NCBI RefSeq assembly: GCF_005938105.1
Contig: NZ_VCPE01000023.1
Coordinates: 1-56,692 of the forward strand
DNA from: Brucella haematophila
Lineage (GTDB): Bacteria; Pseudomonadota; Alphaproteobacteria; Rhizobiales; Rhizobiaceae
DNA length: 56,692 nt
Direction: 5' to 3'
Shown piece after piece: positions 1 through 56,692 of the stretch; within the stretch, counting starts at the first letter, position 1, and each line of letters starts with the position of its first letter. Made by a program: the position numbers and the translations under genes. Below the pieces are notes generated by a model, which worked only from the letters and a program-made list of their open reading frames with translations, did not search any database and was not told where the DNA came from.

Positions 1-143
1 TCTTGCGAATACTGCCCATGAGCAGAAATACGCGCAGAAACAGAAACTTAGGAAGAAAGAATAGGGTGATTGACACCCGCGCGGCTAGAGACCTGACCAT
101 AAAGGACGAAGGTTTGGTGTCTTTTGGTGGCACCAACCATTGA
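1..143 (+). other. Tail of an upstream gene and/or small overlapping ORF (unassigned)
   Basis: Two overlapping readings are open here. One enters from the left edge and stops at 62-64, ending in a very basic lysine/arginine/glutamine-rich tail. The other begins at ATG 18 and stops at 141-143, giving about 41 residues. The second has no clear ribosome binding site. Overlapping small basic ORFs are common in phage-derived DNA, but neither reading is recognised. At most one is likely to be real. Confidence 0.25.
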
Positions 144-461
144 ACGCGGGGTTTACTAGGCCCCAGACCGCCGCGTAGCGGTCCATCACTAGGCGTAGAG
201 GATTTCGGACAGCTTGTCACACGCAAAATCTGTCACGCGACAGACTTGTGCCCGATGATCGCAACACACTGTGAAACAAGCGAAATCGATGGCTGGGTAA
301 CCGCAGCAACCATACGATATCTCTGTTTTAGAATGAAGTAATATTATGCGGCAGCTGACAGGATTCCGGCCGCAAAATCTGAAGCCAATGGGCGCCCATC
401 AAGACACCGAACATCGAGCGGAATCTTCCAAAGAATATTGCCAAAAACAAATTACAACTTG
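144..461. other. Non-coding stretch, no gene seen
   Basis: No credible ORF was found. The only structure noted is a short inverted repeat at 166-183 (GACCGC, six-base loop, GCGGTC). It has no T-run on either side, so it is not a convincing terminator. Composition becomes AT-rich toward the neighbouring minus-strand ORF. Confidence 0.4.
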
Positions 462-1136
462 CTATAAACCTTTTTCTATAATGTAAATCAAAAAATCATT
501 AAGTTCTTTTTCGTTTGAACCAAAATACTTAAAAGTTTGCTTTAATGCTTTTGTTTCTAAGTATCCATGTTTAATAGTATTTCCTCTTACCAGTTCGTGC
601 AATCTAACTTTTCTATAATTCCGAAAAGAAGATGTTGTATTTTTATACCACCTTTTTGTGTATAATTCCCTTGTAAAAGTATAATCTATTTTATCAATAT
701 TTTCAGTTCTTAATATTCTAACTTCAGCTCTCCGATAAATTCTGTTTATATTACACCTAGTGGCAAAATTCTCTTTTCGTTCATTGCCCCAATCGCCGAC
801 TAGTCTATCAAACTTCTGTTCACGCGCACGAGCCAGTGCTTCATGCGAATTGCTTTGCCCCCGCATATTAATGCCACTCGTGCCCGGCAAATCTGCACTG
901 ATATCGGATGCATGCCCGGTTATTGACCCACTCAAAACATCATTGGCTTCTCGAGCGCGCCTACCAGCGACACTTTCAAAAGCGCTAAACGAACTATCAT
1001 GCCCCAGTTTATCGCGCGCTCTACCAAGGGCGGATGTATGAGGGATTCCAATCGCACTCGTGCTTGCCCTTGCAATTTCTCGTACGGCTATATTATCTGA
1101 CTCAATTCCCGCTAGATTGATAAGCTCCGGTTCCAT
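462..1136 (-). CDS. Orphan hypothetical protein with AT-rich C-terminal half
   Basis: A 224-residue ORF of unknown function. The ATG at 1136 follows a TAAGG ribosome binding site about eight bases upstream. There is no signal peptide or membrane segment. The first half (about residues 1-115) is polar, rich in Ala/Ser/Gly, and coded at ordinary GC. The second half (coded by 462-780) is strongly AT-rich and rich in Lys, Arg, Tyr and Asn, so the two halves look compositionally different. The gene stands alone next to non-coding DNA. The two-part composition and isolation suggest horizontal origin, possibly a toxin- or effector-like C-terminal domain. That is inference only, because no motif was recognised. 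Confidence 0.5.
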   Translation of the reverse strand: MEPELINLAGIESDNIAVREIARASTSAIGIPHTSALGRARDKLGHDSSFSAFESVAGRRAREANDVLSGSITGHASDISADLPGTSGINMRGQSNSHEALARAREQKFDRLVGDWGNERKENFATRCNINRIYRRAEVRILRTENIDKIDYTFTRELYTKRWYKNTTSSFRNYRKVRLHELVRGNTIKHGYLETKALKQTFKYFGSNEKELNDFLIYIIEKGL

Positions 1137-1590
1137 AAATCTAACCTTAAAAATTTGTTCAATAAAACTGGTCGAAATCTGATGCCCTAGAAAATAGAAA
1201 GATTTTTTGCGTTATTTATACTTCGCGGTGGTAAAGAATTCAATTCAACCACGATGATTATTGAACATCAACTGCAACAAATCACTGCATCAGCCAACAA
1301 GATCGAAACAGCATATCAAAAGCTGACGTTGAAATGCCCTCTTTAACCCGTGAAGTATCCACGACTTATACACAGACGTATCGCTCTTCGTTTCGCCTTC
1401 GTGGTCGGGACGTTGGTAACCGCGTAGCGTCCACGCGCCGTTTCCGCCAAGGGTCTCTGCGCTGTCATATGCGTGCGCCAAGCGCCCTATCGATTTGTTT
1501 TCAATCGTATTTCAGGACACAAAACCGCTTCGCACTTTTGTTGGAAATGCTTTATATCCAAAGACGAGCAATTCCGTTGGAGCAGTGTTA
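1137..1590. other. Intergenic region, no recognisable gene
   Basis: About 450 bases between the orphan ORF and the hydrolase gene. A minus-strand ORF of 63 codons (1290-1481) is open, but it lacks a good ribosome binding site and resembles nothing I know. The right end carries a dispersed-repeat copy (1493-1552). The hydrolase reading frame is open leftward through that repeat, which could mislead a gene caller into an upstream start. Confidence 0.4.
1493..1552 (-). repeat. Dispersed repeat family 1, copy A
   Basis: Read on the minus strand this gives the family pattern: GCATTTCCAACAAAAGTGCG, then a CGGTTTTG core, a second GAAAT block, and an AAAACAAAT end. It matches the copies at 5268, 8601, 18402 and 55066 in order and spacing of blocks. 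Confidence 0.75.
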
Positions 1591-3285
1591 ATGCGCGCCT
1601 TCGTTCTCGCCCTTTTTCGCGGCACCTCGTCATTCTGCGCGACCGGACTGGCGTTCGGCACCTTGTTCTTTGCCGCAGCGCTGACACCGAGCCTTATTCC
1701 GCGCACCTATGTCATTCAGGGTGCGCTGTGCGGGCTGGTCTTCGCAATCGGCTATGGCATCGGCGTGCTTTTCGGTGCGCTGTGGCGCTATCTCGAACTG
1801 CCGGAAATACAGGGCCGCAAGCGCGCCATCCTGAAAATCGTCGTGGGCATTGTCTGCCTTGCCGTGGCGCTGATCGCCCTTCGCTCATCCGCTGGCTGGC
1901 AGAACTCGATCCGCACGGCCATGGATATGCCGCCGGTGCCTTCCGCCTATCCCGCGACGCTGACCGCGATTGCCATTGCCGTCTTTCTGGTGCTGCTGAT
2001 CATCGCCCGCATCCTCATTCGCATTGGCCGCTATTTCTCGGCGAAGATGCGCCGCATCATGCCAAGGCGCGTTGCAAACGTCATTGCGGCCTCGGTGACG
2101 GCTTTTCTGATCTGGACCGTCGCCAATGGCGTGTTGATCAATACAGCCTTCAAATCGCTCGATGCGTCCTTCAAGCGCTATGACGCCCTGATGGAGCCGG
2201 ACCGCGTGCAGCCGTCCTCGCCCGACAAGACCGGCAGCGCCGCCTCCCTGATCAACTGGGAGGATCTCGGACGCGCCGGGCGTGAATATGTCGCCACCGC
2301 GCCGACCGCAGCGGAGATTTCCGCCTTTACCGGGCGCACGGCAATGGACCCGATCCGCGTCTATGCCGGGCTCAATGTCAGCCGGACACCGCAGGAACGG
2401 GCGCAACAGGCGCTTGAAGAACTGAAGCGGCAGAAAGGTTTCGACCGGTCTGCGCTGGTGATCATCGTGCCGACCGGCACGGGCTGGGTCGATCCATCCG
2501 CCATGATCGGGCTGGAATATCTGCAAGACGGTAACGTTGCCAGCATTGCCATGCAATATTCCTATCTGAACAGCCCGCTATCGCTACTGTTCCAGCCGGA
2601 ATATGGCGCGGAGTCGGCGCGCGCGCTGTTTGAAACGGTCTATGATTACTGGAAAAGCCTGCCCGTCGACAAACGACCGAAGATTTATCTGCATGGTCTG
2701 AGCCTCGGCGCTTTCAATTCGCAAAGCTCGGTATCGCTGTTTGAAATATTGGATGCGCCCCTGAATGGCGCCCTGTGGAGCGGCCCGCCCTTCCCCAGCG
2801 CGCTGTGGCGTTCGCTGACGCGCAGCCGCAATGCCGATACGCCGGAATGGCTGCCCGTGGTGCGCGACGGCGCCTTCGTGCGCTTCATGAACCAGAATGG
2901 TGAAGCGCCCGGCAATGGCAGCGAATGGGGCGTGATGCGCACGATCTATCTGCAATATGCCAGCGATGCCATCGTGTTCTTCAACAGCAGCATGTTCTAT
3001 CGCGAGCCGGACTGGATGAAAGAGCCGCGCGGTCCCGATGTATCAGCCGATTTACGCTGGTATCCGATCGTGACCGCGCTGCAACTGGTGGTCGACATGG
3101 CATTTGCCGACAGCGCGCCCATGGGGCATGGACATGTCTATGCCCCTGAGCATTATCTGGAAGCCTGGCGTGACATCACCGGCGCCGAAAACTGGCAGAG
3201 CGATGATATCAACCGGCTGAAGCAATATCTGCGTCACAAGGTGGACGAAGGTAATGCCGAAGGGTTCGAGGAACGCGGGGGCTAG
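1591..3285 (+). CDS. Membrane-anchored alpha/beta hydrolase (Abhydrolase_9-type)
   Basis: A 564-residue protein. The N-terminal ~190 residues hold several hydrophobic segments. They are followed by a soluble catalytic domain with the nucleophile motif GLSLG (Ser near residue 371). The arrangement matches the two-part family of membrane alpha/beta hydrolases (N-terminal membrane domain plus alpha/beta-hydrolase catalytic domain). The substrate is unknown; a lipid or ester is likely from the family. I chose ATG 1591 because GGAG lies at 1579-1582 and because upstream in-frame codons fall inside repeat copy A. A terminator-like hairpin follows at 3363. Confidence 0.85.
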   Translation: MRAFVLALFRGTSSFCATGLAFGTLFFAAALTPSLIPRTYVIQGALCGLVFAIGYGIGVLFGALWRYLELPEIQGRKRAILKIVVGIVCLAVALIALRSSAGWQNSIRTAMDMPPVPSAYPATLTAIAIAVFLVLLIIARILIRIGRYFSAKMRRIMPRRVANVIAASVTAFLIWTVANGVLINTAFKSLDASFKRYDALMEPDRVQPSSPDKTGSAASLINWEDLGRAGREYVATAPTAAEISAFTGRTAMDPIRVYAGLNVSRTPQERAQQALEELKRQKGFDRSALVIIVPTGTGWVDPSAMIGLEYLQDGNVASIAMQYSYLNSPLSLLFQPEYGAESARALFETVYDYWKSLPVDKRPKIYLHGLSLGAFNSQSSVSLFEILDAPLNGALWSGPPFPSALWRSLTRSRNADTPEWLPVVRDGAFVRFMNQNGEAPGNGSEWGVMRTIYLQYASDAIVFFNSSMFYREPDWMKEPRGPDVSADLRWYPIVTALQLVVDMAFADSAPMGHGHVYAPEHYLEAWRDITGAENWQSDDINRLKQYLRHKVDEGNAEGFEERGG

Positions 3286-3362
3286 CCCCAAGGAATTTGA
3301 TAGTAACGGCTGTTGCAGTCATCTGAAAATCGACCGTAACAGCCCGGCTTTGAAAAGAAATT

Positions 3363-3391
3363 GGCGGCAGGCCAACCGTTGGCCGCCTTTT
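3363..3391 (+). terminator. Probable terminator after the alpha/beta hydrolase
   Basis: An imperfect GC-rich hairpin (GGCGG, then GCCAAC paired with GTTGGC, then CGCC) followed by TTTT. It sits about 80 bases after the hydrolase stop codon. Confidence 0.55.
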
Positions 3392-3407
3392 GAAACAAAC
3401 TCAAATG

Positions 3408-3599
3408 CTATTGAGCGGTTCCGCAATCCGAAACGGAAAGCGCCCGGTCACGCCATGCGCTGACGGCGGTACCCTGTGTCTGGTTTTCGACGACGATGTG
3501 ATGGCCTTCATAAATGCCGGAAGCAACCCACTGCTTCGCCGCTTTCTGATACACATCAATCGTAATTCCGAGTTGGTCTACCTTGGCTTGTGACAGCAT
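3408..3599 (-). CDS. Small hypothetical protein (63 aa)
   Basis: The ATG at 3599 is preceded by AGAGGG with good spacing, which favours it over the longer open frame reaching 3674. The predicted protein is soluble and has no recognised motif. Its last eight or so residues (VSDCGTAQ) are coded by a partial copy of dispersed repeat family 1 (the GAGCGGTTCCG block near 3412-3436), so the natural C-terminus may have been replaced by repeat sequence. It stands alone, convergent with the hydrolase gene. Function unknown. Confidence 0.5.
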   Translation of the reverse strand: MLSQAKVDQLGITIDVYQKAAKQWVASGIYEGHHIVVENQTQGTAVSAWRDRALSVSDCGTAQ

Positions 3600-3814
3600 G
3601 TATTCCCTCTTGAATGGTGAATATGAAAAATGAAGTTGGAATATATAATCGATTTGACGACAGTCTGATGTCACATTTTCGCTACCGGACTGTAATTTTC
3701 ATAAAACACAATATTTTGAACAGCTTATGGCTGTATAAACTCACATCGGGTTAATGCAGGTTTATTTAGAAGAATTACCATGCTTACTTAATTGATTTAT
3801 ACTTGAACCTGAAT

Positions 3815-4903
3815 TCAATTTGCTTCTTCATCAAGCTGAAACATGACAAACTGAGTAAATTGTTCCGGATTGAAATTATTATCGGAAGCGATGACCACTG
3901 TTTTACGGCCGCCGATTATCGGACCCCAGGTGACCGACTCAATATTATCGATGTCGAGGCCGAAATCACCTTCCCCCAGCCGCAGGACAGCTTCCTTGGC
4001 CATTGGCGTCAGCGAAACATCCTTGAGTGTCGCTATGCCGCTAATATCGGTCGCCCCGGCAAAGCGCGCGCGGTAGAAATTGATCTCATTGCCAACGCCA
4101 TGCGCATAGGAGCGTTCGACCGTCAGCAGATCATCGCCCCAGGCGAGAAATTCCGACATGCCGTTGTCGTTCCAGTAGGGCAGCTTGGTCGCCTTGGTGA
4201 AAATCGGGCCCGTATCATAGGCATATTCCGTTTTCACCGCGCCGGACAGAATATCGAAGGCGAGTATGCGGGCGCGACTGCCTTTTTCCAGCGTTGCCTT
4301 GTCACCATCCTGAAGCAGCGCATTTTCCAGCCCGACGAGCAGTGTTTTGCCATCCGGCGAAAAGGTCAGGCTTTCAAAGGACAGGTTATCGCGAATGCCG
4401 CGTGTGCCATCGCCATTCGGGATGTAATAATCGGGCAAGGTAAATTCACGGATCAGGCTGCCATCGATGCGCGATTCCCGCACGGCTGGCTTGCCGTTGC
4501 GGTCGCCTTCGCTCGTCCAGAACAGCGTGCCGGTGCCCGCATGGAAACGAATGGATTCCGCATCGACATCCTTGATCGCGAAGGGCTTGCCCTCGGCATT
4601 CAACAGCGTGACGGTGGAAAGGATATCGACGCTGTGCGGCCCCTTTTCGTCGGCGACGATCTTGAGCGTATAGAACCGGGCTGGCGCCTTTTCGGAACGG
4701 TCGTCGGAAATGGCGTAGTAGATGTCATGCGCCGCATCATAGTCGAGGCCGGATATGCCGCCGAACTCGACGCCTGCAATTTGCAGCCCGGTTGGCAACA
4801 CGATCTCCCCAAGCAGCGTGGGCTTTTTGAAATCCTGCGCGACGGCCGCAGTCGTCAAAGAAACAACGGCGCAAAATGCTGCAACAAAAAGCGGAGACTT
4901 CAT
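3815..4903 (-). CDS. Exported esterase-like phytase family protein
   Basis: A 362-residue protein with a clear N-terminal signal peptide (MKSPLF, a hydrophobic core, cleavage likely after AVAQ). The mature part has the features I associate with the phytase-like/esterase-like beta-propeller family: GISGLDYD, SDDRSEKAPARFY, DVDAESIRF and a late DIDNIESVTWGP. It probably acts in the periplasm on a phosphate or ester substrate; the actual substrate is unknown. ATG 4903 was chosen because the signal peptide starts there; only TTG/GTG codons lie just upstream. It is monocistronic, with no clear terminator. Confidence 0.8.
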   Translation of the reverse strand: MKSPLFVAAFCAVVSLTTAAVAQDFKKPTLLGEIVLPTGLQIAGVEFGGISGLDYDAAHDIYYAISDDRSEKAPARFYTLKIVADEKGPHSVDILSTVTLLNAEGKPFAIKDVDAESIRFHAGTGTLFWTSEGDRNGKPAVRESRIDGSLIREFTLPDYYIPNGDGTRGIRDNLSFESLTFSPDGKTLLVGLENALLQDGDKATLEKGSRARILAFDILSGAVKTEYAYDTGPIFTKATKLPYWNDNGMSEFLAWGDDLLTVERSYAHGVGNEINFYRARFAGATDISGIATLKDVSLTPMAKEAVLRLGEGDFGLDIDNIESVTWGPIIGGRKTVVIASDNNFNPEQFTQFVMFQLDEEAN

Positions 4904-5378
4904 CAAACGCACCAAGGCTCAGGACCTACTAATTTGGTGAAAATGGTGTGAGGCCATCTGTTTGGATACGAGGAGAAAAGGTGAAGGAAATGTGGTTCAT
5001 TTTCGAGCCTTTTCGACAAAGTAGCCAAGCGGATGGACCACATCCTTCGGACACCGAAATGACTGGCGATCTGCGGCGTCGAGCCACTCGATCGGGGGGA
5101 CCGCCCCGTTCTTCGTGTCTCTCCTGGCAGCTCTTGTCATTTCAGGTGCCATTTCCATCAAATTAGCAGGTCCTGAGCCTCGGCCGGTTCATACGCAGAA
5201 AGCCTATCTGATAGCCGCAAGATTTGAAGCGTTCATGACGGTGACATTTTCCGCCTTGCAACGGGACGCATTTCCAGCAAAAGTATGGAATGATTTTGTG
5301 TTTTCATATGCGTAAAAACAAATAGTTAGCAATAAAATATGCGTTGTTTGTCTCGGCAGAACGACTAAGAGGTCCGCC
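4904..5378. other. Intergenic region with a possible decayed gene and a repeat copy
   Basis: No intact gene is recognised. A plus-strand frame from GTG 5115 to the stop at 5313-5315 begins with a hydrophobic stretch (LLAALVISGAISI) and runs into dispersed repeat copy C. A second open frame in another phase covers 4948-5166. The broken frames and the membrane-like segment would fit a degraded small membrane-protein gene, but there is no proof of this. Confidence 0.3.
5268..5329 (+). repeat. Dispersed repeat family 1, copy C
   Basis: Family pattern GCATTTCCAGCAAAAGT, then a diverged centre, then ATGCGTAAAAACAAATAGTT. It lies about 50 bases upstream of the small gene at 5379. Confidence 0.75.
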
Positions 5379-5543
5379 ATGGAACAGCCCGATTACGACC
5401 GCGCATTCGGCGAGATTATCCGGTGGCTGAAGCAGGAAGGGTTGATCCTGCAAACCGATCTTGAGGGGAATACGGAGCTTTCCACCCGTGCTGAGCGCAT
5501 CGGCCGCAAAAGGCGGCGCGAGGCGGCGGCGACACAAGAATAA
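5379..5543 (+). CDS. Small charged protein (54 aa)
   Basis: ATG 5379 has AAGAGG seven bases upstream; the stop is TAA at 5541-5543. The peptide starts MEQPDYDRAFGEIIRWLKQ and ends in a very basic stretch (RAERIGRKRRREA). It has no membrane segment and looks alpha-helical and soluble. Codon choice fits a real gene. It lies 29 bases before the lysoplasmalogenase-family gene and may be cotranscribed with it. Function unknown. Confidence 0.55.
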   Translation: MEQPDYDRAFGEIIRWLKQEGLILQTDLEGNTELSTRAERIGRKRRREAAATQE

Positions 5544-5572
5544 AACCGACATCATAAAACGGGGGAGTTGAG

Positions 5573-6292
5573 ATGCGGCACAAGGGTCTGCTGGAATTCG
5601 GGCGGAATCGGACGCTCTATGGACTTTTCCTGTTCTGCGCGGTCTGCGCCATCGCGGGCAGTCTGCTGAGCTATAATGGCGAGACCTCCTTCTGGCGCTG
5701 GCTGCATTATCTCACCAAACCGACTGCAACGCTGTTCCTGCTGGCCGCAGTGCTCTGTTCCGGCAAGCCGCGCTCGAAATCCTATGGCTTTGCCGTGGCC
5801 TTCGGCCTTGCCTTCGCCGCCCTTGGCGACTTTTTCCTGATGCTGCCCGGCGACTATTTCATGGCCGGACTGATCTGCTTTCTCATCACCCATTGCGCCT
5901 ATATTTACGCCCTGTCGCGCCATACCCGCTTTGCGCAGAACAAAGGCGCCTTTGTCGTCTTCTCGCTTGCGGCATTTGCGGTGATCACCGGCCTTTGGAC
6001 GGCCCTGCCGGGGGCCATGAAAATCCCCGTCATCATCTATGCCGTGGCTCTCGGCGTCATGGCCGCGCAGGCTTTCAGCAGGGCAACCGGCACGGAACCG
6101 GAAACACCGCAACACTACGCCGCCTGGCTGGCAGCATTGGGCGGTGTGTGCTTCATGGTCAGCGACACGCTGCTGGCCTATGACCGGTTTCGCTTCGACA
6201 TTCCGCTGAGCGGGTTCTGGGTGCTCGCCACCTATTATGTGGCGCAGTTCCTGTTCGCCCGGTCGACGGAGGATTTCACCCATGAGCGATAA
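5573..6292 (+). CDS. Lysoplasmalogenase-family (YhhN/TMEM86) membrane protein
   Basis: A 239-residue polytopic membrane protein with about eight hydrophobic helices. Family marks are LGDFFLMLPG near residue 85 and MVSDTLLAYDRF near residue 200, the acidic motifs conserved in YhhN/TMEM86 proteins. Known members hydrolyse the vinyl-ether bond of lysoplasmalogens. The bacterial role is poorly defined, and the fatty aldehyde released would be a natural substrate for the aldehyde dehydrogenase encoded next. The two genes overlap by 11 bases, which supports coupling. Confidence 0.85.
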   Translation: MRHKGLLEFGRNRTLYGLFLFCAVCAIAGSLLSYNGETSFWRWLHYLTKPTATLFLLAAVLCSGKPRSKSYGFAVAFGLAFAALGDFFLMLPGDYFMAGLICFLITHCAYIYALSRHTRFAQNKGAFVVFSLAAFAVITGLWTALPGAMKIPVIIYAVALGVMAAQAFSRATGTEPETPQHYAAWLAALGGVCFMVSDTLLAYDRFRFDIPLSGFWVLATYYVAQFLFARSTEDFTHER

Positions 6293-7670
6293 TCTCGACA
6301 CGGCTTTCGCCCGTCTGCGTCAGTCATGGCTGGATCATCGCCCGCCCTATGAACAGCGCATCGATGATCTCAAACGCCTGCGCGCTGGCCTGGCGGCCCG
6401 GCTTGACGACATGGCGAAGGCGATCAGCGCCGATTTTGGAAACCGCTCCGCCCATGAAACCCTGCTTGGCGAAGCCAGCGTGGTCTTTGCCGAAATCGAT
6501 GATGCGCTGCATCATCTCAAGCGCTGGATGAAGCCGAAACGCCGCAAGGCGGGATGGAAATTATGGCCGGCGAAAGCAGAGCTTCGCTTCGTGCCGCTGG
6601 GTGTCGTGGGCGTCATCGCGCCGTGGAACTATCCGGTCAATCTGGCGCTCGCACCGCTGGTGGCCGCCATTGCGGCAGGCAATCATGTCCTGATCAAACC
6701 GTCCGAACACACGCCGCAAACGGCAGCCTTTCTGCAAAAGCTCATCAGCACGGTCTTTCCGGACAATCGGGTTGCCGTGGTGCAGGGCGATGCAGCGCTT
6801 TCGGCCCGCTTTGCCAGCCTGCCTTTCGACCATCTGTTCTTTACCGGCTCCACCGCCGTCGGGCGCAAGATCATGGCAGCAGCAGCGGCCAATCTGACGC
6901 CCGTGACGCTGGAACTTGGCGGCAAGTCTCCCGCCATCGTCAGCGAAAACGCCAATCTGGTGCGGGCCGCACGCGCCATCGCAAACGGCAAATTCTTCAA
7001 TGCCGGGCAGACCTGCATCGCGCCGGATTACGTGCTGATCCACCACAGCAAACGCGACGCGTTCATTGCCCTGCTGCGTGCGGAAATACAGGCTCGTTTT
7101 GGCGGCACGTCCGCAGATCCAGACCGCACCACCATCATCAACGATGCGCAGTTGCAGCGGCTAACCGGCCTGCTGGAGGATGCGAAGAACAAGAGCGAAG
7201 GCATCGTCGAGCTGCTCGCGCCGTCCACTGAACCGCGCCTCATGACGCCGACGCTCATTCTTGAGCCGCATGCGACCAGCGCCATCATGGCGGAAGAGAT
7301 TTTCGGCCCGCTGCTGCCGATCATCAGCTATCGATCGACCGATGACGCCATTGCCCATGTGCTTGGCCATGACCGCCCGCTGGCGCTTTATTGTTTCAGC
7401 GAGAATACAGCCGAGATCGAGACCATCCTCGCCCATGTGGTCGCAGGCGGGGTCTGCATCAACGACACGCTCTATCATTTTGCCTGCACCAGCCTGCCCT
7501 TCGGCGGCGTCGGGGCGAGCGGCATGGGCCAGTATCACGGTTATGACGGGTTCCTGACCTTTTCCAAGGCCATGCCGATATTGACGAGATATGCGCCTGC
7601 CCCAAGCGACCTCATCAAGCCGCCCTATCGCGGCCTGACCGACAGGCTGGTTCGTTTCATTGCCCGCTGA
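6282..7670 (+). CDS. Aldehyde dehydrogenase (coniferyl-aldehyde dehydrogenase-like)
   Basis: A 462-residue NAD(P)-dependent aldehyde dehydrogenase. The start ATG 6282 lies inside the end of the YhhN gene with GGAGG in front of it. The catalytic Cys is near residue 245 in FFNAGQTCIAPD, the general base Glu near 211 in ELGGKSP, and the oxyanion region is PWNYPVN. The short length and C-terminal TRYAPAPSDLIKPPYR resemble the class 3/coniferyl-aldehyde group, which lacks the longer C-terminal arm. With the upstream gene it may oxidise long-chain aldehydes freed from plasmalogen-type lipids (inference from overlap). Confidence 0.85.
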   Translation: MSDNLDTAFARLRQSWLDHRPPYEQRIDDLKRLRAGLAARLDDMAKAISADFGNRSAHETLLGEASVVFAEIDDALHHLKRWMKPKRRKAGWKLWPAKAELRFVPLGVVGVIAPWNYPVNLALAPLVAAIAAGNHVLIKPSEHTPQTAAFLQKLISTVFPDNRVAVVQGDAALSARFASLPFDHLFFTGSTAVGRKIMAAAAANLTPVTLELGGKSPAIVSENANLVRAARAIANGKFFNAGQTCIAPDYVLIHHSKRDAFIALLRAEIQARFGGTSADPDRTTIINDAQLQRLTGLLEDAKNKSEGIVELLAPSTEPRLMTPTLILEPHATSAIMAEEIFGPLLPIISYRSTDDAIAHVLGHDRPLALYCFSENTAEIETILAHVVAGGVCINDTLYHFACTSLPFGGVGASGMGQYHGYDGFLTFSKAMPILTRYAPAPSDLIKPPYRGLTDRLVRFIAR

Positions 7671-7785
7671 ACATCTGCTCTAAACACTCAATTGTGCGTG
7701 GCCGCTCTGTTCAAATTGCATAGCAAACTATCTATATAGAAGAGTATAGATTTGAAATATTCATCTTGAACTGACGACCTTACGG

Positions 7786-8661
7786 GTGAAAAGGGTGCAG
7801 AAGAAAAAGGAAGCAAACCGGATATCGAAGTCGATCCTGACGGCGATCCGCAACAGGCCAGGTTTCAGGCCTCTCAACGCCAATATCACTGGCGGTGATA
7901 TTGTTATTGCGTCCTATAATGTTCACAAATGCATCGGCATCGACAAGCAGTTCAATCCGCAGCGCACCGCAGATGTCATCAGCGAAATCGACGCGGATGT
8001 TATAGCGTTGCAGGAAGCCGACAAGCGTTTCGGTGAAAGGTCGGGGCTTCTCGATCTTGGCCTGCTGGAACGCCGACACGGCCTCATTCCCGTCCCCATC
8101 ACCTCCACAATGCCCAAGGGGCATGGCTGGCACGGCAATGTGCTGCTGTTTCGCGAGGGCATTGTCCGCAATGTGCAGCAGCTGAAACTGCCCGGCGTGG
8201 AGCCACGCGGCGCGCTTGTCGCCGACCTGCAATTTCCGGCGGGACCGTTGCGCGTCATCGCCGCGCATCTGGGCCTTCTGAAGCGCTCCCGCGAACAGCA
8301 GGCGGAGAGCATCCTCACCGCCTTGCAGGAAGCCGACACGCTGCCGACGCTGTTGATCGGCGATCTCAATGAATGGCGTATCGGCAAGCGTTCATCGCTC
8401 GCCGCGCTCATGCCGACCTTCAACCACGTTGCAACGGCGGTGCCGAGCTTTCCGTCACGCTTTCCGGTCTTCGCGCTCGACCGGGTGATGGGTGCACCGC
8501 ATAATCTCGTGACATCGGTGGAAGTTCACAACACGCCGCTGGCGCGCATGGCATCAGACCATCTGCCGATCAAGGCGCATCTCGACCTGAAGACGGCGAT
8601 AGAGCATTTCCAGCAAAAGTGTGAAACGGTTTTGCGTCTGGAAATGCGTGAAAATAAATAG
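7786..8661 (+). CDS. Endonuclease/exonuclease/phosphatase (EEP) family hydrolase with repeat-derived tail
   Basis: A 291-residue protein starting at GTG 7786; no ATG occurs near the N-terminus and the ribosome site is weak. EEP motifs are present in order: SYNVHKCIGID, IALQEAD, LIGDLNEW and the terminal SDHLPI. Such enzymes cleave phosphodiesters in nucleic acids or lipid head groups. The neighbouring convergent cardiolipin synthase gene suggests a phospholipid connection, which is inference. Residues about 269-291, after the normal domain end, are coded entirely by a copy of dispersed repeat family 1, so the present stop codon lies in repeat DNA. Confidence 0.8.
   Translation: MKRVQKKKEANRISKSILTAIRNRPGFRPLNANITGGDIVIASYNVHKCIGIDKQFNPQRTADVISEIDADVIALQEADKRFGERSGLLDLGLLERRHGLIPVPITSTMPKGHGWHGNVLLFREGIVRNVQQLKLPGVEPRGALVADLQFPAGPLRVIAAHLGLLKRSREQQAESILTALQEADTLPTLLIGDLNEWRIGKRSSLAALMPTFNHVATAVPSFPSRFPVFALDRVMGAPHNLVTSVEVHNTPLARMASDHLPIKAHLDLKTAIEHFQQKCETVLRLEMRENK
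8601..8660 (+). repeat. Dispersed repeat family 1, copy D (inside a coding 3' end)
   Basis: AGAGCATTTCCAGCAAAAGT, a CGGTTTTGCGTC centre, then GGAAATGCGTGAAAATAAAT. It is a full-length short-form copy read through in frame by the EEP gene. Confidence 0.85.
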
Positions 8662-8708
8662 ACCTGTTGCACAATCTTAATCCAGAGATACCCGCAAGCA
8701 GAACCGGC

Positions 8709-10166
8709 TCATAGATAGGGCGAACCCAGCCAGATAATCCGGTCGATCAGCCGCACCAGAAACGGGCGGTTCTTGAGACGGGTCAGATTGACCTGACGGC
8801 TCTCCTCGATGACCTTGCCGATCCGTTCTTCCACCTGACGCGCCACATCGCGATCCAGAATTTCCAGATCGATCTCGAAATTGAGCCGCAATGAGCGCGG
8901 ATCGATATTCGAGGAGCCGACATAAGACCACGTGCCGTCAATCGTCATCAGCTTGGAATGGTTGAACGCGCCGCCCGCGCGCCAGATGCGGCAGCCATCC
9001 TTCAAAAGCTGGTCGAACTGGGCGCGCATTGCACGGTCGACCAGCTTGAGATTGTTGACCCCCGGCACGACGATATCCACCGATACGCCGCGCCGCGCCG
9101 CCGTGACCAGCGCACTGATCAATTCCCGATCCGGCAACAGATAGGGCGACATTATGAGGATATGCTGCTCGGCTATCGAGAAAGCGCCCATCATCATGCG
9201 ATGGTTGGTTTCGACATTCTTGTCGGGGCCGGAGCCGACCACGCGCACCAGCGTGCCGGTGCCGGGCGGGCTTTCCGGCGCGGCAATGCGCCATGCGTCA
9301 CCGGTCAGCAATTCACCCGTTGCAAATCGCCAGTCCTCGGAAGCGATGTGGAAGAGATCGGCAATGGCCGGTCCTTCAAGCCGGAAATGCGTATCGATTG
9401 CCACCGCATCGCCAGCAATCGCCCGCACGAAACCGGCGCGGATATTCATGCCGCCGGTAAAGCCATATCGCCCGTCCACGACAAGGATTTTGCGGTGCGT
9501 GCGCAGATTGGCATAAGGCAGGCGCAGGCCGATGATGATGTTGCCGTTGAAGACATCGACCGTCACGCCATTTTCCTTGAGCAGGCTCACAATGCTCGGG
9601 ATGGAGTAACGCGCGCCGACCGCATCGATCAGCACCCGCACTTCGACGCCCCGCTTGACGGCAGCGCCCAGCGCCTCGGCAAACTGGATGCCGATGGCGT
9701 CGCGGTCGAAAATATAGGTTTCCAGCAAGATGCTGCGCTCGGCCTTGCCGATGGCTTCCAGCATGGCGGCATAGGCCTCGTCGCCGGTTTCCAGCATTTC
9801 GATGCGATTGCCGCTGGTGAAATCATAAAGGCTGACGGCGTCGCCTAGAATTTTCATGGCGCCGAACTGTCGCCCGAACGCGGCGCGCACGAGGTCGTTG
9901 GTCGTGTCGAAATGCGAGAGGTGATAAAGCGCGATATGCCCTTGCGCGCGCTGCTGGGTGAGTGTCGAGCGCCTGATCCGGTTGACGCCCGCAATGGCAT
10001 AGACGACCGCCCCCACAATGGGCGACAGCACAATCACGCCAACCCAGCCAAGTGCGGTGCGCACTTCGTCCTTGGTCATGGTCGCATGAATAGCCGCTAT
10101 CGTGCCCAGCACAATCGACAGGACAGCCAGAATATGCGGCCAATAATGGGAAACCAGATCGAACAT
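8709..10166 (-). CDS. cls: Cardiolipin synthase (phospholipase D superfamily)
   Basis: A 485-residue membrane enzyme that joins phosphatidylglycerol molecules to make cardiolipin. Two N-terminal hydrophobic helices (residues about 8-27 and 40-60) precede two phospholipase D domains. The HKD motifs are HRKILVVDG (His near 224) and HSKLMTIDG (His near 403), each followed by the expected G-G/S-S-N segment. Length is normal for the family. It is convergent with the EEP gene, with only 47 bases between stops. The downstream neighbour across the start is the divergent HdeD-like gene. Confidence 0.92.
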   Translation of the reverse strand: MFDLVSHYWPHILAVLSIVLGTIAAIHATMTKDEVRTALGWVGVIVLSPIVGAVVYAIAGVNRIRRSTLTQQRAQGHIALYHLSHFDTTNDLVRAAFGRQFGAMKILGDAVSLYDFTSGNRIEMLETGDEAYAAMLEAIGKAERSILLETYIFDRDAIGIQFAEALGAAVKRGVEVRVLIDAVGARYSIPSIVSLLKENGVTVDVFNGNIIIGLRLPYANLRTHRKILVVDGRYGFTGGMNIRAGFVRAIAGDAVAIDTHFRLEGPAIADLFHIASEDWRFATGELLTGDAWRIAAPESPPGTGTLVRVVGSGPDKNVETNHRMMMGAFSIAEQHILIMSPYLLPDRELISALVTAARRGVSVDIVVPGVNNLKLVDRAMRAQFDQLLKDGCRIWRAGGAFNHSKLMTIDGTWSYVGSSNIDPRSLRLNFEIDLEILDRDVARQVEERIGKVIEESRQVNLTRLKNRPFLVRLIDRIIWLGSPYL

Positions 10167-10504
10167 CGAACAGACTTTTCCAACAACAATTGAGTACCGG
10201 GAAACCGGCAGCGCCCCCGCGTCAAGTTCCTGAAATATGTAGCCGATAGAGATTAAAACAGGTGTAACGGCAAAGAGATAGAGCCCAACGGGCCAAAAAG
10301 GTGCAACCGCCGCGAATTAGTTTATGCGCAAAAACAAAGAGATATGGTCGCCTGCCCCTGAAACAGGTGTGATTTCAGGGGCCCAACAGACTGGTACGAC
10401 CGGCACGCGCTGCCAATGCTGGTCAAACGCTCTGCATGCCTTATATTGTTGCGTGGGTTACGAAAATTGGGTCACGACAATTCGAGGGACAAGAGGGTTA
10501 TTCG
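10167..10504. other. Divergent promoter region of cls and the HdeD-like gene, with a stem-loop
   Basis: No gene is seen. A fragment of dispersed repeat family 1 (ATGCGCAAAAACAAAGAG, about 10323-10341) is followed by a perfect 10-base inverted repeat (GCCCCTGAAA at 10354-10363 and TTTCAGGGGC at 10373-10382). The hairpin has no T-run and lies about 120 bases before the HdeD-like start. It could be an operator or simply part of the repeat. Confidence 0.5.
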
Positions 10505-11068
10505 ATGGCAACGACGAACAAAGATTTCGACAATCCGGTGTTACCGACAGAGCTGACATCCAAGTGGGGCTGGTTCGTTGCGCTCGGCGTGGCGCTTCTC
10601 ATTCTGGGCGGCATCGCCTTCGGCAATCTGGTGCTGGCCACGGTCGTTTCGGTCTACTATGTCGGCATGATGATGCTGATCGCCGGCGTGATCGAAATCA
10701 TCCATGCTTTCGGCGTGAAGACCTGGGGCCGGTTTTTCTTCTGGTTCTTGAGCGGCCTGCTTTATGCGGCAGCGGGTGTCATCACCTTCATCAACCCCAT
10801 ATTGGCGGCAGGCATCCTGACATTCCTGCTGGCGGCGGCCCTTCTCGGCTCCGGCCTTTTCCGCGTCTGGATGGGCTTCAAGTCGAAGCCCGCATCCGGC
10901 TGGGGCTGGATTGTGGCCGGTGGCGTCATCACCGCGCTGCTCGGCCTCATCATCGCCATTCAATGGCCGGTCAACAGCCTGTTCATCCTTGGCCTTTTCC
11001 TGGCTATCGATCTGATTTTCCAGGGCTGGACTTACATCGCCTTCGGTCTTGGCATCAAAAGCCGGTAG
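10505..11068 (+). CDS. HdeD-like/DUF308 membrane protein
   Basis: A 187-residue protein with six predicted membrane helices and the repeated short-helix pattern of the HdeD acid-resistance membrane family (for example LGVALLILGGIAFGNLV and MLIAGVIEIIHAFG). HdeD in E. coli contributes to acid tolerance at high cell density; here the role is unproven. The start ATG 10505 is preceded by AAGAGGG. A strong terminator follows 18 bases after the stop codon, so the gene is probably monocistronic. Confidence 0.82.
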   Translation: MATTNKDFDNPVLPTELTSKWGWFVALGVALLILGGIAFGNLVLATVVSVYYVGMMMLIAGVIEIIHAFGVKTWGRFFFWFLSGLLYAAAGVITFINPILAAGILTFLLAAALLGSGLFRVWMGFKSKPASGWGWIVAGGVITALLGLIIAIQWPVNSLFILGLFLAIDLIFQGWTYIAFGLGIKSR

Positions 11069-11086
11069 AATCCTGATCATTTCTAT

Positions 11087-11114
11087 AAAAGCGGCGTGTT
11101 CAGCGCCGCTTTTT
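11087..11114 (+). terminator. Rho-independent terminator
   Basis: Perfect 10-base stem (AAAAGCGGCG with CGCCGCTTTT), seven-base loop, ending in five T. It follows the HdeD-like gene. Confidence 0.9.
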
Positions 11115-11238
11115 CATTTCCAGCCCCATGCGGGGCGCGGCGCTTGTTGAGATTTTGCCCAATGACTGCTAGATGCAGCGCAACATCTTCGCGGCGCGTA
11201 TTTGCGCGGCCCAACATTTCGCCATCACGAGTTTCTTC

Positions 11239-12816
11239 ATGCCTGCTGACAATCCCGTTTCCAAGCGCCGCACATTCGCGATTATCGCGCACCCGGACGC
11301 CGGTAAGACCACGCTGACCGAAAAGCTGCTGCTGTTTGGCGGCGCCATCCAGCTTGCCGGTGAAGTGAAGGCCAAGAAGGATCGCATCCAGACCCGTTCG
11401 GACTGGATGAACATCGAACGCGACCGCGGCATCTCGGTCGTCACCTCGGTGATGACCTTCGAATACAAGGACTGCATCTTCAACCTGCTCGATACGCCGG
11501 GCCACGAAGACTTCGCAGACGACACCTACCGCACGCTGACCGCCGTCGACAGCGCCGTCATGGTCATCGACGCCGCAAAGGGTATCGAGCCGCGCACGCT
11601 GAAGCTGTTCGAAGTCTGCCGCATGCGCGACATTCCAATCGTCACCTTCGTCAACAAGATGGACCGCGAAGCGCGCGATCCGCTCGAAATCCTCGACGAA
11701 ATCGAAGAAAAGCTGGCGCTCGACACGGCGCCTATCACCTGGCCTATCGGCTCGGGCAAGAGCTTTGCAGGCACGTTCGACCTGCATAACAATACAATGC
11801 GCCGTCAGGACAATGAAGAGCAGCCGACCAAGGTCAGCGGCCCGGAAGAAGCCGCCGCGCTGCTGCCTGAAAACGAGCGTGAAGCCTGGCTGGAAAATAC
11901 GGAACTGGCGCGCGGCGTTTGCCGTCCATTTGACCTTGCTTCCTTCCGCGAAGGGCACATGACGCCGGTCTATTTTGGTTCGGCGTTGAAGAATTACGGC
12001 GTGCGCGACCTGATCGAAGCCTTCTGCGATTTCGGCCCCTCGCCGCGCGACCAGCAGGCCGACACACGCATGGTCGGTTCCACCGAAGACAAGATGACCG
12101 GCTTCGTGTTCAAGATTCAGGCCAATATGGACCCGAACCACCGCGACCGCATCGCCTTCCTGCGCGTTTGCTCGGGCAAGCTGTCACGCGGCATGAAAGC
12201 CAAGCTGGTGCGCACCGGCAAGCCGATGAGCCTGTCTGCGCCGCAATTCTTCTTTGCGCGTTCGCGCCAGATCGCCGACGAAGCCTTTGCTGGCGACGTG
12301 GTCGGCATCCCGAACCACGGCACGCTGCGCATCGGCGACACGCTGACCGAGGGCGAGGATATCCTGTTCCGTGGCGTGCCGAACTTCGCGCCGGAAATTC
12401 TGCGCCGCGTGCGCCTTGACGATGCAATGAAGGCCAAGAAGCTGCGCGAAGCGCTGCAACAGATGGCCGAAGAAGGCGTCGTGCAGCTGTTCGTGCCCGA
12501 TGACGGTTCTCCGGCGATTGTCGGTGTCGTTGGCGCGCTCCAGATCGACGTTCTGACCGAGCGTCTGAAAGTGGAATATTCGCTGCCGGTCGGCTTTGAA
12601 ATGTCGCGCTTCTCGGTCTGCCGGTGGATTACGGCAAATGATCCGGCCGAACTCGACCGCTTCGTCGCATCGCATCGCGCTGACATTGCGCATGATCTCG
12701 ACAACGATCCCGTGTTTCTGGCGCAAAACGGCTTTTCGCTCAATTACGAAGCCGAGCGCTGGAAGAATATCCGCTTTGCGACCATCAAGGACTATCAAGT
12801 CCGCGACAAGGCCTGA
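11239..12816 (+). CDS. prfC: Peptide chain release factor 3
   Basis: A 525-residue translational GTPase that releases class-1 release factors from the ribosome. The N-terminus MPADNPVSKRRTFAIIAH aligns well with known RF3 starts, so ATG 11239 is preferred over the earlier in-frame ATG at 11173. G motifs seen: AHPDAGKTT, LDTPGHEDF and VNKMDREARDP. The C-terminal domain (RFATIKDYQVRDKA) is complete. The next gene, an aminoglycoside phosphotransferase, starts only 14 bases after the stop. Confidence 0.95.
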   Translation: MPADNPVSKRRTFAIIAHPDAGKTTLTEKLLLFGGAIQLAGEVKAKKDRIQTRSDWMNIERDRGISVVTSVMTFEYKDCIFNLLDTPGHEDFADDTYRTLTAVDSAVMVIDAAKGIEPRTLKLFEVCRMRDIPIVTFVNKMDREARDPLEILDEIEEKLALDTAPITWPIGSGKSFAGTFDLHNNTMRRQDNEEQPTKVSGPEEAAALLPENEREAWLENTELARGVCRPFDLASFREGHMTPVYFGSALKNYGVRDLIEAFCDFGPSPRDQQADTRMVGSTEDKMTGFVFKIQANMDPNHRDRIAFLRVCSGKLSRGMKAKLVRTGKPMSLSAPQFFFARSRQIADEAFAGDVVGIPNHGTLRIGDTLTEGEDILFRGVPNFAPEILRRVRLDDAMKAKKLREALQQMAEEGVVQLFVPDDGSPAIVGVVGALQIDVLTERLKVEYSLPVGFEMSRFSVCRWITANDPAELDRFVASHRADIAHDLDNDPVFLAQNGFSLNYEAERWKNIRFATIKDYQVRDKA

Positions 12817-12830
12817 TGCGGTAGGGTGCT

Positions 12831-13631
12831 ATGACCGATCCTGTTCTGGCTGCTCTCGATCTGCCCGATGCCATGCTGCATCGGCTTGCCGGTTACAGCA
12901 GCCAGCAGGACGAGCTTGGCCGCTCGACCGCCAATGTCCTGCTACTCGATCATGATGCGCACGAACCGCTGGTTCTGAAAATCGAACCGGCAAGCACGGT
13001 CAGCGAACTGGCCGATGAGTGCACCCGGCTTGAATGGCTCTCAGCGCAAGGGCTGCCCTGCCCGAGGGTCGTCGTTTTTGAGACGATGGACGACCGCCAT
13101 TTTCTCCTGATGACGCGCCTTGCCGGGTCCGACCTCGCGTCATCTGTCGGCACTCTCACGCCTGACCGGATCGTCGCCATTCTCGCGACGGCCTTGAAGG
13201 CGCTGCACAGCGTCGACCCCGCTGCCTGTCCTTTCAACCACCGGCTGGCGCACCGCATTGAACATGCCCGCAAACGCGTTGAAGCGGGCGCGGTTGATGA
13301 AGATGATTTCGATGATGAGCACGAAGGCCGCAGCGCCGAAGATTTGTTCTCCGAACTATGCCGCCTGAAACCGTCGCAGGAAGATGTTGTCGTCACCCAT
13401 GGCGACGCCTGCCTGCCAAATTTCATGGCCAGCGACGGCGCTTTCACCGGCTTTATCGACTGCGGCAGGCTCGGCCTTGCAGACCGCCATCAGGATCTGG
13501 GACTGGCCTGCTGGAGCATCCGCTACAATCTCGGCGACGAATGGGTGAAACCTTTCCTCGGCCTCTATGGCGCAACGACCATCGATGACGCCATGATCGC
13601 CTATTACCGCCTGCTGGACGAGTTTTTCTAG
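12831..13631 (+). CDS. Aminoglycoside 3'-phosphotransferase, APH(3') family
   Basis: A 266-residue kinase of the length expected for APH(3') enzymes, which phosphorylate the 3'-hydroxyl of kanamycin/neomycin-type drugs. Key residues are in place: Lys50 in VLKIEP, the catalytic loop HGDACLPN (His190, Asp192, Asn197), the metal-binding [16 protein letters not shown] (Asp210), and a C-terminus ending LLDEFF as in this family. The start has AGGG nearby. GC content matches its neighbours and no mobile element flanks it, so it looks like a resident chromosomal gene carried behind prfC. Real drug specificity cannot be read from sequence. Confidence 0.88.
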
Positions 13632-13644
13632 ACAGCCAGCTTCA

Positions 13645-15036
13645 TCATTGCGCGTCGAGCAGCCGTTCGGCAATTTTCGCAGCCAGCTTTTCGGCCACTT
13701 CGCCTTTGCTCATTTCCGGCCATTCCTCAATGCCGGAGCGGCTTAAAATCCGCACGCGGTTGTGGTCGCCGCCCATGACGCTGCTGCCATCCGAGCCAAA
13801 GGAAACATCGTTGGCGACGATCCAGTCCGCGCCCTTTTTCTCAAGCTTGGCTCTCGCATTGTCGGCCACATCCTGCGTTTCGGCTGCAAAGCCGACCACC
13901 AGACCGGGGCGCTTGTCGCTATGCCCAACTCCAGCCAGAATGTCGGGGTTCTCGACCATGGCAAGCGTCGGAGCGCCTTCTCCGGGCTTCTTCTTGATTT
14001 TCTGTCCCGCTTCATTGGCCGTGCGCCAGTCGGCAACGGCTGCCACCATGATCGCCGCATCGGCGGGCAGATGTCGTTCCACGGCAGCCTGCATTTCCCG
14101 CGCCGTCTCGACATGAATGACATCGACGCCTTCAGGGTCGGCAAGAGTGACCGGACCGGACACCAGATGCACAGTTGCACCCAGTCGCGCCAGTGCTGCT
14201 GCGATGGCATGGCCTTGCTTGCCCGACGAGCGGTTGGCAATGTAGCGCACCGGGTCGATCGGCTCATGCGTCGGCCCGGACGTCATGACGATGGATTTTC
14301 CAGCCAGTGGCAGCGCACGCGGAGACAACAGCGCTTCCACTGCCGCCACGATGGCCAGCGGCTCGCTCATCCGGCCCGTTCCCGCCTCGCCGCTTTCCGC
14401 CATTTCACCCTTCTCAGGGCCAATGAAATGCACGCCGTCCTTTTCCAGTGTCAGACGATTGCGCCGGGTCGCCGGGTTGTCCCACATGGCCGGGTTCATG
14501 GCAGGCGCAATCAGAACCGGAACCTTGCGCGCCAGCAGAACGGCGCTGGCCAAATCGTCAGCCAGACCATTGGCCATCTTGGCCATCAGATCGGCGGTCG
14601 CAGGCGCAACCACGATCAGATCGGCATCACGCGCCAGTCGGATATGCCCGACATCCTGCTCATCCTCACGCGAGAACAGATCAGTGAAAACATGATCGGC
14701 AGAAACTGCACCGATGGTCAGTGGCGTCACAAATTGCTGTGCAGCAGCGGTCATCAAGGGGCGAACCTGTGCGCCACGCTCGCGCAAACGACGGATCAGG
14801 TCGGGCGTCTTATAGGCAGCAATACCGCCACCGATGATGAGCAGAACGCGCTTGTCCGCGAGTGACGCACCAACCTTGCTCTGAACAGCCGACGCAGGCG
14901 TAACCTGCGCAGTTTCTTCCAGCCCGGTCAGAAGAAGCCGTGCTTCCTCTTCCATGGAGCGCCCGTTGCGCGCAGCACGCATACGCAGCTTTTCCTTGGC
15001 GGCATCGTCAAGATTGCGGATAGTGATACTGGCCAT
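13645..15036 (-). CDS. coaBC: CoaBC with an N-terminal FitA-like ribbon-helix-helix domain
   Basis: A 463-residue bifunctional enzyme of coenzyme A synthesis: phosphopantothenate-cysteine ligase plus phosphopantothenoylcysteine decarboxylase. Residues 1 to about 40 (MASITIRNLDDAAKEKL, then RAARNGRSMEEEARLLL) form an unexpected ribbon-helix-helix DNA-binding domain like the FitA antitoxin. A linker leads to the flavodoxin-like CoaC domain from about residue 62 (KRVLLIIGGGIAAYK, with PAMNPAMWDNP). CoaB follows (TSGPTHEPIDPVRYIANRSSG). The substrate-clamp segment reads ESGEAGTGRM, with Ser where I recall Cys in E. coli. The ATG at 15036 abuts a perfect inverted repeat. ubiB lies 74 bases upstream on the same strand. 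Confidence 0.92.
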   Translation of the reverse strand: MASITIRNLDDAAKEKLRMRAARNGRSMEEEARLLLTGLEETAQVTPASAVQSKVGASLADKRVLLIIGGGIAAYKTPDLIRRLRERGAQVRPLMTAAAQQFVTPLTIGAVSADHVFTDLFSREDEQDVGHIRLARDADLIVVAPATADLMAKMANGLADDLASAVLLARKVPVLIAPAMNPAMWDNPATRRNRLTLEKDGVHFIGPEKGEMAESGEAGTGRMSEPLAIVAAVEALLSPRALPLAGKSIVMTSGPTHEPIDPVRYIANRSSGKQGHAIAAALARLGATVHLVSGPVTLADPEGVDVIHVETAREMQAAVERHLPADAAIMVAAVADWRTANEAGQKIKKKPGEGAPTLAMVENPDILAGVGHSDKRPGLVVGFAAETQDVADNARAKLEKKGADWIVANDVSFGSDGSSVMGGDHNRVRILSRSGIEEWPEMSKGEVAEKLAAKIAERLLDAQ

Positions 15037-15069
15037 TTGATTGCACCGGCTTATTGCAAGTGCAATCAA
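15037..15069. promoter_or_regulatory. Candidate operator: perfect 9-bp inverted repeat abutting the coaBC start codon
   Basis: TTGATTGCA at 15037-15045 and TGCAATCAA at 15061-15069 are exact inverted repeats separated by 15 bases. The spacer holds a further half-site (ATTGCA at 15053-15058). The element begins on the base next to the coaBC start codon (minus strand), where bound protein could block initiation. Because coaBC itself begins with a ribbon-helix-helix domain, autorepression is the obvious hypothesis. FitA-type antitoxins bind paired inverted half-sites of similar look. Confidence 0.6.
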
Positions 15070-15110
15070 TGAAATCACTTTAATGGCGATTTGTCACTTT
15101 AAAAGTGCTT

Positions 15111-16694
15111 CTACAGCCAGATATAGAGCTTGATTGCTATCGCAGCCAGCGCAATTGCAATCACCACCTGTGCGATGCGGCCCCAGCGGGAATGCTTGGC
15201 TTCGGCGCGACCGATGGCTTCCGCCGTGGCAGCATCGAAGCGCAAGCCATTGGCAGCCATATCATCCAGCGCTACCGAAACACGTTCCACACGCGCCACC
15301 AGCTCTGGCGTCTTGCGGGTGAAATGCAGCAGCGCATAGGCGCTGTCCTTCGCGTCGAGCAACATGCCCTGCGGGCCGAGGTTTTTGCGAATCCAGTCGC
15401 CGACAACCGGCTCCGCTGCTTTCCACATATTGAAATGCGGATCGAGCGTGCGCGACACGCCTTCAACCACAACCATGGTTTTCTGGAGCATCAGGAGTTC
15501 GGGCCGGGTCTCCATGTCGAAAAGCTCGGTCACTTCGAACAGCAGTGTCAGCAGCTTGGCCATGGAAATGGTTTCCGCCGGCTGGCCGTGGATCGGCTCA
15601 CCAATGGCGCGGATGGCCTGCGCAAAGCTTGCCACGTCGTGCGTATGCGGCACGTAGCCTGCCTCGAAATGCACTTCCGCCACGCGCATATAATCGCGTG
15701 TGATGAAGCCATAGAGAATCTCGGCAAGGAAGCGGCGCTGCTGCTTGTTGAGCCGCCCGGTAATGCCGAAATCGACCGCAACGATGATACCCTGCGGATC
15801 GACGAACAGATTGCCCGGATGCATGTCGGCATGGAAAAAGCCGTCGCGCAGCGTGTGGCGCAGGAAAGACTGGATCAGCGTTTCAGCAAGCTTCTTCAGA
15901 TCGAAGCCAGCTGCAGCCAGAGCCGAAACATCTGACATCTTGGTGCCATCGATCCATTCCAGCGTCAGCACATCGCGACCGGTGCGTTCCCAGTCTACCT
16001 GCGGAACGCGGAAACCTTCATCGCCCTTGATGTTTTCGGCAATCTCGGAAAGCGCTGCCGCTTCCAGTCGCAGATCCATCTCGATGCGCGTGGTCTGTTG
16101 CAGCGTTTCGACAACCTGAACCGGACGCAGGCGGCGCGTGAAGGGCACATGGCGCTCCTGCATGCGCGCAACCATGTAGAAACCTTCAAGATCGCGGGCA
16201 AAACGCTGGCGAACGCCGGGGCGGATCACTTTGACCGCGACTTTCGTCGGCTTGCCGTCCTTCATGACTTCCGCCGGATGCACCTGCGCCATCGACGCCG
16301 CCGCTATCGGCGCATCGAACTGCAGGTAAAGATCGTCGATCTTGCGACCGAGCGACCCTTCGATACCCGCAACCGCATCAGCCTGCGGAAAATAATCGAG
16401 GCGATCCTGCAAAAGCTCCAGATCGGCAGCTACATCGCGCCCGACAATATCGGGGCGTGTGGCCAGAAACTGGCCGAGCTTCACATAGGATGGGCCAAGC
16501 TTGTTCATCGCTCGGGACATGCGTTCTGAACGCTGCATGTGCCGCGCACGCGGGCGCGCCAGCATGCCTGCAATCTTGTGGCCGAAAGCCGGAAGACCGG
16601 AAAGTCCTTCCACGGGAAGCGCACTGATCACGCCTTCACGCGTCAAAATCCATCCGGCGCGCGCCAACCGGAAAGCGGCGGAAAGATTACTCAT
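15111..16694 (-). CDS. ubiB: Ubiquinone biosynthesis kinase-like protein UbiB
   Basis: A 527-residue member of the ABC1/UbiB atypical kinase family needed for ubiquinone synthesis, acting at the inner membrane. Visible marks: KLGQFLATRPDI (the KxGQ motif), the alanine-rich loop PIAAASMAQVH that replaces a normal P-loop, the DFGITGRL metal-binding motif, and two C-terminal hydrophobic segments. ATG 16694 begins MSNLSAAFRLAR and is preferred over the longer open frame. It lies 49 bases after ubiE on the same strand and precedes coaBC, the usual alphaproteobacterial order. Confidence 0.93.
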   Translation of the reverse strand: MSNLSAAFRLARAGWILTREGVISALPVEGLSGLPAFGHKIAGMLARPRARHMQRSERMSRAMNKLGPSYVKLGQFLATRPDIVGRDVAADLELLQDRLDYFPQADAVAGIEGSLGRKIDDLYLQFDAPIAAASMAQVHPAEVMKDGKPTKVAVKVIRPGVRQRFARDLEGFYMVARMQERHVPFTRRLRPVQVVETLQQTTRIEMDLRLEAAALSEIAENIKGDEGFRVPQVDWERTGRDVLTLEWIDGTKMSDVSALAAAGFDLKKLAETLIQSFLRHTLRDGFFHADMHPGNLFVDPQGIIVAVDFGITGRLNKQQRRFLAEILYGFITRDYMRVAEVHFEAGYVPHTHDVASFAQAIRAIGEPIHGQPAETISMAKLLTLLFEVTELFDMETRPELLMLQKTMVVVEGVSRTLDPHFNMWKAAEPVVGDWIRKNLGPQGMLLDAKDSAYALLHFTRKTPELVARVERVSVALDDMAANGLRFDAATAEAIGRAEAKHSRWGRIAQVVIAIALAAIAIKLYIWL

Positions 16695-16743
16695 GCGATA
16701 GTGCCCGCCCCTGCATCCAAGCCCGAATTCATGACAGGCATGA

Positions 16744-17535
16744 TCAAAGCTTCCAGCCCGAATGAAGCGCCGCAATACCGCCGGTGAAATTGCGATAGCT
16801 CACACGCTCGAAACCGGCGGTCTCGATCATGGCGGCGAAATCCTGCTGCTTGGGGAATTTGCGGATCGATTCGACCAGATAGCTGTAAGAATCCGCATCA
16901 CCGGTAATCATCTTGCCAATACGCGGAATGGCCTGAAACGACCACTGGTCATAGACCTTGTCGAGGATCGGCAATTCAACTTCGGAAAATTCGAGGCACA
17001 TGAACCGGCCGCCCGGCTTCAGCACGCGATAGGCTTCCGACAGGGCCTTGTCGATATGCGGCACATTGCGAATGCCGAAGGCAATCGTATAGGCGTCGAA
17101 ACTGTTATCCTCGAAGGGCAGTTCCTCGGCATTGGCTTCAACGAATTCGAGATTGTCGGCAAGGCCTTTCTTGATCGCGCGCTCGCGACCGACACCCAGC
17201 ATCGAGCCGTTGATATCGAGAATGGTCACATGCGCCTGACGGCCCGAAGCCTCGACAATGCGAAAGGCGATATCGCCAGTGCCGCCAGCCACATCAAGCG
17301 ACGTCCAGCCCGGGCGCTTCGACGGAGCGAGCCAGGCGATCATCGCATCTTTCCAGACGCGGTGCATGCCTGCCGACATGAGATCGTTCATCACGTCGTA
17401 TTTGTTGGCGACCTTATGGAAAACGTCGTTGACCAGGGTCTGCTTTTCGTTTTCGTCAACCGACTGGAAGCCGAATGAATGCTCCATGCCGCCTTTTGCG
17501 CCCACGCGGTCCGCATTGCCGTTCTGCTGGCTCAT
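16744..17535 (-). CDS. ubiE: Demethylmenaquinone/ubiquinone C-methyltransferase UbiE
   Basis: A 263-residue SAM-dependent methyltransferase that methylates the quinone ring in ubiquinone synthesis. SAM-binding motif [13 protein letters not shown] is near residue 82. UbiE signatures [19 protein letters not shown] and [17 protein letters not shown] are intact. It is the first gene of the ubiE-ubiB-coaBC series and is divergent from upp. The intergenic region contains a small palindrome (CGAAAA-cga-TTTTCG, 17562-17576), noted but not assigned. Confidence 0.95.
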
Positions 17536-17771
17536 AGCTCATCCTGCTTTTAATAGTCTGACGAAAACGATTTTCGGTTATGCATATAAAGCTTGTGCCG
17601 AACGATACAAGCACAGACCTTTTCCCACTACCCCTTTTGTGATCGCAGCTTGCGTTAACGTTGAAAAATGGCCAAAGAGACATAAAACTGTGCGTGTGCG
17701 CTTGCCACGCGTTTTCTCCGGCGCAATCTGCCGCTAAAGTTCAAAACGATAACAAGAAAAGTGGAAAGATC

Positions 17772-18398
17772 ATGGGCGTTACAGTCGTCAGCCATCCGCT
17801 TGTCCAGCACAAGCTCACCCTCATGCGCAAGCGCGAGACTTCCACGGCCAGCTTCCGGCGGCTTCTCAAAGAAATTTCGCTGTTGCTTTGCTATGAAGTG
17901 ACGCGCGATCTCGAACTCACCACCATGGAGATCGAGACCCCGCTCATGCCGATGGAAGCGCCGATCCTCGAAGGCAAGAAGCTGGTCTTCGCTTCGATCC
18001 TGCGCGCAGGCAATGGCCTTCTGGAAGGCATGCTCGATCTGGTGCCCGCAGCCCGCGTCGCCCATATCGGCCTCTATCGCGATCATGACACGCTACAGCC
18101 GGTCGAATATTACTTCAAGGCGCCGGAAGACATCGTCAATCGCCTTATCATCGTGGTCGATCCGATGCTCGCCACCGCCAATTCGGCCATTGCCGCCATC
18201 GACAAGCTGAAGGAACGCGGCGCGACCAATATCCGCTTCCTGTGCCTGCTGGCAGCGCCTGAAGGCATCGAGCGCTTCACCAAGGCGCATCCGGATGTGG
18301 ATGTTTACACCGCTTCCATCGACGAGCGCCTCGACGAAAAGGGCTATATCGTTCCGGGCCTCGGCGATGCGGGCGACCGCATGTACGGTACGAAATAA
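17772..18398 (+). CDS. upp: Uracil phosphoribosyltransferase
   Basis: A 208-residue pyrimidine-salvage enzyme converting uracil and PRPP to UMP. The PRPP-binding motif reads [14 protein letters not shown], and the C-terminal uracil-binding segment [18 protein letters not shown] is typical. ATG 17772 is preceded by GGAAAG; the longer upstream open frame lacks family sequence. It is followed directly by the largest copy of dispersed repeat family 1, whose terminal hairpin may end transcription. Confidence 0.95.
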
Positions 18399-18401
18399 AC
18401 T

Positions 18402-18548
18402 AGAGCATTTCCAGCAAAAGTGCGTAGCGCCTACGCGGGGAAATCAGTCCACTGGACTGATTTCTGATCCCGCTTCGATACGTAGGATAATGCGTAAAAA
18501 CAAAAAGTTAGAGCGGTTCCACGATTCGTTTTAATCGGAACCGCTCTA
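18402..18548 (+). repeat. Dispersed repeat family 1, copy E (long form)
   Basis: Starts CTAGAGCATTTCCAGCAAAAG, holds an extra palindromic insert (AATCAGTCCACTGGACTGATT, about 18441-18461), then ATGCGTAAAAACAAAAAGTT. It ends with a hairpin made of AGAGCGGTTCC and GGAACCGCTCT (11-base stem) followed by AAAA. The terminal hairpin just behind upp may serve as its transcription terminator. Confidence 0.85.
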
Positions 18549-18605
18549 AAACGTAACCAGACAGTAATCCGCGCCGGATACTCTCGTTTTTAAAGCGGGG
18601 TAAGC

Positions 18606-19133
18606 ATGGCGCGGATTTTCTTTATTGTTCTGATACTGGCGGGACTGGCCACAGCCTTTCCTATTCTCTTCGAGAGATTCGGCTCACCGACGCAAACCGT
18701 CGAGCAAGCCGCGACGCCAACACCCTCTGCAACATCCTCACAAAACCCTTCCGCCTATAGCGGACGCCGCGCGCAGATTTCGCCCGACAGCCGCGGGCAT
18801 TTCATCACCGATATCCGCTTCAACGGCCAGAATCTGCGCGCCATGATCGACACGGGCGCAAGCTCGGTTGCCATCAATACCAGCACAGCCCGGCGCATCG
18901 GCATATCGCTCCGGCCCGACGATTTTCGTTATCGCGTTTCGACAGCCAATGGCGAAACACCGGCAGCGCGTGCTGTGCTCAGCAGCGTGGAAATCGGGCG
19001 CATTCGCGTGGAAAATGTCGAGGCAATCGTGCTGCGCGACGAAGCGCTGTCCGATATCCTGCTCGGCATGACTTTTCTCAAGCGCCTGCGCCATTATGAA
19101 GTGGCAAATGGAGCGCTCATCCTAACGCAGTGA
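18606..19133 (+). CDS. Membrane-anchored retropepsin-like aspartic protease (TIGR02281-type)
   Basis: A 175-residue protein with one N-terminal membrane helix (residues 3-22), a Ser/Thr/Pro-rich linker, and a single retropepsin-like domain with the catalytic triad motif IDTGASSVAI (Asp82) and the flap-following LLGMTFL. Single-domain enzymes of this clan AA group act as dimers, here probably in the periplasm. The substrate is unknown. It is monocistronic, lying between repeat copies of two families. Confidence 0.85.
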   Translation: MARIFFIVLILAGLATAFPILFERFGSPTQTVEQAATPTPSATSSQNPSAYSGRRAQISPDSRGHFITDIRFNGQNLRAMIDTGASSVAINTSTARRIGISLRPDDFRYRVSTANGETPAARAVLSSVEIGRIRVENVEAIVLRDEALSDILLGMTFLKRLRHYEVANGALILTQ

Positions 19134-19190
19134 CATGTTTCTCTGGTAGCACTACAGCTGCATTCTTCGTGATGCCGGGCTGCAACGAGC

Positions 19191-19252
19191 AATTTCCTGT
19201 GCTCCGGTGCTCACGTACCCAAAAGTACGCTGCACTCCGGTGCTCGAAAATC
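19191..19252 (+). repeat. Dispersed repeat family 2, copy a
   Basis: CTCCGGTGCTCACGTACCC, AAAAGTACG, CTGCACTCCGGTGCTCG. It is built from GTAC-centred arms and two CTCCGGTGCTC units, and matches copies at 31430 and 45121 (opposite orientation). Confidence 0.7.
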
Positions 19253-19335
19253 ACGCGTTTCGCCACGGCCTGACGAATTTGCAACTGTAGTGCTAAGATG
19301 CATGCTTCAGATTCTTGACATGACGGAACCCAACC

Positions 19336-19542
19336 ATGACAGCGGACCAACGCCTGACCGAGCTAGAGATTCGCGTCGCCGAACAGGAAAAGACCATTGA
19401 TGAATTGTCTTCCGTGCTGGCCGAGCAATGGAAGCTCATCGATCAGCTTTCCAAGAAACTTGGCGCGCTGACCGACCGTTTTCTGGAACTGGAAGAACAG
19501 ACTGCGCCCGACGTGCCGGTCACCAAACCTCCACACTGGTAA
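19336..19542 (+). CDS. slyX: SlyX family protein
   Basis: A 68-residue coiled-coil protein (LTELEIRVAEQEKTIDELS with continuing heptads and a C-terminal PPHW) characteristic of SlyX. The molecular role is unknown in any organism I can recall with certainty. The stop codon is four bases before the start of the acetyltransferase gene, so the two are an operon. Confidence 0.9.
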   Translation: MTADQRLTELEIRVAEQEKTIDELSSVLAEQWKLIDQLSKKLGALTDRFLELEEQTAPDVPVTKPPHW

Positions 19543-19546
19543 AATA

Positions 19547-20008
19547 ATGTTTGAAATCATCGACCTAGCCGACCGCCCCGACCTCATCCCCGCCTGCGCC
19601 ACATGGAATTTTGGCGAATGGGGCGAATTCCATGGCGGAACCTTGGAACAGACCGTCACAGACTTCCACAATCTGGTGCAAGCCAACGATGGACAGGTCG
19701 CACGCATAGCGCTTTTTGATGGGGAACTAGCGGGAATTGCGCTTCTGATTGACAATGATCTGGAAACACACCCGCATCTGAAGCCATGGGTGGCCAGCGT
19801 GTTTGTTCTGCCGGGTTATCGTGGCAGAGGCATCGCCAAGAGCCTTGTCGGCGCCATCGAGAAGGCTGCCGCAGAACTTGGCCACGGCGAGGCTTATCTC
19901 TATACGGACAAGCCCGACCTCTACCGGCAGATCGGCTGGGTGGATTTTGAACAGCTCGACGGCGACTATGCCGGCATGCTGATCATGAACAAGAAAATCG
20001 CGCGATAA
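19547..20008 (+). CDS. GNAT family N-acetyltransferase
   Basis: A 153-residue GCN5-related acetyltransferase. The acetyl-CoA loop is PGYRGRGIAKSLV near residue 91, followed by a conserved LYTDKPDLYRQIGW segment resembling the subgroup that acetylates small molecules. The substrate cannot be predicted. It starts four bases after slyX. Its TAA stop codon lies within a perfect 11-base hairpin shared with the convergent msrA gene. Confidence 0.85.
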   Translation: MFEIIDLADRPDLIPACATWNFGEWGEFHGGTLEQTVTDFHNLVQANDGQVARIALFDGELAGIALLIDNDLETHPHLKPWVASVFVLPGYRGRGIAKSLVGAIEKAAAELGHGEAYLYTDKPDLYRQIGWVDFEQLDGDYAGMLIMNKKIAR

Positions 20009-20020
20009 GATCGCGCGATT
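19996..20020. terminator. Perfect hairpin shared by convergent GNAT and msrA genes
   Basis: AATCGCGCGAT, loop AAG, ATCGCGCGATT: an exact 11-base stem. On the minus strand it is followed by TTTTCTT-like sequence, so it is the better terminator for msrA. The GNAT stop codon is inside the stem-loop. Confidence 0.7.
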
Positions 20021-20033
20021 CTTTGAGACGGTT

Positions 20034-20690
20034 TTACTGTGCCAGCGGGATCGGGCAGCTCACGCCGGTTCCGCGCAGGCCGCAATATCCATTCGGATTT
20101 TTCGCCAGATATTGCTGGTGATAATCCTCGGCATAGTAGAACACCGGCGCATCTTCGATTTCCGTGGTGATCGGGCCGAGACCGCGCCCTGCCAGCGCTT
20201 TCCCATAAGCATCGCGGCTTTTTTCAACCGCCGCCCGATCCGCATCATCAAAGGTGTAAATCACCGAACGATAGGTCGTGCCGATATCGTTGCCCTGTCG
20301 CATGCCCTGCGTCGGATCATGCTCTTCCCAGAACAGGGTCAGCAGCTCATCGAGGCTCACGACTTTCGGATCATAGACCACCAGCACCACTTCGGCGTGA
20401 CCGGTCAGTCCCGTGCAGGTTTCTTCATAGGTCGGGTTGGGCGTCATGCCGCCGGCATAACCCACTGCCGTCACATAGACGCCCGGCACCTGCCAGAACA
20501 GCCGCTCCGCGCCCCAGAAACAGCCCATGCCGAATAGGATCTGCTTGAAGCCTTCCGGCCATGGGCCTTTCAACGGATGGCCCGAGACGAAATGCGTTGC
20601 GGACGTTGGAAGGGCTGTAGCGCGCCCCGGCAAAGCCTCGTCCGTGGAGGGCATCTGTACTTTCTTGCGATAGCTGTCGAGGAAACTCAT
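20034..20690 (-). CDS. msrA: Peptide methionine sulfoxide reductase MsrA
   Basis: A 218-residue repair enzyme reducing methionine-S-sulfoxide. The catalytic Cys57 is in [14 protein letters not shown], and the resolving-Cys region near the C-terminus reads [13 protein letters not shown]. The ATG at 20690 has an ideal AGGAGG 8-9 bases upstream, so the TTG three codons earlier is rejected. The long N-terminal part before the domain (about 45 residues) is typical of the larger MsrA subgroup in alphaproteobacteria. Confidence 0.94.
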
Positions 20691-20729
20691 AGACTTCAAC
20701 CTCCTGTAGCCCTGTGGCAGAATCGACGG

Positions 20730-21050
20730 TCAGGCGGTGAAGCGCCCCAGAGGACGTCCGCGCCGATGACCAATCACATAGAACAACAATGCGAGCACGC
20801 CAAAGAAGAGCCATCCCGGCTGCCCGAGCACTGGAACACAGACCGCGTTCCAGAATGTAGCTCCTATATAGTGCGTCACGAACGTTTCTGCATCGGCCAG
20901 CGTTTCCGGCGCGTTGCGCGACCACATGGAAAGCAGTGGTTTGGCAACCAGCTTCGACGCGCCGACAGAACGGGCGCCATCGAGAATGGCGAAGATGACC
21001 GCCAATGCCAGAAAAATAACCGCGAAACTACGCAATACAAATCGGATCAC
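20730..21050 (-). CDS. Small membrane protein upstream of msrA
   Basis: A 106-residue protein with two hydrophobic segments (RSFAVIFLALAVIFAIL and WLFFGVLALLFYVIG) around a soluble loop. The GTG at 21050 has AGGGA in front of it and is preferred over an upstream TTG/ATG giving a less typical N-terminus. It lies 39 bases before msrA on the same strand and may share its transcript. Function unknown. Confidence 0.65.
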   Translation of the reverse strand: MIRFVLRSFAVIFLALAVIFAILDGARSVGASKLVAKPLLSMWSRNAPETLADAETFVTHYIGATFWNAVCVPVLGQPGWLFFGVLALLFYVIGHRRGRPLGRFTA

Positions 21051-21424
21051 GATTCCCTGCCCCAGACCTTCAGGCACATATTCAAGCGCGTCGGGTGCGT
21101 CCCGACATCGCCGACCAGTCCCTTTTCATACCGCCAAAACCTGACTTAAGGAAGGCATTGCCCCTCAATCCTTCGTGCAACAAAATAATGCGTTCAAATA
21201 TATTGTTTAAAAACAGTGTGTTACGATACCGTCGAGACTCTTTGCACAGGTTCGGCAGATTTGGCGTAAAAACTTGCAAAGAGCTATTGATCATATGCGT
21301 ATTCTGGCTATATTGCGCGCCGCTACCGCATGTTGGCGAATAACCAGCGCCAGACAGAATGCGGTATCTCGTTTGCAGTCAGATTTCACCGTGAAACGCG
21401 GTTTTCCCCGACAGCAAGGCAGAC
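21051..21424. other. Intergenic, no gene seen
   Basis: Contains an AT-rich patch (about 21180-21230) that could hold promoters for the flanking membrane-protein gene or tRNA. No ORF with a ribosome site was recognised. Confidence 0.4.
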
Positions 21425-21514
21425 GGAGAGGTGGCCGAGTGGTTGAAGGCGCACGCCTGGAACGCGTGTATACGGGAAACCGTATCGAGGGTTCGAATCC
21501 CTCTCTCTCCGCCA
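21425..21514 (+). tRNA. tRNA-Ser (GGA anticodon)
   Basis: A 90-base class II tRNA with a seven-pair acceptor stem (GGAGAGG with TCTCTCC, one G-T pair), anticodon stem-loop with GGA flanked by CACGCCT and ACGCGTG, a long variable arm (TATACGGGAAACCGTATC), T-arm GAGGGTTCGAATCCCTC and encoded CCA. Confidence 0.97.
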
Positions 21515-21705
21515 GTATCATTCCACTCTTCTAAGCCATCATCTTCAGATCGCCCCGCTGCGAGCCATGCATGATTCTCGCCTCGTCATTCACAGCGACG
21601 CATAAGCAGCCTGCTCTCCAAATGAATTTAGGGCGCTTTTCAGCTGGAATCATCGTGGCAAAGATGCGAGAGCATGATGTCGATTAACCGGAGTTGCGAA
21701 GCCGA

Positions 21706-22184
21706 ATGCATGTTGTGAAACGAGCGATTTTGACATGCCTCGCCAGCCTGTCCTTTGGCTTTTGCGGTTCCGTCACCGAGAGCTTTGCGCAAGCGGCGGA
21801 GGGCGCTGCCGCAGCGCAAACAGAAAACATCAATGAAAATCCTGCCCCTGCAACAGACAGCTTTGGCCGGACGCAATTCATCCTGTCTGGCGATCCAATT
21901 GTACCGCCACGTGCTATGGCAAAGGAACAGACCTTCCCCGCGCGCAGGACTACGATGCGAATGAAAGCGGCACGATCTACGATATTCTGTTCGTCGGGAT
22001 CGAAGCGGACAAAATGCAATTCGAAATTCGCGGCTATTCCGGCCACGACCTGCAACATCCCGCAAGCGGGCAGACACTGGAATTTCCAATCGCACAGTCA
22101 ATGATCGAGATTCGCGACCTGACCATCATGATCGAAGAAGTGACGGCGGGCAGCCTGACATATCAGGTTCAGCCCTTGAGATAG
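21706..22184 (+). pseudogene. Frameshifted gene for a small exported protein
   Basis: From ATG 21706 the frame encodes a signal peptide (VVKRAILTCLASLSFGF, cleavage near SFAQA) and a short mature region up to about SGDPIVPPR (near 21910). Good protein-like sequence then continues only in a different phase: YGKGTDLPRAQDYDANESG through DILFVGIEADKMQFEIRGYS to VQPLR, stop 22182-22184. A single-base change around 21905-21925 would rejoin the halves into about 160 residues. The original frame instead runs on as unlikely sequence to 22104. The protein is unrecognised. An octamer tandem repeat starts four bases after the stop. Confidence 0.6.
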
Positions 22185-22187
22185 ACC

Positions 22188-22281
22188 GAGCTTCCGAGCT
22201 TCCGAGCTTCCGAGCTTCCGAGCTTCCGAGCTTCCGAGCTTCCGAGCTTCCGAGCTTCCGAGCTTCCGAGCTTCCGAGCTT
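22188..22281. repeat. Octanucleotide tandem repeat (GAGCTTCC), about 11.75 copies
   Basis: Eleven exact tandem units of GAGCTTCC followed by GAGCTT, with no mismatch. It lies between the 3' ends of the frameshifted exported-protein gene and the convergent autotransporter gene. Perfect octamer arrays change copy number by slippage and are used as typing markers in Brucella. This array is outside intact genes. Confidence 0.97.
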
Positions 22282-22406
22282 GGATTGACCGAAAAGCGGG
22301 CCACATGCAACACCGATCAACCAAAGCCGCTCCCGTTCGGCATTACCGTCGGGAACGCTGTCGCAATTGGCCTTACTCGCTGCTTTACCCCACGGATCAA
22401 GCAGGA

Positions 22407-25400
22407 TCAGAACTTGATATTGAACGAAGCCTTGAACCCATTCTGCTTGGCGCCGCTGCCATACTGACCAACATAGCTGACGCCCAGCGTCGAAGCCGGT
22501 GTCACATCAAAATCAAGCCCCGCTTCAAGCAAAGCCGTATCCTTGGCAATCGGCGCACCTGCCACTGTGAAGGCATCGCCGCCCACGAGAGCCTGCGTCG
22601 AGGTTGGTATGATGTCGCCATAAGCATGACGCCAGCCCAGCGAGCCCTTCAGGTTAACCGCAGCCGACCCGAGCGAAAATGGAGCTTCCGCCCGCAGACC
22701 AAGAGTGGTGAAGGTGGTATTTGTCTTATCGCTTTCGACATTCAGCGCCGCAACTCCACCGGTTTCCGTAAATCCGTCGCTACGCAACCTGACATGCGCG
22801 AGATTGGCAAAAGGTTCGAACGACGCTGCGGCGGTATCAAGCCGATAGCCGATCTCACCGAACGCCTGCAATGTGCGAGCATCGTAATCGGCCTCCAGCG
22901 CATTGGAGAGGCCGGCAAGTGAGACTGCCCGTGACGCATCAATACTGTGCCACGTCTGGATCAGGCCTGCCCGCAATCCGAACGGTCCCCACTGGTTGCC
23001 GCCATAAATGCCCAGATGCCAGCTATCGCTCGTCGCAGCAGCATTTCTGCCCTTGAAGTCGATATCCGACTGGCTGTAGCCGCCAGCAAACCCCAGCCGC
23101 CAGCCTCCGGCCAAACCGACATCGAGACCGGAGACAAAGCCGCCTGTCGATGTCGAGACCCCGCCAGTATTGGCATTCCCGTCCTGTTCCACCCAAGAAC
23201 CGAATCCCGTTGCCCAAAGGCCATATTGGGCAGCAGGTGCATCGTGGCTGACCGCGTCAATTGCAGCTGAGGCGCGGGACGATTGTTTGGCTTTTGCATA
23301 GGAGAGAACCGGAACATCATTTGATTCGACGCCGGCGAATGCTGAGCGCAACCGATTGTTGATTGCATCCGCCACCAGATGCGACGTCTCGATCAAGCTC
23401 GCCTTGGTGGAGGCATAACCGTCACCAGACAGTTGGTCGAAAGCCGTCCTCGCCCCTGCCGCATCCAGAAAGACGACCGAGTTCGCCACAGAATTACTGA
23501 GATCCAGTCCGTCGACCGCTTCTGCAACGGCCCGCTGATTGTCGGTCTGCGCGACGCTTGAAAGCGCGACGGTATTTCGCCCGATGGTCAAAAGAACATT
23601 ATTCGCATCATAGCTCAGGTTGGGCGCAATGAAGGTGGTTGATCCGCTCCAGGAAACGCTGCTGAATGTGGTGCCCGCAAGATTGCCCGCAGTCAGGATC
23701 GTGTAAGGCCGGTCAAGCTGATAGCCACCAAGCGTGGACACGGTGACCGTGCCTGCCAGATTAGCGGTTCCGCCAACCTTGATCAGATCCGCTTCACCCT
23801 GCGCGTTGATCTCCGCCTTATAGACCGACGATGAAGCCAGCGTCAGATCGCCGTCAACGGCCACAATGCCGATGGAATTACCAGGTGTGATCGTGCCCGC
23901 GCTGACCAGATTTCCCGTAATATGCCAGTTGCCGCCAAGAATGGATGTCTGATCGACGCTGACATTTCCGCCCACCGTGACGGGTATTGCCACCGTGCCG
24001 CCTCGCGTAACGGACCCCTCCGCAAGCGTTACATTACCGCCAATGGAATCGCCTTCATTGCCAAAGTCAAAACTGCTTTGAACGCCGGTGAGGTTTCCAG
24101 CAATGACCGATTGTTGCTCAAAGATCAGACTGCTGCCGCGCATGCCCTGAATATGGGTGACCCCTTGGAGGACACCAGTCCATTGCGCGCCTTGCTGGAG
24201 AACCAGATTGGTGTTGCCAGCCCCGGTTTTCGCCTGAGCGTCAACGATATCGCCTTTGCTGACCGAGCCTGCATCCAGCTCTATGTCGACAACCCCGCCA
24301 GATCCAGCGCCATCGGAGCGATCCACTGACAGCAAGACGCCGTTATTTTCGGTCGCTACCGTTCCACTGCCAAGGCGAATACGCGCCACATCGTCAGCAC
24401 TGGTCAGAACCACACCAATCGTCGGCCCCTGCGCGCTTTTGAGAACCGCGCCTTCGACTTCAATCGTACCGGAGCCGGAAATTGCCAGAGCGGATGCCGC
24501 TTCGCCCAGTGCGGTTACGCTGCCGCCCGTGATCGAAATCGAACCACCCGCTTGCACCATGGCACCGGCGGCACCAGCACCCGAAGTGACGACTTCCGTA
24601 TTGGTTGTGGCGACCAGACCACCGGTCGTCCCCTCGTCATTATTGGCCAGAAGCCCATAGGCCTGGTTCCCGGTCGTCCGTATGGTGGATGCGGCAAGCC
24701 TGATCGTCGAGGCGGATTCCGCAAATGCGCCAAAACTCGATGCACCAACAGTTTCAACGTTGACGCTCCGGGCATCGATTACCCCCTCGTCGAGGGCATG
24801 CAAGCCGACAGCGAAACTGTCCCCGTAAGTGCGGATAGCACCACCCGTCAGATAGACCGTACCGGACGTGGTTCCGTCATAAGCGTAATCTGGATGGTTG
24901 GTGCCGAAAGCACCCGCCTGTACCGCATGAGCATTGTTGCCATAGGTGCTGATATCGGCACTGGATGTAATCGATCCGCCATTGCTGGCAATCAGACCAT
25001 AATTACGCAGGCCATAGGTCGTGATCGAGCCACCGTTCAACGTCACGCTCGCATTGTTCTGCGATTGAACGCCTTCGGAAAAACGGGCCGCATTGTTGGT
25101 CACGATTGTCACATCATTGGCGATAACCGTCGCGTCGTCGGCCTGTATGGCTCTCGCGCTGTTGCCCGATGTCGTAATCGTGCCACCGTTCAGCGTGACA
25201 CTGCCGCCCGACAGCGCTTCGACGCCGTAAGCAGCGGTGCCACCGGTTACAATATTGCTGTTCGTCAGCAGCACCTGACCACCATTGTCGGCATAAGCGC
25301 CGGCTGCATTGGCTCCATTGGTCGTGATGCTCAGATTGTCGCCCGATATCCGGCCCGCGACGGTGCCCATGTCATTATTTGCAATAACGCCGAATGCGCT

Positions 25401-25922
25401 CTGCCCCGCAGTGTTTATCGTCGAGTTGGTCAAAGCTATCGACGACCAGCTTTCCGCGAAGGCACCGAAACCGTTTGAGCCTGTCGTTGTAACCTGAACG
25501 GTGCCATCAATCGTACCGCCATCGATTGCGTGCAACGCGAAGGAGTTCGCGCCATCTGTTGTGACAGCTACACCGCCGAGCAGATGAATGATTGAATGAT
25601 CCGTGCCATCCGCAGTGCTGCCCTTTGCACCAACCTGGATACCGTGCGCCGTCGGCCCCGAAGTGACGACATTGATGTTTGAAACATTCAGCGTCGAAGC
25701 TGTGCCCGAGACCAGAACGCCCCACGCGCGGCCATTATTGATGGTCGCCACTTGGTAGGTCACACCTATGCCGTCCAGGGTCGTCGTACCGCCCCCGGCA
25801 TATTGGTAGGCAGCACCATTCACCACGACACTCGTTGCAGTTGCCAAGTGACACGACAGAACGAGAGCCACGGCTGTGGAGCCCAGCACCCGCATCAAAT
25901 CTTTTGAGATGACCGACATCAT
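22407..25922 (-). CDS. Type V autotransporter adhesin-like protein (pertactin-type passenger, C-terminal beta-barrel)
   Basis: A 1171-residue autotransporter. Residues 1-30 are a signal peptide (MRVLGSTAVALVLSCHLATA). Residues about 31-780 form a glycine/threonine/asparagine-rich beta-helix passenger, with a conserved junction-type segment TITPGNSIGIVAVDG near 678. Residues about 900-1171 form the beta-barrel, ending in the membrane-insertion signature Phe (FKASFNIKF). The passenger contains two related modules (residues about 92-215 and 331-460), each with FGAFAES and ANND. Such proteins are usually adhesins; Brucella has several. An AT-rich region precedes the gene. Its start has two adjacent ATGs (25922 and 25919). 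Confidence 0.9.
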   Translation of the reverse strand: MMSVISKDLMRVLGSTAVALVLSCHLATATSVVVNGAAYQYAGGGTTTLDGIGVTYQVATINNGRAWGVLVSGTASTLNVSNINVVTSGPTAHGIQVGAKGSTADGTDHSIIHLLGGVAVTTDGANSFALHAIDGGTIDGTVQVTTTGSNGFGAFAESWSSIALTNSTINTAGQSAFGVIANNDMGTVAGRISGDNLSITTNGANAAGAYADNGGQVLLTNSNIVTGGTAAYGVEALSGGSVTLNGGTITTSGNSARAIQADDATVIANDVTIVTNNAARFSEGVQSQNNASVTLNGGSITTYGLRNYGLIASNGGSITSSADISTYGNNAHAVQAGAFGTNHPDYAYDGTTSGTVYLTGGAIRTYGDSFAVGLHALDEGVIDARSVNVETVGASSFGAFAESASTIRLAASTIRTTGNQAYGLLANNDEGTTGGLVATTNTEVVTSGAGAAGAMVQAGGSISITGGSVTALGEAASALAISGSGTIEVEGAVLKSAQGPTIGVVLTSADDVARIRLGSGTVATENNGVLLSVDRSDGAGSGGVVDIELDAGSVSKGDIVDAQAKTGAGNTNLVLQQGAQWTGVLQGVTHIQGMRGSSLIFEQQSVIAGNLTGVQSSFDFGNEGDSIGGNVTLAEGSVTRGGTVAIPVTVGGNVSVDQTSILGGNWHITGNLVSAGTITPGNSIGIVAVDGDLTLASSSVYKAEINAQGEADLIKVGGTANLAGTVTVSTLGGYQLDRPYTILTAGNLAGTTFSSVSWSGSTTFIAPNLSYDANNVLLTIGRNTVALSSVAQTDNQRAVAEAVDGLDLSNSVANSVVFLDAAGARTAFDQLSGDGYASTKASLIETSHLVADAINNRLRSAFAGVESNDVPVLSYAKAKQSSRASAAIDAVSHDAPAAQYGLWATGFGSWVEQDGNANTGGVSTSTGGFVSGLDVGLAGGWRLGFAGGYSQSDIDFKGRNAAATSDSWHLGIYGGNQWGPFGLRAGLIQTWHSIDASRAVSLAGLSNALEADYDARTLQAFGEIGYRLDTAAASFEPFANLAHVRLRSDGFTETGGVAALNVESDKTNTTFTTLGLRAEAPFSLGSAAVNLKGSLGWRHAYGDIIPTSTQALVGGDAFTVAGAPIAKDTALLEAGLDFDVTPASTLGVSYVGQYGSGAKQNGFKASFNIKF

Positions 25923-26373
25923 TGCCCCTAAACGCGCCCCTCAGCCCCTCGGCCATGGCGAACATTTCAACAAATAAATTTAGATATCACTCAATTAAAA
26001 TGCGAAGTCACGAAGTCATATTGATGAAATACCAAATCAAAAAGATTCAAACAATGCGAATTACGCAATTATTTTCAATAAACTGCAATTTATTTCTTGT
26101 TTATTTGCTTTCCATGACAATATATTTACATGCAAACTTACTGAAATATATACTCAATATTAGAAAATAATACTTGTTTAAATTACAAGTATTGAAATGA
26201 GTAAAAAATTACAAAAACAACCCATCGTCCCGCCACTCATGCAGAGGGAGACTGACAACCCTGGAGATAGCAATGAAAGGGGCGTGGGCGGGCCGACCAT
26301 AAGGCGACCAGGCCAGACTGACCAGTGCTGTGCGCCTGTGGGCAGCACACTGCCGAACCTCACGACGATAAAT
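25923..26373. other. AT-rich upstream region of the autotransporter, with inverted repeat
   Basis: About 450 bases without a supported gene. Bases 25970-26215 are strikingly AT-rich compared with the flanks. A perfect inverted repeat lies at 26169-26193 (AATACTTGT, seven-base spacer TTAAATT, ACAAGTATT). A plus-strand frame from ATG 26197 is open but runs through the GST terminator and is not accepted. The AT-rich tract is a plausible promoter and silencer-binding region for the autotransporter gene. Confidence 0.5.
26169..26193. promoter_or_regulatory. Perfect 9-bp inverted repeat in AT-rich DNA
   Basis: AATACTTGT and ACAAGTATT with a seven-base AT spacer; the outer arms are exact. It lies about 250 bases upstream of the autotransporter start. 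It could be a dimeric regulator site. It has no T-run typical of a terminator. Confidence 0.4.
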
Positions 26374-26400
26374 CAGCCGGAGCCGTTACGGCTCCGGCTG
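26374..26400 (-). terminator. Terminator-like hairpin after the GST gene
   Basis: Exact 12-base stem (CAGCCGGAGCCG with CGGCTCCGGCTG), loop TTA, followed on the minus strand by ATTTAT. It starts seven bases after the GST stop. Confidence 0.75.
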
Positions 26401-26407
26401 CAGAAGA

Positions 26408-27100
<693 letters not shown>

Positions 27101-27140
27101 TCAGCCGATGCCGGAAATTCTTTGCACGGAAGCGGCCCGA

Positions 27141-28484
27141 TCAGAAAAGTGAAGCAATGCGCGCAGGCTTGGACGACGACATCCGGGGCACCACCACCAG
27201 TTTGTTGAACTCGCCGCGTTTGAACGCCCGCAGGAAGCGCGGATAATCCCGGAAAACCACGCAGCCATTGGAATCGCCGTTGCGACCCAGCATGAATGTG
27301 TGCGCCAGAAGTCCGTCGCGATTGTAGCGGTTGTTGCCGTCGGCTGGCGTCAGGCGGATCGCTTCAACGCCGTGGAACAGCGCCTCGCGCATGCGCAGAT
27401 TATAGCTGTGCGGCGGCGTGGGCCCACGGTTCTTCTGGTTCACATAGGTGGGATTGTCACGCATGCGACCGATGCCAGAATGGGCTTCGAGCTTCTCGCC
27501 GCTCGGCAAATAAACGGTTGCAGCGGAAATATCATAGATGGCAACGCGGCTGCGCGCAGCCTGATTGATCAGCGGGCTGAAAAGACCGGGCTCCGGCGTA
27601 TCCGTTTCGCCGCTTTCGGGCGCATAGGCCAACTGTGTCTTGGGACGCATGCGCGACGTACGCAGCGCAGGCTTGGCGCCCGGCAGAGGCACATCGTCCG
27701 GCACGAACATATCGCGATCGGCTTCGTCGTCAGCCGCCATATCCGTCTTCTGATCAGGCGCCGATTGCGGCAGCGGTATTGCATTGCCGATTGGCAGCTC
27801 GGGTGTGTCACTGCCTCCCGCATCGGCTTCTTCAGCCTGCGACAGGGGCAGAATGCCGGTCTGGCTCTGCGGCTGGATATTGGCCAGCGCGACCAGAGCC
27901 GCAGGCGTCTGCGGCGCGCTGGCATAACCAAGCGCGACTGCGCCCGCTGCGGTGACTTTCGCAGCCGCGTCGGCTGAAATCGTGTTGCCCGTCTTGTCCG
28001 TTGCCGGATCAGCCGAGGCGACTGCAACCGGCTCAGGCAAACGCACACGATCCGTGCGCGGTTCGATCAACGATGGCACATCAACCGATTTCGGCTCGAT
28101 CACCGAATCCGGACCGATATCGGCAATGATCGGCTGATCATCGGTCATCTTGTTGCGATGCCAGTCCAGGTTGGAATAGGCGGCATCCGCCGTATAGGCC
28201 TTGATGAAGCTTTCACGCATCTTGTGCGCCGGGGTGCGGGTCTGGTCGACAAGGGCCAGCGCCTGCGGCATGGCTGCCGGAATGCGCCGCATGACCGGAG
28301 CGACAGGCGCAAATGCTGGAATGGCCGTTTCAAGCGTGCCGAGCGCAGTCAGCATCCAGCCACCGGCGACAAGACCAGTCGCGGCAAATGCCGTCACGCG
28401 CAAAAAGCCACGCAAACTGAACGGAAGGCCGATACGGCCGCTACGCGGAGCCGCATAGCCATACACTTCTGTCACACACGCCAT
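27141..28484 (-). CDS. Membrane-anchored DUF2778 (L,D-transpeptidase-like) protein
   Basis: A 447-residue protein with an N-terminal membrane helix (residues about 28-50), a long disordered Ala/Pro/Asp-rich linker, and a C-terminal domain of the DUF2778 type. Its active-site-like motif is HTFMLGRNGDSNGCVVF (His near 395, Cys near 408), preceded by HSGIGRMRDNPTYVN. DUF2778 proteins include the Salmonella T6SS effector Tlde1, an L,D-transpeptidase/carboxypeptidase. No secretion-system gene is nearby, so a house role in cell-wall modification is more likely. Start ATG 28484 (MACVTEVYG) has only a weak ribosome site; longer forms remain possible. Confidence 0.8.
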   Translation of the reverse strand: MACVTEVYGYAAPRSGRIGLPFSLRGFLRVTAFAATGLVAGGWMLTALGTLETAIPAFAPVAPVMRRIPAAMPQALALVDQTRTPAHKMRESFIKAYTADAAYSNLDWHRNKMTDDQPIIADIGPDSVIEPKSVDVPSLIEPRTDRVRLPEPVAVASADPATDKTGNTISADAAAKVTAAGAVALGYASAPQTPAALVALANIQPQSQTGILPLSQAEEADAGGSDTPELPIGNAIPLPQSAPDQKTDMAADDEADRDMFVPDDVPLPGAKPALRTSRMRPKTQLAYAPESGETDTPEPGLFSPLINQAARSRVAIYDISAATVYLPSGEKLEAHSGIGRMRDNPTYVNQKNRGPTPPHSYNLRMREALFHGVEAIRLTPADGNNRYNRDGLLAHTFMLGRNGDSNGCVVFRDYPRFLRAFKRGEFNKLVVVPRMSSSKPARIASLF

Positions 28485-28697
28485 GATACTAACCCGACTG
28501 GAATTCGACTTCGCGGCCCCACTTCCGGCCTCGCCTCGCATGTCAGTTCGGCAAAAAAGCGAAGAGGACATGGCAAAGCAGTGGCCGAAGCGAAGCAGTG
28601 ACCGCAATGGTCGCTTCCAGCATGGCGAATTATGGTAACCAAAGTCTTTACGAACGGCGCGTGACTGATAATTCCTCTCCGAAAGAGGAAAGCTGCA

Positions 28698-29894
28698 TCA
28701 GCCCGTCAGGCGATAAGCGGCTGGCGCATCACCCGAAAATTCAGGGAATTCGTTGCCCTCGGTCACCGTGCGATTGCGTCCGCGATGTTTGCCGCGCATC
28801 AAGGCAAGATCGGCGCGGGACACCGTTTCCCATAGCGTTTCGTCGTGACGCAGCATGGCAATGCCGAAACTGCATGTCACATGGCGGTCGCTCGGCAGTG
28901 CCGCAAATGCATGGCGACCAACCTGATTGCAGAGCCGTTTGGCAAAGCGTTCGCATTGCTGGGCGCTGCCCGTAACCAGCAGAACGAACTCTTCCCCGCC
29001 GACGCGGCTGACGACGACATCCTGTCCGGCCAGTGACTGCAGCAGATGCGAAAACTCCACCAGCACGCGGTCGCCAGTCGCATGGCCCAGCTCATCATTG
29101 ATCGCCTTGAAATGATCGATATCGGCAATAATGACGGCATGTGTCGCGCCTTGCGCGGCTCTTGCGAGTTTACGCCTTGCGTGGCGCTCCATACCGCGCC
29201 GGTTGAGAAGGCCGGTCAGCGGATCGGCATCGCGTTCATTGCGCAGCTTGTCGATGATATCGAGTGCGGCAACAGTCAGAATGAAGAGACCGAGCAGAAC
29301 ACCGCCCATAGAGGCTGCCACCGTCACCCATGACCAATAGGGCAAGGACAGCAACTCCCTGGAACTGGCCACGTCATCCAGCATGCCAATCGTGAAGATG
29401 CTGCGCAGGAAGAAATGCGCCGCCAGCAGCGCCAGAACCAGACGCAGTGCCGTTTCGATCCACCGGTCACCCGGCACACGCCGGGCATGCAGGCAAAGAA
29501 CGGTGGCCAGCGCGCCAAGACCGATATTGGCCGCAACAACCAGATAGCTGTAGATCGCCCCCTGCCAGGCAAGAAGGCCGACGGCTGCCAGCGTAGAAAC
29601 CGTGATCAGCGACGCTGCCATCGGCGGGAACCCCCGCCCAAGCCGCACCATCACCGCCTGACAGAACAGCCAGCCCGCAGCGAGCTGCAGCAGGATCGCC
29701 AGAAGGAATGTCTGCCGCAGCTCGGGCAGCGGCGGAGAAACCTGCACAAAATGTCCAAGAGAAAATGCCGCGAAGCTCAGGCCGAAAAGCAGCATGTGCT
29801 TTCGCCGTCTGTCGAGCACCCACAGGCTCGACATCGCGACCGCAAACAGCATGATCAGCAGAGAGGGAACAATCTTCACGAGTAACCAGACCAT
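28698..29894 (-). CDS. Membrane diguanylate cyclase (GGDEF)
   Basis: A 398-residue protein. Residues 1-210 carry about six to seven membrane helices and no periplasmic domain. A GGDEF domain follows from about residue 222 (DPLTGLLNRRGMERH). The active-site motif is GGEEF at 299-303, so it should make cyclic di-GMP from GTP. The inhibitory RxxD site expected about five residues before GGEEF is absent (the sequence there is AGQD), so product inhibition may be lost. It is monocistronic. An inverted repeat (ATTGAAT-taaa-ATTCAAT, 29901-29918) lies seven bases before the start codon. Confidence 0.88.
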   Translation of the reverse strand: MVWLLVKIVPSLLIMLFAVAMSSLWVLDRRRKHMLLFGLSFAAFSLGHFVQVSPPLPELRQTFLLAILLQLAAGWLFCQAVMVRLGRGFPPMAASLITVSTLAAVGLLAWQGAIYSYLVVAANIGLGALATVLCLHARRVPGDRWIETALRLVLALLAAHFFLRSIFTIGMLDDVASSRELLSLPYWSWVTVAASMGGVLLGLFILTVAALDIIDKLRNERDADPLTGLLNRRGMERHARRKLARAAQGATHAVIIADIDHFKAINDELGHATGDRVLVEFSHLLQSLAGQDVVVSRVGGEEFVLLVTGSAQQCERFAKRLCNQVGRHAFAALPSDRHVTCSFGIAMLRHDETLWETVSRADLALMRGKHRGRNRTVTEGNEFPEFSGDAPAAYRLTG

Positions 29895-30342
29895 TAATCG
29901 ATTGAATTAAAATTCAATAAGTAGTGAGGCCAATCTGAATGTTCAATTGCATATATGAGTCAAATTAACTTTTGTAGAGAAATTAAATGTTCCAAAACGA
30001 TATATTTAATTTATTAAATAAAGCAAACGCTAATAAAAAATTATAAACAAAGACATCCATGAAAATTCTGATTTTTATTCTTAAATAAGCCGACGATGTT
30101 TATCCCCAGATATTGCCCATCGGAGATAGAAGCCGGGCGCTTGAAGCCATTTCCGGCCACTATTACCTGTTACTAATGAGAATGAAGGCTTGGTCTGGAA
30201 AAGGCGAAATGTCATCCTGTGCCCCTGTTATTCGAGCGGTTCAAGCCGACAGTCGGACCATTATCGCTCTATTTGTTGTTCTGCATTTCCAACGCAAAGC
30301 CACCCGGCATATGTGCTGGTAATGCTCTCGCGGAGAATTTCG
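29895..30342. other. AT-rich divergent region between the GGDEF and exonuclease genes
   Basis: Very AT-rich from 29930 to 30080, no supported gene. It contains the inverted repeat at 29901-29918 next to the GGDEF start and a diverged copy of dispersed repeat family 1 at about 30228-30300 (GAGCGGTTCAAG ... CGCTCTATTTGTTGTTCTGCATTTCC). Confidence 0.5.
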
Positions 30343-31368
30343 ATGCGCCACCAGTTCGACCTTTTTGCTCCCGCTGCGAAGGCAGGAGAAGAACGGGCGG
30401 AGCTGCGTCCTGCCCGCGCGAAGCCCAAGCGGGAGACGGTTGGCGCGCAGGCGCTGAAGGCCCCAGTCATCGATGAAGCAGAAATGGTGCGTCAGTTGAA
30501 GGATAGCGGGCGCTATCGCATCTTGCGCCGCCTTGATCCCCTGCCCGTCGTGCCCGATGTCGACACAAAGGCCTTCCCGCGTCTTGGCGTCGTGGTGGAT
30601 ACGGAAACCACCGGCTTGAATGCCGCGCAGGAAGAAATCATCGAAATTGGCGCTGTCGCGTTTCGCTATGCGGATGACGGCTCGATTGGCGATGTCTGCG
30701 CCACTTTCGGTGCCTTGCAGGAACCGTCAAAGCCGATCCCGGCGGACATTACCCGCATCACCGGCATCACCGATGAAATGGTGAAGGGCCAGACAATTCC
30801 GCTGGCAGAGATTGAAGCATTGATTGCCGATGCCGATCTGGTCATTGCGCATAATGCCGGTTTCGACCGTCCGTTTCTGGAGCGGTTTTCACCGGTCTTC
30901 GCCAACAAGCCGTGGGCCTGTTCGGTCAAGGAGATCGACTGGACGGCGCGCGGCTTCGAAGGCACCAAGCTTGGCTATCTGATCGGCCAGAGCGGCTATT
31001 TCCATAATGGACACCGCGCCGAGGATGACTGTCAGGCACTCCTCGCCGTGCTGAAGGAACAGTCGGGCGATACCACGCCCTTTGCCGAACTGCTGCAAGC
31101 CAGCCAGAAATCACGCCTGCGCATCTATGCGGAAAACAGCCCCTTCGAGATGAAGGACAAGCTGAAGGAGCGCCGCTATCGCTGGTCGGACGGCAGCGAC
31201 GGTCGCCCGAAATCATGGTGGACCGAGATTGGCGAGGATGAACTCGACGCCGAACTCGACTATCTGCGCACCGAGATTTACGGCTGGCGCGATGCCGAGC
31301 CGTTGATCCAGAAGCTCACTGCCGTGGATCGCTATAAGGAACGCGCACCGCTCCGGCCCGGTAAATAG
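30343..31368 (+). CDS. DnaQ-like 3'-5' exonuclease
   Basis: A 341-residue protein with a DEDDh exonuclease core: ExoI VVVDTETTGLNAAQEE (near residue 85), ExoII HNAGFDRPFLE, ExoIII HRAEDDC. It is related to the polymerase III epsilon proofreading subunit but longer at both ends, so it is probably a separate repair or RNA-processing exonuclease rather than DnaQ itself. The C-terminal part (FEMKDKLKERRYRW, DGRPKSWWTEI) is typical of an alphaproteobacterial subgroup. ATG 30343 has GGAG upstream. A strong terminator follows the stop. Confidence 0.86.
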   Translation: MRHQFDLFAPAAKAGEERAELRPARAKPKRETVGAQALKAPVIDEAEMVRQLKDSGRYRILRRLDPLPVVPDVDTKAFPRLGVVVDTETTGLNAAQEEIIEIGAVAFRYADDGSIGDVCATFGALQEPSKPIPADITRITGITDEMVKGQTIPLAEIEALIADADLVIAHNAGFDRPFLERFSPVFANKPWACSVKEIDWTARGFEGTKLGYLIGQSGYFHNGHRAEDDCQALLAVLKEQSGDTTPFAELLQASQKSRLRIYAENSPFEMKDKLKERRYRWSDGSDGRPKSWWTEIGEDELDAELDYLRTEIYGWRDAEPLIQKLTAVDRYKERAPLRPGK

Positions 31369-31369
31369 C

Positions 31370-31395
31370 AAAGGCCGCGTTTAGCGGCCTTTTTC
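31370..31395 (+). terminator. Rho-independent terminator
   Basis: AAAGGCCGC, five-base loop, GCGGCCTTT, then TTC. It begins one base after the exonuclease stop codon. Confidence 0.92.
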
Positions 31396-31429
31396 TTGCG
31401 ACGCGCATGATTCCGTCTATGGGTAGCCG

Positions 31430-31503
31430 AAAATGGTGGCGCTCGAGAACCGGAGCGGAGTGTACTTAACGTACATGAGCACCGGAAGCACAGAGCGACG
31501 CCA
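31430..31503 (-). repeat. Dispersed repeat family 2, copy b
   Basis: CGAAAATGG, GCTCGAGAACCGGAGC, TGTACTTAACGTACATGAGC, ACCGGAAGC. It shares the block order and the GTAC-centred hairpin with copies at 19191 and 45121. Confidence 0.7.
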
Positions 31504-31526
31504 TTTGCAGGCAGCCAGAGGCGGAA

Positions 31527-32912
31527 CTAGATAACCGGCCAAGGGCGCTGCGCTGGCCGCATCCCTTCATAGGCCTGTGCCAGCCGCAACACGCCCAGAT
31601 CGTCGAAACGCTGGCCGAAAATCTGCAAGCCGATTGGCAGGCCCGTCGATGTATAACCGCAATTGATCGAGATCGCCGGTTGTTCCGACATGTTCATCGC
31701 AACGGTGAAGGCGATGTGCTCGAAAGGACGCTGCGGATCGTTGACCGGCGATGCCCATTCCGCCGGATAGGTCGGCATCGGCGCGGTCGGCGAAATGATG
31801 AAGTCGAAATCCTTCGACGCGGCGAGCGCCGCATGGCGCATCGCGTCGATCTGCGCGAAGCCGGAATAGACCTCCTCGCCGTTCAGACCTTCGGCCGTTT
31901 CGGTCCACTGATAGATGTAAGGCAGGATTTTCGCACGGTTTTCCGGCGTCATCTTCTGCACATCCGCCCAGGACCGCGCACGCCAGAAGCGGTCTAGACC
32001 ATCGATCATGGTGCGATTGAGGAATGGGGCAACCGGCTCGACTATCGCGCCCGCATCGGCAAAAAGCCTGGCCGCTGCTTCTACCGCAGCGCGGGTTTCA
32101 TCGCCGGTCGGTTCACCAAAGCCGGCATCGAGCCAAAGGCCGATCTTCAGACCCTTGACGTCGATATCAAGGCTCATCCAGTCAATGTCCTGATAGGGCA
32201 AGCTCATGGCGTCGCGGCGGTCGGGCCGCGACAGCACCGACATGTAAAGCGCACTGTCGGCAACCGTGCGGGTCATTGGACCAGCAACGCGGCCGAGAAA
32301 TGCCGGATCAATCGGAATACGCCCGAAGGACGGCTTCAAACCGACGAGACCGCACCAGCCGGCAGGCAGGCGGATGGAGCCGCCAATATCCGTGCCGATA
32401 TGCAGCGGGCCATAGCCGGCGGCACCGGCGCTGCCAGCACCGGCGCTTGAACCGCCCGGATTGGTGTTCAAATCCCACGGGTTGCGGGCAAGCTTATGGA
32501 AGCTCGACAGGCCCGACGACAACATGCCGAGATCGGGCATGGTCGTCTTGGCGAGCAGCACGCCGCCAGCCTCGCGCGTGCGCGCTGCGGGCGGTGCGTC
32601 AGCGGCGGCTGGCTTCAGCGGCAGCGCCGCGCAGCCAAGCGGAACTGCCGTGCCTTCGGTCGCGATATTTTCCTTGATCGTCAGCGGCACGCCATCAATG
32701 GGACCGGCAGGCTCACCCTTCGACCAGCGCGCTTCCGAGGCCTTCGCCGCCGCCCGCGCTGCATCGGGATCGTAGGCCCAAAGCGCATTCAGCTTCGGCT
32801 CATAGGCTTCGATGCGGGTGATGACAGCTTCCGTGACCTCGACCGGCGAAAGCGACTTCGCCTTATAGGCGGCCACGAGCTCGACGGCTGACAAATCGGC
32901 AAGATTCGACAT
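31527..32912 (-). CDS. Amidase (amidase-signature family)
   Basis: A 461-residue amide hydrolase. The Ser-cisSer-Lys triad is visible: Lys in PLTIKENIA, Ser in the NPGGSSAGAGSAGAAG loop, and the GTDIGGSIRLPAGWCG nucleophile segment. The start ATG 32912 has GAGGAA upstream; five codons further up is an alternative. It is the last gene of the minus-strand unit that begins at the GntR gene (41238), 16 bases after the last ATPase gene. Probably it hydrolyses the amide imported by that transporter. The compound is unknown. Confidence 0.88.
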   Translation of the reverse strand: MSNLADLSAVELVAAYKAKSLSPVEVTEAVITRIEAYEPKLNALWAYDPDAARAAAKASEARWSKGEPAGPIDGVPLTIKENIATEGTAVPLGCAALPLKPAAADAPPAARTREAGGVLLAKTTMPDLGMLSSGLSSFHKLARNPWDLNTNPGGSSAGAGSAGAAGYGPLHIGTDIGGSIRLPAGWCGLVGLKPSFGRIPIDPAFLGRVAGPMTRTVADSALYMSVLSRPDRRDAMSLPYQDIDWMSLDIDVKGLKIGLWLDAGFGEPTGDETRAAVEAAARLFADAGAIVEPVAPFLNRTMIDGLDRFWRARSWADVQKMTPENRAKILPYIYQWTETAEGLNGEEVYSGFAQIDAMRHAALAASKDFDFIISPTAPMPTYPAEWASPVNDPQRPFEHIAFTVAMNMSEQPAISINCGYTSTGLPIGLQIFGQRFDDLGVLRLAQAYEGMRPAQRPWPVI

Positions 32913-32928
32913 TGGATATTTCCTCAAA

Positions 32929-33777
32929 TCACTCAGGCAATTTCAGTGTGGAATCGGATCGCCGCACGCGCTTGCGGCGACCGGAGAAAGGCTTTGGCAC
33001 GGCATCGACCAGCGCCCGCGTATAGTCATGCTGCGGATTGTCGAACACCGCATTGGTCGGCCCTTGCTCGACAATATTGCCGCGATAGATCACCGCAACA
33101 CGGTCGGTAATCGCGCGCACCACGCCGAGATCGTGGCTGATGAAAAGATAGGAAAGGCCGAACTTTTCCTGCAAATCCATCATCAGGTTCAAGACCTGCG
33201 CCTGAATGGAAACGTCGAGCGCGGAGACCGGCTCGTCGGCGACAATCAGCGCAGGTTTGGTGATCAGGGCGCGCGCAATGGCAATGCGCTGGCGCTGCCC
33301 GCCGGAAAATTCATGCGGATATTTTTCCGCAGATGCCTTGGGCAGGCCAACCGCTTCCAGCACTTCCGCAACGCGGTCGTCGCGGTCTTTGGAACTGGTG
33401 CCGCTTTCCAGCGACACAATCGGCTCGGAAATGATGCGCTTGACCGTATGGCGCGGATCGAGCGAACCGTAAGGGTCCTGAAAGATCGCCTGAAAGCCCT
33501 TGCGCGCTTCACGCAGGCCCGCACGATCCAGCGCATAGATATCCTGACCGTTGATGAGAATCTGACCCGATTGCGGACGCTCCAGCCCCATTACCGCACG
33601 CGCCAGCGTGGATTTGCCGGAACCGCTTTCGCCGACAATACCAAGGCTTTGGCCTGCTTCGATTTCTACATTCACCCCATGCAGCACCCGCAATGCGCTG
33701 GGCTTTGAAAAGAAAGATGCGCGCGGAAGCTGATATTCGCGCACCACATTGCGCACCTGCAATATCATCTTGCTCAT
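32929..33777 (-). CDS. Peptide-type ABC transporter ATP-binding protein (DppF/OppF-like)
   Basis: A 282-residue nucleotide-binding subunit. Walker [11 protein letters not shown]-loop FQDPYGSLDPR, signature FSGGQRQR, Walker B LIVADEPVSALD and switch His in FISHDLGV are all present. It pairs with the preceding DppD-like subunit, whose stop overlaps this start by four bases (ATGA). It energises import across the inner membrane. Confidence 0.93.
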   Translation of the reverse strand: MSKMILQVRNVVREYQLPRASFFSKPSALRVLHGVNVEIEAGQSLGIVGESGSGKSTLARAVMGLERPQSGQILINGQDIYALDRAGLREARKGFQAIFQDPYGSLDPRHTVKRIISEPIVSLESGTSSKDRDDRVAEVLEAVGLPKASAEKYPHEFSGGQRQRIAIARALITKPALIVADEPVSALDVSIQAQVLNLMMDLQEKFGLSYLFISHDLGVVRAITDRVAVIYRGNIVEQGPTNAVFDNPQHDYTRALVDAVPKPFSGRRKRVRRSDSTLKLPE

Positions 33778-34802
33778 GAAACCACCTCGCCTTCACGCGG
33801 ATGCAGGCAGGCGGCGCGATGCACGATACCGTCATTCTCGGCAATGAAATCGAGACCCGGTATTGCCTGTCGGCAATCGTCCTGCACAAAGGCGCAACGG
33901 TCGGCAAAGGTGCAATGAGGCGGACGCGCCAGCGGGTCCGGCACGACGCCCGGAATGGCGGCAAGGCGCTGACGCCCCGTGCCATGGTTGCGCACCAGTG
34001 CCGCACCATGGGGCGAGGCTGCAAACAAGCCACGGGCATAGGGATGTGCCATGCGGTGGAACACCGCTTCCGTGCGGCCCGTCTCGACAATGCGGCCCGC
34101 ATACATGACGGCAATCCGGTCGGTCATTTCCGACACCACGCCGAGATCATGCGTAATCAGCATCAGGGCCGTGCCGGTTTCGTCGATCAGTTCGTCCATC
34201 AGATCGAGAATCTGCGCCTGCACGGTCACATCAAGCGCCGTTGTCGGCTCATCGGCAATCAGCAGGTCCGGCTCGCAGGCAATCGCCATGGCAATCATCA
34301 CGCGCTGGCGTTGCCCGCCAGAAAGCTGGTGCGGGTAAAGATCGAGATTGAAGCGCGGTGCTGGCAGCCCCACGCGATCCAGAAGGCGGCGTGCTTCACG
34401 CTCCGCATCAGCCCGGCTTTCGCTTAAGTGCAGACGGCGGCCTTCGGCAATCTGCGCGCCGATGGACTTGACCGGATTGAGCGCCGTCATCGGCTCCTGA
34501 AAGATCATCGCCATGCGCCGTCCGCGCATCTTGCAGAGTTCCGCTTCCGGCTTGTTCGCCAGATCCTCCCCGTCAAAACGCAAGCGACCGCGCACGCGCA
34601 TGCGCTCGGGCAGCAGGCCCATGGCGGCAAGCGCCGTGATCGACTTGCCGCTGCCGGATTCGCCCACGATGCCGAGGCGCTCGCCACGGTTCAGCGTCAG
34701 CGTGATACCGGAGACAATATCAGCCGAACGAGCACCGAAGGGCAGCTCGACGGACATGTTTTCCATTTCAAGAAGAGGCGTTTTGGACAGGGGTGCGATC
34801 AT
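33774..34802 (-). CDS. Peptide-type ABC transporter ATP-binding protein (DppD/OppD-like)
   Basis: A 342-residue nucleotide-binding subunit with Walker [10 protein letters not shown], signature LSGGQRQR, Walker [13 protein letters not shown], switch His in LITHDLGV, and the C-terminal oligopeptide-type extension with a cysteine cluster ([15 protein letters not shown], later AACLHP) that may bind an iron-sulphur centre as in other OppD proteins. Its start overlaps the upstream permease stop by four bases. Confidence 0.93.
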
Positions 34803-35659
34803 CTTTGCCTCCTGACGCGCGGGTCGAGCACATCGCGCAATCCATCACCCAGCATGTTGAGGCCAAGCACGGCAAACGTGATGGCCAGGCCGGGGAAAAT
34901 GGCGAGCCATGGCGCGTCATAAATAAAGGTCTGCGCGTCGTTGAGCATCTTGCCCCAGCTTGGCATCGGCGGCTGGGTGCCAAGCCCGACATAGGAAAGG
35001 CCCGCCTCGGCGACAATGGCGAGCGCAAACTGGATCGTCGCCTGCACGATCAGCACATGGTTGATATTGGGCAGCACATGCAAAAGCGTGATCGACACAT
35101 CGCCACGCCCCGCGCAACGGGCCGCCTGCACATATTCGCGCTTCCAAAGCCCCAGCGATGCGCCGCGTGTGACACGCGCAAACACAGGAATGTTGAAAAT
35201 ACCGATGGCGATCATCGCATTCACCGCACCGGGACCGAAAACAGCAGTGATGATCACCGCCGTCAAAAGTGCTGGAAAGGCGAAGGCCAGATCGGTCATG
35301 CGCATGACGAAACCGTCCACCATGCCACCGCGTGCAGCCGCGAAAGCACCCAGCGGAATGCCGATCCCGGCACCGACAAGCACGGCGATGATCGACACGG
35401 CGATGGAATTGCGCGCGCCGACCATGATCATGGAAAACACATCGCGACCAAAATTATCCGTGCCAAACAGATGATTGAAGCTTGGCCCCTGCAACTTGTC
35501 GCGGAAATTCATCGCCGTCGGAGAATAGGGCGTCCAGAGAAAGGAGATGAGCGCCATCGCAACCAGGATAACGGTGATCAGCGTGCCGATGGTCAGGCTG
35601 CGGCTCAAAAGCACCGTTCGGAAAAAGCCGGGCTTCGGCAGGATTTGTGCGTCGCTCAT
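34799..35659 (-). CDS. Peptide-type ABC transporter permease (DppC-like)
   Basis: A 286-residue inner-membrane permease with an N-terminal cytoplasmic arm, six hydrophobic segments and the EAA-like loop RVTRGASLGLWKREYVQAAR. LFGTDNFGRDVFS near residue 88 is the characteristic DppC-type sequence. Four-base start/stop overlaps on both sides show translational coupling. Confidence 0.93.
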   Translation of the reverse strand: MSDAQILPKPGFFRTVLLSRSLTIGTLITVILVAMALISFLWTPYSPTAMNFRDKLQGPSFNHLFGTDNFGRDVFSMIMVGARNSIAVSIIAVLVGAGIGIPLGAFAAARGGMVDGFVMRMTDLAFAFPALLTAVIITAVFGPGAVNAMIAIGIFNIPVFARVTRGASLGLWKREYVQAARCAGRGDVSITLLHVLPNINHVLIVQATIQFALAIVAEAGLSYVGLGTQPPMPSWGKMLNDAQTFIYDAPWLAIFPGLAITFAVLGLNMLGDGLRDVLDPRVRRQR

Positions 35660-36609
35660 CGGCTGCCTCCCGTCGAAAGGCGCGGATCGATGAAGCCATA
35701 GACAAGGTCAACAATGAAATTGACCGCGATCACGGAAGCGGCAAGCAGCGTCACTAGCGACTGCACGGTGACGAGATCGCGCTGCGCGATGGCCTGAAAC
35801 ACCAGCCTTCCCAGGCCGGGCAGATTGAAGACGTTTTCGATGATGATGGTTCCCGCCAGCAGAAAGGAGAATTGCAGGCCGATGATGGTGACAACCGGGA
35901 TCAGCGCATTGGGCACCGCATGACGCCAAAGTGCGGCCTTGCGTGTCAGGCCCTTGGCGCGCGCGGTCCGCACGAAATCCTCACCCAATGTTTCGATGAC
36001 GGCAGAGCGCGTCACGCGAGCCAGAATGGCGGCAAGCGGCAGCGCAAGCGCCAGTGCAGGCAAAAACAGCGAGCGGATACCGTTCCAGAAGCCGCCTTCC
36101 CAACCCGCAAAGCCCGAGGCCGGAAACCAGCCGAGTTGCAAGGCAAACAGGAGGATCAAGAGCAGGCCAAGCCAGAAATTCGGGATGGCGACGCCGACCT
36201 GCGCCACACCCATGGACAGCACGTCGCCGGTCTTGCCGCGCTTCGACGCTGCATAGACGCCGACCGGAATGGCAACCGCGACCGACAGGACCATGGACAA
36301 AAGCGCCAGCGGCAGTGTGACCATGATGCGGGGACCGAGCAATTCGCTGATCGGCACCGAATAGGTGTAGCTCGTGCCGAAGTCGCCTTTGAGAAAGCCG
36401 CCGATCCATGTGAGATAGCGCCACCAGATCGGCTGGTCGAGGCCAAGCTGGGTATGGAGCGCAGCGAGTGTTTCAGGCTGCGCATTGATACCAAGGATCA
36501 CGGCTGCCGGATCACCCGGCAACACCTGCATCAACAGAAAGACGATGACGGAAGCCGCAAGCGTCGTCAGCAAGAGCGAGACCAACCGCCCGGATATATA
36601 AGCCAGCAA
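35656..36609 (-). CDS. Peptide-type ABC transporter permease (DppB-like)
   Basis: A 317-residue inner-membrane permease with six hydrophobic segments; MQVLPGDPAAVILG follows the first helix and the loop RSAVIETLGEDFVRTARAKG is the EAA motif. I choose TTG at 36609 because an ideal AAGGAGG lies six bases upstream and the protein then starts at the first helix; a longer frame to 36663 is less likely. It follows the binding-protein gene after 161 bases containing two hairpins. Confidence 0.9.
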   Translation of the reverse strand: MLAYISGRLVSLLLTTLAASVIVFLLMQVLPGDPAAVILGINAQPETLAALHTQLGLDQPIWWRYLTWIGGFLKGDFGTSYTYSVPISELLGPRIMVTLPLALLSMVLSVAVAIPVGVYAASKRGKTGDVLSMGVAQVGVAIPNFWLGLLLILLFALQLGWFPASGFAGWEGGFWNGIRSLFLPALALALPLAAILARVTRSAVIETLGEDFVRTARAKGLTRKAALWRHAVPNALIPVVTIIGLQFSFLLAGTIIIENVFNLPGLGRLVFQAIAQRDLVTVQSLVTLLAASVIAVNFIVDLVYGFIDPRLSTGGSR

Positions 36610-36710
36610 AGCGACCTCCTTGAAAAGACGGATATCCGCTTTCCACATTCCAACTCGCCGCACGCCCTCCCCTTATATTTATGGGGTGCACGGCCATTCA
36701 CATTGTTTCA

Positions 36711-36764
36711 AAGCGCATCGGGGATGCGCTTGAATTCCGCCCCTTTGCCAAAGCGCCGGGGCGG
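36711..36764 (-). promoter_or_regulatory. Two intercistronic hairpins between binding-protein and permease genes
   Basis: On the minus strand the first hairpin has arms at 36758-36764 and 36737-36743 (CCGCCCC/GGGGCGG). The second has arms at 36723-36731 and 36711-36719 (exact nine-base stem, three-base loop). Neither has a T-run. Such hairpins behind a binding-protein cistron commonly protect its mRNA and lower expression of the permease genes. This is inference from position. Confidence 0.6.
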
Positions 36765-36770
36765 AGGTTT

Positions 36771-38249
36771 TTATTCGGCCCAGTAAGCCTGGGTCAGATC
36801 ATCAGCCGGGATCGGCATGTTCTTCCACAGACCCTTGACGTTTTTGTTCCAGACGCCGATTTTCGGCAGTGCATAGAGGAAGACATTCGGTTCGTCGGCG
36901 GCCAGCTTTTCCTGCAACTTCTTGACGAGTTCCAGCTGTTCCTCGTCGCTGCCAGCCTCGGCATAAGACTTGTAGAGCGCCTTATAATCCGGGTTGTTAT
37001 AGTTGAAGTAGTACTTGTCGCGGGCGTAGATATCGAGATCGCGCGCTTCGGTATGGGCGATGATCGTCGCGTCGAAATCCGACCGCTTGAACACCTGATC
37101 CAGCCACTGCGCAAACTCGATCGGCACGAGATTGACCTGAATGCCAACCTCGGACAGCATCGCCGCAATGATCTCGCCGCCGCGACGCGCATAGGCCGGC
37201 GGCGGAAGCGTGATGGTGATCGACGTGCCTGCCGGAACACCAGCCTCTTCCAGAAGCTGCTTGGCTTTGGCCGGATCATATGGATAGGTCTGCGAAAGAT
37301 CGACATAGCCCGGATCAACCGGCGAATAATGCGAACCGATTGGCGTGCCGAAGCCCGAATAAGTGCCTTCGATCAGCGCCTTGCTGTCGATGGCATGGGC
37401 CAGCGCCTGACGCACCTTCACATTGTCGAAAGGCGCTTTGGCGTTGTTCAGCGACAGGATGACCTTGCCTGCCGTATCGCCCACTTCGACCTGCAACTTG
37501 TCGTCGCTCTTGAAGCGGCTGATCAGCTCCGGAGCCTGGAACATCGGGAACACGTCAATGTCGCCCGCAAGGATGGCAGCAGCGGCAGCCGATGGATCGC
37601 TGACGAAACGGAACGTGACGGCGGAGAGCTTTGCAGGCTCACCCCAATAATCCGCATTGCGTTCCAGCTCGACGCGGTCGCCCTGCACCCAGCGCTTGAA
37701 CTTGAACGGACCCGTGCCAACCGGCTTGGTCTTGTTCTCGCCAGCCGAATTCGGTGCGACCATTACGGCGTCGCCCCAGCCCATATTGAACAGGAAGTTC
37801 GAGGTCGGGCGCTTCAGCGTGACAACGGCTGTCGCCGGGTCAGGGCATTGCGTGCTTTCAATCGGCGCAAACAGGCCCTTCTGCGCATTGGTGGAATCCG
37901 GAGCGACAGCGCGCTCATAGGAGAATTTCACCACCGAGCAGTCGAACGGCGTGCCGTCGTGAAACTTCACGCCCTGACGCAGCTTGAACGTATAGGTCTT
38001 CTTGTCATCGGAGACAGTCCAGCTTTCGGCCAGAAGCGGCTTCACCGTGCCGTCTTCGACAATGCGCACAAGACCTTCATAAAGGTTGGCATAGGTAACC
38101 TGCCGAATACCGGCAGCGGCATTGGCGGTCGGGTCCAGACCCGGCGGCTCCAGCACTTCGCCGACCACCAGCGTGTCTTTCGCGAAGGCACCGTTGATCG
38201 ATGCCAGCATCGCAGCCGTTATAAGCCCGGCTTTCAGTAAGTTACCCAT
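36771..38249 (-). CDS. Peptide-type ABC transporter substrate-binding protein (family 5)
   Basis: A 492-residue periplasmic protein with a signal peptide (MGNLLKAGLITAAMLASI, cleavage likely after GAFA). Family 5 marks are EPPGLDPTANAAAGIRQVTYANLYEGLV near the N-terminus, the TYTFKLRQGVKFHDGTPF block, and a C-terminal RDKYYFNYNNPDYK region. It captures the ligand for the two permeases. Start ATG 38249 has a GGGGAA site just ahead. It lies 23 bases after the SDR gene. Ligand unknown; a peptide or amide-bearing compound is likely from the operon. Confidence 0.92.
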   Translation of the reverse strand: MGNLLKAGLITAAMLASINGAFAKDTLVVGEVLEPPGLDPTANAAAGIRQVTYANLYEGLVRIVEDGTVKPLLAESWTVSDDKKTYTFKLRQGVKFHDGTPFDCSVVKFSYERAVAPDSTNAQKGLFAPIESTQCPDPATAVVTLKRPTSNFLFNMGWGDAVMVAPNSAGENKTKPVGTGPFKFKRWVQGDRVELERNADYWGEPAKLSAVTFRFVSDPSAAAAAILAGDIDVFPMFQAPELISRFKSDDKLQVEVGDTAGKVILSLNNAKAPFDNVKVRQALAHAIDSKALIEGTYSGFGTPIGSHYSPVDPGYVDLSQTYPYDPAKAKQLLEEAGVPAGTSITITLPPPAYARRGGEIIAAMLSEVGIQVNLVPIEFAQWLDQVFKRSDFDATIIAHTEARDLDIYARDKYYFNYNNPDYKALYKSYAEAGSDEEQLELVKKLQEKLAADEPNVFLYALPKIGVWNKNVKGLWKNMPIPADDLTQAYWAE

Positions 38250-38272
38250 GGGTTCCCCTATCCCTCCAACTT

Positions 38273-39019
38273 TTAAATCGAGCGCCCGCCATCCACGTCG
38301 AGCGCAACCCCCGTAATCATAGAGGCAGCAGGCGAGCAAAGGAAAGCCGCCGCTTCAGCCAGATCATCAGGTTTCAACAGGCGGCCCATCGGGATGGAAT
38401 CGCGGAACTTCTTGCGGATTTCTTCGGTGTCCTCACCCATGAATGTGGTGAGAAGCGGCGTTTCACCGGCAACCGGGTTCAGTGCCACAACGCGAATCTT
38501 GGATGGTGCGAGTTCAATGGCGAGCGCCTTCGTTACCGAAACGACCCAGCCCTTGGTCGCGTTATACCAGGCAAGGTTCGGACGCGGACGACCAGCGCCG
38601 GTCGAAGCGACGTTCAGAATGACGCCTTCGCCATTGCCCTTGAAATGCGGAATGAGCTTGCGCGTCATCAAATAGATGCCACGCACATTGACGCCGAGAA
38701 TGCGGTCGAACTCTTCCGGCTCCACCAGTTCGGCATTTTGCGGCTTGTGACCGATGCCGGCATTGTTGATCAGAATATCGACTTTGCCGAATTTCGACAA
38801 AGCGGCTTCCACTGCCGCATCGACATCAGCTTCCTTGGAAATATCGGCAGCCACGGCCAGCGCCGCATCGCCGATTTCGCCTGCGACGCGCTCAGCGCCT
38901 GCCTTGTCGCGGTCAACGATGACGACCTTTGCGCCGCCGTCAGCAAAGCGCTTCGCCATGCCTTCGCCAAACCCCGAACCTGCTCCCGTGATGAGCGCGA
39001 CCTTACCTTCAAGCGACAC
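38273..39019 (-). CDS. Short-chain dehydrogenase/reductase
   Basis: A 248-residue NAD(P)-dependent oxidoreductase. Cofactor loop TGAGSGFGEGMA, NNAG motif at INNAGIGHK, catalytic Ser in NVASTGAGR and YxxxK in WYNATKG. GTG 39019 (VSLEGKVALITG) has GGGAG upstream and gives the standard N-terminus. The frame is open upstream only because a dispersed repeat copy (39041-39097) fills the gap to the aldehyde dehydrogenase gene. It probably oxidises an alcohol whose aldehyde is handled by the neighbouring dehydrogenase. Confidence 0.9.
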   Translation of the reverse strand: MSLEGKVALITGAGSGFGEGMAKRFADGGAKVVIVDRDKAGAERVAGEIGDAALAVAADISKEADVDAAVEAALSKFGKVDILINNAGIGHKPQNAELVEPEEFDRILGVNVRGIYLMTRKLIPHFKGNGEGVILNVASTGAGRPRPNLAWYNATKGWVVSVTKALAIELAPSKIRVVALNPVAGETPLLTTFMGEDTEEIRKKFRDSIPMGRLLKPDDLAEAAAFLCSPAASMITGVALDVDGGRSI

Positions 39020-39040
39020 TATGTTTCTCCCAAATGCTAT

Positions 39041-39097
39041 TTTCAACGCATTTTCAGACGGGAAACCGGTTCCCACTTTCCCTGAAAATGCTGTTTT
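39041..39097 (-). repeat. Dispersed repeat family 1, copy G (variant) inside an operon
   Basis: Read on the minus strand: CAGCATTTTCAGGGAAAGTG, GGAACCGGTTTCCC palindrome, then GTCTGAAAATGCGTTGAAAA. It occupies the 76-base spacer between the aldehyde dehydrogenase stop and the SDR start almost exactly, so the operon is probably transcribed through it. Confidence 0.7.
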
Positions 39098-40568
39098 ATC
39101 CATGCCAGACCGAGATGGTCTTCAGCGAGGCAAACCCGTAAAGCGCCTCAAAACCCTTTTCGCGGCCATGGCCGGATTTCTTCACGCCGCCGAACGGCAA
39201 TTCGATACCGCCACCAGCGCCGTAGTTATTGATGAAGACCTGCCCGGAATGGATGGCCCGCGCCAGGCGAAATTGACGTCCACCATCATTGGTCCAGATG
39301 CCGCAGACGAGGCCGTATGAAGTCCCATTGGCAATAGCGATGGCTTCTTCTTCGGTGTCGAAAGGCAGAATGACCTGCACCGGACCAAAGATTTCCTCCT
39401 GCGCCAGACGATGATCGGCAGGCACGTCACGGATCAGCGTCGGCAACACATAGGCCCCGCCTTCCGGTGCGTCTTCGGTCAACACACCTTGCGCGGCAAT
39501 GGACAGTCCGCTTTCCTTCGCCAGATCGAGATAGCTTTCGACAATCGCCTTCTGGCGCTGCGACACCACCGGACCGACGGACGGATCAGCGCTTGCCGGG
39601 CCGACTTTCAATGCGCGGTAGCGTTCGCTCATGCGCGCGACGACATCTTCATAAATACTGCGCTCGACGAGAATGCGCGACGAAGCCGAGCAGGTCTGAC
39701 CGGCATTCTGAATGCCCGCATTGACCAGAAACGGCAGAGCGCGGTCGAGATCGGCATCGGCGAAAACGATCTGTGGCGATTTTCCGCCAAGTTCCAGCGT
39801 AACCGGCACCGTGTTCTTTGCCGCCGCGGCCTGCACCGCTTCACCCGTGCGCACCGACCCCGTAAACGAGATGTGGTTGACATCGGGATGCTCGGAAAGC
39901 GCGGCACCTGCTTCCGCGCCAAGCCCGGTGACGACATTGAGCGCACCGACCGGCAGACCAGCCTTTTCGGCAATACGGGCAAATTCGAGAATGGTCAGGC
40001 AGGCTTCTTCGGCAGGCTTGACCACGGCTGCGTTGCCCATGGCCAGTGCTGCGCCGAGGCTGCGACCCAGAATCTGCATCGGATAGTTCCACGGAATGAT
40101 ATGGCCCGTGACACCATGCGGCTCATAGATCGACAGAACCGTAAAGCCGTTCTGATAGGGCAGCGTATCGCCATGCACCTTGTCGGCGGATGCGCCGTAG
40201 AATTCGAGATAACGCGCCAGCGCCACCACATCGGCGCGAGCCTGCGTGACCGGTTTGCCGACATCCTTCGATTCCAGATCGGTCAGGAGATCGATATTCT
40301 TCAACACCTCTTCCGAAATGCGGTGCAGCACGCGGCCACGCTCGGTTGCGGTCAGCTTGCCCCAGTCGCCGGAAAGCGCCTTGCGGGCTGCCGCCACAGC
40401 CTGATCAATATCGGCCTTGGTGCCGCGCGCGATCAGCGCCAGATCGCTGCCATCGGAAGGGTTCTTGACGGTAATATGCTCGCCGCCAGCCGCATCCTGC
40501 CACTGACCCGCGATGAAATTGCCATAACGGAGCAAGCCCGCTCCTCCCGTCTGGTTCTCATGCTTCAT
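39096..40568 (-). CDS. Aldehyde dehydrogenase (betaine-aldehyde dehydrogenase-like)
   Basis: A 490-residue NAD(P)-dependent enzyme. The catalytic Cys is in AGQTCSASSRI, the general-base Glu in ELGGKSPQIV, the cofactor loop FTGSVRTGEAV, and the N-terminal PWNYPMQ is present. The start is ATG 40568, since GGGAG lies seven bases ahead; another ATG six bases upstream is too close to the site. It begins inside the last codons of the GntR gene (11-base overlap). In context it should oxidise an aldehyde made from the imported compound. Confidence 0.9.
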   Translation of the reverse strand: MKHENQTGGAGLLRYGNFIAGQWQDAAGGEHITVKNPSDGSDLALIARGTKADIDQAVAAARKALSGDWGKLTATERGRVLHRISEEVLKNIDLLTDLESKDVGKPVTQARADVVALARYLEFYGASADKVHGDTLPYQNGFTVLSIYEPHGVTGHIIPWNYPMQILGRSLGAALAMGNAAVVKPAEEACLTILEFARIAEKAGLPVGALNVVTGLGAEAGAALSEHPDVNHISFTGSVRTGEAVQAAAAKNTVPVTLELGGKSPQIVFADADLDRALPFLVNAGIQNAGQTCSASSRILVERSIYEDVVARMSERYRALKVGPASADPSVGPVVSQRQKAIVESYLDLAKESGLSIAAQGVLTEDAPEGGAYVLPTLIRDVPADHRLAQEEIFGPVQVILPFDTEEEAIAIANGTSYGLVCGIWTNDGGRQFRLARAIHSGQVFINNYGAGGGIELPFGGVKKSGHGREKGFEALYGFASLKTISVWHG

Positions 40569-41238
40569 TTTCATTCTCCCGAAGAGGCTGTTCCGCCTCC
40601 AATCTTGCCGTGGTGGCGCGGATATGCGCCCGCGCCAGCCGCTCAGCCTGTTCACCATCGCGCGCGGCAATGGCCTCAACGATTGCACCATGCTCGCGGA
40701 TGGCGTCGCGCGCACGGTCTACCGACAGCGAAAAGGACGGCGCAAAAACCTGCGATGTCATGCGCAACAGCGGCACGAAGGCAATCAGCGAGGCATTGCC
40801 CGCCGTGTTCATCACCGCCATATGAAAATCGACATTGGACTGGGTGTAGGCTTTAGGGTCCCACGGATCGACTACAGCCGACTGGCCTGCAACATGGGTA
40901 CGCAATCTGGCGATATCCGCATCGCTCGCCCGCTCGGCTGCAAAGCGCGCAGCGACACCGTCGAGCACTTCACGCACGGCATAGGCATCAATCAGGCGGG
41001 TGAGATCAGCGGAGGCGACACGCACTCCCCTGCCCGGCAGATGAATGACCAGCCCGTCGCGCTCCAGAACACGCAGAGCTTCGCGCAAAGGCGTGCGGCT
41101 GATGCCGAACTCAGTGGCTATATGCTCCTGCCGGAGGATCGCGCCCGGCGCATAAACACCCGCATAGATTCGCTCCCGAAGCGCCTCTGCCACTTCGTCC
41201 AGCAACCGGGTCTGACTACGCCATTCATAAGCCGACAA
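40558..41238 (-). CDS. GntR-family (FCD-type) transcriptional regulator
   Basis: A 226-residue regulator: N-terminal winged helix (LRERIYAGVYAPGAILRQ, EFGISRTPLREALRVLERDGLV) and a C-terminal all-helical FCD ligand domain (DAYAVREVLDGVAARFA, NVDFHMAVMNTAGN, EHGAIVEAIAARD) with metal-binding Asp/His positions. It starts at TTG 41238; the GGGAG ribosome site lies in the loop of a perfect hairpin. It is first in the unit and probably represses it and itself until a catabolic intermediate binds. Confidence 0.9.
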   Translation of the reverse strand: MSAYEWRSQTRLLDEVAEALRERIYAGVYAPGAILRQEHIATEFGISRTPLREALRVLERDGLVIHLPGRGVRVASADLTRLIDAYAVREVLDGVAARFAAERASDADIARLRTHVAGQSAVVDPWDPKAYTQSNVDFHMAVMNTAGNASLIAFVPLLRMTSQVFAPSFSLSVDRARDAIREHGAIVEAIAARDGEQAERLARAHIRATTARLEAEQPLRENENEA

Positions 41239-41240
41239 TC

Positions 41241-41260
41241 GAAAAGTCTCCCAACTTTTC
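41241..41260 (-). promoter_or_regulatory. Hairpin presenting the GntR ribosome binding site in its loop
   Basis: On the minus strand: GAAAAGT, loop TGGGAG, ACTTTTC; an exact seven-base stem whose six-base loop is the Shine-Dalgarno sequence for the TTG start at 41238. The arms could also be a DNA operator half-site pair. Confidence 0.55.
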
Positions 41261-41266
41261 TCAAAC

Positions 41267-41281
41267 TATATCCTGGATACA
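41267..41281. promoter_or_regulatory. Candidate GntR/FCD operator
   Basis: A short palindrome TATCC-t-GGATA (41269-41279) within TTGTATCCAGGATATAG on the minus strand. It resembles the TTGTAT...ATACAA class of FCD regulator sites and lies about 30 bases upstream of the GntR start. Confidence 0.4.
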
Positions 41282-41388
41282 AAATCGGTCAATCCGAATT
41301 TCGACGACTTTTCTGAAAAGATGAAAGCCTGTTGACGACCGATAATTCTGGAGAATGAGGCCCACGCGAAACACTGTGCAAAGCGCAT

Positions 41389-41418
41389 AAAAAACGCCGC
41401 GACAAGCGCGGCGTTTTT
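41389..41418 (-). terminator. Rho-independent terminator of the ECF-phosphoribosyltransferase operon
   Basis: AAAAACGCCGC, seven-base loop, GCGGCGTTTTT; an exact 11-base stem with T-runs on both strands. It lies 33 bases after the phosphoribosyltransferase stop codon. Confidence 0.92.
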
Positions 41419-41450
41419 AAAGTGCGTGAATGCGAGCGAGCGACAGTTTT

Positions 41451-42089
41451 TTACAAGAAACTGTCGGCGATGGGCTTCCACTCGCCATCCTGATTGTCGA
41501 ACTGCGGAATATGCGCGAGGCTGTGAAGCAGCTTCACGTCGTCGCCCAGTTTTGCCTGCCAGTCCTTGGCTTCGGTGAGGATGACGCCGATGCCGACGAC
41601 CTCGCCACCTGCCTTGCGCACCAGTTCGACCGAACCCTTGAGGCTCGAACCGGATGCCACGACATCGTCCACCACGACCACGCGCTTTCCCTTGAGAAGC
41701 GGGATTGCCTGACGGTCGAGAAGCAGACGCTGCTCGCCCTTGGAGGTGATCGAGGAAATCGTCTGCACCAGCGCATCGCCGAGATGGATTTTCGGCGACT
41801 TCTGCAAAACCACATAATCGTCGAGACCAAGCGCGCGCGACACTTCAATCGCCACCGGAATACCGAGCGTTGCAGCGCCGACGATCACATCGGGCTTCAG
41901 CGGCGCCAGCTTTTCGGCGAGCGCCTTGCCCACATGTTCGCCAAAGCGAACACCAAGATCAATGACCATCATCAGGGAAATGGCGAAGTTCGGATTGATC
42001 GGCACAATCGGCAGATCGACCTTGCGGCCTGCCACATCGACGGTCCAGACCTGTCCGTTGCCGGAGAGTTTCGTGCTGTCTTCAGTCAT
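41451..42089 (-). CDS. Purine-type phosphoribosyltransferase coupled to an ECF transporter
   Basis: A 212-residue type I phosphoribosyltransferase. The PRPP-binding motif RVVVVDDVVASGSS is at 136-149, and VIVGAATLGIPVAIEVSRALG (69-89) followed by YVVLQKSPKIH resembles adenine phosphoribosyltransferase more than hypoxanthine or orotate enzymes. The enzyme should join a nucleobase to PRPP. The ATG at 42089 overlaps the stop of the EcfT gene by four bases (ATGA), so synthesis is coupled to the transporter. A base brought in by the ECF system would be trapped as a nucleotide. Base identity is unproven. Confidence 0.85.
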   Translation of the reverse strand: MTEDSTKLSGNGQVWTVDVAGRKVDLPIVPINPNFAISLMMVIDLGVRFGEHVGKALAEKLAPLKPDVIVGAATLGIPVAIEVSRALGLDDYVVLQKSPKIHLGDALVQTISSITSKGEQRLLLDRQAIPLLKGKRVVVVDDVVASGSSLKGSVELVRKAGGEVVGIGVILTEAKDWQAKLGDDVKLLHSLAHIPQFDNQDGEWKPIADSFL

Positions 42090-42760
42090 CGTTTTACGTC
42101 CTTGGTATTGAGCCGTGATTCGACCAGCAGGCCGACATTGCGCCAAGTGGTGCGCTTGCGCTTGGTGTCGAAGCCATAAATGGCGAGCGAAAGCGAAATG
42201 GCATGCGCCATGCGGATTGCCTGCACCAGAAGCGGAACACCGCGCGCCAGCGCAAAACGCAGGCGCATGGGGAAGGAGACGTCATCGATTTCCATGCCGC
42301 GGGCGCGCTGGGCATCCGCGATACGTTCGAAATCCTCGCGCAGCATCGGGATGATGCCGAAGGTCAGCGACAGCACCAGCGTTACCATAGGCGGCAGACG
42401 CGCAGCGCTTGCCGCTGCCAGAATGGAGCCCGGCGTGCTGGTTTCCATCACAAAATAGAAGGCCGCCGTGGTCGTCACCAGTCGCGCCGCCATACCGGCG
42501 GCAATCGGCAGCGTATCCACGAAGGCCATGCCTTGCAGCACGAGATTGAGAATCCAGCTCGCCATGACGAGCAGCGTCAACAGCATCGCACCCTTGAGAT
42601 AGCCGCGCAGGCCCGGCACCTTGACCAGCACCAGAAAGCCGACCGTCACCAGCGCCAGCGGCACGCCATAATGCCAGCCGGGCACCAGCCAGGCTGCAAG
42701 CATGACCAGAAAAGCCGCGACGAGCTTCACGAAGAAGTTCAAATCGTAGAAGATTTTCAT
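42086..42760 (-). CDS. ecfT: ECF transporter transmembrane (T) component
   Basis: A 224-residue membrane protein with about five hydrophobic segments. The cytoplasmic coupling motif ADAQRARGME near residue 166 is the first of the two Ala-Arg-Gly signatures that connect EcfT to the ATPase. The second region (ARGVPLLVQAIRMA) follows. Its start overlaps the EcfA stop by four bases and its stop overlaps the phosphoribosyltransferase start by four bases. Confidence 0.9.
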   Translation of the reverse strand: MKIFYDLNFFVKLVAAFLVMLAAWLVPGWHYGVPLALVTVGFLVLVKVPGLRGYLKGAMLLTLLVMASWILNLVLQGMAFVDTLPIAAGMAARLVTTTAAFYFVMETSTPGSILAAASAARLPPMVTLVLSLTFGIIPMLREDFERIADAQRARGMEIDDVSFPMRLRFALARGVPLLVQAIRMAHAISLSLAIYGFDTKRKRTTWRNVGLLVESRLNTKDVKR

Positions 42761-44283
42761 GCGGCTTCTCCCGTCTCGACGACACGCGGCTTGGGCCAGC
42801 CCAGTGCGCCATAGGCATCGGAAGCCCAGGACGCATCCACATCGCCATCGAAAGTGACATGGCCGTTATCGAGGATCATGACACGGGACGACACATCGTC
42901 CACCAGTTCCAGATCGTGCGAGATCAGCATCACGGCACGGTTTTCGCTGAGTGCGGTTTCGAGGAACAGTTCCAGCATACGGCGACCGTTGAGATCGCGC
43001 GCCAGAAGCGGCTCGTCGAGAATGGCAACCGAAGCGCCCGCCGCTTCCGCACAAGCGAGACCAAGCAAGGCCTGCTGCCGCGAGGAAAGCGCAAACGGGT
43101 TGGTTTCCTCGTGACCGCCCAGACCGTATTTGTGCAGGCAAGCGGTTGCGCGGGCGGTGATGGCGTCATCCTTCGGCGCGCGGGTTGCCGCTGTGATGGC
43201 GAAAACCACCTCTTCCAGCACCGTCATGTTGAACAGAATCCGGCGCATGTTCTGCGGCAGATAGGCAACCGAACGGGCACGCTTTGCAGCCGTCCATTTG
43301 TCGGCATTCTCGCCGCCAATGGTGATTGAGCCGGCCGCAATTTTCTGAAGGCCCAGAATGGACTGGAACAGCGTGGTCTTGCCCGCGCCATTCTTGCCAA
43401 TCAGACCGACGACCTCGCCCGCCCGTATCTGGAAATTCACGTCTTCAAGGACAGGCTGGCCATCACGGCGCTGAAGCTGGGTCTTGATGCCCGACACGGA
43501 AACAAGCACCTGACCATCGGCCTTGCCACCGGCAAGGCGCTTGCGCACCGCCACAGGCGGCAGAACACCCGCATCTTCCCAGGCTCCCGCATCATTGATG
43601 ATGGAAGCAAGCGGCACGACAGGCGCAAGCTTGCCTTCCTTCACCAGACCGACATCGGTGACGACAGCCTGCAAGGAGGCAGGATCCTGTTCGGCAATCA
43701 GCAGGGCCGGAATTTCGGCACCGAGCTTTTTGAGAACCCGCACGAGGCGCTGACGCGCCGCCGGATCAAGACCCGTGGTCGGCTCGTCGAGGATCAGGAG
43801 CTTCGGCTCGGCAGCCAGTGCGGCGGCCATGGCAACCATCCGCCGCTCGCCGCCCGAAAGGGTGAGCACCCGACGGCCACGCAAGGCGTTCAGTTCAAGC
43901 TCGTTGAGAAGATCGTCAATCCGCGTGCGGACGGCGTCTTTGGCAAGGCCGCGATTTTCCAGCGGAAAGGCAATCAGGTCTTCGACGCTGAGATCCCAGA
44001 GCTGGTCTTCCACATTCTGCGAAACCACACCGACCGTGCTGAACAGCTCATCCTTCGACATGGAAGAGATGAGCTTGCCGTTCAGCGTCACATCGCCGCC
44101 GAAAACCTGCGGGGTGATCAGACGCGGCACAATGCCGGATGCGGCGTTGAGCAGCGTGGTCTTGCCACTGCCGCCCGCGCCGCAGACCAGAAGGCGTTCG
44201 CCGTCACGGATATCGAGGCTGGCCTCGGCGATTGCCAGAACGGAATCGCCAAAGCCCACTTTAACATTCTGCAGTTGGAGCAC
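42757..44283 (-). CDS. ecfA: ECF transporter fused double ATPase (EcfA-EcfA')
   Basis: A 508-residue protein joining two ABC ATPase domains, as in YkoD-type ECF systems. Domain 1: Walker A GAGGSGKTT (35-43), signature LSGGERR (142), Walker B LLILDEPTTG (162). Its switch position is Gln in IAEQDP (about 199) instead of His. Domain 2: Walker A GKNGAGKTT (296), degenerate signature LSSRQQ (399), Walker B VAILDEP (419), normal switch His in ISHDLE (456). Together these make one canonical and one degenerate ATP site. It starts at GTG 44283 after a GGAA site, 16 bases after the S-component gene. Confidence 0.92.
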   Translation of the reverse strand: MLQLQNVKVGFGDSVLAIAEASLDIRDGERLLVCGAGGSGKTTLLNAASGIVPRLITPQVFGGDVTLNGKLISSMSKDELFSTVGVVSQNVEDQLWDLSVEDLIAFPLENRGLAKDAVRTRIDDLLNELELNALRGRRVLTLSGGERRMVAMAAALAAEPKLLILDEPTTGLDPAARQRLVRVLKKLGAEIPALLIAEQDPASLQAVVTDVGLVKEGKLAPVVPLASIINDAGAWEDAGVLPPVAVRKRLAGGKADGQVLVSVSGIKTQLQRRDGQPVLEDVNFQIRAGEVVGLIGKNGAGKTTLFQSILGLQKIAAGSITIGGENADKWTAAKRARSVAYLPQNMRRILFNMTVLEEVVFAITAATRAPKDDAITARATACLHKYGLGGHEETNPFALSSRQQALLGLACAEAAGASVAILDEPLLARDLNGRRMLELFLETALSENRAVMLISHDLELVDDVSSRVMILDNGHVTFDGDVDASWASDAYGALGWPKPRVVETGEAA

Positions 44284-44299
44284 TTTTCCGGGCCCGCTC

Positions 44300-44872
44300 T
44301 CAGAAACGCGTGAAACCGGACGGATGCGCGCCCTTGAGAATCTTCAGGGCCGGAACCACCAAAAGCGGGGTGCCAATCAGCATCGGAACGATATCGGAAA
44401 GACCGAGATACATGACAGCCCACCAGAATGGGAAAATGCCAAGATAGGCAAGGCTTGCCGAAACGGCGGCAACCATCAAGAGGCCAACAATCAGGCAGGT
44501 CGCTGCAATTTTAATCAGCGTGGCGCGATTGAAAGTCGTGGTCTTCGGATCGAACAGGATGCCGGGGATCAGGCCGGTCAGGCCAACCATGATGCCGTCG
44601 ATGAGCAGCGAATGCGCAGGAATGAAGGTGCCAGCGAGCAGCGACCAGATGATCGTGCCGAGATAGCCGCAGATGAAGCCGCTCTTGCGGCCCAGCAAAA
44701 TACCGACCAGCGGCGGCAGGAAAGCAAAAATGCGCCACTGGATCACGCCCGGAACCAGCTGGATCGGATTGGCATAAGCCCAGAGAACGCCGGTTGCCGC
44801 AGCGGCAACGATGGAAAGAACGATCGGAAACAGTGTATTTCCGTCGTTGTGGATGGTGGTTGAGTTGGACAT
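44300..44872 (-). CDS. ECF transporter substrate-binding (S) component, substrate unknown
   Basis: A 190-residue membrane protein with about six hydrophobic segments (FPIVLSIVAAAATGVLWAY, GIMVGLTGLIPGILF, IKIAATCLIVGLLMVAAV and others). A GVLWAYANPIQLVPG loop near the N-terminus resembles the YkoE-like S subunit style, but no vitamin-specific signature is recognised. ATG 44872 begins MSNSTTIHNDGN. First gene of the ecfS-ecfA-ecfT-phosphoribosyltransferase operon, so a nucleobase or base analogue is the likely ligand. A thiamin precursor is the main alternative. Confidence 0.8.
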   Translation of the reverse strand: MSNSTTIHNDGNTLFPIVLSIVAAAATGVLWAYANPIQLVPGVIQWRIFAFLPPLVGILLGRKSGFICGYLGTIIWSLLAGTFIPAHSLLIDGIMVGLTGLIPGILFDPKTTTFNRATLIKIAATCLIVGLLMVAAVSASLAYLGIFPFWWAVMYLGLSDIVPMLIGTPLLVVPALKILKGAHPSGFTRF

Positions 44873-45100
44873 TGTCTTATTCCCGTAAAGTATCTCCCGT
44901 CTGCTTAAAGCAAAAGCCATGCCGCTTGGCTGTCGCAGCGGGCGAAAGAGACTTTATTGTAATGGCGTGAGGCTATCCTGTCGGCATTTCTGTAGCGATA
45001 AAGCACTTCCGGCAAAAACACCCGGCCTTCCGAAGAGTCAAGCGGAGTCACGCCGGTAAAGCAAAGAGTCACACCAAACATGGGTGGACGCTTCGTCTCT
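44873..45100 (-). promoter_or_regulatory. Long 5' leader of the ECF operon, possible structured RNA
   Basis: No convincing gene is present. The minus strand could fold: GGCGTGA (complement of 45048-45054) pairs exactly with TCACGCC (complement of 44964-44970), closing a 77-base interior with CCGG-containing arms. Closer to the start, CCGCT...AGCGG (complement of 44924-44943) competes with AGCC...GGCT followed by TTTT (about 44911-44931). A closed multi-arm domain followed by competing hairpins is the layout of a riboswitch, but I do not recognise a known consensus. Confidence 0.35.
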
Positions 45101-45120
45101 GAATCAAAAAGGCGGCAGGC

Positions 45121-45195
45121 CATGGCGAAAATGGCGATTTCGAGAACCGGAGCTTGTGCCGTACTTTTGGGTACGTGAGCACGGGAAGCCTTGCA
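45121..45195 (-). repeat. Dispersed repeat family 2, copy c
   Basis: CGAAAATGGCGATTTCGAG, AACCGGAGC, GTACTTTTGGGTACGTGAGC, ACGGGAAGC. It is followed by a further hairpin (GAAAAGT-tgcag-ACTTTTC, about 45202-45222). It has the same block order as the copies at 31430 and 19191. Confidence 0.7.
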
Positions 45196-45293
45196 CAATC
45201 CTGAAAAGTTGCAGACTTTTCGGATCAGATTCTGCGCATGCAAATCTCAAATTGCCGTTTGCAGACCGGAATGGTGACTTTTGCAACAGACAC

Positions 45294-46154
45294 TTAGCTT
45301 TCCACTGTTTCAGCCAATATCCCGGCCAGTTGCCGGATCTGTTCGGGGCCGTGATCCATGTGCCGGATGACGATTTCCATCGGCTCGACCACAGGCAGTC
45401 CCGCAAGCTCCGGCACGGCGCGATGGGCGGGCAAAATAACGCGCGTCGGCAACAGGCTGACGCCAAGTCCCTCCGCCACGGCACTTTGAATGCTCACCAG
45501 ACTGGAACTGGTGAACACCACATGCCAAGGCCTGCCGATCCGGTCGAGCGCCTCCATCATGTCGCTGCGATAAAGCCCGTTCGGCGGAAAGGCGACCAGC
45601 GGCAGCGGTTCAAGCCGCGACATTGACGACACCGGAAAGTCCGCACTCTCAAGCCAGGTCAAGGGCTCCGGCCAGCGCATCTTGCCAGCCGTCTCGCCGC
45701 GCTTTTGCTTGACCATCACGAGATCAAAATCACCCGTCTCGAAACCTTTCTGCAAATCGCGGCTGAGACCGCTCGTTACTTCCAGCTTGATATTCGGATG
45801 TTCCCGCATGAAAGCCGCCAAGGCAGGCGTAACCAGCCGCGACGCGAAATCTTCCGGCAGCCCCAGACGAAACACCGTCGCAAGCGCGCTGCCGGTCATG
45901 GCAGCAGCGGCCTCGTCATGCAGGTGCAGCATGCGCCGCGCATAGCCAAGCAGCTTTTCCCCTGCATCGGTGGGTCGCACATCGCGGCGCGCCCGCTCCA
46001 GCAAGGCCTGCCCTGCCGCCTCTTCCAGCCGCAATATTTTCTGGCTGATGGTCGATTGCGTCGAATGCAATTGCTGCGCGGCAACCGTGAAGCTCCGGCT
46101 GTCGACAACGGTGACGAAAGCCCGCATCAAATCGAGATTGAACATAGCATTCAT
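45294..46154 (-). CDS. LysR-family transcriptional regulator
   Basis: A 286-residue regulator with an N-terminal winged helix (LMRAFVTVVDSRSFTVAAQQLHSTQSTISQKILRLEE; only part quoted elsewhere: QSTISQKI is the recognition helix) and a periplasmic-binding-fold effector domain. It is divergent from the ankyrin / deaminase / MFS gene set, with 85 bases between starts. LysR proteins usually control the divergent genes. A second in-frame ATG three codons in is an alternative start. The ligand is unknown; a purine is suggested by neighbours. Confidence 0.88.
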   Translation of the reverse strand: MNAMFNLDLMRAFVTVVDSRSFTVAAQQLHSTQSTISQKILRLEEAAGQALLERARRDVRPTDAGEKLLGYARRMLHLHDEAAAAMTGSALATVFRLGLPEDFASRLVTPALAAFMREHPNIKLEVTSGLSRDLQKGFETGDFDLVMVKQKRGETAGKMRWPEPLTWLESADFPVSSMSRLEPLPLVAFPPNGLYRSDMMEALDRIGRPWHVVFTSSSLVSIQSAVAEGLGVSLLPTRVILPAHRAVPELAGLPVVEPMEIVIRHMDHGPEQIRQLAGILAETVES

Positions 46155-46196
46155 AAATCCACTGAATATCAGTTCAACATTTAATTTTCAAATATA

Positions 46197-46209
46197 ACAG
46201 CCAGGCTGT
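46197..46209. promoter_or_regulatory. Candidate LysR operator in the divergent region
   Basis: ACAGCC-a-GGCTGT, a 13-base exact palindrome, 31 bases before the ankyrin-protein ATG and 43 bases from the LysR start. Its position suits a dimeric regulator. Confidence 0.45.
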
Positions 46210-46239
46210 ATGAAAACGGTCAACCAAGGAGGGCCGCAA

Positions 46240-46929
46240 ATGCGCCGAACACTATTCAGCTTGAGTGCCTTGGCATTGATTGCAGGAGCGATTGTCATGA
46301 GCGAACCCACCTTGCCCGGCCATCAGGCCATCGCACAAACTGAAACCGGCCTTATCGAAGCAGCCAGCAGCGGCAACCTCGCCGCCGTGAATGCCGCCAT
46401 CAAGGCCGGAGCCGATCTTGAAGCGCGCGGTAAAAATGGCGAAACGGCCCTGCTCGCCGCGACCCACGCCAATCGCATCGATGTTGCACGCGCTCTGATC
46501 GAGGCGGGCGCGAATGTGAATGCCAAGGACGCGATCAATGACAGCCCCTATCTTTATGCGGGGGCGCGCGGCCATCTAGAAATCCTGAAACTGACGCTCG
46601 CCCACGGTGCCGACCTGAAAAGCACCAACCGTTATGGTGGAACGGCGCTGATCCCGGCTTCCGAGCGCGGCCATGTCGAGACGGTGCGCACGCTGATTGC
46701 AGCGGGCGTGAATGTCGATCACGTCAACAAGCTTCACTGGACCGCCTTGCTGGAAGCCGTCATTCTGGGCGATGGCGGCGAACGCCATGTCGAAATCGTC
46801 AGGCAGTTGATCGATGCCGGTGCCGATGTGAACCTTGCCGACAAGGACGGCGTGACGCCATTGCAGCATGCGCGCCAGCGCGGCTTTGCGCCAATGGTCG
46901 CCCTTCTTGAAAAGGCAGGCGCGAAATGA
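46240..46929 (+). CDS. Exported ankyrin-repeat protein
   Basis: A 229-residue protein with a signal peptide (RRTLFSLSALALIAGAIVM) and five to six ankyrin repeats from about residue 40 (GNLAAVNAAIKAGADLEARG, KNGETALLAATHANRID, ... KDGVTPLQHARQRG). The repeats bind proteins; the periplasmic partner is unknown. ATG 46240 has AAGGAGG eight to nine bases upstream. Its stop overlaps the start of the deaminase gene by four bases, an unusual pairing of an ankyrin protein with a cytosolic deaminase. Confidence 0.88.
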   Translation: MRRTLFSLSALALIAGAIVMSEPTLPGHQAIAQTETGLIEAASSGNLAAVNAAIKAGADLEARGKNGETALLAATHANRIDVARALIEAGANVNAKDAINDSPYLYAGARGHLEILKLTLAHGADLKSTNRYGGTALIPASERGHVETVRTLIAAGVNVDHVNKLHWTALLEAVILGDGGERHVEIVRQLIDAGADVNLADKDGVTPLQHARQRGFAPMVALLEKAGAK

Positions 46930-47390
46930 GCACCGACCGCGCCTTTCTCGATCAGGCCATAGCGCTTGCCTTCGACAATATCGAACAGGGCGGGCGTCCG
47001 TTCGGCGCGGTGGTGGTCAAGGACGGAGACGTCATTGCCACCGGCGTCAACCGCATGCAGGCCGAATGCGACCCGACCGCCCATGCCGAATTGCTGGCGC
47101 TGCGTGCAGCGGGTAAGGCCCTGCAATCGCCGCGTCTCGACGGTTGCGCCGTCTATGCCAGCGGCCAGCCCTGCCCCATGTGCTTCGCGGCCATGCGCAT
47201 GGCGGGCGTCGACAAGATCCTGTTTGCCAATTCCAACGAACAGGCCGAACCCTACGGCCTGTCCACCGCCAAAATCGCCGCTGAACTGGTCAAGCCCGTC
47301 AGCGCGCAGACCGGTATCCGCTTTGAACATTGTCCATCGGAAGAAGGCGAGCGCCTGCTGCGCACATGGCAGGATCGCAGCGGCACATAA
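46926..47390 (+). CDS. Guanine-deaminase-like nucleoside/base deaminase
   Basis: A 154-residue zinc deaminase of the cytidine-deaminase fold: zinc and catalytic residues in PTAHAELLAL (His53, Glu55) and SGQPCPMCFAAM (Cys83, Cys86). GGRPFGAVVVKDG and the C-terminal domain resemble Bacillus-type guanine deaminase, which turns guanine into xanthine; a tRNA adenosine deaminase is less likely because TadA-specific segments are missing. It is translationally coupled to the ankyrin gene and followed 12 bases later by an MFS transporter gene. Confidence 0.85.
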   Translation: MSTDRAFLDQAIALAFDNIEQGGRPFGAVVVKDGDVIATGVNRMQAECDPTAHAELLALRAAGKALQSPRLDGCAVYASGQPCPMCFAAMRMAGVDKILFANSNEQAEPYGLSTAKIAAELVKPVSAQTGIRFEHCPSEEGERLLRTWQDRSGT

Positions 47391-47402
47391 TAAAGTCTCA
47401 TC

Positions 47403-48641
47403 ATGCAGAACAACCATGCCAGCACCGGCGGCAACCAGACCGCTCCCATTGCTCTTGTCGCGCTCGTCGCCCTGATCGGCCTCAATTTGCGGCCTTTCCT
47501 GACGGGACCGGGGCCGGTTCTGTCAGATATTGCCGCCGATACGGGCATGGGCTTCGGTGCGCTTTCGCTTCTGACCTTTCTGCCAATGCTGCTGATGGGG
47601 CTTGGGGCATTCGTTGCCCCGCGCATCCAGTCGCTTTTCGGTACACGCCGCAGCATGTTCGCAGCACTCGCAATCCTCGCGGCCGGATCGGCGCTGCGCG
47701 GTATCGTGCCAGACGGCCTGTCACTGATTATCACGGCCATTCTCTGCGGCGCTGGCGTTGCCATGATACAGGCGCTTATGCCCGGTCTCATCAAGGCCAG
47801 ATTTCCGTCCTCCATCGCCACGATCACCGGGCTTTATTCCGCAACCATCATGGGCGGCGGCGCGCTCGGCGCACGGCTGGCGCCATGGCTTGCCGGTGCC
47901 GCCCATAACTGGCGCTATGCGCTCTCTTTGCTGGCCATTCCCGCCGTGCTCGCGCTGATTGCCGCCGTGCCAATCCTGAAAGACGGCCCGAGCGCAACGA
48001 AAGCAACGCGCCAAAAGTCGGGCATCACCGCCACACTGCTGCGGCGTCCGCGCACATGGGCGCTGATGGCCGCATTCGGTCTCGTCAATGCTGGCTATTC
48101 CTCAATGGTCGCATGGCTTGCGCCTTATTATCAGACGCTCGGGCTTGAGGCCTCGGCGACGGGCAGCCTTGTCGCCACCATGGCGATTGCGCAGGCGTTG
48201 AGCGCCTTTGCGCTGCCCACGCTCGCAAGACGCAGCGTCGACCGCCGCCCATGGCTGCTTTTCAGCCTGTTGATGCAGGCTGTCGGATTTGCCGGGCTTG
48301 CCTTCGCGCCCGATATCTCGCCCGTTCTGTGGTCGGCGATCTGCGGTGCGGGTCTCGGCGGCAGTTTCGCGCTTGCGATGATCACCTCGCTCGATCATTT
48401 GCCGAAACCGGATGAAGCAGGCGCTCTGGCCGCCATGATGCAGGGCGGCGGCTTTCTGATTGCAGCACTTGGACCTGTCGCAACGGCGCTGCTCCACAAC
48501 ATCACCGGCGGCTTTGCTGCGGGCTGGATCATGCACCTCGTGCTGGTCGCGGCGATCTGCCCGCTCTATCTCAGTTTCAATCCCCGCCACTATGCGCGGG
48601 TGATGAACCTGCCCGTTTCGCCCGCAAACGGCACACAATAG
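47403..48641 (+). CDS. MFS transporter, CynX/NimT family
   Basis: A 412-residue transporter with 12 predicted helices. LNLRPFLTGPGPVLSDI near residue 27, the conserved region after helix 1, identifies the cyanate/2-nitroimidazole (CynX/NimT) family. The substrate is unknown; location after a guanine-deaminase-like gene suggests a nitrogenous heterocycle. It starts 12 bases after the deaminase stop, likely one operon with the two upstream genes. Confidence 0.88.
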   Translation: MQNNHASTGGNQTAPIALVALVALIGLNLRPFLTGPGPVLSDIAADTGMGFGALSLLTFLPMLLMGLGAFVAPRIQSLFGTRRSMFAALAILAAGSALRGIVPDGLSLIITAILCGAGVAMIQALMPGLIKARFPSSIATITGLYSATIMGGGALGARLAPWLAGAAHNWRYALSLLAIPAVLALIAAVPILKDGPSATKATRQKSGITATLLRRPRTWALMAAFGLVNAGYSSMVAWLAPYYQTLGLEASATGSLVATMAIAQALSAFALPTLARRSVDRRPWLLFSLLMQAVGFAGLAFAPDISPVLWSAICGAGLGGSFALAMITSLDHLPKPDEAGALAAMMQGGGFLIAALGPVATALLHNITGGFAAGWIMHLVLVAAICPLYLSFNPRHYARVMNLPVSPANGTQ

Positions 48642-48760
48642 CGTTACCCGATCAATTTATCGGGCAAAAACGCTGTTCGGCGGGCATTTTTGGGTTAGAT
48701 AGCTTGCTCACCTTCCCAATCGGGTTAAGGTTGCTGCCATCCCTCAGACTGGTCAATGAC

Positions 48761-50155
48761 ATGAAGCACGAAACCGTCATCAAGCAAGGCACGTCCGTCG
48801 CACCGGACGGATTGCCCAAGCCTAGAATCTATTGGGCATGGGCTACCTTGATGGTCGGTTTGACGCTTGCCGTCATCGACGGCACCATTGCCAATGTCGC
48901 CTTGCCGACAATCGCCGCCGATTTTTCCGCCGGTCCCGCCGCCTCGATCTGGATCGTCAACGGCTACCAGCTCGCCATCGTCATCAGCCTGTTGCCGCTG
49001 GCAGCGCTCGGCGAAATCTATGGCTATCGCCGCATCTATCTGGCGGGCGTTTCGCTGTTCACCGTCGCATCGGTGGCTTGTGTCTTCGCACGCTCGCTCG
49101 AAACGCTGACCCTTGCGCGCATCGTGCAGGGATTGGGCGCAGCAGGGCTGATGAGCGTCAACACTGCGCTGTTACGCTATACTGTTCCGCAGGCGAAATT
49201 CGGTACTGCCATCGGCCTCAATGCCCTCTTTGTCGCGGTTTCCTCGACCATCGGACCGACGCTTGCAGGTGTGATCCTGTCCTCGCTCACCTGGCCGTGG
49301 CTCTTCGTCATCAATATTCCGCTCGGCATCGCAGCGGTTGCGATGGGTATCCGGACCCTGCCGGAGAATGAGCGCTCGGCGCGCAAGTTCGATGTCGTCA
49401 GCGCCATCCTCAGCGCCCTGACCATCGGGCTTCTGATCACGACCATCGACAGTGCAGGCAACGAAATCAGCAAAACTGTCGTCGTGCTTCAGGCCGTAGC
49501 CTGTCTCGTAGCGGGTATCCTGCTGACGCGGCGCTCGCTGCGCACCACAGACCCGCTCTTGCCGCTCGATCTGTTGCGTATTCCGGTATTCACGCTCTCA
49601 ATCTGCACGTCGATCATGTCGTTCCTGGCGCAGATGATGGCCTTCATCTCGTTGCCATTCCTGTTCCAGACCGTGTTCGGTTTCAAGCCGATCGAGGTCG
49701 GTTTTCTCATGATGCCATGGCCGATTGCGCTGGCATTGGTTGCGCCTTTGTCCGGCAAGCTTTCGGATAAACATTCCCCGGCGATTCTGGGTCTGCTCGG
49801 CCTCATCACCTTTGCAGCCGGGCTGGCACTGGTCGGCATGTTGCCCGCCCATCCGACGATTGGCGATATTTGCTGGCGCATGGCCATTTGCGGCATTGGC
49901 TTCGGCCTGTTTCAGGCGCCGAACAACCGCATGATGATCACATCGACACCGCGTGCCCGTTCCGGCGCTGCAAGCGGTATGCTCGGCACGGCCCGCCTGC
50001 TCGGCCAATCGCTGGGTGCGGCCTTCGTGGCGTTCCTGCTGTCGCAATGGGGTGTGGAAGGCACGCCCTATATTCTGTTCATCGCTTCGGGCTTTGCGCT
50101 GTTTGCATCGGTAATCAGCTTTTCACGCCTTGGCGCTGGTCGTGTGGGAGCATGA
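48761..50155 (+). CDS. MFS drug/efflux transporter, DHA2 (14-helix) type
   Basis: A 464-residue protein with about 14 hydrophobic segments. DHA2 marks: VIDGTIANVALPTIAADF in helix 1, WIVNGYQLAIV in helix 2, and GEIYGYRRIYLAGVSLF. Probably a proton-coupled exporter of drugs or metabolites. ATG 48761 (MKHETVIKQG) is chosen because upstream in-frame sequence is not protein-like. The ribosome site is weak. Confidence 0.88.
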   Translation: MKHETVIKQGTSVAPDGLPKPRIYWAWATLMVGLTLAVIDGTIANVALPTIAADFSAGPAASIWIVNGYQLAIVISLLPLAALGEIYGYRRIYLAGVSLFTVASVACVFARSLETLTLARIVQGLGAAGLMSVNTALLRYTVPQAKFGTAIGLNALFVAVSSTIGPTLAGVILSSLTWPWLFVINIPLGIAAVAMGIRTLPENERSARKFDVVSAILSALTIGLLITTIDSAGNEISKTVVVLQAVACLVAGILLTRRSLRTTDPLLPLDLLRIPVFTLSICTSIMSFLAQMMAFISLPFLFQTVFGFKPIEVGFLMMPWPIALALVAPLSGKLSDKHSPAILGLLGLITFAAGLALVGMLPAHPTIGDICWRMAICGIGFGLFQAPNNRMMITSTPRARSGAASGMLGTARLLGQSLGAAFVAFLLSQWGVEGTPYILFIASGFALFASVISFSRLGAGRVGA

Positions 50156-50297
50156 TTTCGTTCATCCACAGCGATGAAAAATTTTCCATCGAAAGGCTCG
50201 TTTTGCCTGTTGCAATCTGCAATGCGTTGGTTCATATACCGCCTGCCTGACGGAAACGACTTCCTTCGGAAACGTTTTCAGGTCGAAACTGGCGCGA

Positions 50298-50372
50298 GCG
50301 GGTGTAGCTCAGGGGTAGAGCACAACCTTGCCAAGGTTGGGGTCGAGGGTTCGAATCCCTTCGCCCGCTCCA
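50298..50372 (+). tRNA. tRNA-Gly (GCC anticodon)
   Basis: A 75-base tRNA: acceptor GCGGGTG paired with CGCCCGC, D-arm TAGCTCAGGGGTAGAGCA, anticodon loop TTGCCAA within AACC/GGTT stem, T-arm GAGGGTTCGAATCCCTT, encoded CCA. A terminator follows 20 bases later. Confidence 0.97.
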
Positions 50373-50391
50373 GTTTCCAGCAGGCACTATC

Positions 50392-50418
50392 AAAATCCCG
50401 GCTTCGTCCGGGATTTTT
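50392..50418 (+). terminator. Rho-independent terminator after tRNA-Gly
   Basis: AAAATCCCGG, loop CTTCGT, CCGGGATTTTT. Confidence 0.92.
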
Positions 50419-50612
50419 GCTTTTTATCTCCCCGCTCGTCGTTGAGACACATTCCGAACTGGAAGCAAACTTATAGAAAATCGATGTGAGGTCCAAACAG
50501 GGCTTGGCAGCGGCGCGGTGAACCATTAACACGTTGCAGGTCCCAAACCGGGCAACCCTTTTGCCGCAAGGTTTTCTCCGGGGCAGATCGACGCCCCAAC
50601 ACTGAGCCACGA

Positions 50613-51671
50613 ATGACAGACATGCCGACAGAGCGACCCGATATCGACGCGCAAGCCGCCGTCGCGGGAGCCTATAGGCCTTCCTCACGCAAACGTTCCG
50701 GTGGTTTTCTGCGCAGCAACTCGCTTCTCGGGTTGATCGTGCGGCGCATTCTGCTTGGCATCGTGTTGCTCTGGGCGATTTCAGTGGTCATTTTCGCAGG
50801 CACGCAAATCCTGCCCGGCGATGTGGCAACCGCCATGCTCGGCCAGCAGGCGACCCCGCAGGCCGTCGAAAGTATCCGCAAGGAACTCGGCCTCGAGCGA
50901 CCGGCAATCCAGCGCTATTCCGAATGGCTGGTCAATGCCGTGCAAGGCGATCTTGGCCGCAGCTATTCCAACCGGCAGGACATCGCCAAAAGCATAGCGC
51001 CGCGCCTGTCGAACACGCTCTATCTTGCTGCCATGTCGGCGCTGTTCGCGATACCGCTGGCGCTTCTGCTCGGCATTATCTCCGTTCTTTATGCCGGTAC
51101 GGTGATAGACCGGGGCATAGCTGTGGCAACACTTGCCACCATATCGCTGCCGGAATTCTTCGTGGCCTATATTCTGATCGCCTATCTGGCGATTTCACTC
51201 GGCCTGCTGCCATCAAGCGCACTCGTCACGTCGTCGATGAGCGGCTGGCAGCGCCTGACGGCTGTGGCCCTGCCCTGCATGACACTGGTGATTGCCGTGA
51301 CCGGCCATATGGTGCGGATGACACGCGCCTCGCTGCTTTCGGTCATGTCGTCGCCCTATATCGAGACTGCACAGCTCAAGGGCCTGCCGCGCTGGCGCAT
51401 CCTTTTGAAACACGCATTGCCCAATGCGCTGTCGCCGGTCATCAATGTGATTGCGCTGAACCTTGCCTATCTGGTGGTCGGCGTCGTGGTGGTTGAGGTG
51501 ATCTTCGTTTATCCCGGCATGGGGCAATATATGGTCGATCACGTCGCCAAGCGTGACGTGCCGGTGGTGCAGGCCTGCGGGCTGATCTTTGCCGCCGTCT
51601 ATATCGGCCTCAACATCATCGCCGATGTCATTGTGATCCTGACCAATCCACGGCTGAGGCACCCGCGATGA
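50613..51671 (+). CDS. Peptide-type ABC transporter permease (DppB-like)
   Basis: A 352-residue inner-membrane permease with an N-terminal cytoplasmic extension of about 45 residues, then helices and TQILPGDVATAMLGQQATP near residue 67. EAA-type loop MTRASLLSVMSSPYIETAQLKG. It starts at ATG 50613 (GAG ahead). No substrate-binding-protein gene precedes it: the upstream neighbour is tRNA-Gly with a terminator. Overlaps the next permease start by four bases. Confidence 0.9.
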   Translation: MTDMPTERPDIDAQAAVAGAYRPSSRKRSGGFLRSNSLLGLIVRRILLGIVLLWAISVVIFAGTQILPGDVATAMLGQQATPQAVESIRKELGLERPAIQRYSEWLVNAVQGDLGRSYSNRQDIAKSIAPRLSNTLYLAAMSALFAIPLALLLGIISVLYAGTVIDRGIAVATLATISLPEFFVAYILIAYLAISLGLLPSSALVTSSMSGWQRLTAVALPCMTLVIAVTGHMVRMTRASLLSVMSSPYIETAQLKGLPRWRILLKHALPNALSPVINVIALNLAYLVVGVVVVEVIFVYPGMGQYMVDHVAKRDVPVVQACGLIFAAVYIGLNIIADVIVILTNPRLRHPR

Positions 51672-52504
51672 AAAAGCGCAAGCAATCCTCAGCCCTGCTG
51701 GCGATCATCGGTTTCGGCGGTATCGCCTTCTTCCTGTTTGTTGCCATTTTTGCAGATTTTCTGGCGCCGCACCCAATTTCGGAAGTGGTGGGTGCCGTGT
51801 GGCAAGGCCCCTCGCCGCAAGCTCTGCTTGGCACGGACAATATCGGCCGCGATCTCCTGTCCCGCGTCATCTGGGGCACGCGACTGACACTGTCGATTGC
51901 CGCTGCCTCGACCATCGCCGCTTTTGCAATTGGCGTGCCGCTTGGCTTTCTTGCTGCACTCTCCAAGGGCTGGCCGGACCAGCTTTTGTCGCGCACCAAT
52001 GACCTGCTCATGGCGATCCCCACGCTGATCTTCGCGCTGGTTGTGCTCGCCGTTCTGCCGAAAAGCGTGTTCGTGCTCATCGCCGTCATGGCCGTGCTGG
52101 AAGCGACCCGCGTTTTCCGCGTCAGCCGCGCCATCGCTTCGGATGTGGTGGTGCTGGACTATGTGGAAATTGCACGCCTGCGTGGCGAGAGCAAAGGCTG
52201 GATTATCTTCAACGAAATCCTGCCCAACGCATTGTCGCCGCTGCTGGCCGAATTCGGTTTGCGCTTCGTCTTTGCAATCCTGTTCCTCTCTACCCTGTCT
52301 TTCCTGGGGCTTGGCGTACAGCCGCCAGTGGCCGATTGGGGCAGTCTGGTGAAAGACAACAAGGACGGGTTGATGTTCGGTGTCTTCGCCGCGCTTATTC
52401 CCGGCGGCACCATTGCGGCTCTGGCGATCAGCGTCAATTTCGTCGTCGATTGGGTCTTGCAGCGCACGTCGAGCCTGAAGCGGGGTGCGCAGGACAATGG
52501 TTGA
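51668..52504 (+). CDS. Peptide-type ABC transporter permease (DppC-like)
   Basis: A 278-residue permease with six hydrophobic segments, LLGTDNIGRDLLSRVIWG near residue 55 and the EAA loop VSRAIASDVVVLDYVEIARLRG. Coupled by overlaps to the permease before it and the fused ATPase after it. Confidence 0.92.
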   Translation: MKKRKQSSALLAIIGFGGIAFFLFVAIFADFLAPHPISEVVGAVWQGPSPQALLGTDNIGRDLLSRVIWGTRLTLSIAAASTIAAFAIGVPLGFLAALSKGWPDQLLSRTNDLLMAIPTLIFALVVLAVLPKSVFVLIAVMAVLEATRVFRVSRAIASDVVVLDYVEIARLRGESKGWIIFNEILPNALSPLLAEFGLRFVFAILFLSTLSFLGLGVQPPVADWGSLVKDNKDGLMFGVFAALIPGGTIAALAISVNFVVDWVLQRTSSLKRGAQDNG

Positions 52505-54119
52505 GACTGGGGCTGAACCCTTGCTGAAAATCACCGGTCTGGAAATCCGTTCCGACGACGGCATTGTCGTCGACAAGGTCGACCTGACCCTTGCCAAAGG
52601 TCGTGTGCTTGGCCTCATCGGCGAATCCGGCGCGGGCAAATCGACCATCGGCCTTGCAGCGCTCGGACACGCGCGCGGCGGCTTGCAGATTACCGGCGGG
52701 ACCGTGACGCTCGATGGCAGCAACATTCTGTCGCTGTCGCGCAAGGACATGCAGGCAATGCGCGGCAGCCATGTCGCCTATGTGGCGCAATCCGCAGCTG
52801 CTGCCTTCAACCCCGCCCATCGCCTGATCGATCAGGTTATCGAAGCCACCGTCTGGCACGGCTTGATGAAGCGCGCGGAAGCCAAAAAGCGCGCGATAGA
52901 ACTCTTTGCCATGCTCGGCCTGCCGGATCCGGAGCATTTCGGCGAACGTTATCCGCATCAGGTATCGGGCGGTCAGTTGCAGCGCGCCATGACCGCCATG
53001 GCGCTTTGCCCGAAGCCCGATCTCGTGGTCTTCGACGAACCGACCACCGCGCTTGACGTGACCACCCAGATCGAAGTGCTGATCGCCATCAAGAAGGCGA
53101 TCGAAACCACCGGCACAGCAGCACTTTATATCTCGCACGACCTCGCGGTCGTCGCCCAGATCGCCGACGACATCATGGTGTTGCGTCATGGCCGCATGGT
53201 CGAACAAGGACCCGTTCGCCAGATATTCGATGCGCCGCGCGAAGATTATACGCGCCAGCTCGTTGCCGTGCGCCAAAAGGAAGTGGAAGGTAAGCCACAA
53301 GCTACCGAACCGCTCCTGATCGTCAGCAGGATCAGCGCTGCCTATGACCCTGCCAATCCGGTGCTAAGCGACATTTCGCTTGAACTGGAAAAGGGCCGCA
53401 CCCTTGCCATTGTCGGCGAGTCGGGTTCCGGTAAATCGACGCTGGCCCGCGTGGTTTGCGGGCTTCTGCCGCCAACCACCGGTGAAATTCGCTTCGACGG
53501 AGCCGTTCTGTCGCCGCGCCTTGAAGGCCGGTCGAAGGAAACACTGCGCAATATCCAGATGATCAGCCAGTTGCCCGATCTGGCGCTCAATCCCCGCCGC
53601 ACCATTGCCGATATCGTCGGACGCCCGTTGCAGTTCTATTTCGGCATGGGTCGCGCAGACCGGCGCAAGGCCGTGGCCGAACTGATGGATCGCATCGAGC
53701 TGCCGCAGACCGTTCTGGAGCGCTATCCGGCTGAACTTTCCGGCGGCCAGAAGCAGCGCGTCTGCATTGCGCGTGCGCTTGCCGCGCGGCCAAAGCTGCT
53801 GCTTTGCGACGAGCCCACCTCGGCGCTCGATCCGCTGGTGGCCGAAGGCATTCTCGATCTGCTGCGCAGGGTGCAAAACGAGACCGGGACATCCTATCTC
53901 TTTGTGACGCACGATCTGGCCATTGTGCGCGCCATCGCCGACAGTATCGCGGTCATGCATCGCGGGCGTGTGGTTCGCTATGGCCCAAAGGCCAGCGTGC
54001 TGACGCCGCCCTTCGACGACTATACGGCCAAACTTCTGGCTTCTGTTCCGCAAATGGAACCCGGCTGGCTCGACGGCATCATTGCCGCACGCGCCAGCAC
54101 GGCACAGGACAATATCTGA
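52497..54119 (+). CDS. Fused double ABC ATPase of a peptide-type transporter
   Basis: A 540-residue protein with two complete nucleotide-binding domains. Domain 1: Walker A GESGAGKST, signature VSGGQLQR, Walker [13 protein letters not shown]. Domain 2: Walker [10 protein letters not shown], signature LSGGQKQR, Walker B LLLCDEPTSALD. Both contain switch His (YISHDLAVV, FVTHDLAIV). The fused layout resembles YejF/GsiA-type importers. ATG 52497 overlaps the permease stop by eight bases. The next gene, a homocysteine S-methyltransferase, follows after 14 bases. Confidence 0.92.
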   Translation: MVETGAEPLLKITGLEIRSDDGIVVDKVDLTLAKGRVLGLIGESGAGKSTIGLAALGHARGGLQITGGTVTLDGSNILSLSRKDMQAMRGSHVAYVAQSAAAAFNPAHRLIDQVIEATVWHGLMKRAEAKKRAIELFAMLGLPDPEHFGERYPHQVSGGQLQRAMTAMALCPKPDLVVFDEPTTALDVTTQIEVLIAIKKAIETTGTAALYISHDLAVVAQIADDIMVLRHGRMVEQGPVRQIFDAPREDYTRQLVAVRQKEVEGKPQATEPLLIVSRISAAYDPANPVLSDISLELEKGRTLAIVGESGSGKSTLARVVCGLLPPTTGEIRFDGAVLSPRLEGRSKETLRNIQMISQLPDLALNPRRTIADIVGRPLQFYFGMGRADRRKAVAELMDRIELPQTVLERYPAELSGGQKQRVCIARALAARPKLLLCDEPTSALDPLVAEGILDLLRRVQNETGTSYLFVTHDLAIVRAIADSIAVMHRGRVVRYGPKASVLTPPFDDYTAKLLASVPQMEPGWLDGIIAARASTAQDNI

Positions 54120-54133
54120 AAGGACAAGACCTC

Positions 54134-55057
54134 ATGACCAACAACGCGCGCACCGGGGCAATCATTCTCGACGGCGGCATGGGCCGCGAACTGGAGCGCG
54201 TCGGCGCACCGTTCCGCCAGCCGGAATGGTCGGCGCTTGCCCTGATGGAAGGCCCACAATTCGTGCGCGAAGTGCATGACGGCTATATTGCCGCCGGTGC
54301 CGATGTCATCACCACCAACAGCTATGCGGTCGTGCCGTTCCATATCGGCGAAGAGCGCTTTGCCGCCGACGGTCGCAAGCTCGCAGCTCTTTCCGGCACC
54401 ATTGCCCGCGAAGCCGTCGATGCGTCCGACCGCGACGTGAAGGTCGCCGGTTCACTGCCCCCGGTCTTCGGCTCTTACCAGCCTGACTTGTTCGATCCGG
54501 CCCGTGCGGGCGAATTGCTCGGCGTTCTGGTTGACGGTCTTGCGCCATCGGTTGATCTCTGGCTTGCCGAAACCCAAAGCAGCCTCGCCGAAGTGAAAGC
54601 TGCCCATGAGGCCACCCGCAGCACCGGCAAGCCGCTATGGGTTTCCTATACGCTGCGTGACGATGTTGCGCCGGAAGATATGGGCGAAGCCCAGCTTCGT
54701 TCGGGCGAAACCGTCGCCGAAGGTGCACGTCTGGCCGCAGAAATCGGCGCAGAAGCGCTGCTGTTCAATTGCGCCATGCCGGAAGTCATGGACGCCGCCA
54801 TTCTGGCAGCCAAAAAAGTATTCGATGAACTCGGCAAGGATATTCCGGTCGGCGTTTATGCCAATGCCTTCCCGTCGCAGCAGGGCGACGAGGAAGCCAA
54901 TGCCACGGTGACGGAAGTACGCGCCGATCTCGATCCGGATGCCTATGGCGTCTGGGCGCAGCGCTGGGTGAAGAATGGCGCAGGCATTATCGGCGGTTGC
55001 TGCGGCATCGGCACCAACCACATCCACGCATTGTCGAGCAAATATCTCTGCGCGTAA
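54134..55057 (+). CDS. Homocysteine S-methyltransferase family protein
   Basis: A 307-residue enzyme with the homocysteine-binding TIM barrel: IILDGGMGRELERVG at the N-terminus, TTNSYAVVP, LLFNCAMPEVM and the zinc-binding GGCCGIGTNHI near residue 289. Family members move a methyl group from S-methylmethionine, betaine or other donors to homocysteine, giving methionine. It ends an operon with an ABC importer, suggesting the methyl donor or a methionine source is imported. ATG 54134 is the clear family start. Confidence 0.87.
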   Translation: MTNNARTGAIILDGGMGRELERVGAPFRQPEWSALALMEGPQFVREVHDGYIAAGADVITTNSYAVVPFHIGEERFAADGRKLAALSGTIAREAVDASDRDVKVAGSLPPVFGSYQPDLFDPARAGELLGVLVDGLAPSVDLWLAETQSSLAEVKAAHEATRSTGKPLWVSYTLRDDVAPEDMGEAQLRSGETVAEGARLAAEIGAEALLFNCAMPEVMDAAILAAKKVFDELGKDIPVGVYANAFPSQQGDEEANATVTEVRADLDPDAYGVWAQRWVKNGAGIIGGCCGIGTNHIHALSSKYLCA

Positions 55058-55065
55058 GTTCGCGT

Positions 55066-55171
55066 CTAGAGCGGTTCCGGTTAAAACGGAATCGTGGAAC
55101 CGCTCTATTTATTTGTTTTTACGCATTATCCTACGCAAAACCGCTACGCACTTTTGCTGGAAATGCTCTAG
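55066..55171 (-). repeat. Dispersed repeat family 1, copy F (long form)
   Basis: On the minus strand: CTAGAGCATTTCCAGCAAAAG, CGTAGCGGTTTTGCG, ATAATGCGTAAAAACAAATA, then the terminal hairpin AGAGCGGTTCC ... GGAACCGCTCT. Starts and ends with CTAGAGC/GCTCTAG, so the whole element is bounded by an inverted repeat. Confidence 0.85.
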
Positions 55172-55179
55172 GTTCAAAG

Positions 55180-55210
55180 AAAAAAGGCGGCTTTTCAGCC
55201 GCCTTTTTTA
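55180..55210. terminator. Bidirectional terminator
   Basis: AAAAAAGGCGGC, loop TTTTCA, GCCGCCTTTTTT, with A- and T-runs on both sides. It serves the convergent homocysteine methyltransferase and M20 genes. Confidence 0.92.
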
Positions 55211-55212
55211 CA

Positions 55213-56412
55213 TCAGGAAAGAATACGGATCGCCGCCAGCGACAGCGCGACGACACCATTTGCAATCGAGCGTTCGTCCGGCTGATAATCGGAATTGTGC
55301 AGCTTGTCGTTGCGGCCTTCCTGCGACGCGCCGACGCCCAGCTGGAACGACGGCACCTTCTCGGCCACCAGAGCAAAGTCTTCCGAGCCGAGACTGCCGC
55401 CGCGCTTGAAATAGACATCGCCGTAGTGTTCGCGAATGGCCGCACCCGTTGTCTCGATCAGATAAGGATCGGACACCATTGACGGCACGCCGCGCACATA
55501 ATTGATTTCGCAGCGCACCCGCATGGACGCTTCAAGCCCGGCACAGATGCGGCGCACCGCAGCTTCGACCACATCGCGCGTTGCCGCATCCTGACAACGG
55601 ACCGTGCCCATCAGCGTCACCGCATCCGGGATGATATTATGGGTGTGACCGCCATGGATCGAACCGATGGTGAGCACAGCCGTGTGCATCGGGTCCACCT
55701 CGCGCGATACCACCGTCTGCAGCTGGTTGATCAGCTGCGCCGTCGCAACAATCGGATCAACAGCCTGATGCGGACGGGCCGCATGGCCGGAAGCCGCATG
55801 AACGGTGATATCGAACTCGTCCGACGAACCATTGGCAACACCTTCGACGAAGGTGAAAGTGCCGGTCGGTTCTTCAGGCTGGTTATGAAAGCCGAGCGCA
55901 TAGTCCACATCATCCAGAATGCCATCCGCGATCATGGCGCGGGCGCCGCTTTCCAGTGTTTCCTCGGCGGGCTGGAACATCAGCTTCACATTGCCGCTTA
56001 GGCGCGGGGCGATTTCCTTGAGCACGCTGCCAATACCGATCAGCGTCGCCGTGTGGAGATCATGACCACAGGCATGCATCTTGCCCTGATGGGTGCTGGC
56101 AAAAGGCAGGCCGGTCTGCTCCTCGATGGGCAGCGCGTCCATGTCGGCGCGGATAACCAGCGTCGGCCCCGGACGCCCGCCCTTGATCAGCCCCACAACC
56201 CCGGTGCGGCCAATGCCGGTCTGATGCTCGATGCCGAGACGCTCCAACTCGCGCGCCACGACACCAGCCGTCCGCTCCACATCGAAGCCGGTTTCGGGAT
56301 GGGCGTGAATATCACGGCGGATCTCGATCAGATCCGGCTCCACCTTGTCCGAGAGCTGCTGAACAAGTGAGGAAAGGTCATTGAGGCCGTGGCTGGTGGT
56401 CTGCGTCGTCAT
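55213..56412 (-). CDS. M20-family amidohydrolase (hippurate hydrolase-like)
   Basis: A 399-residue metal-dependent aminoacylase/amidohydrolase. Metal-binding and catalytic motifs: HACGHDLHTATLIG (His113, Cys115, His117), QPAEETLESGA, GFHNQPEEP and SGHAARPH in the lid domain. Such enzymes cleave N-acyl amino acids (hippurate, IAA conjugates). The substrate is unknown. It is the last gene before the shared terminator and is probably monocistronic. It may process an N-acyl compound imported by the adjacent ABC system, but that gene set is on the other strand. Confidence 0.9.
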   Translation of the reverse strand: MTTQTTSHGLNDLSSLVQQLSDKVEPDLIEIRRDIHAHPETGFDVERTAGVVARELERLGIEHQTGIGRTGVVGLIKGGRPGPTLVIRADMDALPIEEQTGLPFASTHQGKMHACGHDLHTATLIGIGSVLKEIAPRLSGNVKLMFQPAEETLESGARAMIADGILDDVDYALGFHNQPEEPTGTFTFVEGVANGSSDEFDITVHAASGHAARPHQAVDPIVATAQLINQLQTVVSREVDPMHTAVLTIGSIHGGHTHNIIPDAVTLMGTVRCQDAATRDVVEAAVRRICAGLEASMRVRCEINYVRGVPSMVSDPYLIETTGAAIREHYGDVYFKRGGSLGSEDFALVAEKVPSFQLGVGASQEGRNDKLHNSDYQPDERSIANGVVALSLAAIRILS

Positions 56413-56555
56413 TATATCTGTCCCGTCAAACGGTGCTATTTATCTGTTAGCGGCTTATCGCGGTTCACCCCGGTCGAACAAGGCAAAACTTTCGCGCTAA
56501 CTCGATCGCGATCTGCCGCCTTCCCCCTTTTTCTCACCTTACGCCTAGAACGCGG

Positions 56556-56585
56556 AAAGCCCCGCATTTTTTTGCGGGGCTTTTT
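56556..56585. terminator. Rho-independent terminator
   Basis: AAGCCCCGCA, loop of six T, TGCGGGGCTT, ending TTT, with AAA before it, so it may act in both directions. It lies 19 bases beyond the 3' end of the minus-strand tRNA-fMet. Confidence 0.9.
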
Positions 56586-56603
56586 GTTGTATTCAGATGG
56601 TTT

Positions 56604-56680
<77 letters not shown>

Positions 56681-56692
56681 ATAAACTTTGTG

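What the first reader, a model, noticed from the sequence alone, without database searches (positions are those of the whole stretch)
13645..15036. CoaBC fused to a FitA-like ribbon-helix-helix DNA-binding domain
The first ~40 residues (MASITIRNLDDAAKEKL..., RSMEEEARLLL) look like a FitA-family antitoxin and are joined in one uninterrupted frame to a full CoaC-CoaB enzyme. A metabolic enzyme carrying its own DNA-binding domain could sense coenzyme A state (phosphopantothenate, CTP or FMN occupancy) and regulate transcription directly, as PutA does with proline oxidation.
Basis: partly seen in the sequence, partly recalled or inferred. Interest (0 to 1): 0.8.

Follow-up and report, generated by a model that had tools for sequence, protein, structure and literature searches.

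The report
Coenzyme A enzyme with antitoxin's DNA-binding domain
In many soil and plant-associated relatives of Brucella, an essential enzyme that makes coenzyme A carries at its front a DNA-binding piece apparently taken over from a toxin-antitoxin pair, and its gene is preceded by a conserved DNA motif that this piece probably binds, so the enzyme may control its own production.

Summary
Confirmed. Window 13645-15036 (minus) is one frame: residues 2-37 match Pfam FitA-like_RHH (63.7 bits), 60-455 full CoaBC (409.8 bits). It is the only coaBC and only FitA-like RHH found in its genome. The fusion recurs: 16 of 297 order genomes, at least 77 of 297 family genomes; the RHH is under purifying selection like the enzyme's. 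New here: (1) an inverted repeat TTGATTGCAC-N13-GTGCAATCAA touches the start codon, a pattern with one place in the genome; 111 of 127 distinct fused upstreams hold an exact half-site within 75 bp, 0 of 31 unfused ones. (2) In other Hyphomicrobiales the gap before coaBC holds a FitA-type antitoxin plus PIN toxin, and three Hoeflea fusions keep a toxin-binding-like tail. Best reading: a toxin-antitoxin module beside coaBC lost its toxin, and the antitoxin's DNA-binding half became an N-terminal autorepressor of CoaBC. DNA binding and repression are inferred, not shown; sensing of coenzyme A state is possible but unsupported.

The parts
13645..15036 (-). RHH-CoaBC fusion gene, 463 aa
14926..15033 (-). 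FitA-like ribbon-helix-helix domain, residues 2-37
   Evidence: PF22513, 63.7 bits; only PF22513 match in the genome; dN/dS about 0.08
14854..14925 (-). linker, residues 38-61; no usual start codon and no FitA-like tail motif
14335..14853 (-). CoaC (phosphopantothenoylcysteine decarboxylase, Flavoprotein domain), residues 62-234
   Evidence: TIGR00521
13747..14307 (-). CoaB (phosphopantothenate-cysteine ligase, DFP domain), residues 244-430
15037..15069 (-). candidate operator: perfect inverted repeat TTGATTGCAC-N13-GTGCAATCAA touching the start codon
   Evidence: one place in the whole genome; conserved in 17 Brucellaceae-type upstream regions
15070..15077 (-). third half-site-like element TGATTTCA, one base from TGATTGCA
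   Evidence: 7 of 8 positions invariant in the 17 sequences
15092..15097 (-). GTGACA, possible -35 element (inferred; the sigma-70 scan found none)
   Evidence: its TGA is invariant; otherwise inference
15111..16775 (-). upstream neighbour: ubiB-like ABC1 kinase gene (context, not part of the device)
   Evidence: PF03109, 243.6 bits; the name ubiB is recalled

Best explanation
The protein is a CoaBC whose N-terminal RHH domain is the DNA-binding half of a former FitA-type antitoxin. A FitAB-like toxin-antitoxin module once stood between ubiB and coaBC; the PIN toxin and mostly the antitoxin's toxin-binding tail were lost and the antitoxin reading frame ran into coaBC. RHH dimers, held together by the CoaBC oligomer (a dodecamer in mycobacteria), bind TGATTGCA-type half-sites at the promoter and start of the gene and repress it, so that coaBC sets its own level. 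In FitAB the toxin stabilises the antitoxin assembly on the operator; here the enzyme oligomer would do that job. Shown here: the fusion, selection on it, conservation of operator-like sites and their association with the fusion, toxin-antitoxin neighbours, tail-bearing fusions. Inferred: DNA binding, repression, direction of evolution, role of the oligomer.
For: Domain matches. RHH residues T5, R7, L17, R18, S27, E29 identical in 103 of 103 fused loci; dN/dS of the RHH 0.080 against 0.088 for the first 150 catalytic codons over 903 pairs of 43 sequences. Half-sites: 98 of 103 fused loci have an exact TGATTGCA/TGCAATCA in 150 bp, 0 of 32 unfused; within 75 bp, 111 of 127 distinct fused upstreams (shuffles 2.9%), 0 of 31 unfused. 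Independent pairs on a tree: 8 pairs, same way in 6.5 on average, other way in 0.2, median p 0.03. The spaced pair TGATTGCA-N0..16-TGCAATCA has one place in the own genome, at this gene; of 39 other fused genomes 12 have it, 11 of these just before the RHH start (against positions). Conserved sites in 17 upstream regions. Brucella daejeonensis L108 lacks RHH and exact half-sites together. FitA-type RHH plus PIN directly before unfused coaBC in 12 of 158 coaBC loci, 11 distinct genomes or records. L132, L134, L136 keep a FitA-like tail motif inside the fusion (3 of 103).
Against: No binding or expression data. 16 of 127 distinct fused upstreams lack an exact half-site in 75 bp; L202, L130 and L131 have no such site. 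Arrangement of half-sites varies: the spaced pair is absent from 27 of 39 fused genomes and present in 1 of 15 genomes without an RHH match (G322). Unfused upstreams are richer in GC (0.63 against 0.40), which lowers chance matches there. Looser half-site scoring gives a weaker pair test (4.3 of 8 same way, none other way, median p 0.125). No sigma-70 promoter match. The fused label needs 11 changes on the tree, which cannot tell gain from loss. Synonymous sites are near saturation (pS 0.66), so the dN/dS values are rough.
Confidence: 0.75

Rival explanations
1. Trigger enzyme that senses coenzyme A state: ligand occupancy of CoaB or CoaC changes the RHH arrangement and thus repression, as PutA does with proline.
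For: RHH-enzyme layout like PutA; [quoted passage not shown]
Against: Linker of 17-60 residues, variable, suggests loose coupling; no ligand evidence. It would add to autorepression, not replace DNA binding.
Confidence: 0.2
2. The RHH still acts as an antitoxin in trans: it neutralises or co-represses with PIN toxins elsewhere in the genome.
For: Three PIN genes in the own genome; 3 of 103 fusions keep the tail motif; L079, L084 and L133 have a separate RHH plus PIN just upstream of the fused gene.
Against: The window protein and 99 others of the 103 fused proteins lack the tail motif by a strict pattern that also misses 29 of 51 standalone antitoxins; the only spaced operator-like pair in the genome is at coaBC.
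Confidence: 0.05
3. Inert remnant: read-through of a dead antitoxin, kept because it does no harm.
For: Patchy distribution, e.g. no RHH in L108, L127, L155 among Brucellaceae.
Against: Purifying selection like the enzyme's and conserved sites upstream.
Confidence: 0.05

Closest known systems
FitA antitoxin of Neisseria gonorrhoeae (FitAB; PF22513; 2h1o, 2bsq)
   Same: RHH family; aligned TIR and G-R-S-x-E stretches; operator upstream of its own gene (passages); in other Hyphomicrobiales a relative stands with a PIN toxin at the same locus
   Different: fused to CoaBC; no adjacent toxin in the window; no tail motif. FitAB is stated to sit on a 36-bp DNA segment (PMC3920265); its letters are only recalled
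PutA (proline utilisation flavoenzyme with N-terminal RHH) and other trigger enzymes (BirA, NadR)
   Same: metabolic enzyme with its own DNA-binding domain
   Different: unrelated enzyme, apparent origin from a toxin-antitoxin module, no evidence of ligand control; CoaBC is not among the five trigger enzymes named for E. coli in PMC8249747 (passages). That PutA's RHH is N-terminal is recalled
Ordinary CoaBC (TIGR00521; M. smegmatis 6tgv)
   Same: full CoaC and CoaB, 409.8 bits
   Different: RHH and linker in front; operator-like repeat at the start codon

Membership tests
CoaBC (TIGR00521) | full-length match above the curated cut-off | tested here: met
   409.8 against 219.7 bits
CoaBC (TIGR00521) | conserved CoaC and CoaB motif residues | tested here: met
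   H131, N181, K346, K348, K349 invariant in 28 fused sequences; K-X-K-K is named in PMC7794376; the roles of H131 and N181 are recalled
CoaBC (TIGR00521) | enzyme activity, dodecamer | not testable with these tools
   only DFP match in the genome; dodecamer known from mycobacteria (passages)
FitA-like RHH (PF22513) | match above the gathering score | tested here: met
   63.7 against 27 bits
FitA-like RHH (PF22513) | specific DNA binding | not testable with these tools
   indirect only: conserved sites
FitA-type type II antitoxin | C-terminal toxin-binding tail | tested here: not met
   strict tail pattern in 3 of 103 fused proteins, not in the window's; in 22 of 51 standalone antitoxins
FitA-type type II antitoxin | cognate PIN toxin in the operon | tested here: not met
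   neighbours are ubiB-like and APH-family genes; the three PIN matches lie on other contigs
Trigger enzyme (PutA-like) | catalytic and DNA-binding domain in one chain | tested here: met
   domain matches
Trigger enzyme (PutA-like) | regulates transcription depending on substrate or product | not testable with these tools
   no experiment

The most novel reading that the evidence does not exclude
RHH-CoaBC is a domesticated antitoxin in which the essential enzyme's oligomer has replaced the toxin as the tether that brings RHH dimers onto the operator, and CoA or acyl-CoA binding at the CoaB allosteric site tunes that assembly, so that coenzyme A feeds back on transcription of its own pathway through the enzyme itself. 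The capture may have happened several times at the same ubiB-coaBC gap.
Probability: 0.2. Interest if true: 0.9.

Novelty: new variant of a known kind. Interest (0 to 1): 0.78.

Why it matters
It would be a transcriptional control of an essential coenzyme A step located in the enzyme itself, and a rare visible path from a toxin-antitoxin module to a housekeeping regulator, with the supposed starting state (antitoxin, toxin, coaBC), tail-bearing fusions and the finished state all present in living relatives. Two open questions become testable: how CoA synthesis is set in these bacteria, and whether toxin-antitoxin modules can be domesticated into regulators.

Tried and rejected
Frameshift, mis-assembly or one-off read-through: rejected, the fusion was read in at least 77 of 297 family genomes. 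Start after the RHH: disfavoured for the window gene, which has no ATG/GTG/TTG in that stretch; but only 28 of 103 fused genes lack all three codons, and 75 of 103 lack ATG. Second coaBC copy: none found in this genome. Regulon beyond coaBC: the spaced pair has no second place in the own genome; looser motifs were not tried. Fusion outside the order: in 289 class genomes (E up to 1e-8) no RHH match but the window's lies in a frame of 450 aa or more, and in 398 phylum genomes (E up to 1e-10, repeating some earlier genomes) none outside the order; G361, G1090 and G1183, inside the order, were not opened. A first count of half-sites in 150 bp can catch the end of the ubiB gene (GTG ATT GCA), so I repeated it with 75 bp. 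A regex classification labelled every row 'none'; it was faulty and was replaced by profile searches. Confirming the FitAB operator letters in papers failed. Literature: no paper with CoaBC plus ribbon-helix-helix, with the decarboxylase name plus DNA-binding domain plus fusion, or with coaBC plus antitoxin plus operon; only part of the hits was listed (20 of 71, 15 of 34, 5 of 5,373) and, apart from the B. ovis flavoproteome paper opened, I opened none of those for CoaBC. Subscription journals and public domain-architecture pages were not searched.

Full report
What is there. The minus-strand frame 13645-15036 encodes 463 residues. Pfam finds FitA-like_RHH at 2-37 (63.7 bits, cut-off 27), Flavoprotein at 62-234 and DFP at 244-430; NCBIfam finds coaBC_dfp at 60-455 with 409.8 bits. 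By sequence the nearest solved structures are M. smegmatis CoaBC (6tgv) for the enzyme and gonococcal FitA for the N-terminus, followed by Mnt and Arc. The genome (G000, 5.5 Mb) has a single DFP match and a single FitA-like RHH match, both here. So the only CoaBC found in this genome is the fused one.

Where it comes from. The best named matches are Ochrobactrum and Brucella-genus species; a Rhizobiales isolate AFS001111 shows 97% and Ochrobactrum sp. RH2CCR150 96% identity. Of the 80 named loci kept, 63 are fused, 4 have a separate RHH plus PIN before coaBC, 1 a separate RHH, 12 neither; one of the six search patterns lies in the RHH, which favours fused ones. Fused rows include Ochrobactrum, Brucella, Falsochrobactrum, Pseudochrobactrum, Phyllobacterium, Hoeflea, Nitratireductor, Mesorhizobium and Bartonella; rows with neither include Rhizobium, Ensifer, Sinorhizobium, Neorhizobium, Paenochrobactrum and Brucella daejeonensis.

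How common. A profile of seven fused N-termini (A1) was run on 297 genomes of the order: 16 have it in the CoaBC frame, in three families by the tool's codes (read from DNA). In 297 genomes of the own family I read 77 as fused: 29 among loci and 48 of the 52 regions fetched. The match list was cut, so 77 is a lower bound. In 289 genomes of the class only the window itself has the match in a frame of 450 aa or more; in 398 of the phylum none outside the order does.

Is the extension real protein? Over 903 pairs of 43 sequences (window and 42 fused loci of L088-L131) the RHH codons have dN/dS 0.080, the first 150 catalytic codons 0.088 (pairs are not independent and synonymous sites are near saturation). 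T5, R7, L17, R18, S27 and E29 are identical in 103 of 103 fused loci. The window gene has no ATG, GTG or TTG between codon 38 and five codons into the catalytic part.

The operator. Directly before the ATG stands TTGATTGCAC-N13-GTGCAATCAA (15037-15069), with a further TGATTTCA one base upstream. In 17 aligned upstream regions most invariant columns of the non-coding part are these elements; the others are a TGA that may belong to a -35 box and two single bases. The pattern TGATTGCA-N0..16-TGCAATCA has one place in the whole own genome, this one, and none for the backward control. I gave 54 further genomes: 39 fused and 15 that had no A1 match. It occurs in 12 of the 39 and in 1 of the 15 (G322). 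In 11 of the 12 (G411, G534, G479, G581, G333, G426, G334, G035, G112, G270, G143) a match lies just before the RHH start by the positions; in G433 it lies on another contig, and G534 has a second one elsewhere. So 27 of 39 fused genomes lack this spaced pair; they show other arrangements of half-sites (seen by eye). Counting single half-sites in 75 bp: 111 of 127 distinct fused upstreams hold an exact one (shuffles 2.9%) and 78 hold two or more; 0 of 31 unfused upstreams do, 3 of 11 antitoxin-toxin-coaBC loci, 16 of 38 standalone FitA-like antitoxins elsewhere. A 17-bp palindrome TGA....N....TCA occurs in 40 of 127 fused, 0 of 32 unfused, 5 of 11 antitoxin-toxin-coaBC and 7 of 38 other loci (150 bp). 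On a FastTree tree of 147 catalytic domains the half-site goes with the fusion in independent pairs (8 pairs, 6.5 same way, 0.2 other way, median p 0.03), a modest test; with looser scoring it is 4.3 same way, none other way, median p 0.125.

The ancestor. Of 158 loci with coaBC (several genomes appear twice), 113 are fused (6 of these with a further RHH upstream, 3 of the 6 with PIN as well), 12 have a separate FitA-type RHH and a PIN gene directly upstream, 1 a separate RHH alone, 32 neither. In L050 and L055 the PIN stop overlaps the coaBC start by four bases. Of six proteins given to Pfam, three toxins match PIN, two antitoxins match FitA-like RHH, and the fused L134 matches RHH, Flavoprotein and DFP. 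Among the 84 matches, 16 are fused; 8 of the other 68 (7 genomes) lie within 800 bp upstream of a coaBC on the same strand, by comparing positions with the partly listed matches; chance would give about 0.01 by my own estimate, though the query was made from coaBC-linked domains. Three Hoeflea fusions (L132, L134, L136) keep a FitA-like tail motif between RHH and CoaC (that this tail binds the toxin rests on knowledge of FitA). L039 (G209) resembles, by eye, an antitoxin that stands before coaBC in L051 of the same genus. In Brucella daejeonensis L108 RHH and half-sites are both absent and coaBC starts about 30 bp after the ubiB stop. The fused label needs 11 changes on the tree, 8 forced by well-supported branches, so there were several gains, losses or transfers; the direction, module first and fusion later, is inference.

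How it most likely works. RHH proteins bind DNA through the N-terminal strand (established knowledge); FitA is stated to bind through its RHH and FitB to promote binding by stabilising the complex (PMC3920265, passages seen). CoaBC of mycobacteria is a dodecamer with CoaC at the core (PMC7794376, passages seen). A fused oligomer would present several RHH dimers to the half-sites and repress its own promoter: negative feedback on enzyme amount. Sensing of ligands is a possible extension. None of these steps was measured.

Novelty. Trigger enzymes such as PutA, NadR and BirA are known (PMC8249747, passages seen), so this is a new variant: a different enzyme and a toxin-antitoxin origin of the DNA-binding part. 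I found no report of it in the held library (limits in Tried and rejected). A paper on the Brucella ovis flavoproteome lists its CoaBC with the Flavoprotein domain at 7-180, that is, without room for the extension as annotated (PMC9045290, passages seen).

Noticed in passing
L108 (Brucella daejeonensis), 2465-2500: RHH, linker and half-sites are absent together; coaBC starts about 30 bp after the ubiB stop. The B. ovis CoaBC as listed in PMC9045290 also begins near the Flavoprotein domain.
   Followed up: partly
L079, L084, L133: A separate FitA-type RHH plus PIN pair stands upstream of an already fused RHH-coaBC, as if modules were captured again at the same place.
   Followed up: partly
window 12831-13631 (+): Convergent neighbour of coaBC is an APH-family phosphotransferase (PF01636, 142.1 bits), next to a release factor 3 gene (11173-12816); substrate not examined.
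   Followed up: no
L131: A record titled Bacillus subtilis SK6B4 holds a Pseudochrobactrum-like coaBC locus; probably a mislabelled or contaminated assembly.
   Followed up: no
window residues 212-222 (MAESGEAGTGR) of the CoaC part: No cysteine where I recall one in E. coli CoaC; the M. smegmatis protein also lacks it in the alignment.
   Followed up: partly
L202, L130, L131 upstream regions: Pseudochrobactrum-type fused genes without TGATTGCA sites show an inverted AGAGCATT/AATGCTCT instead, possibly a changed operator.
   Followed up: no
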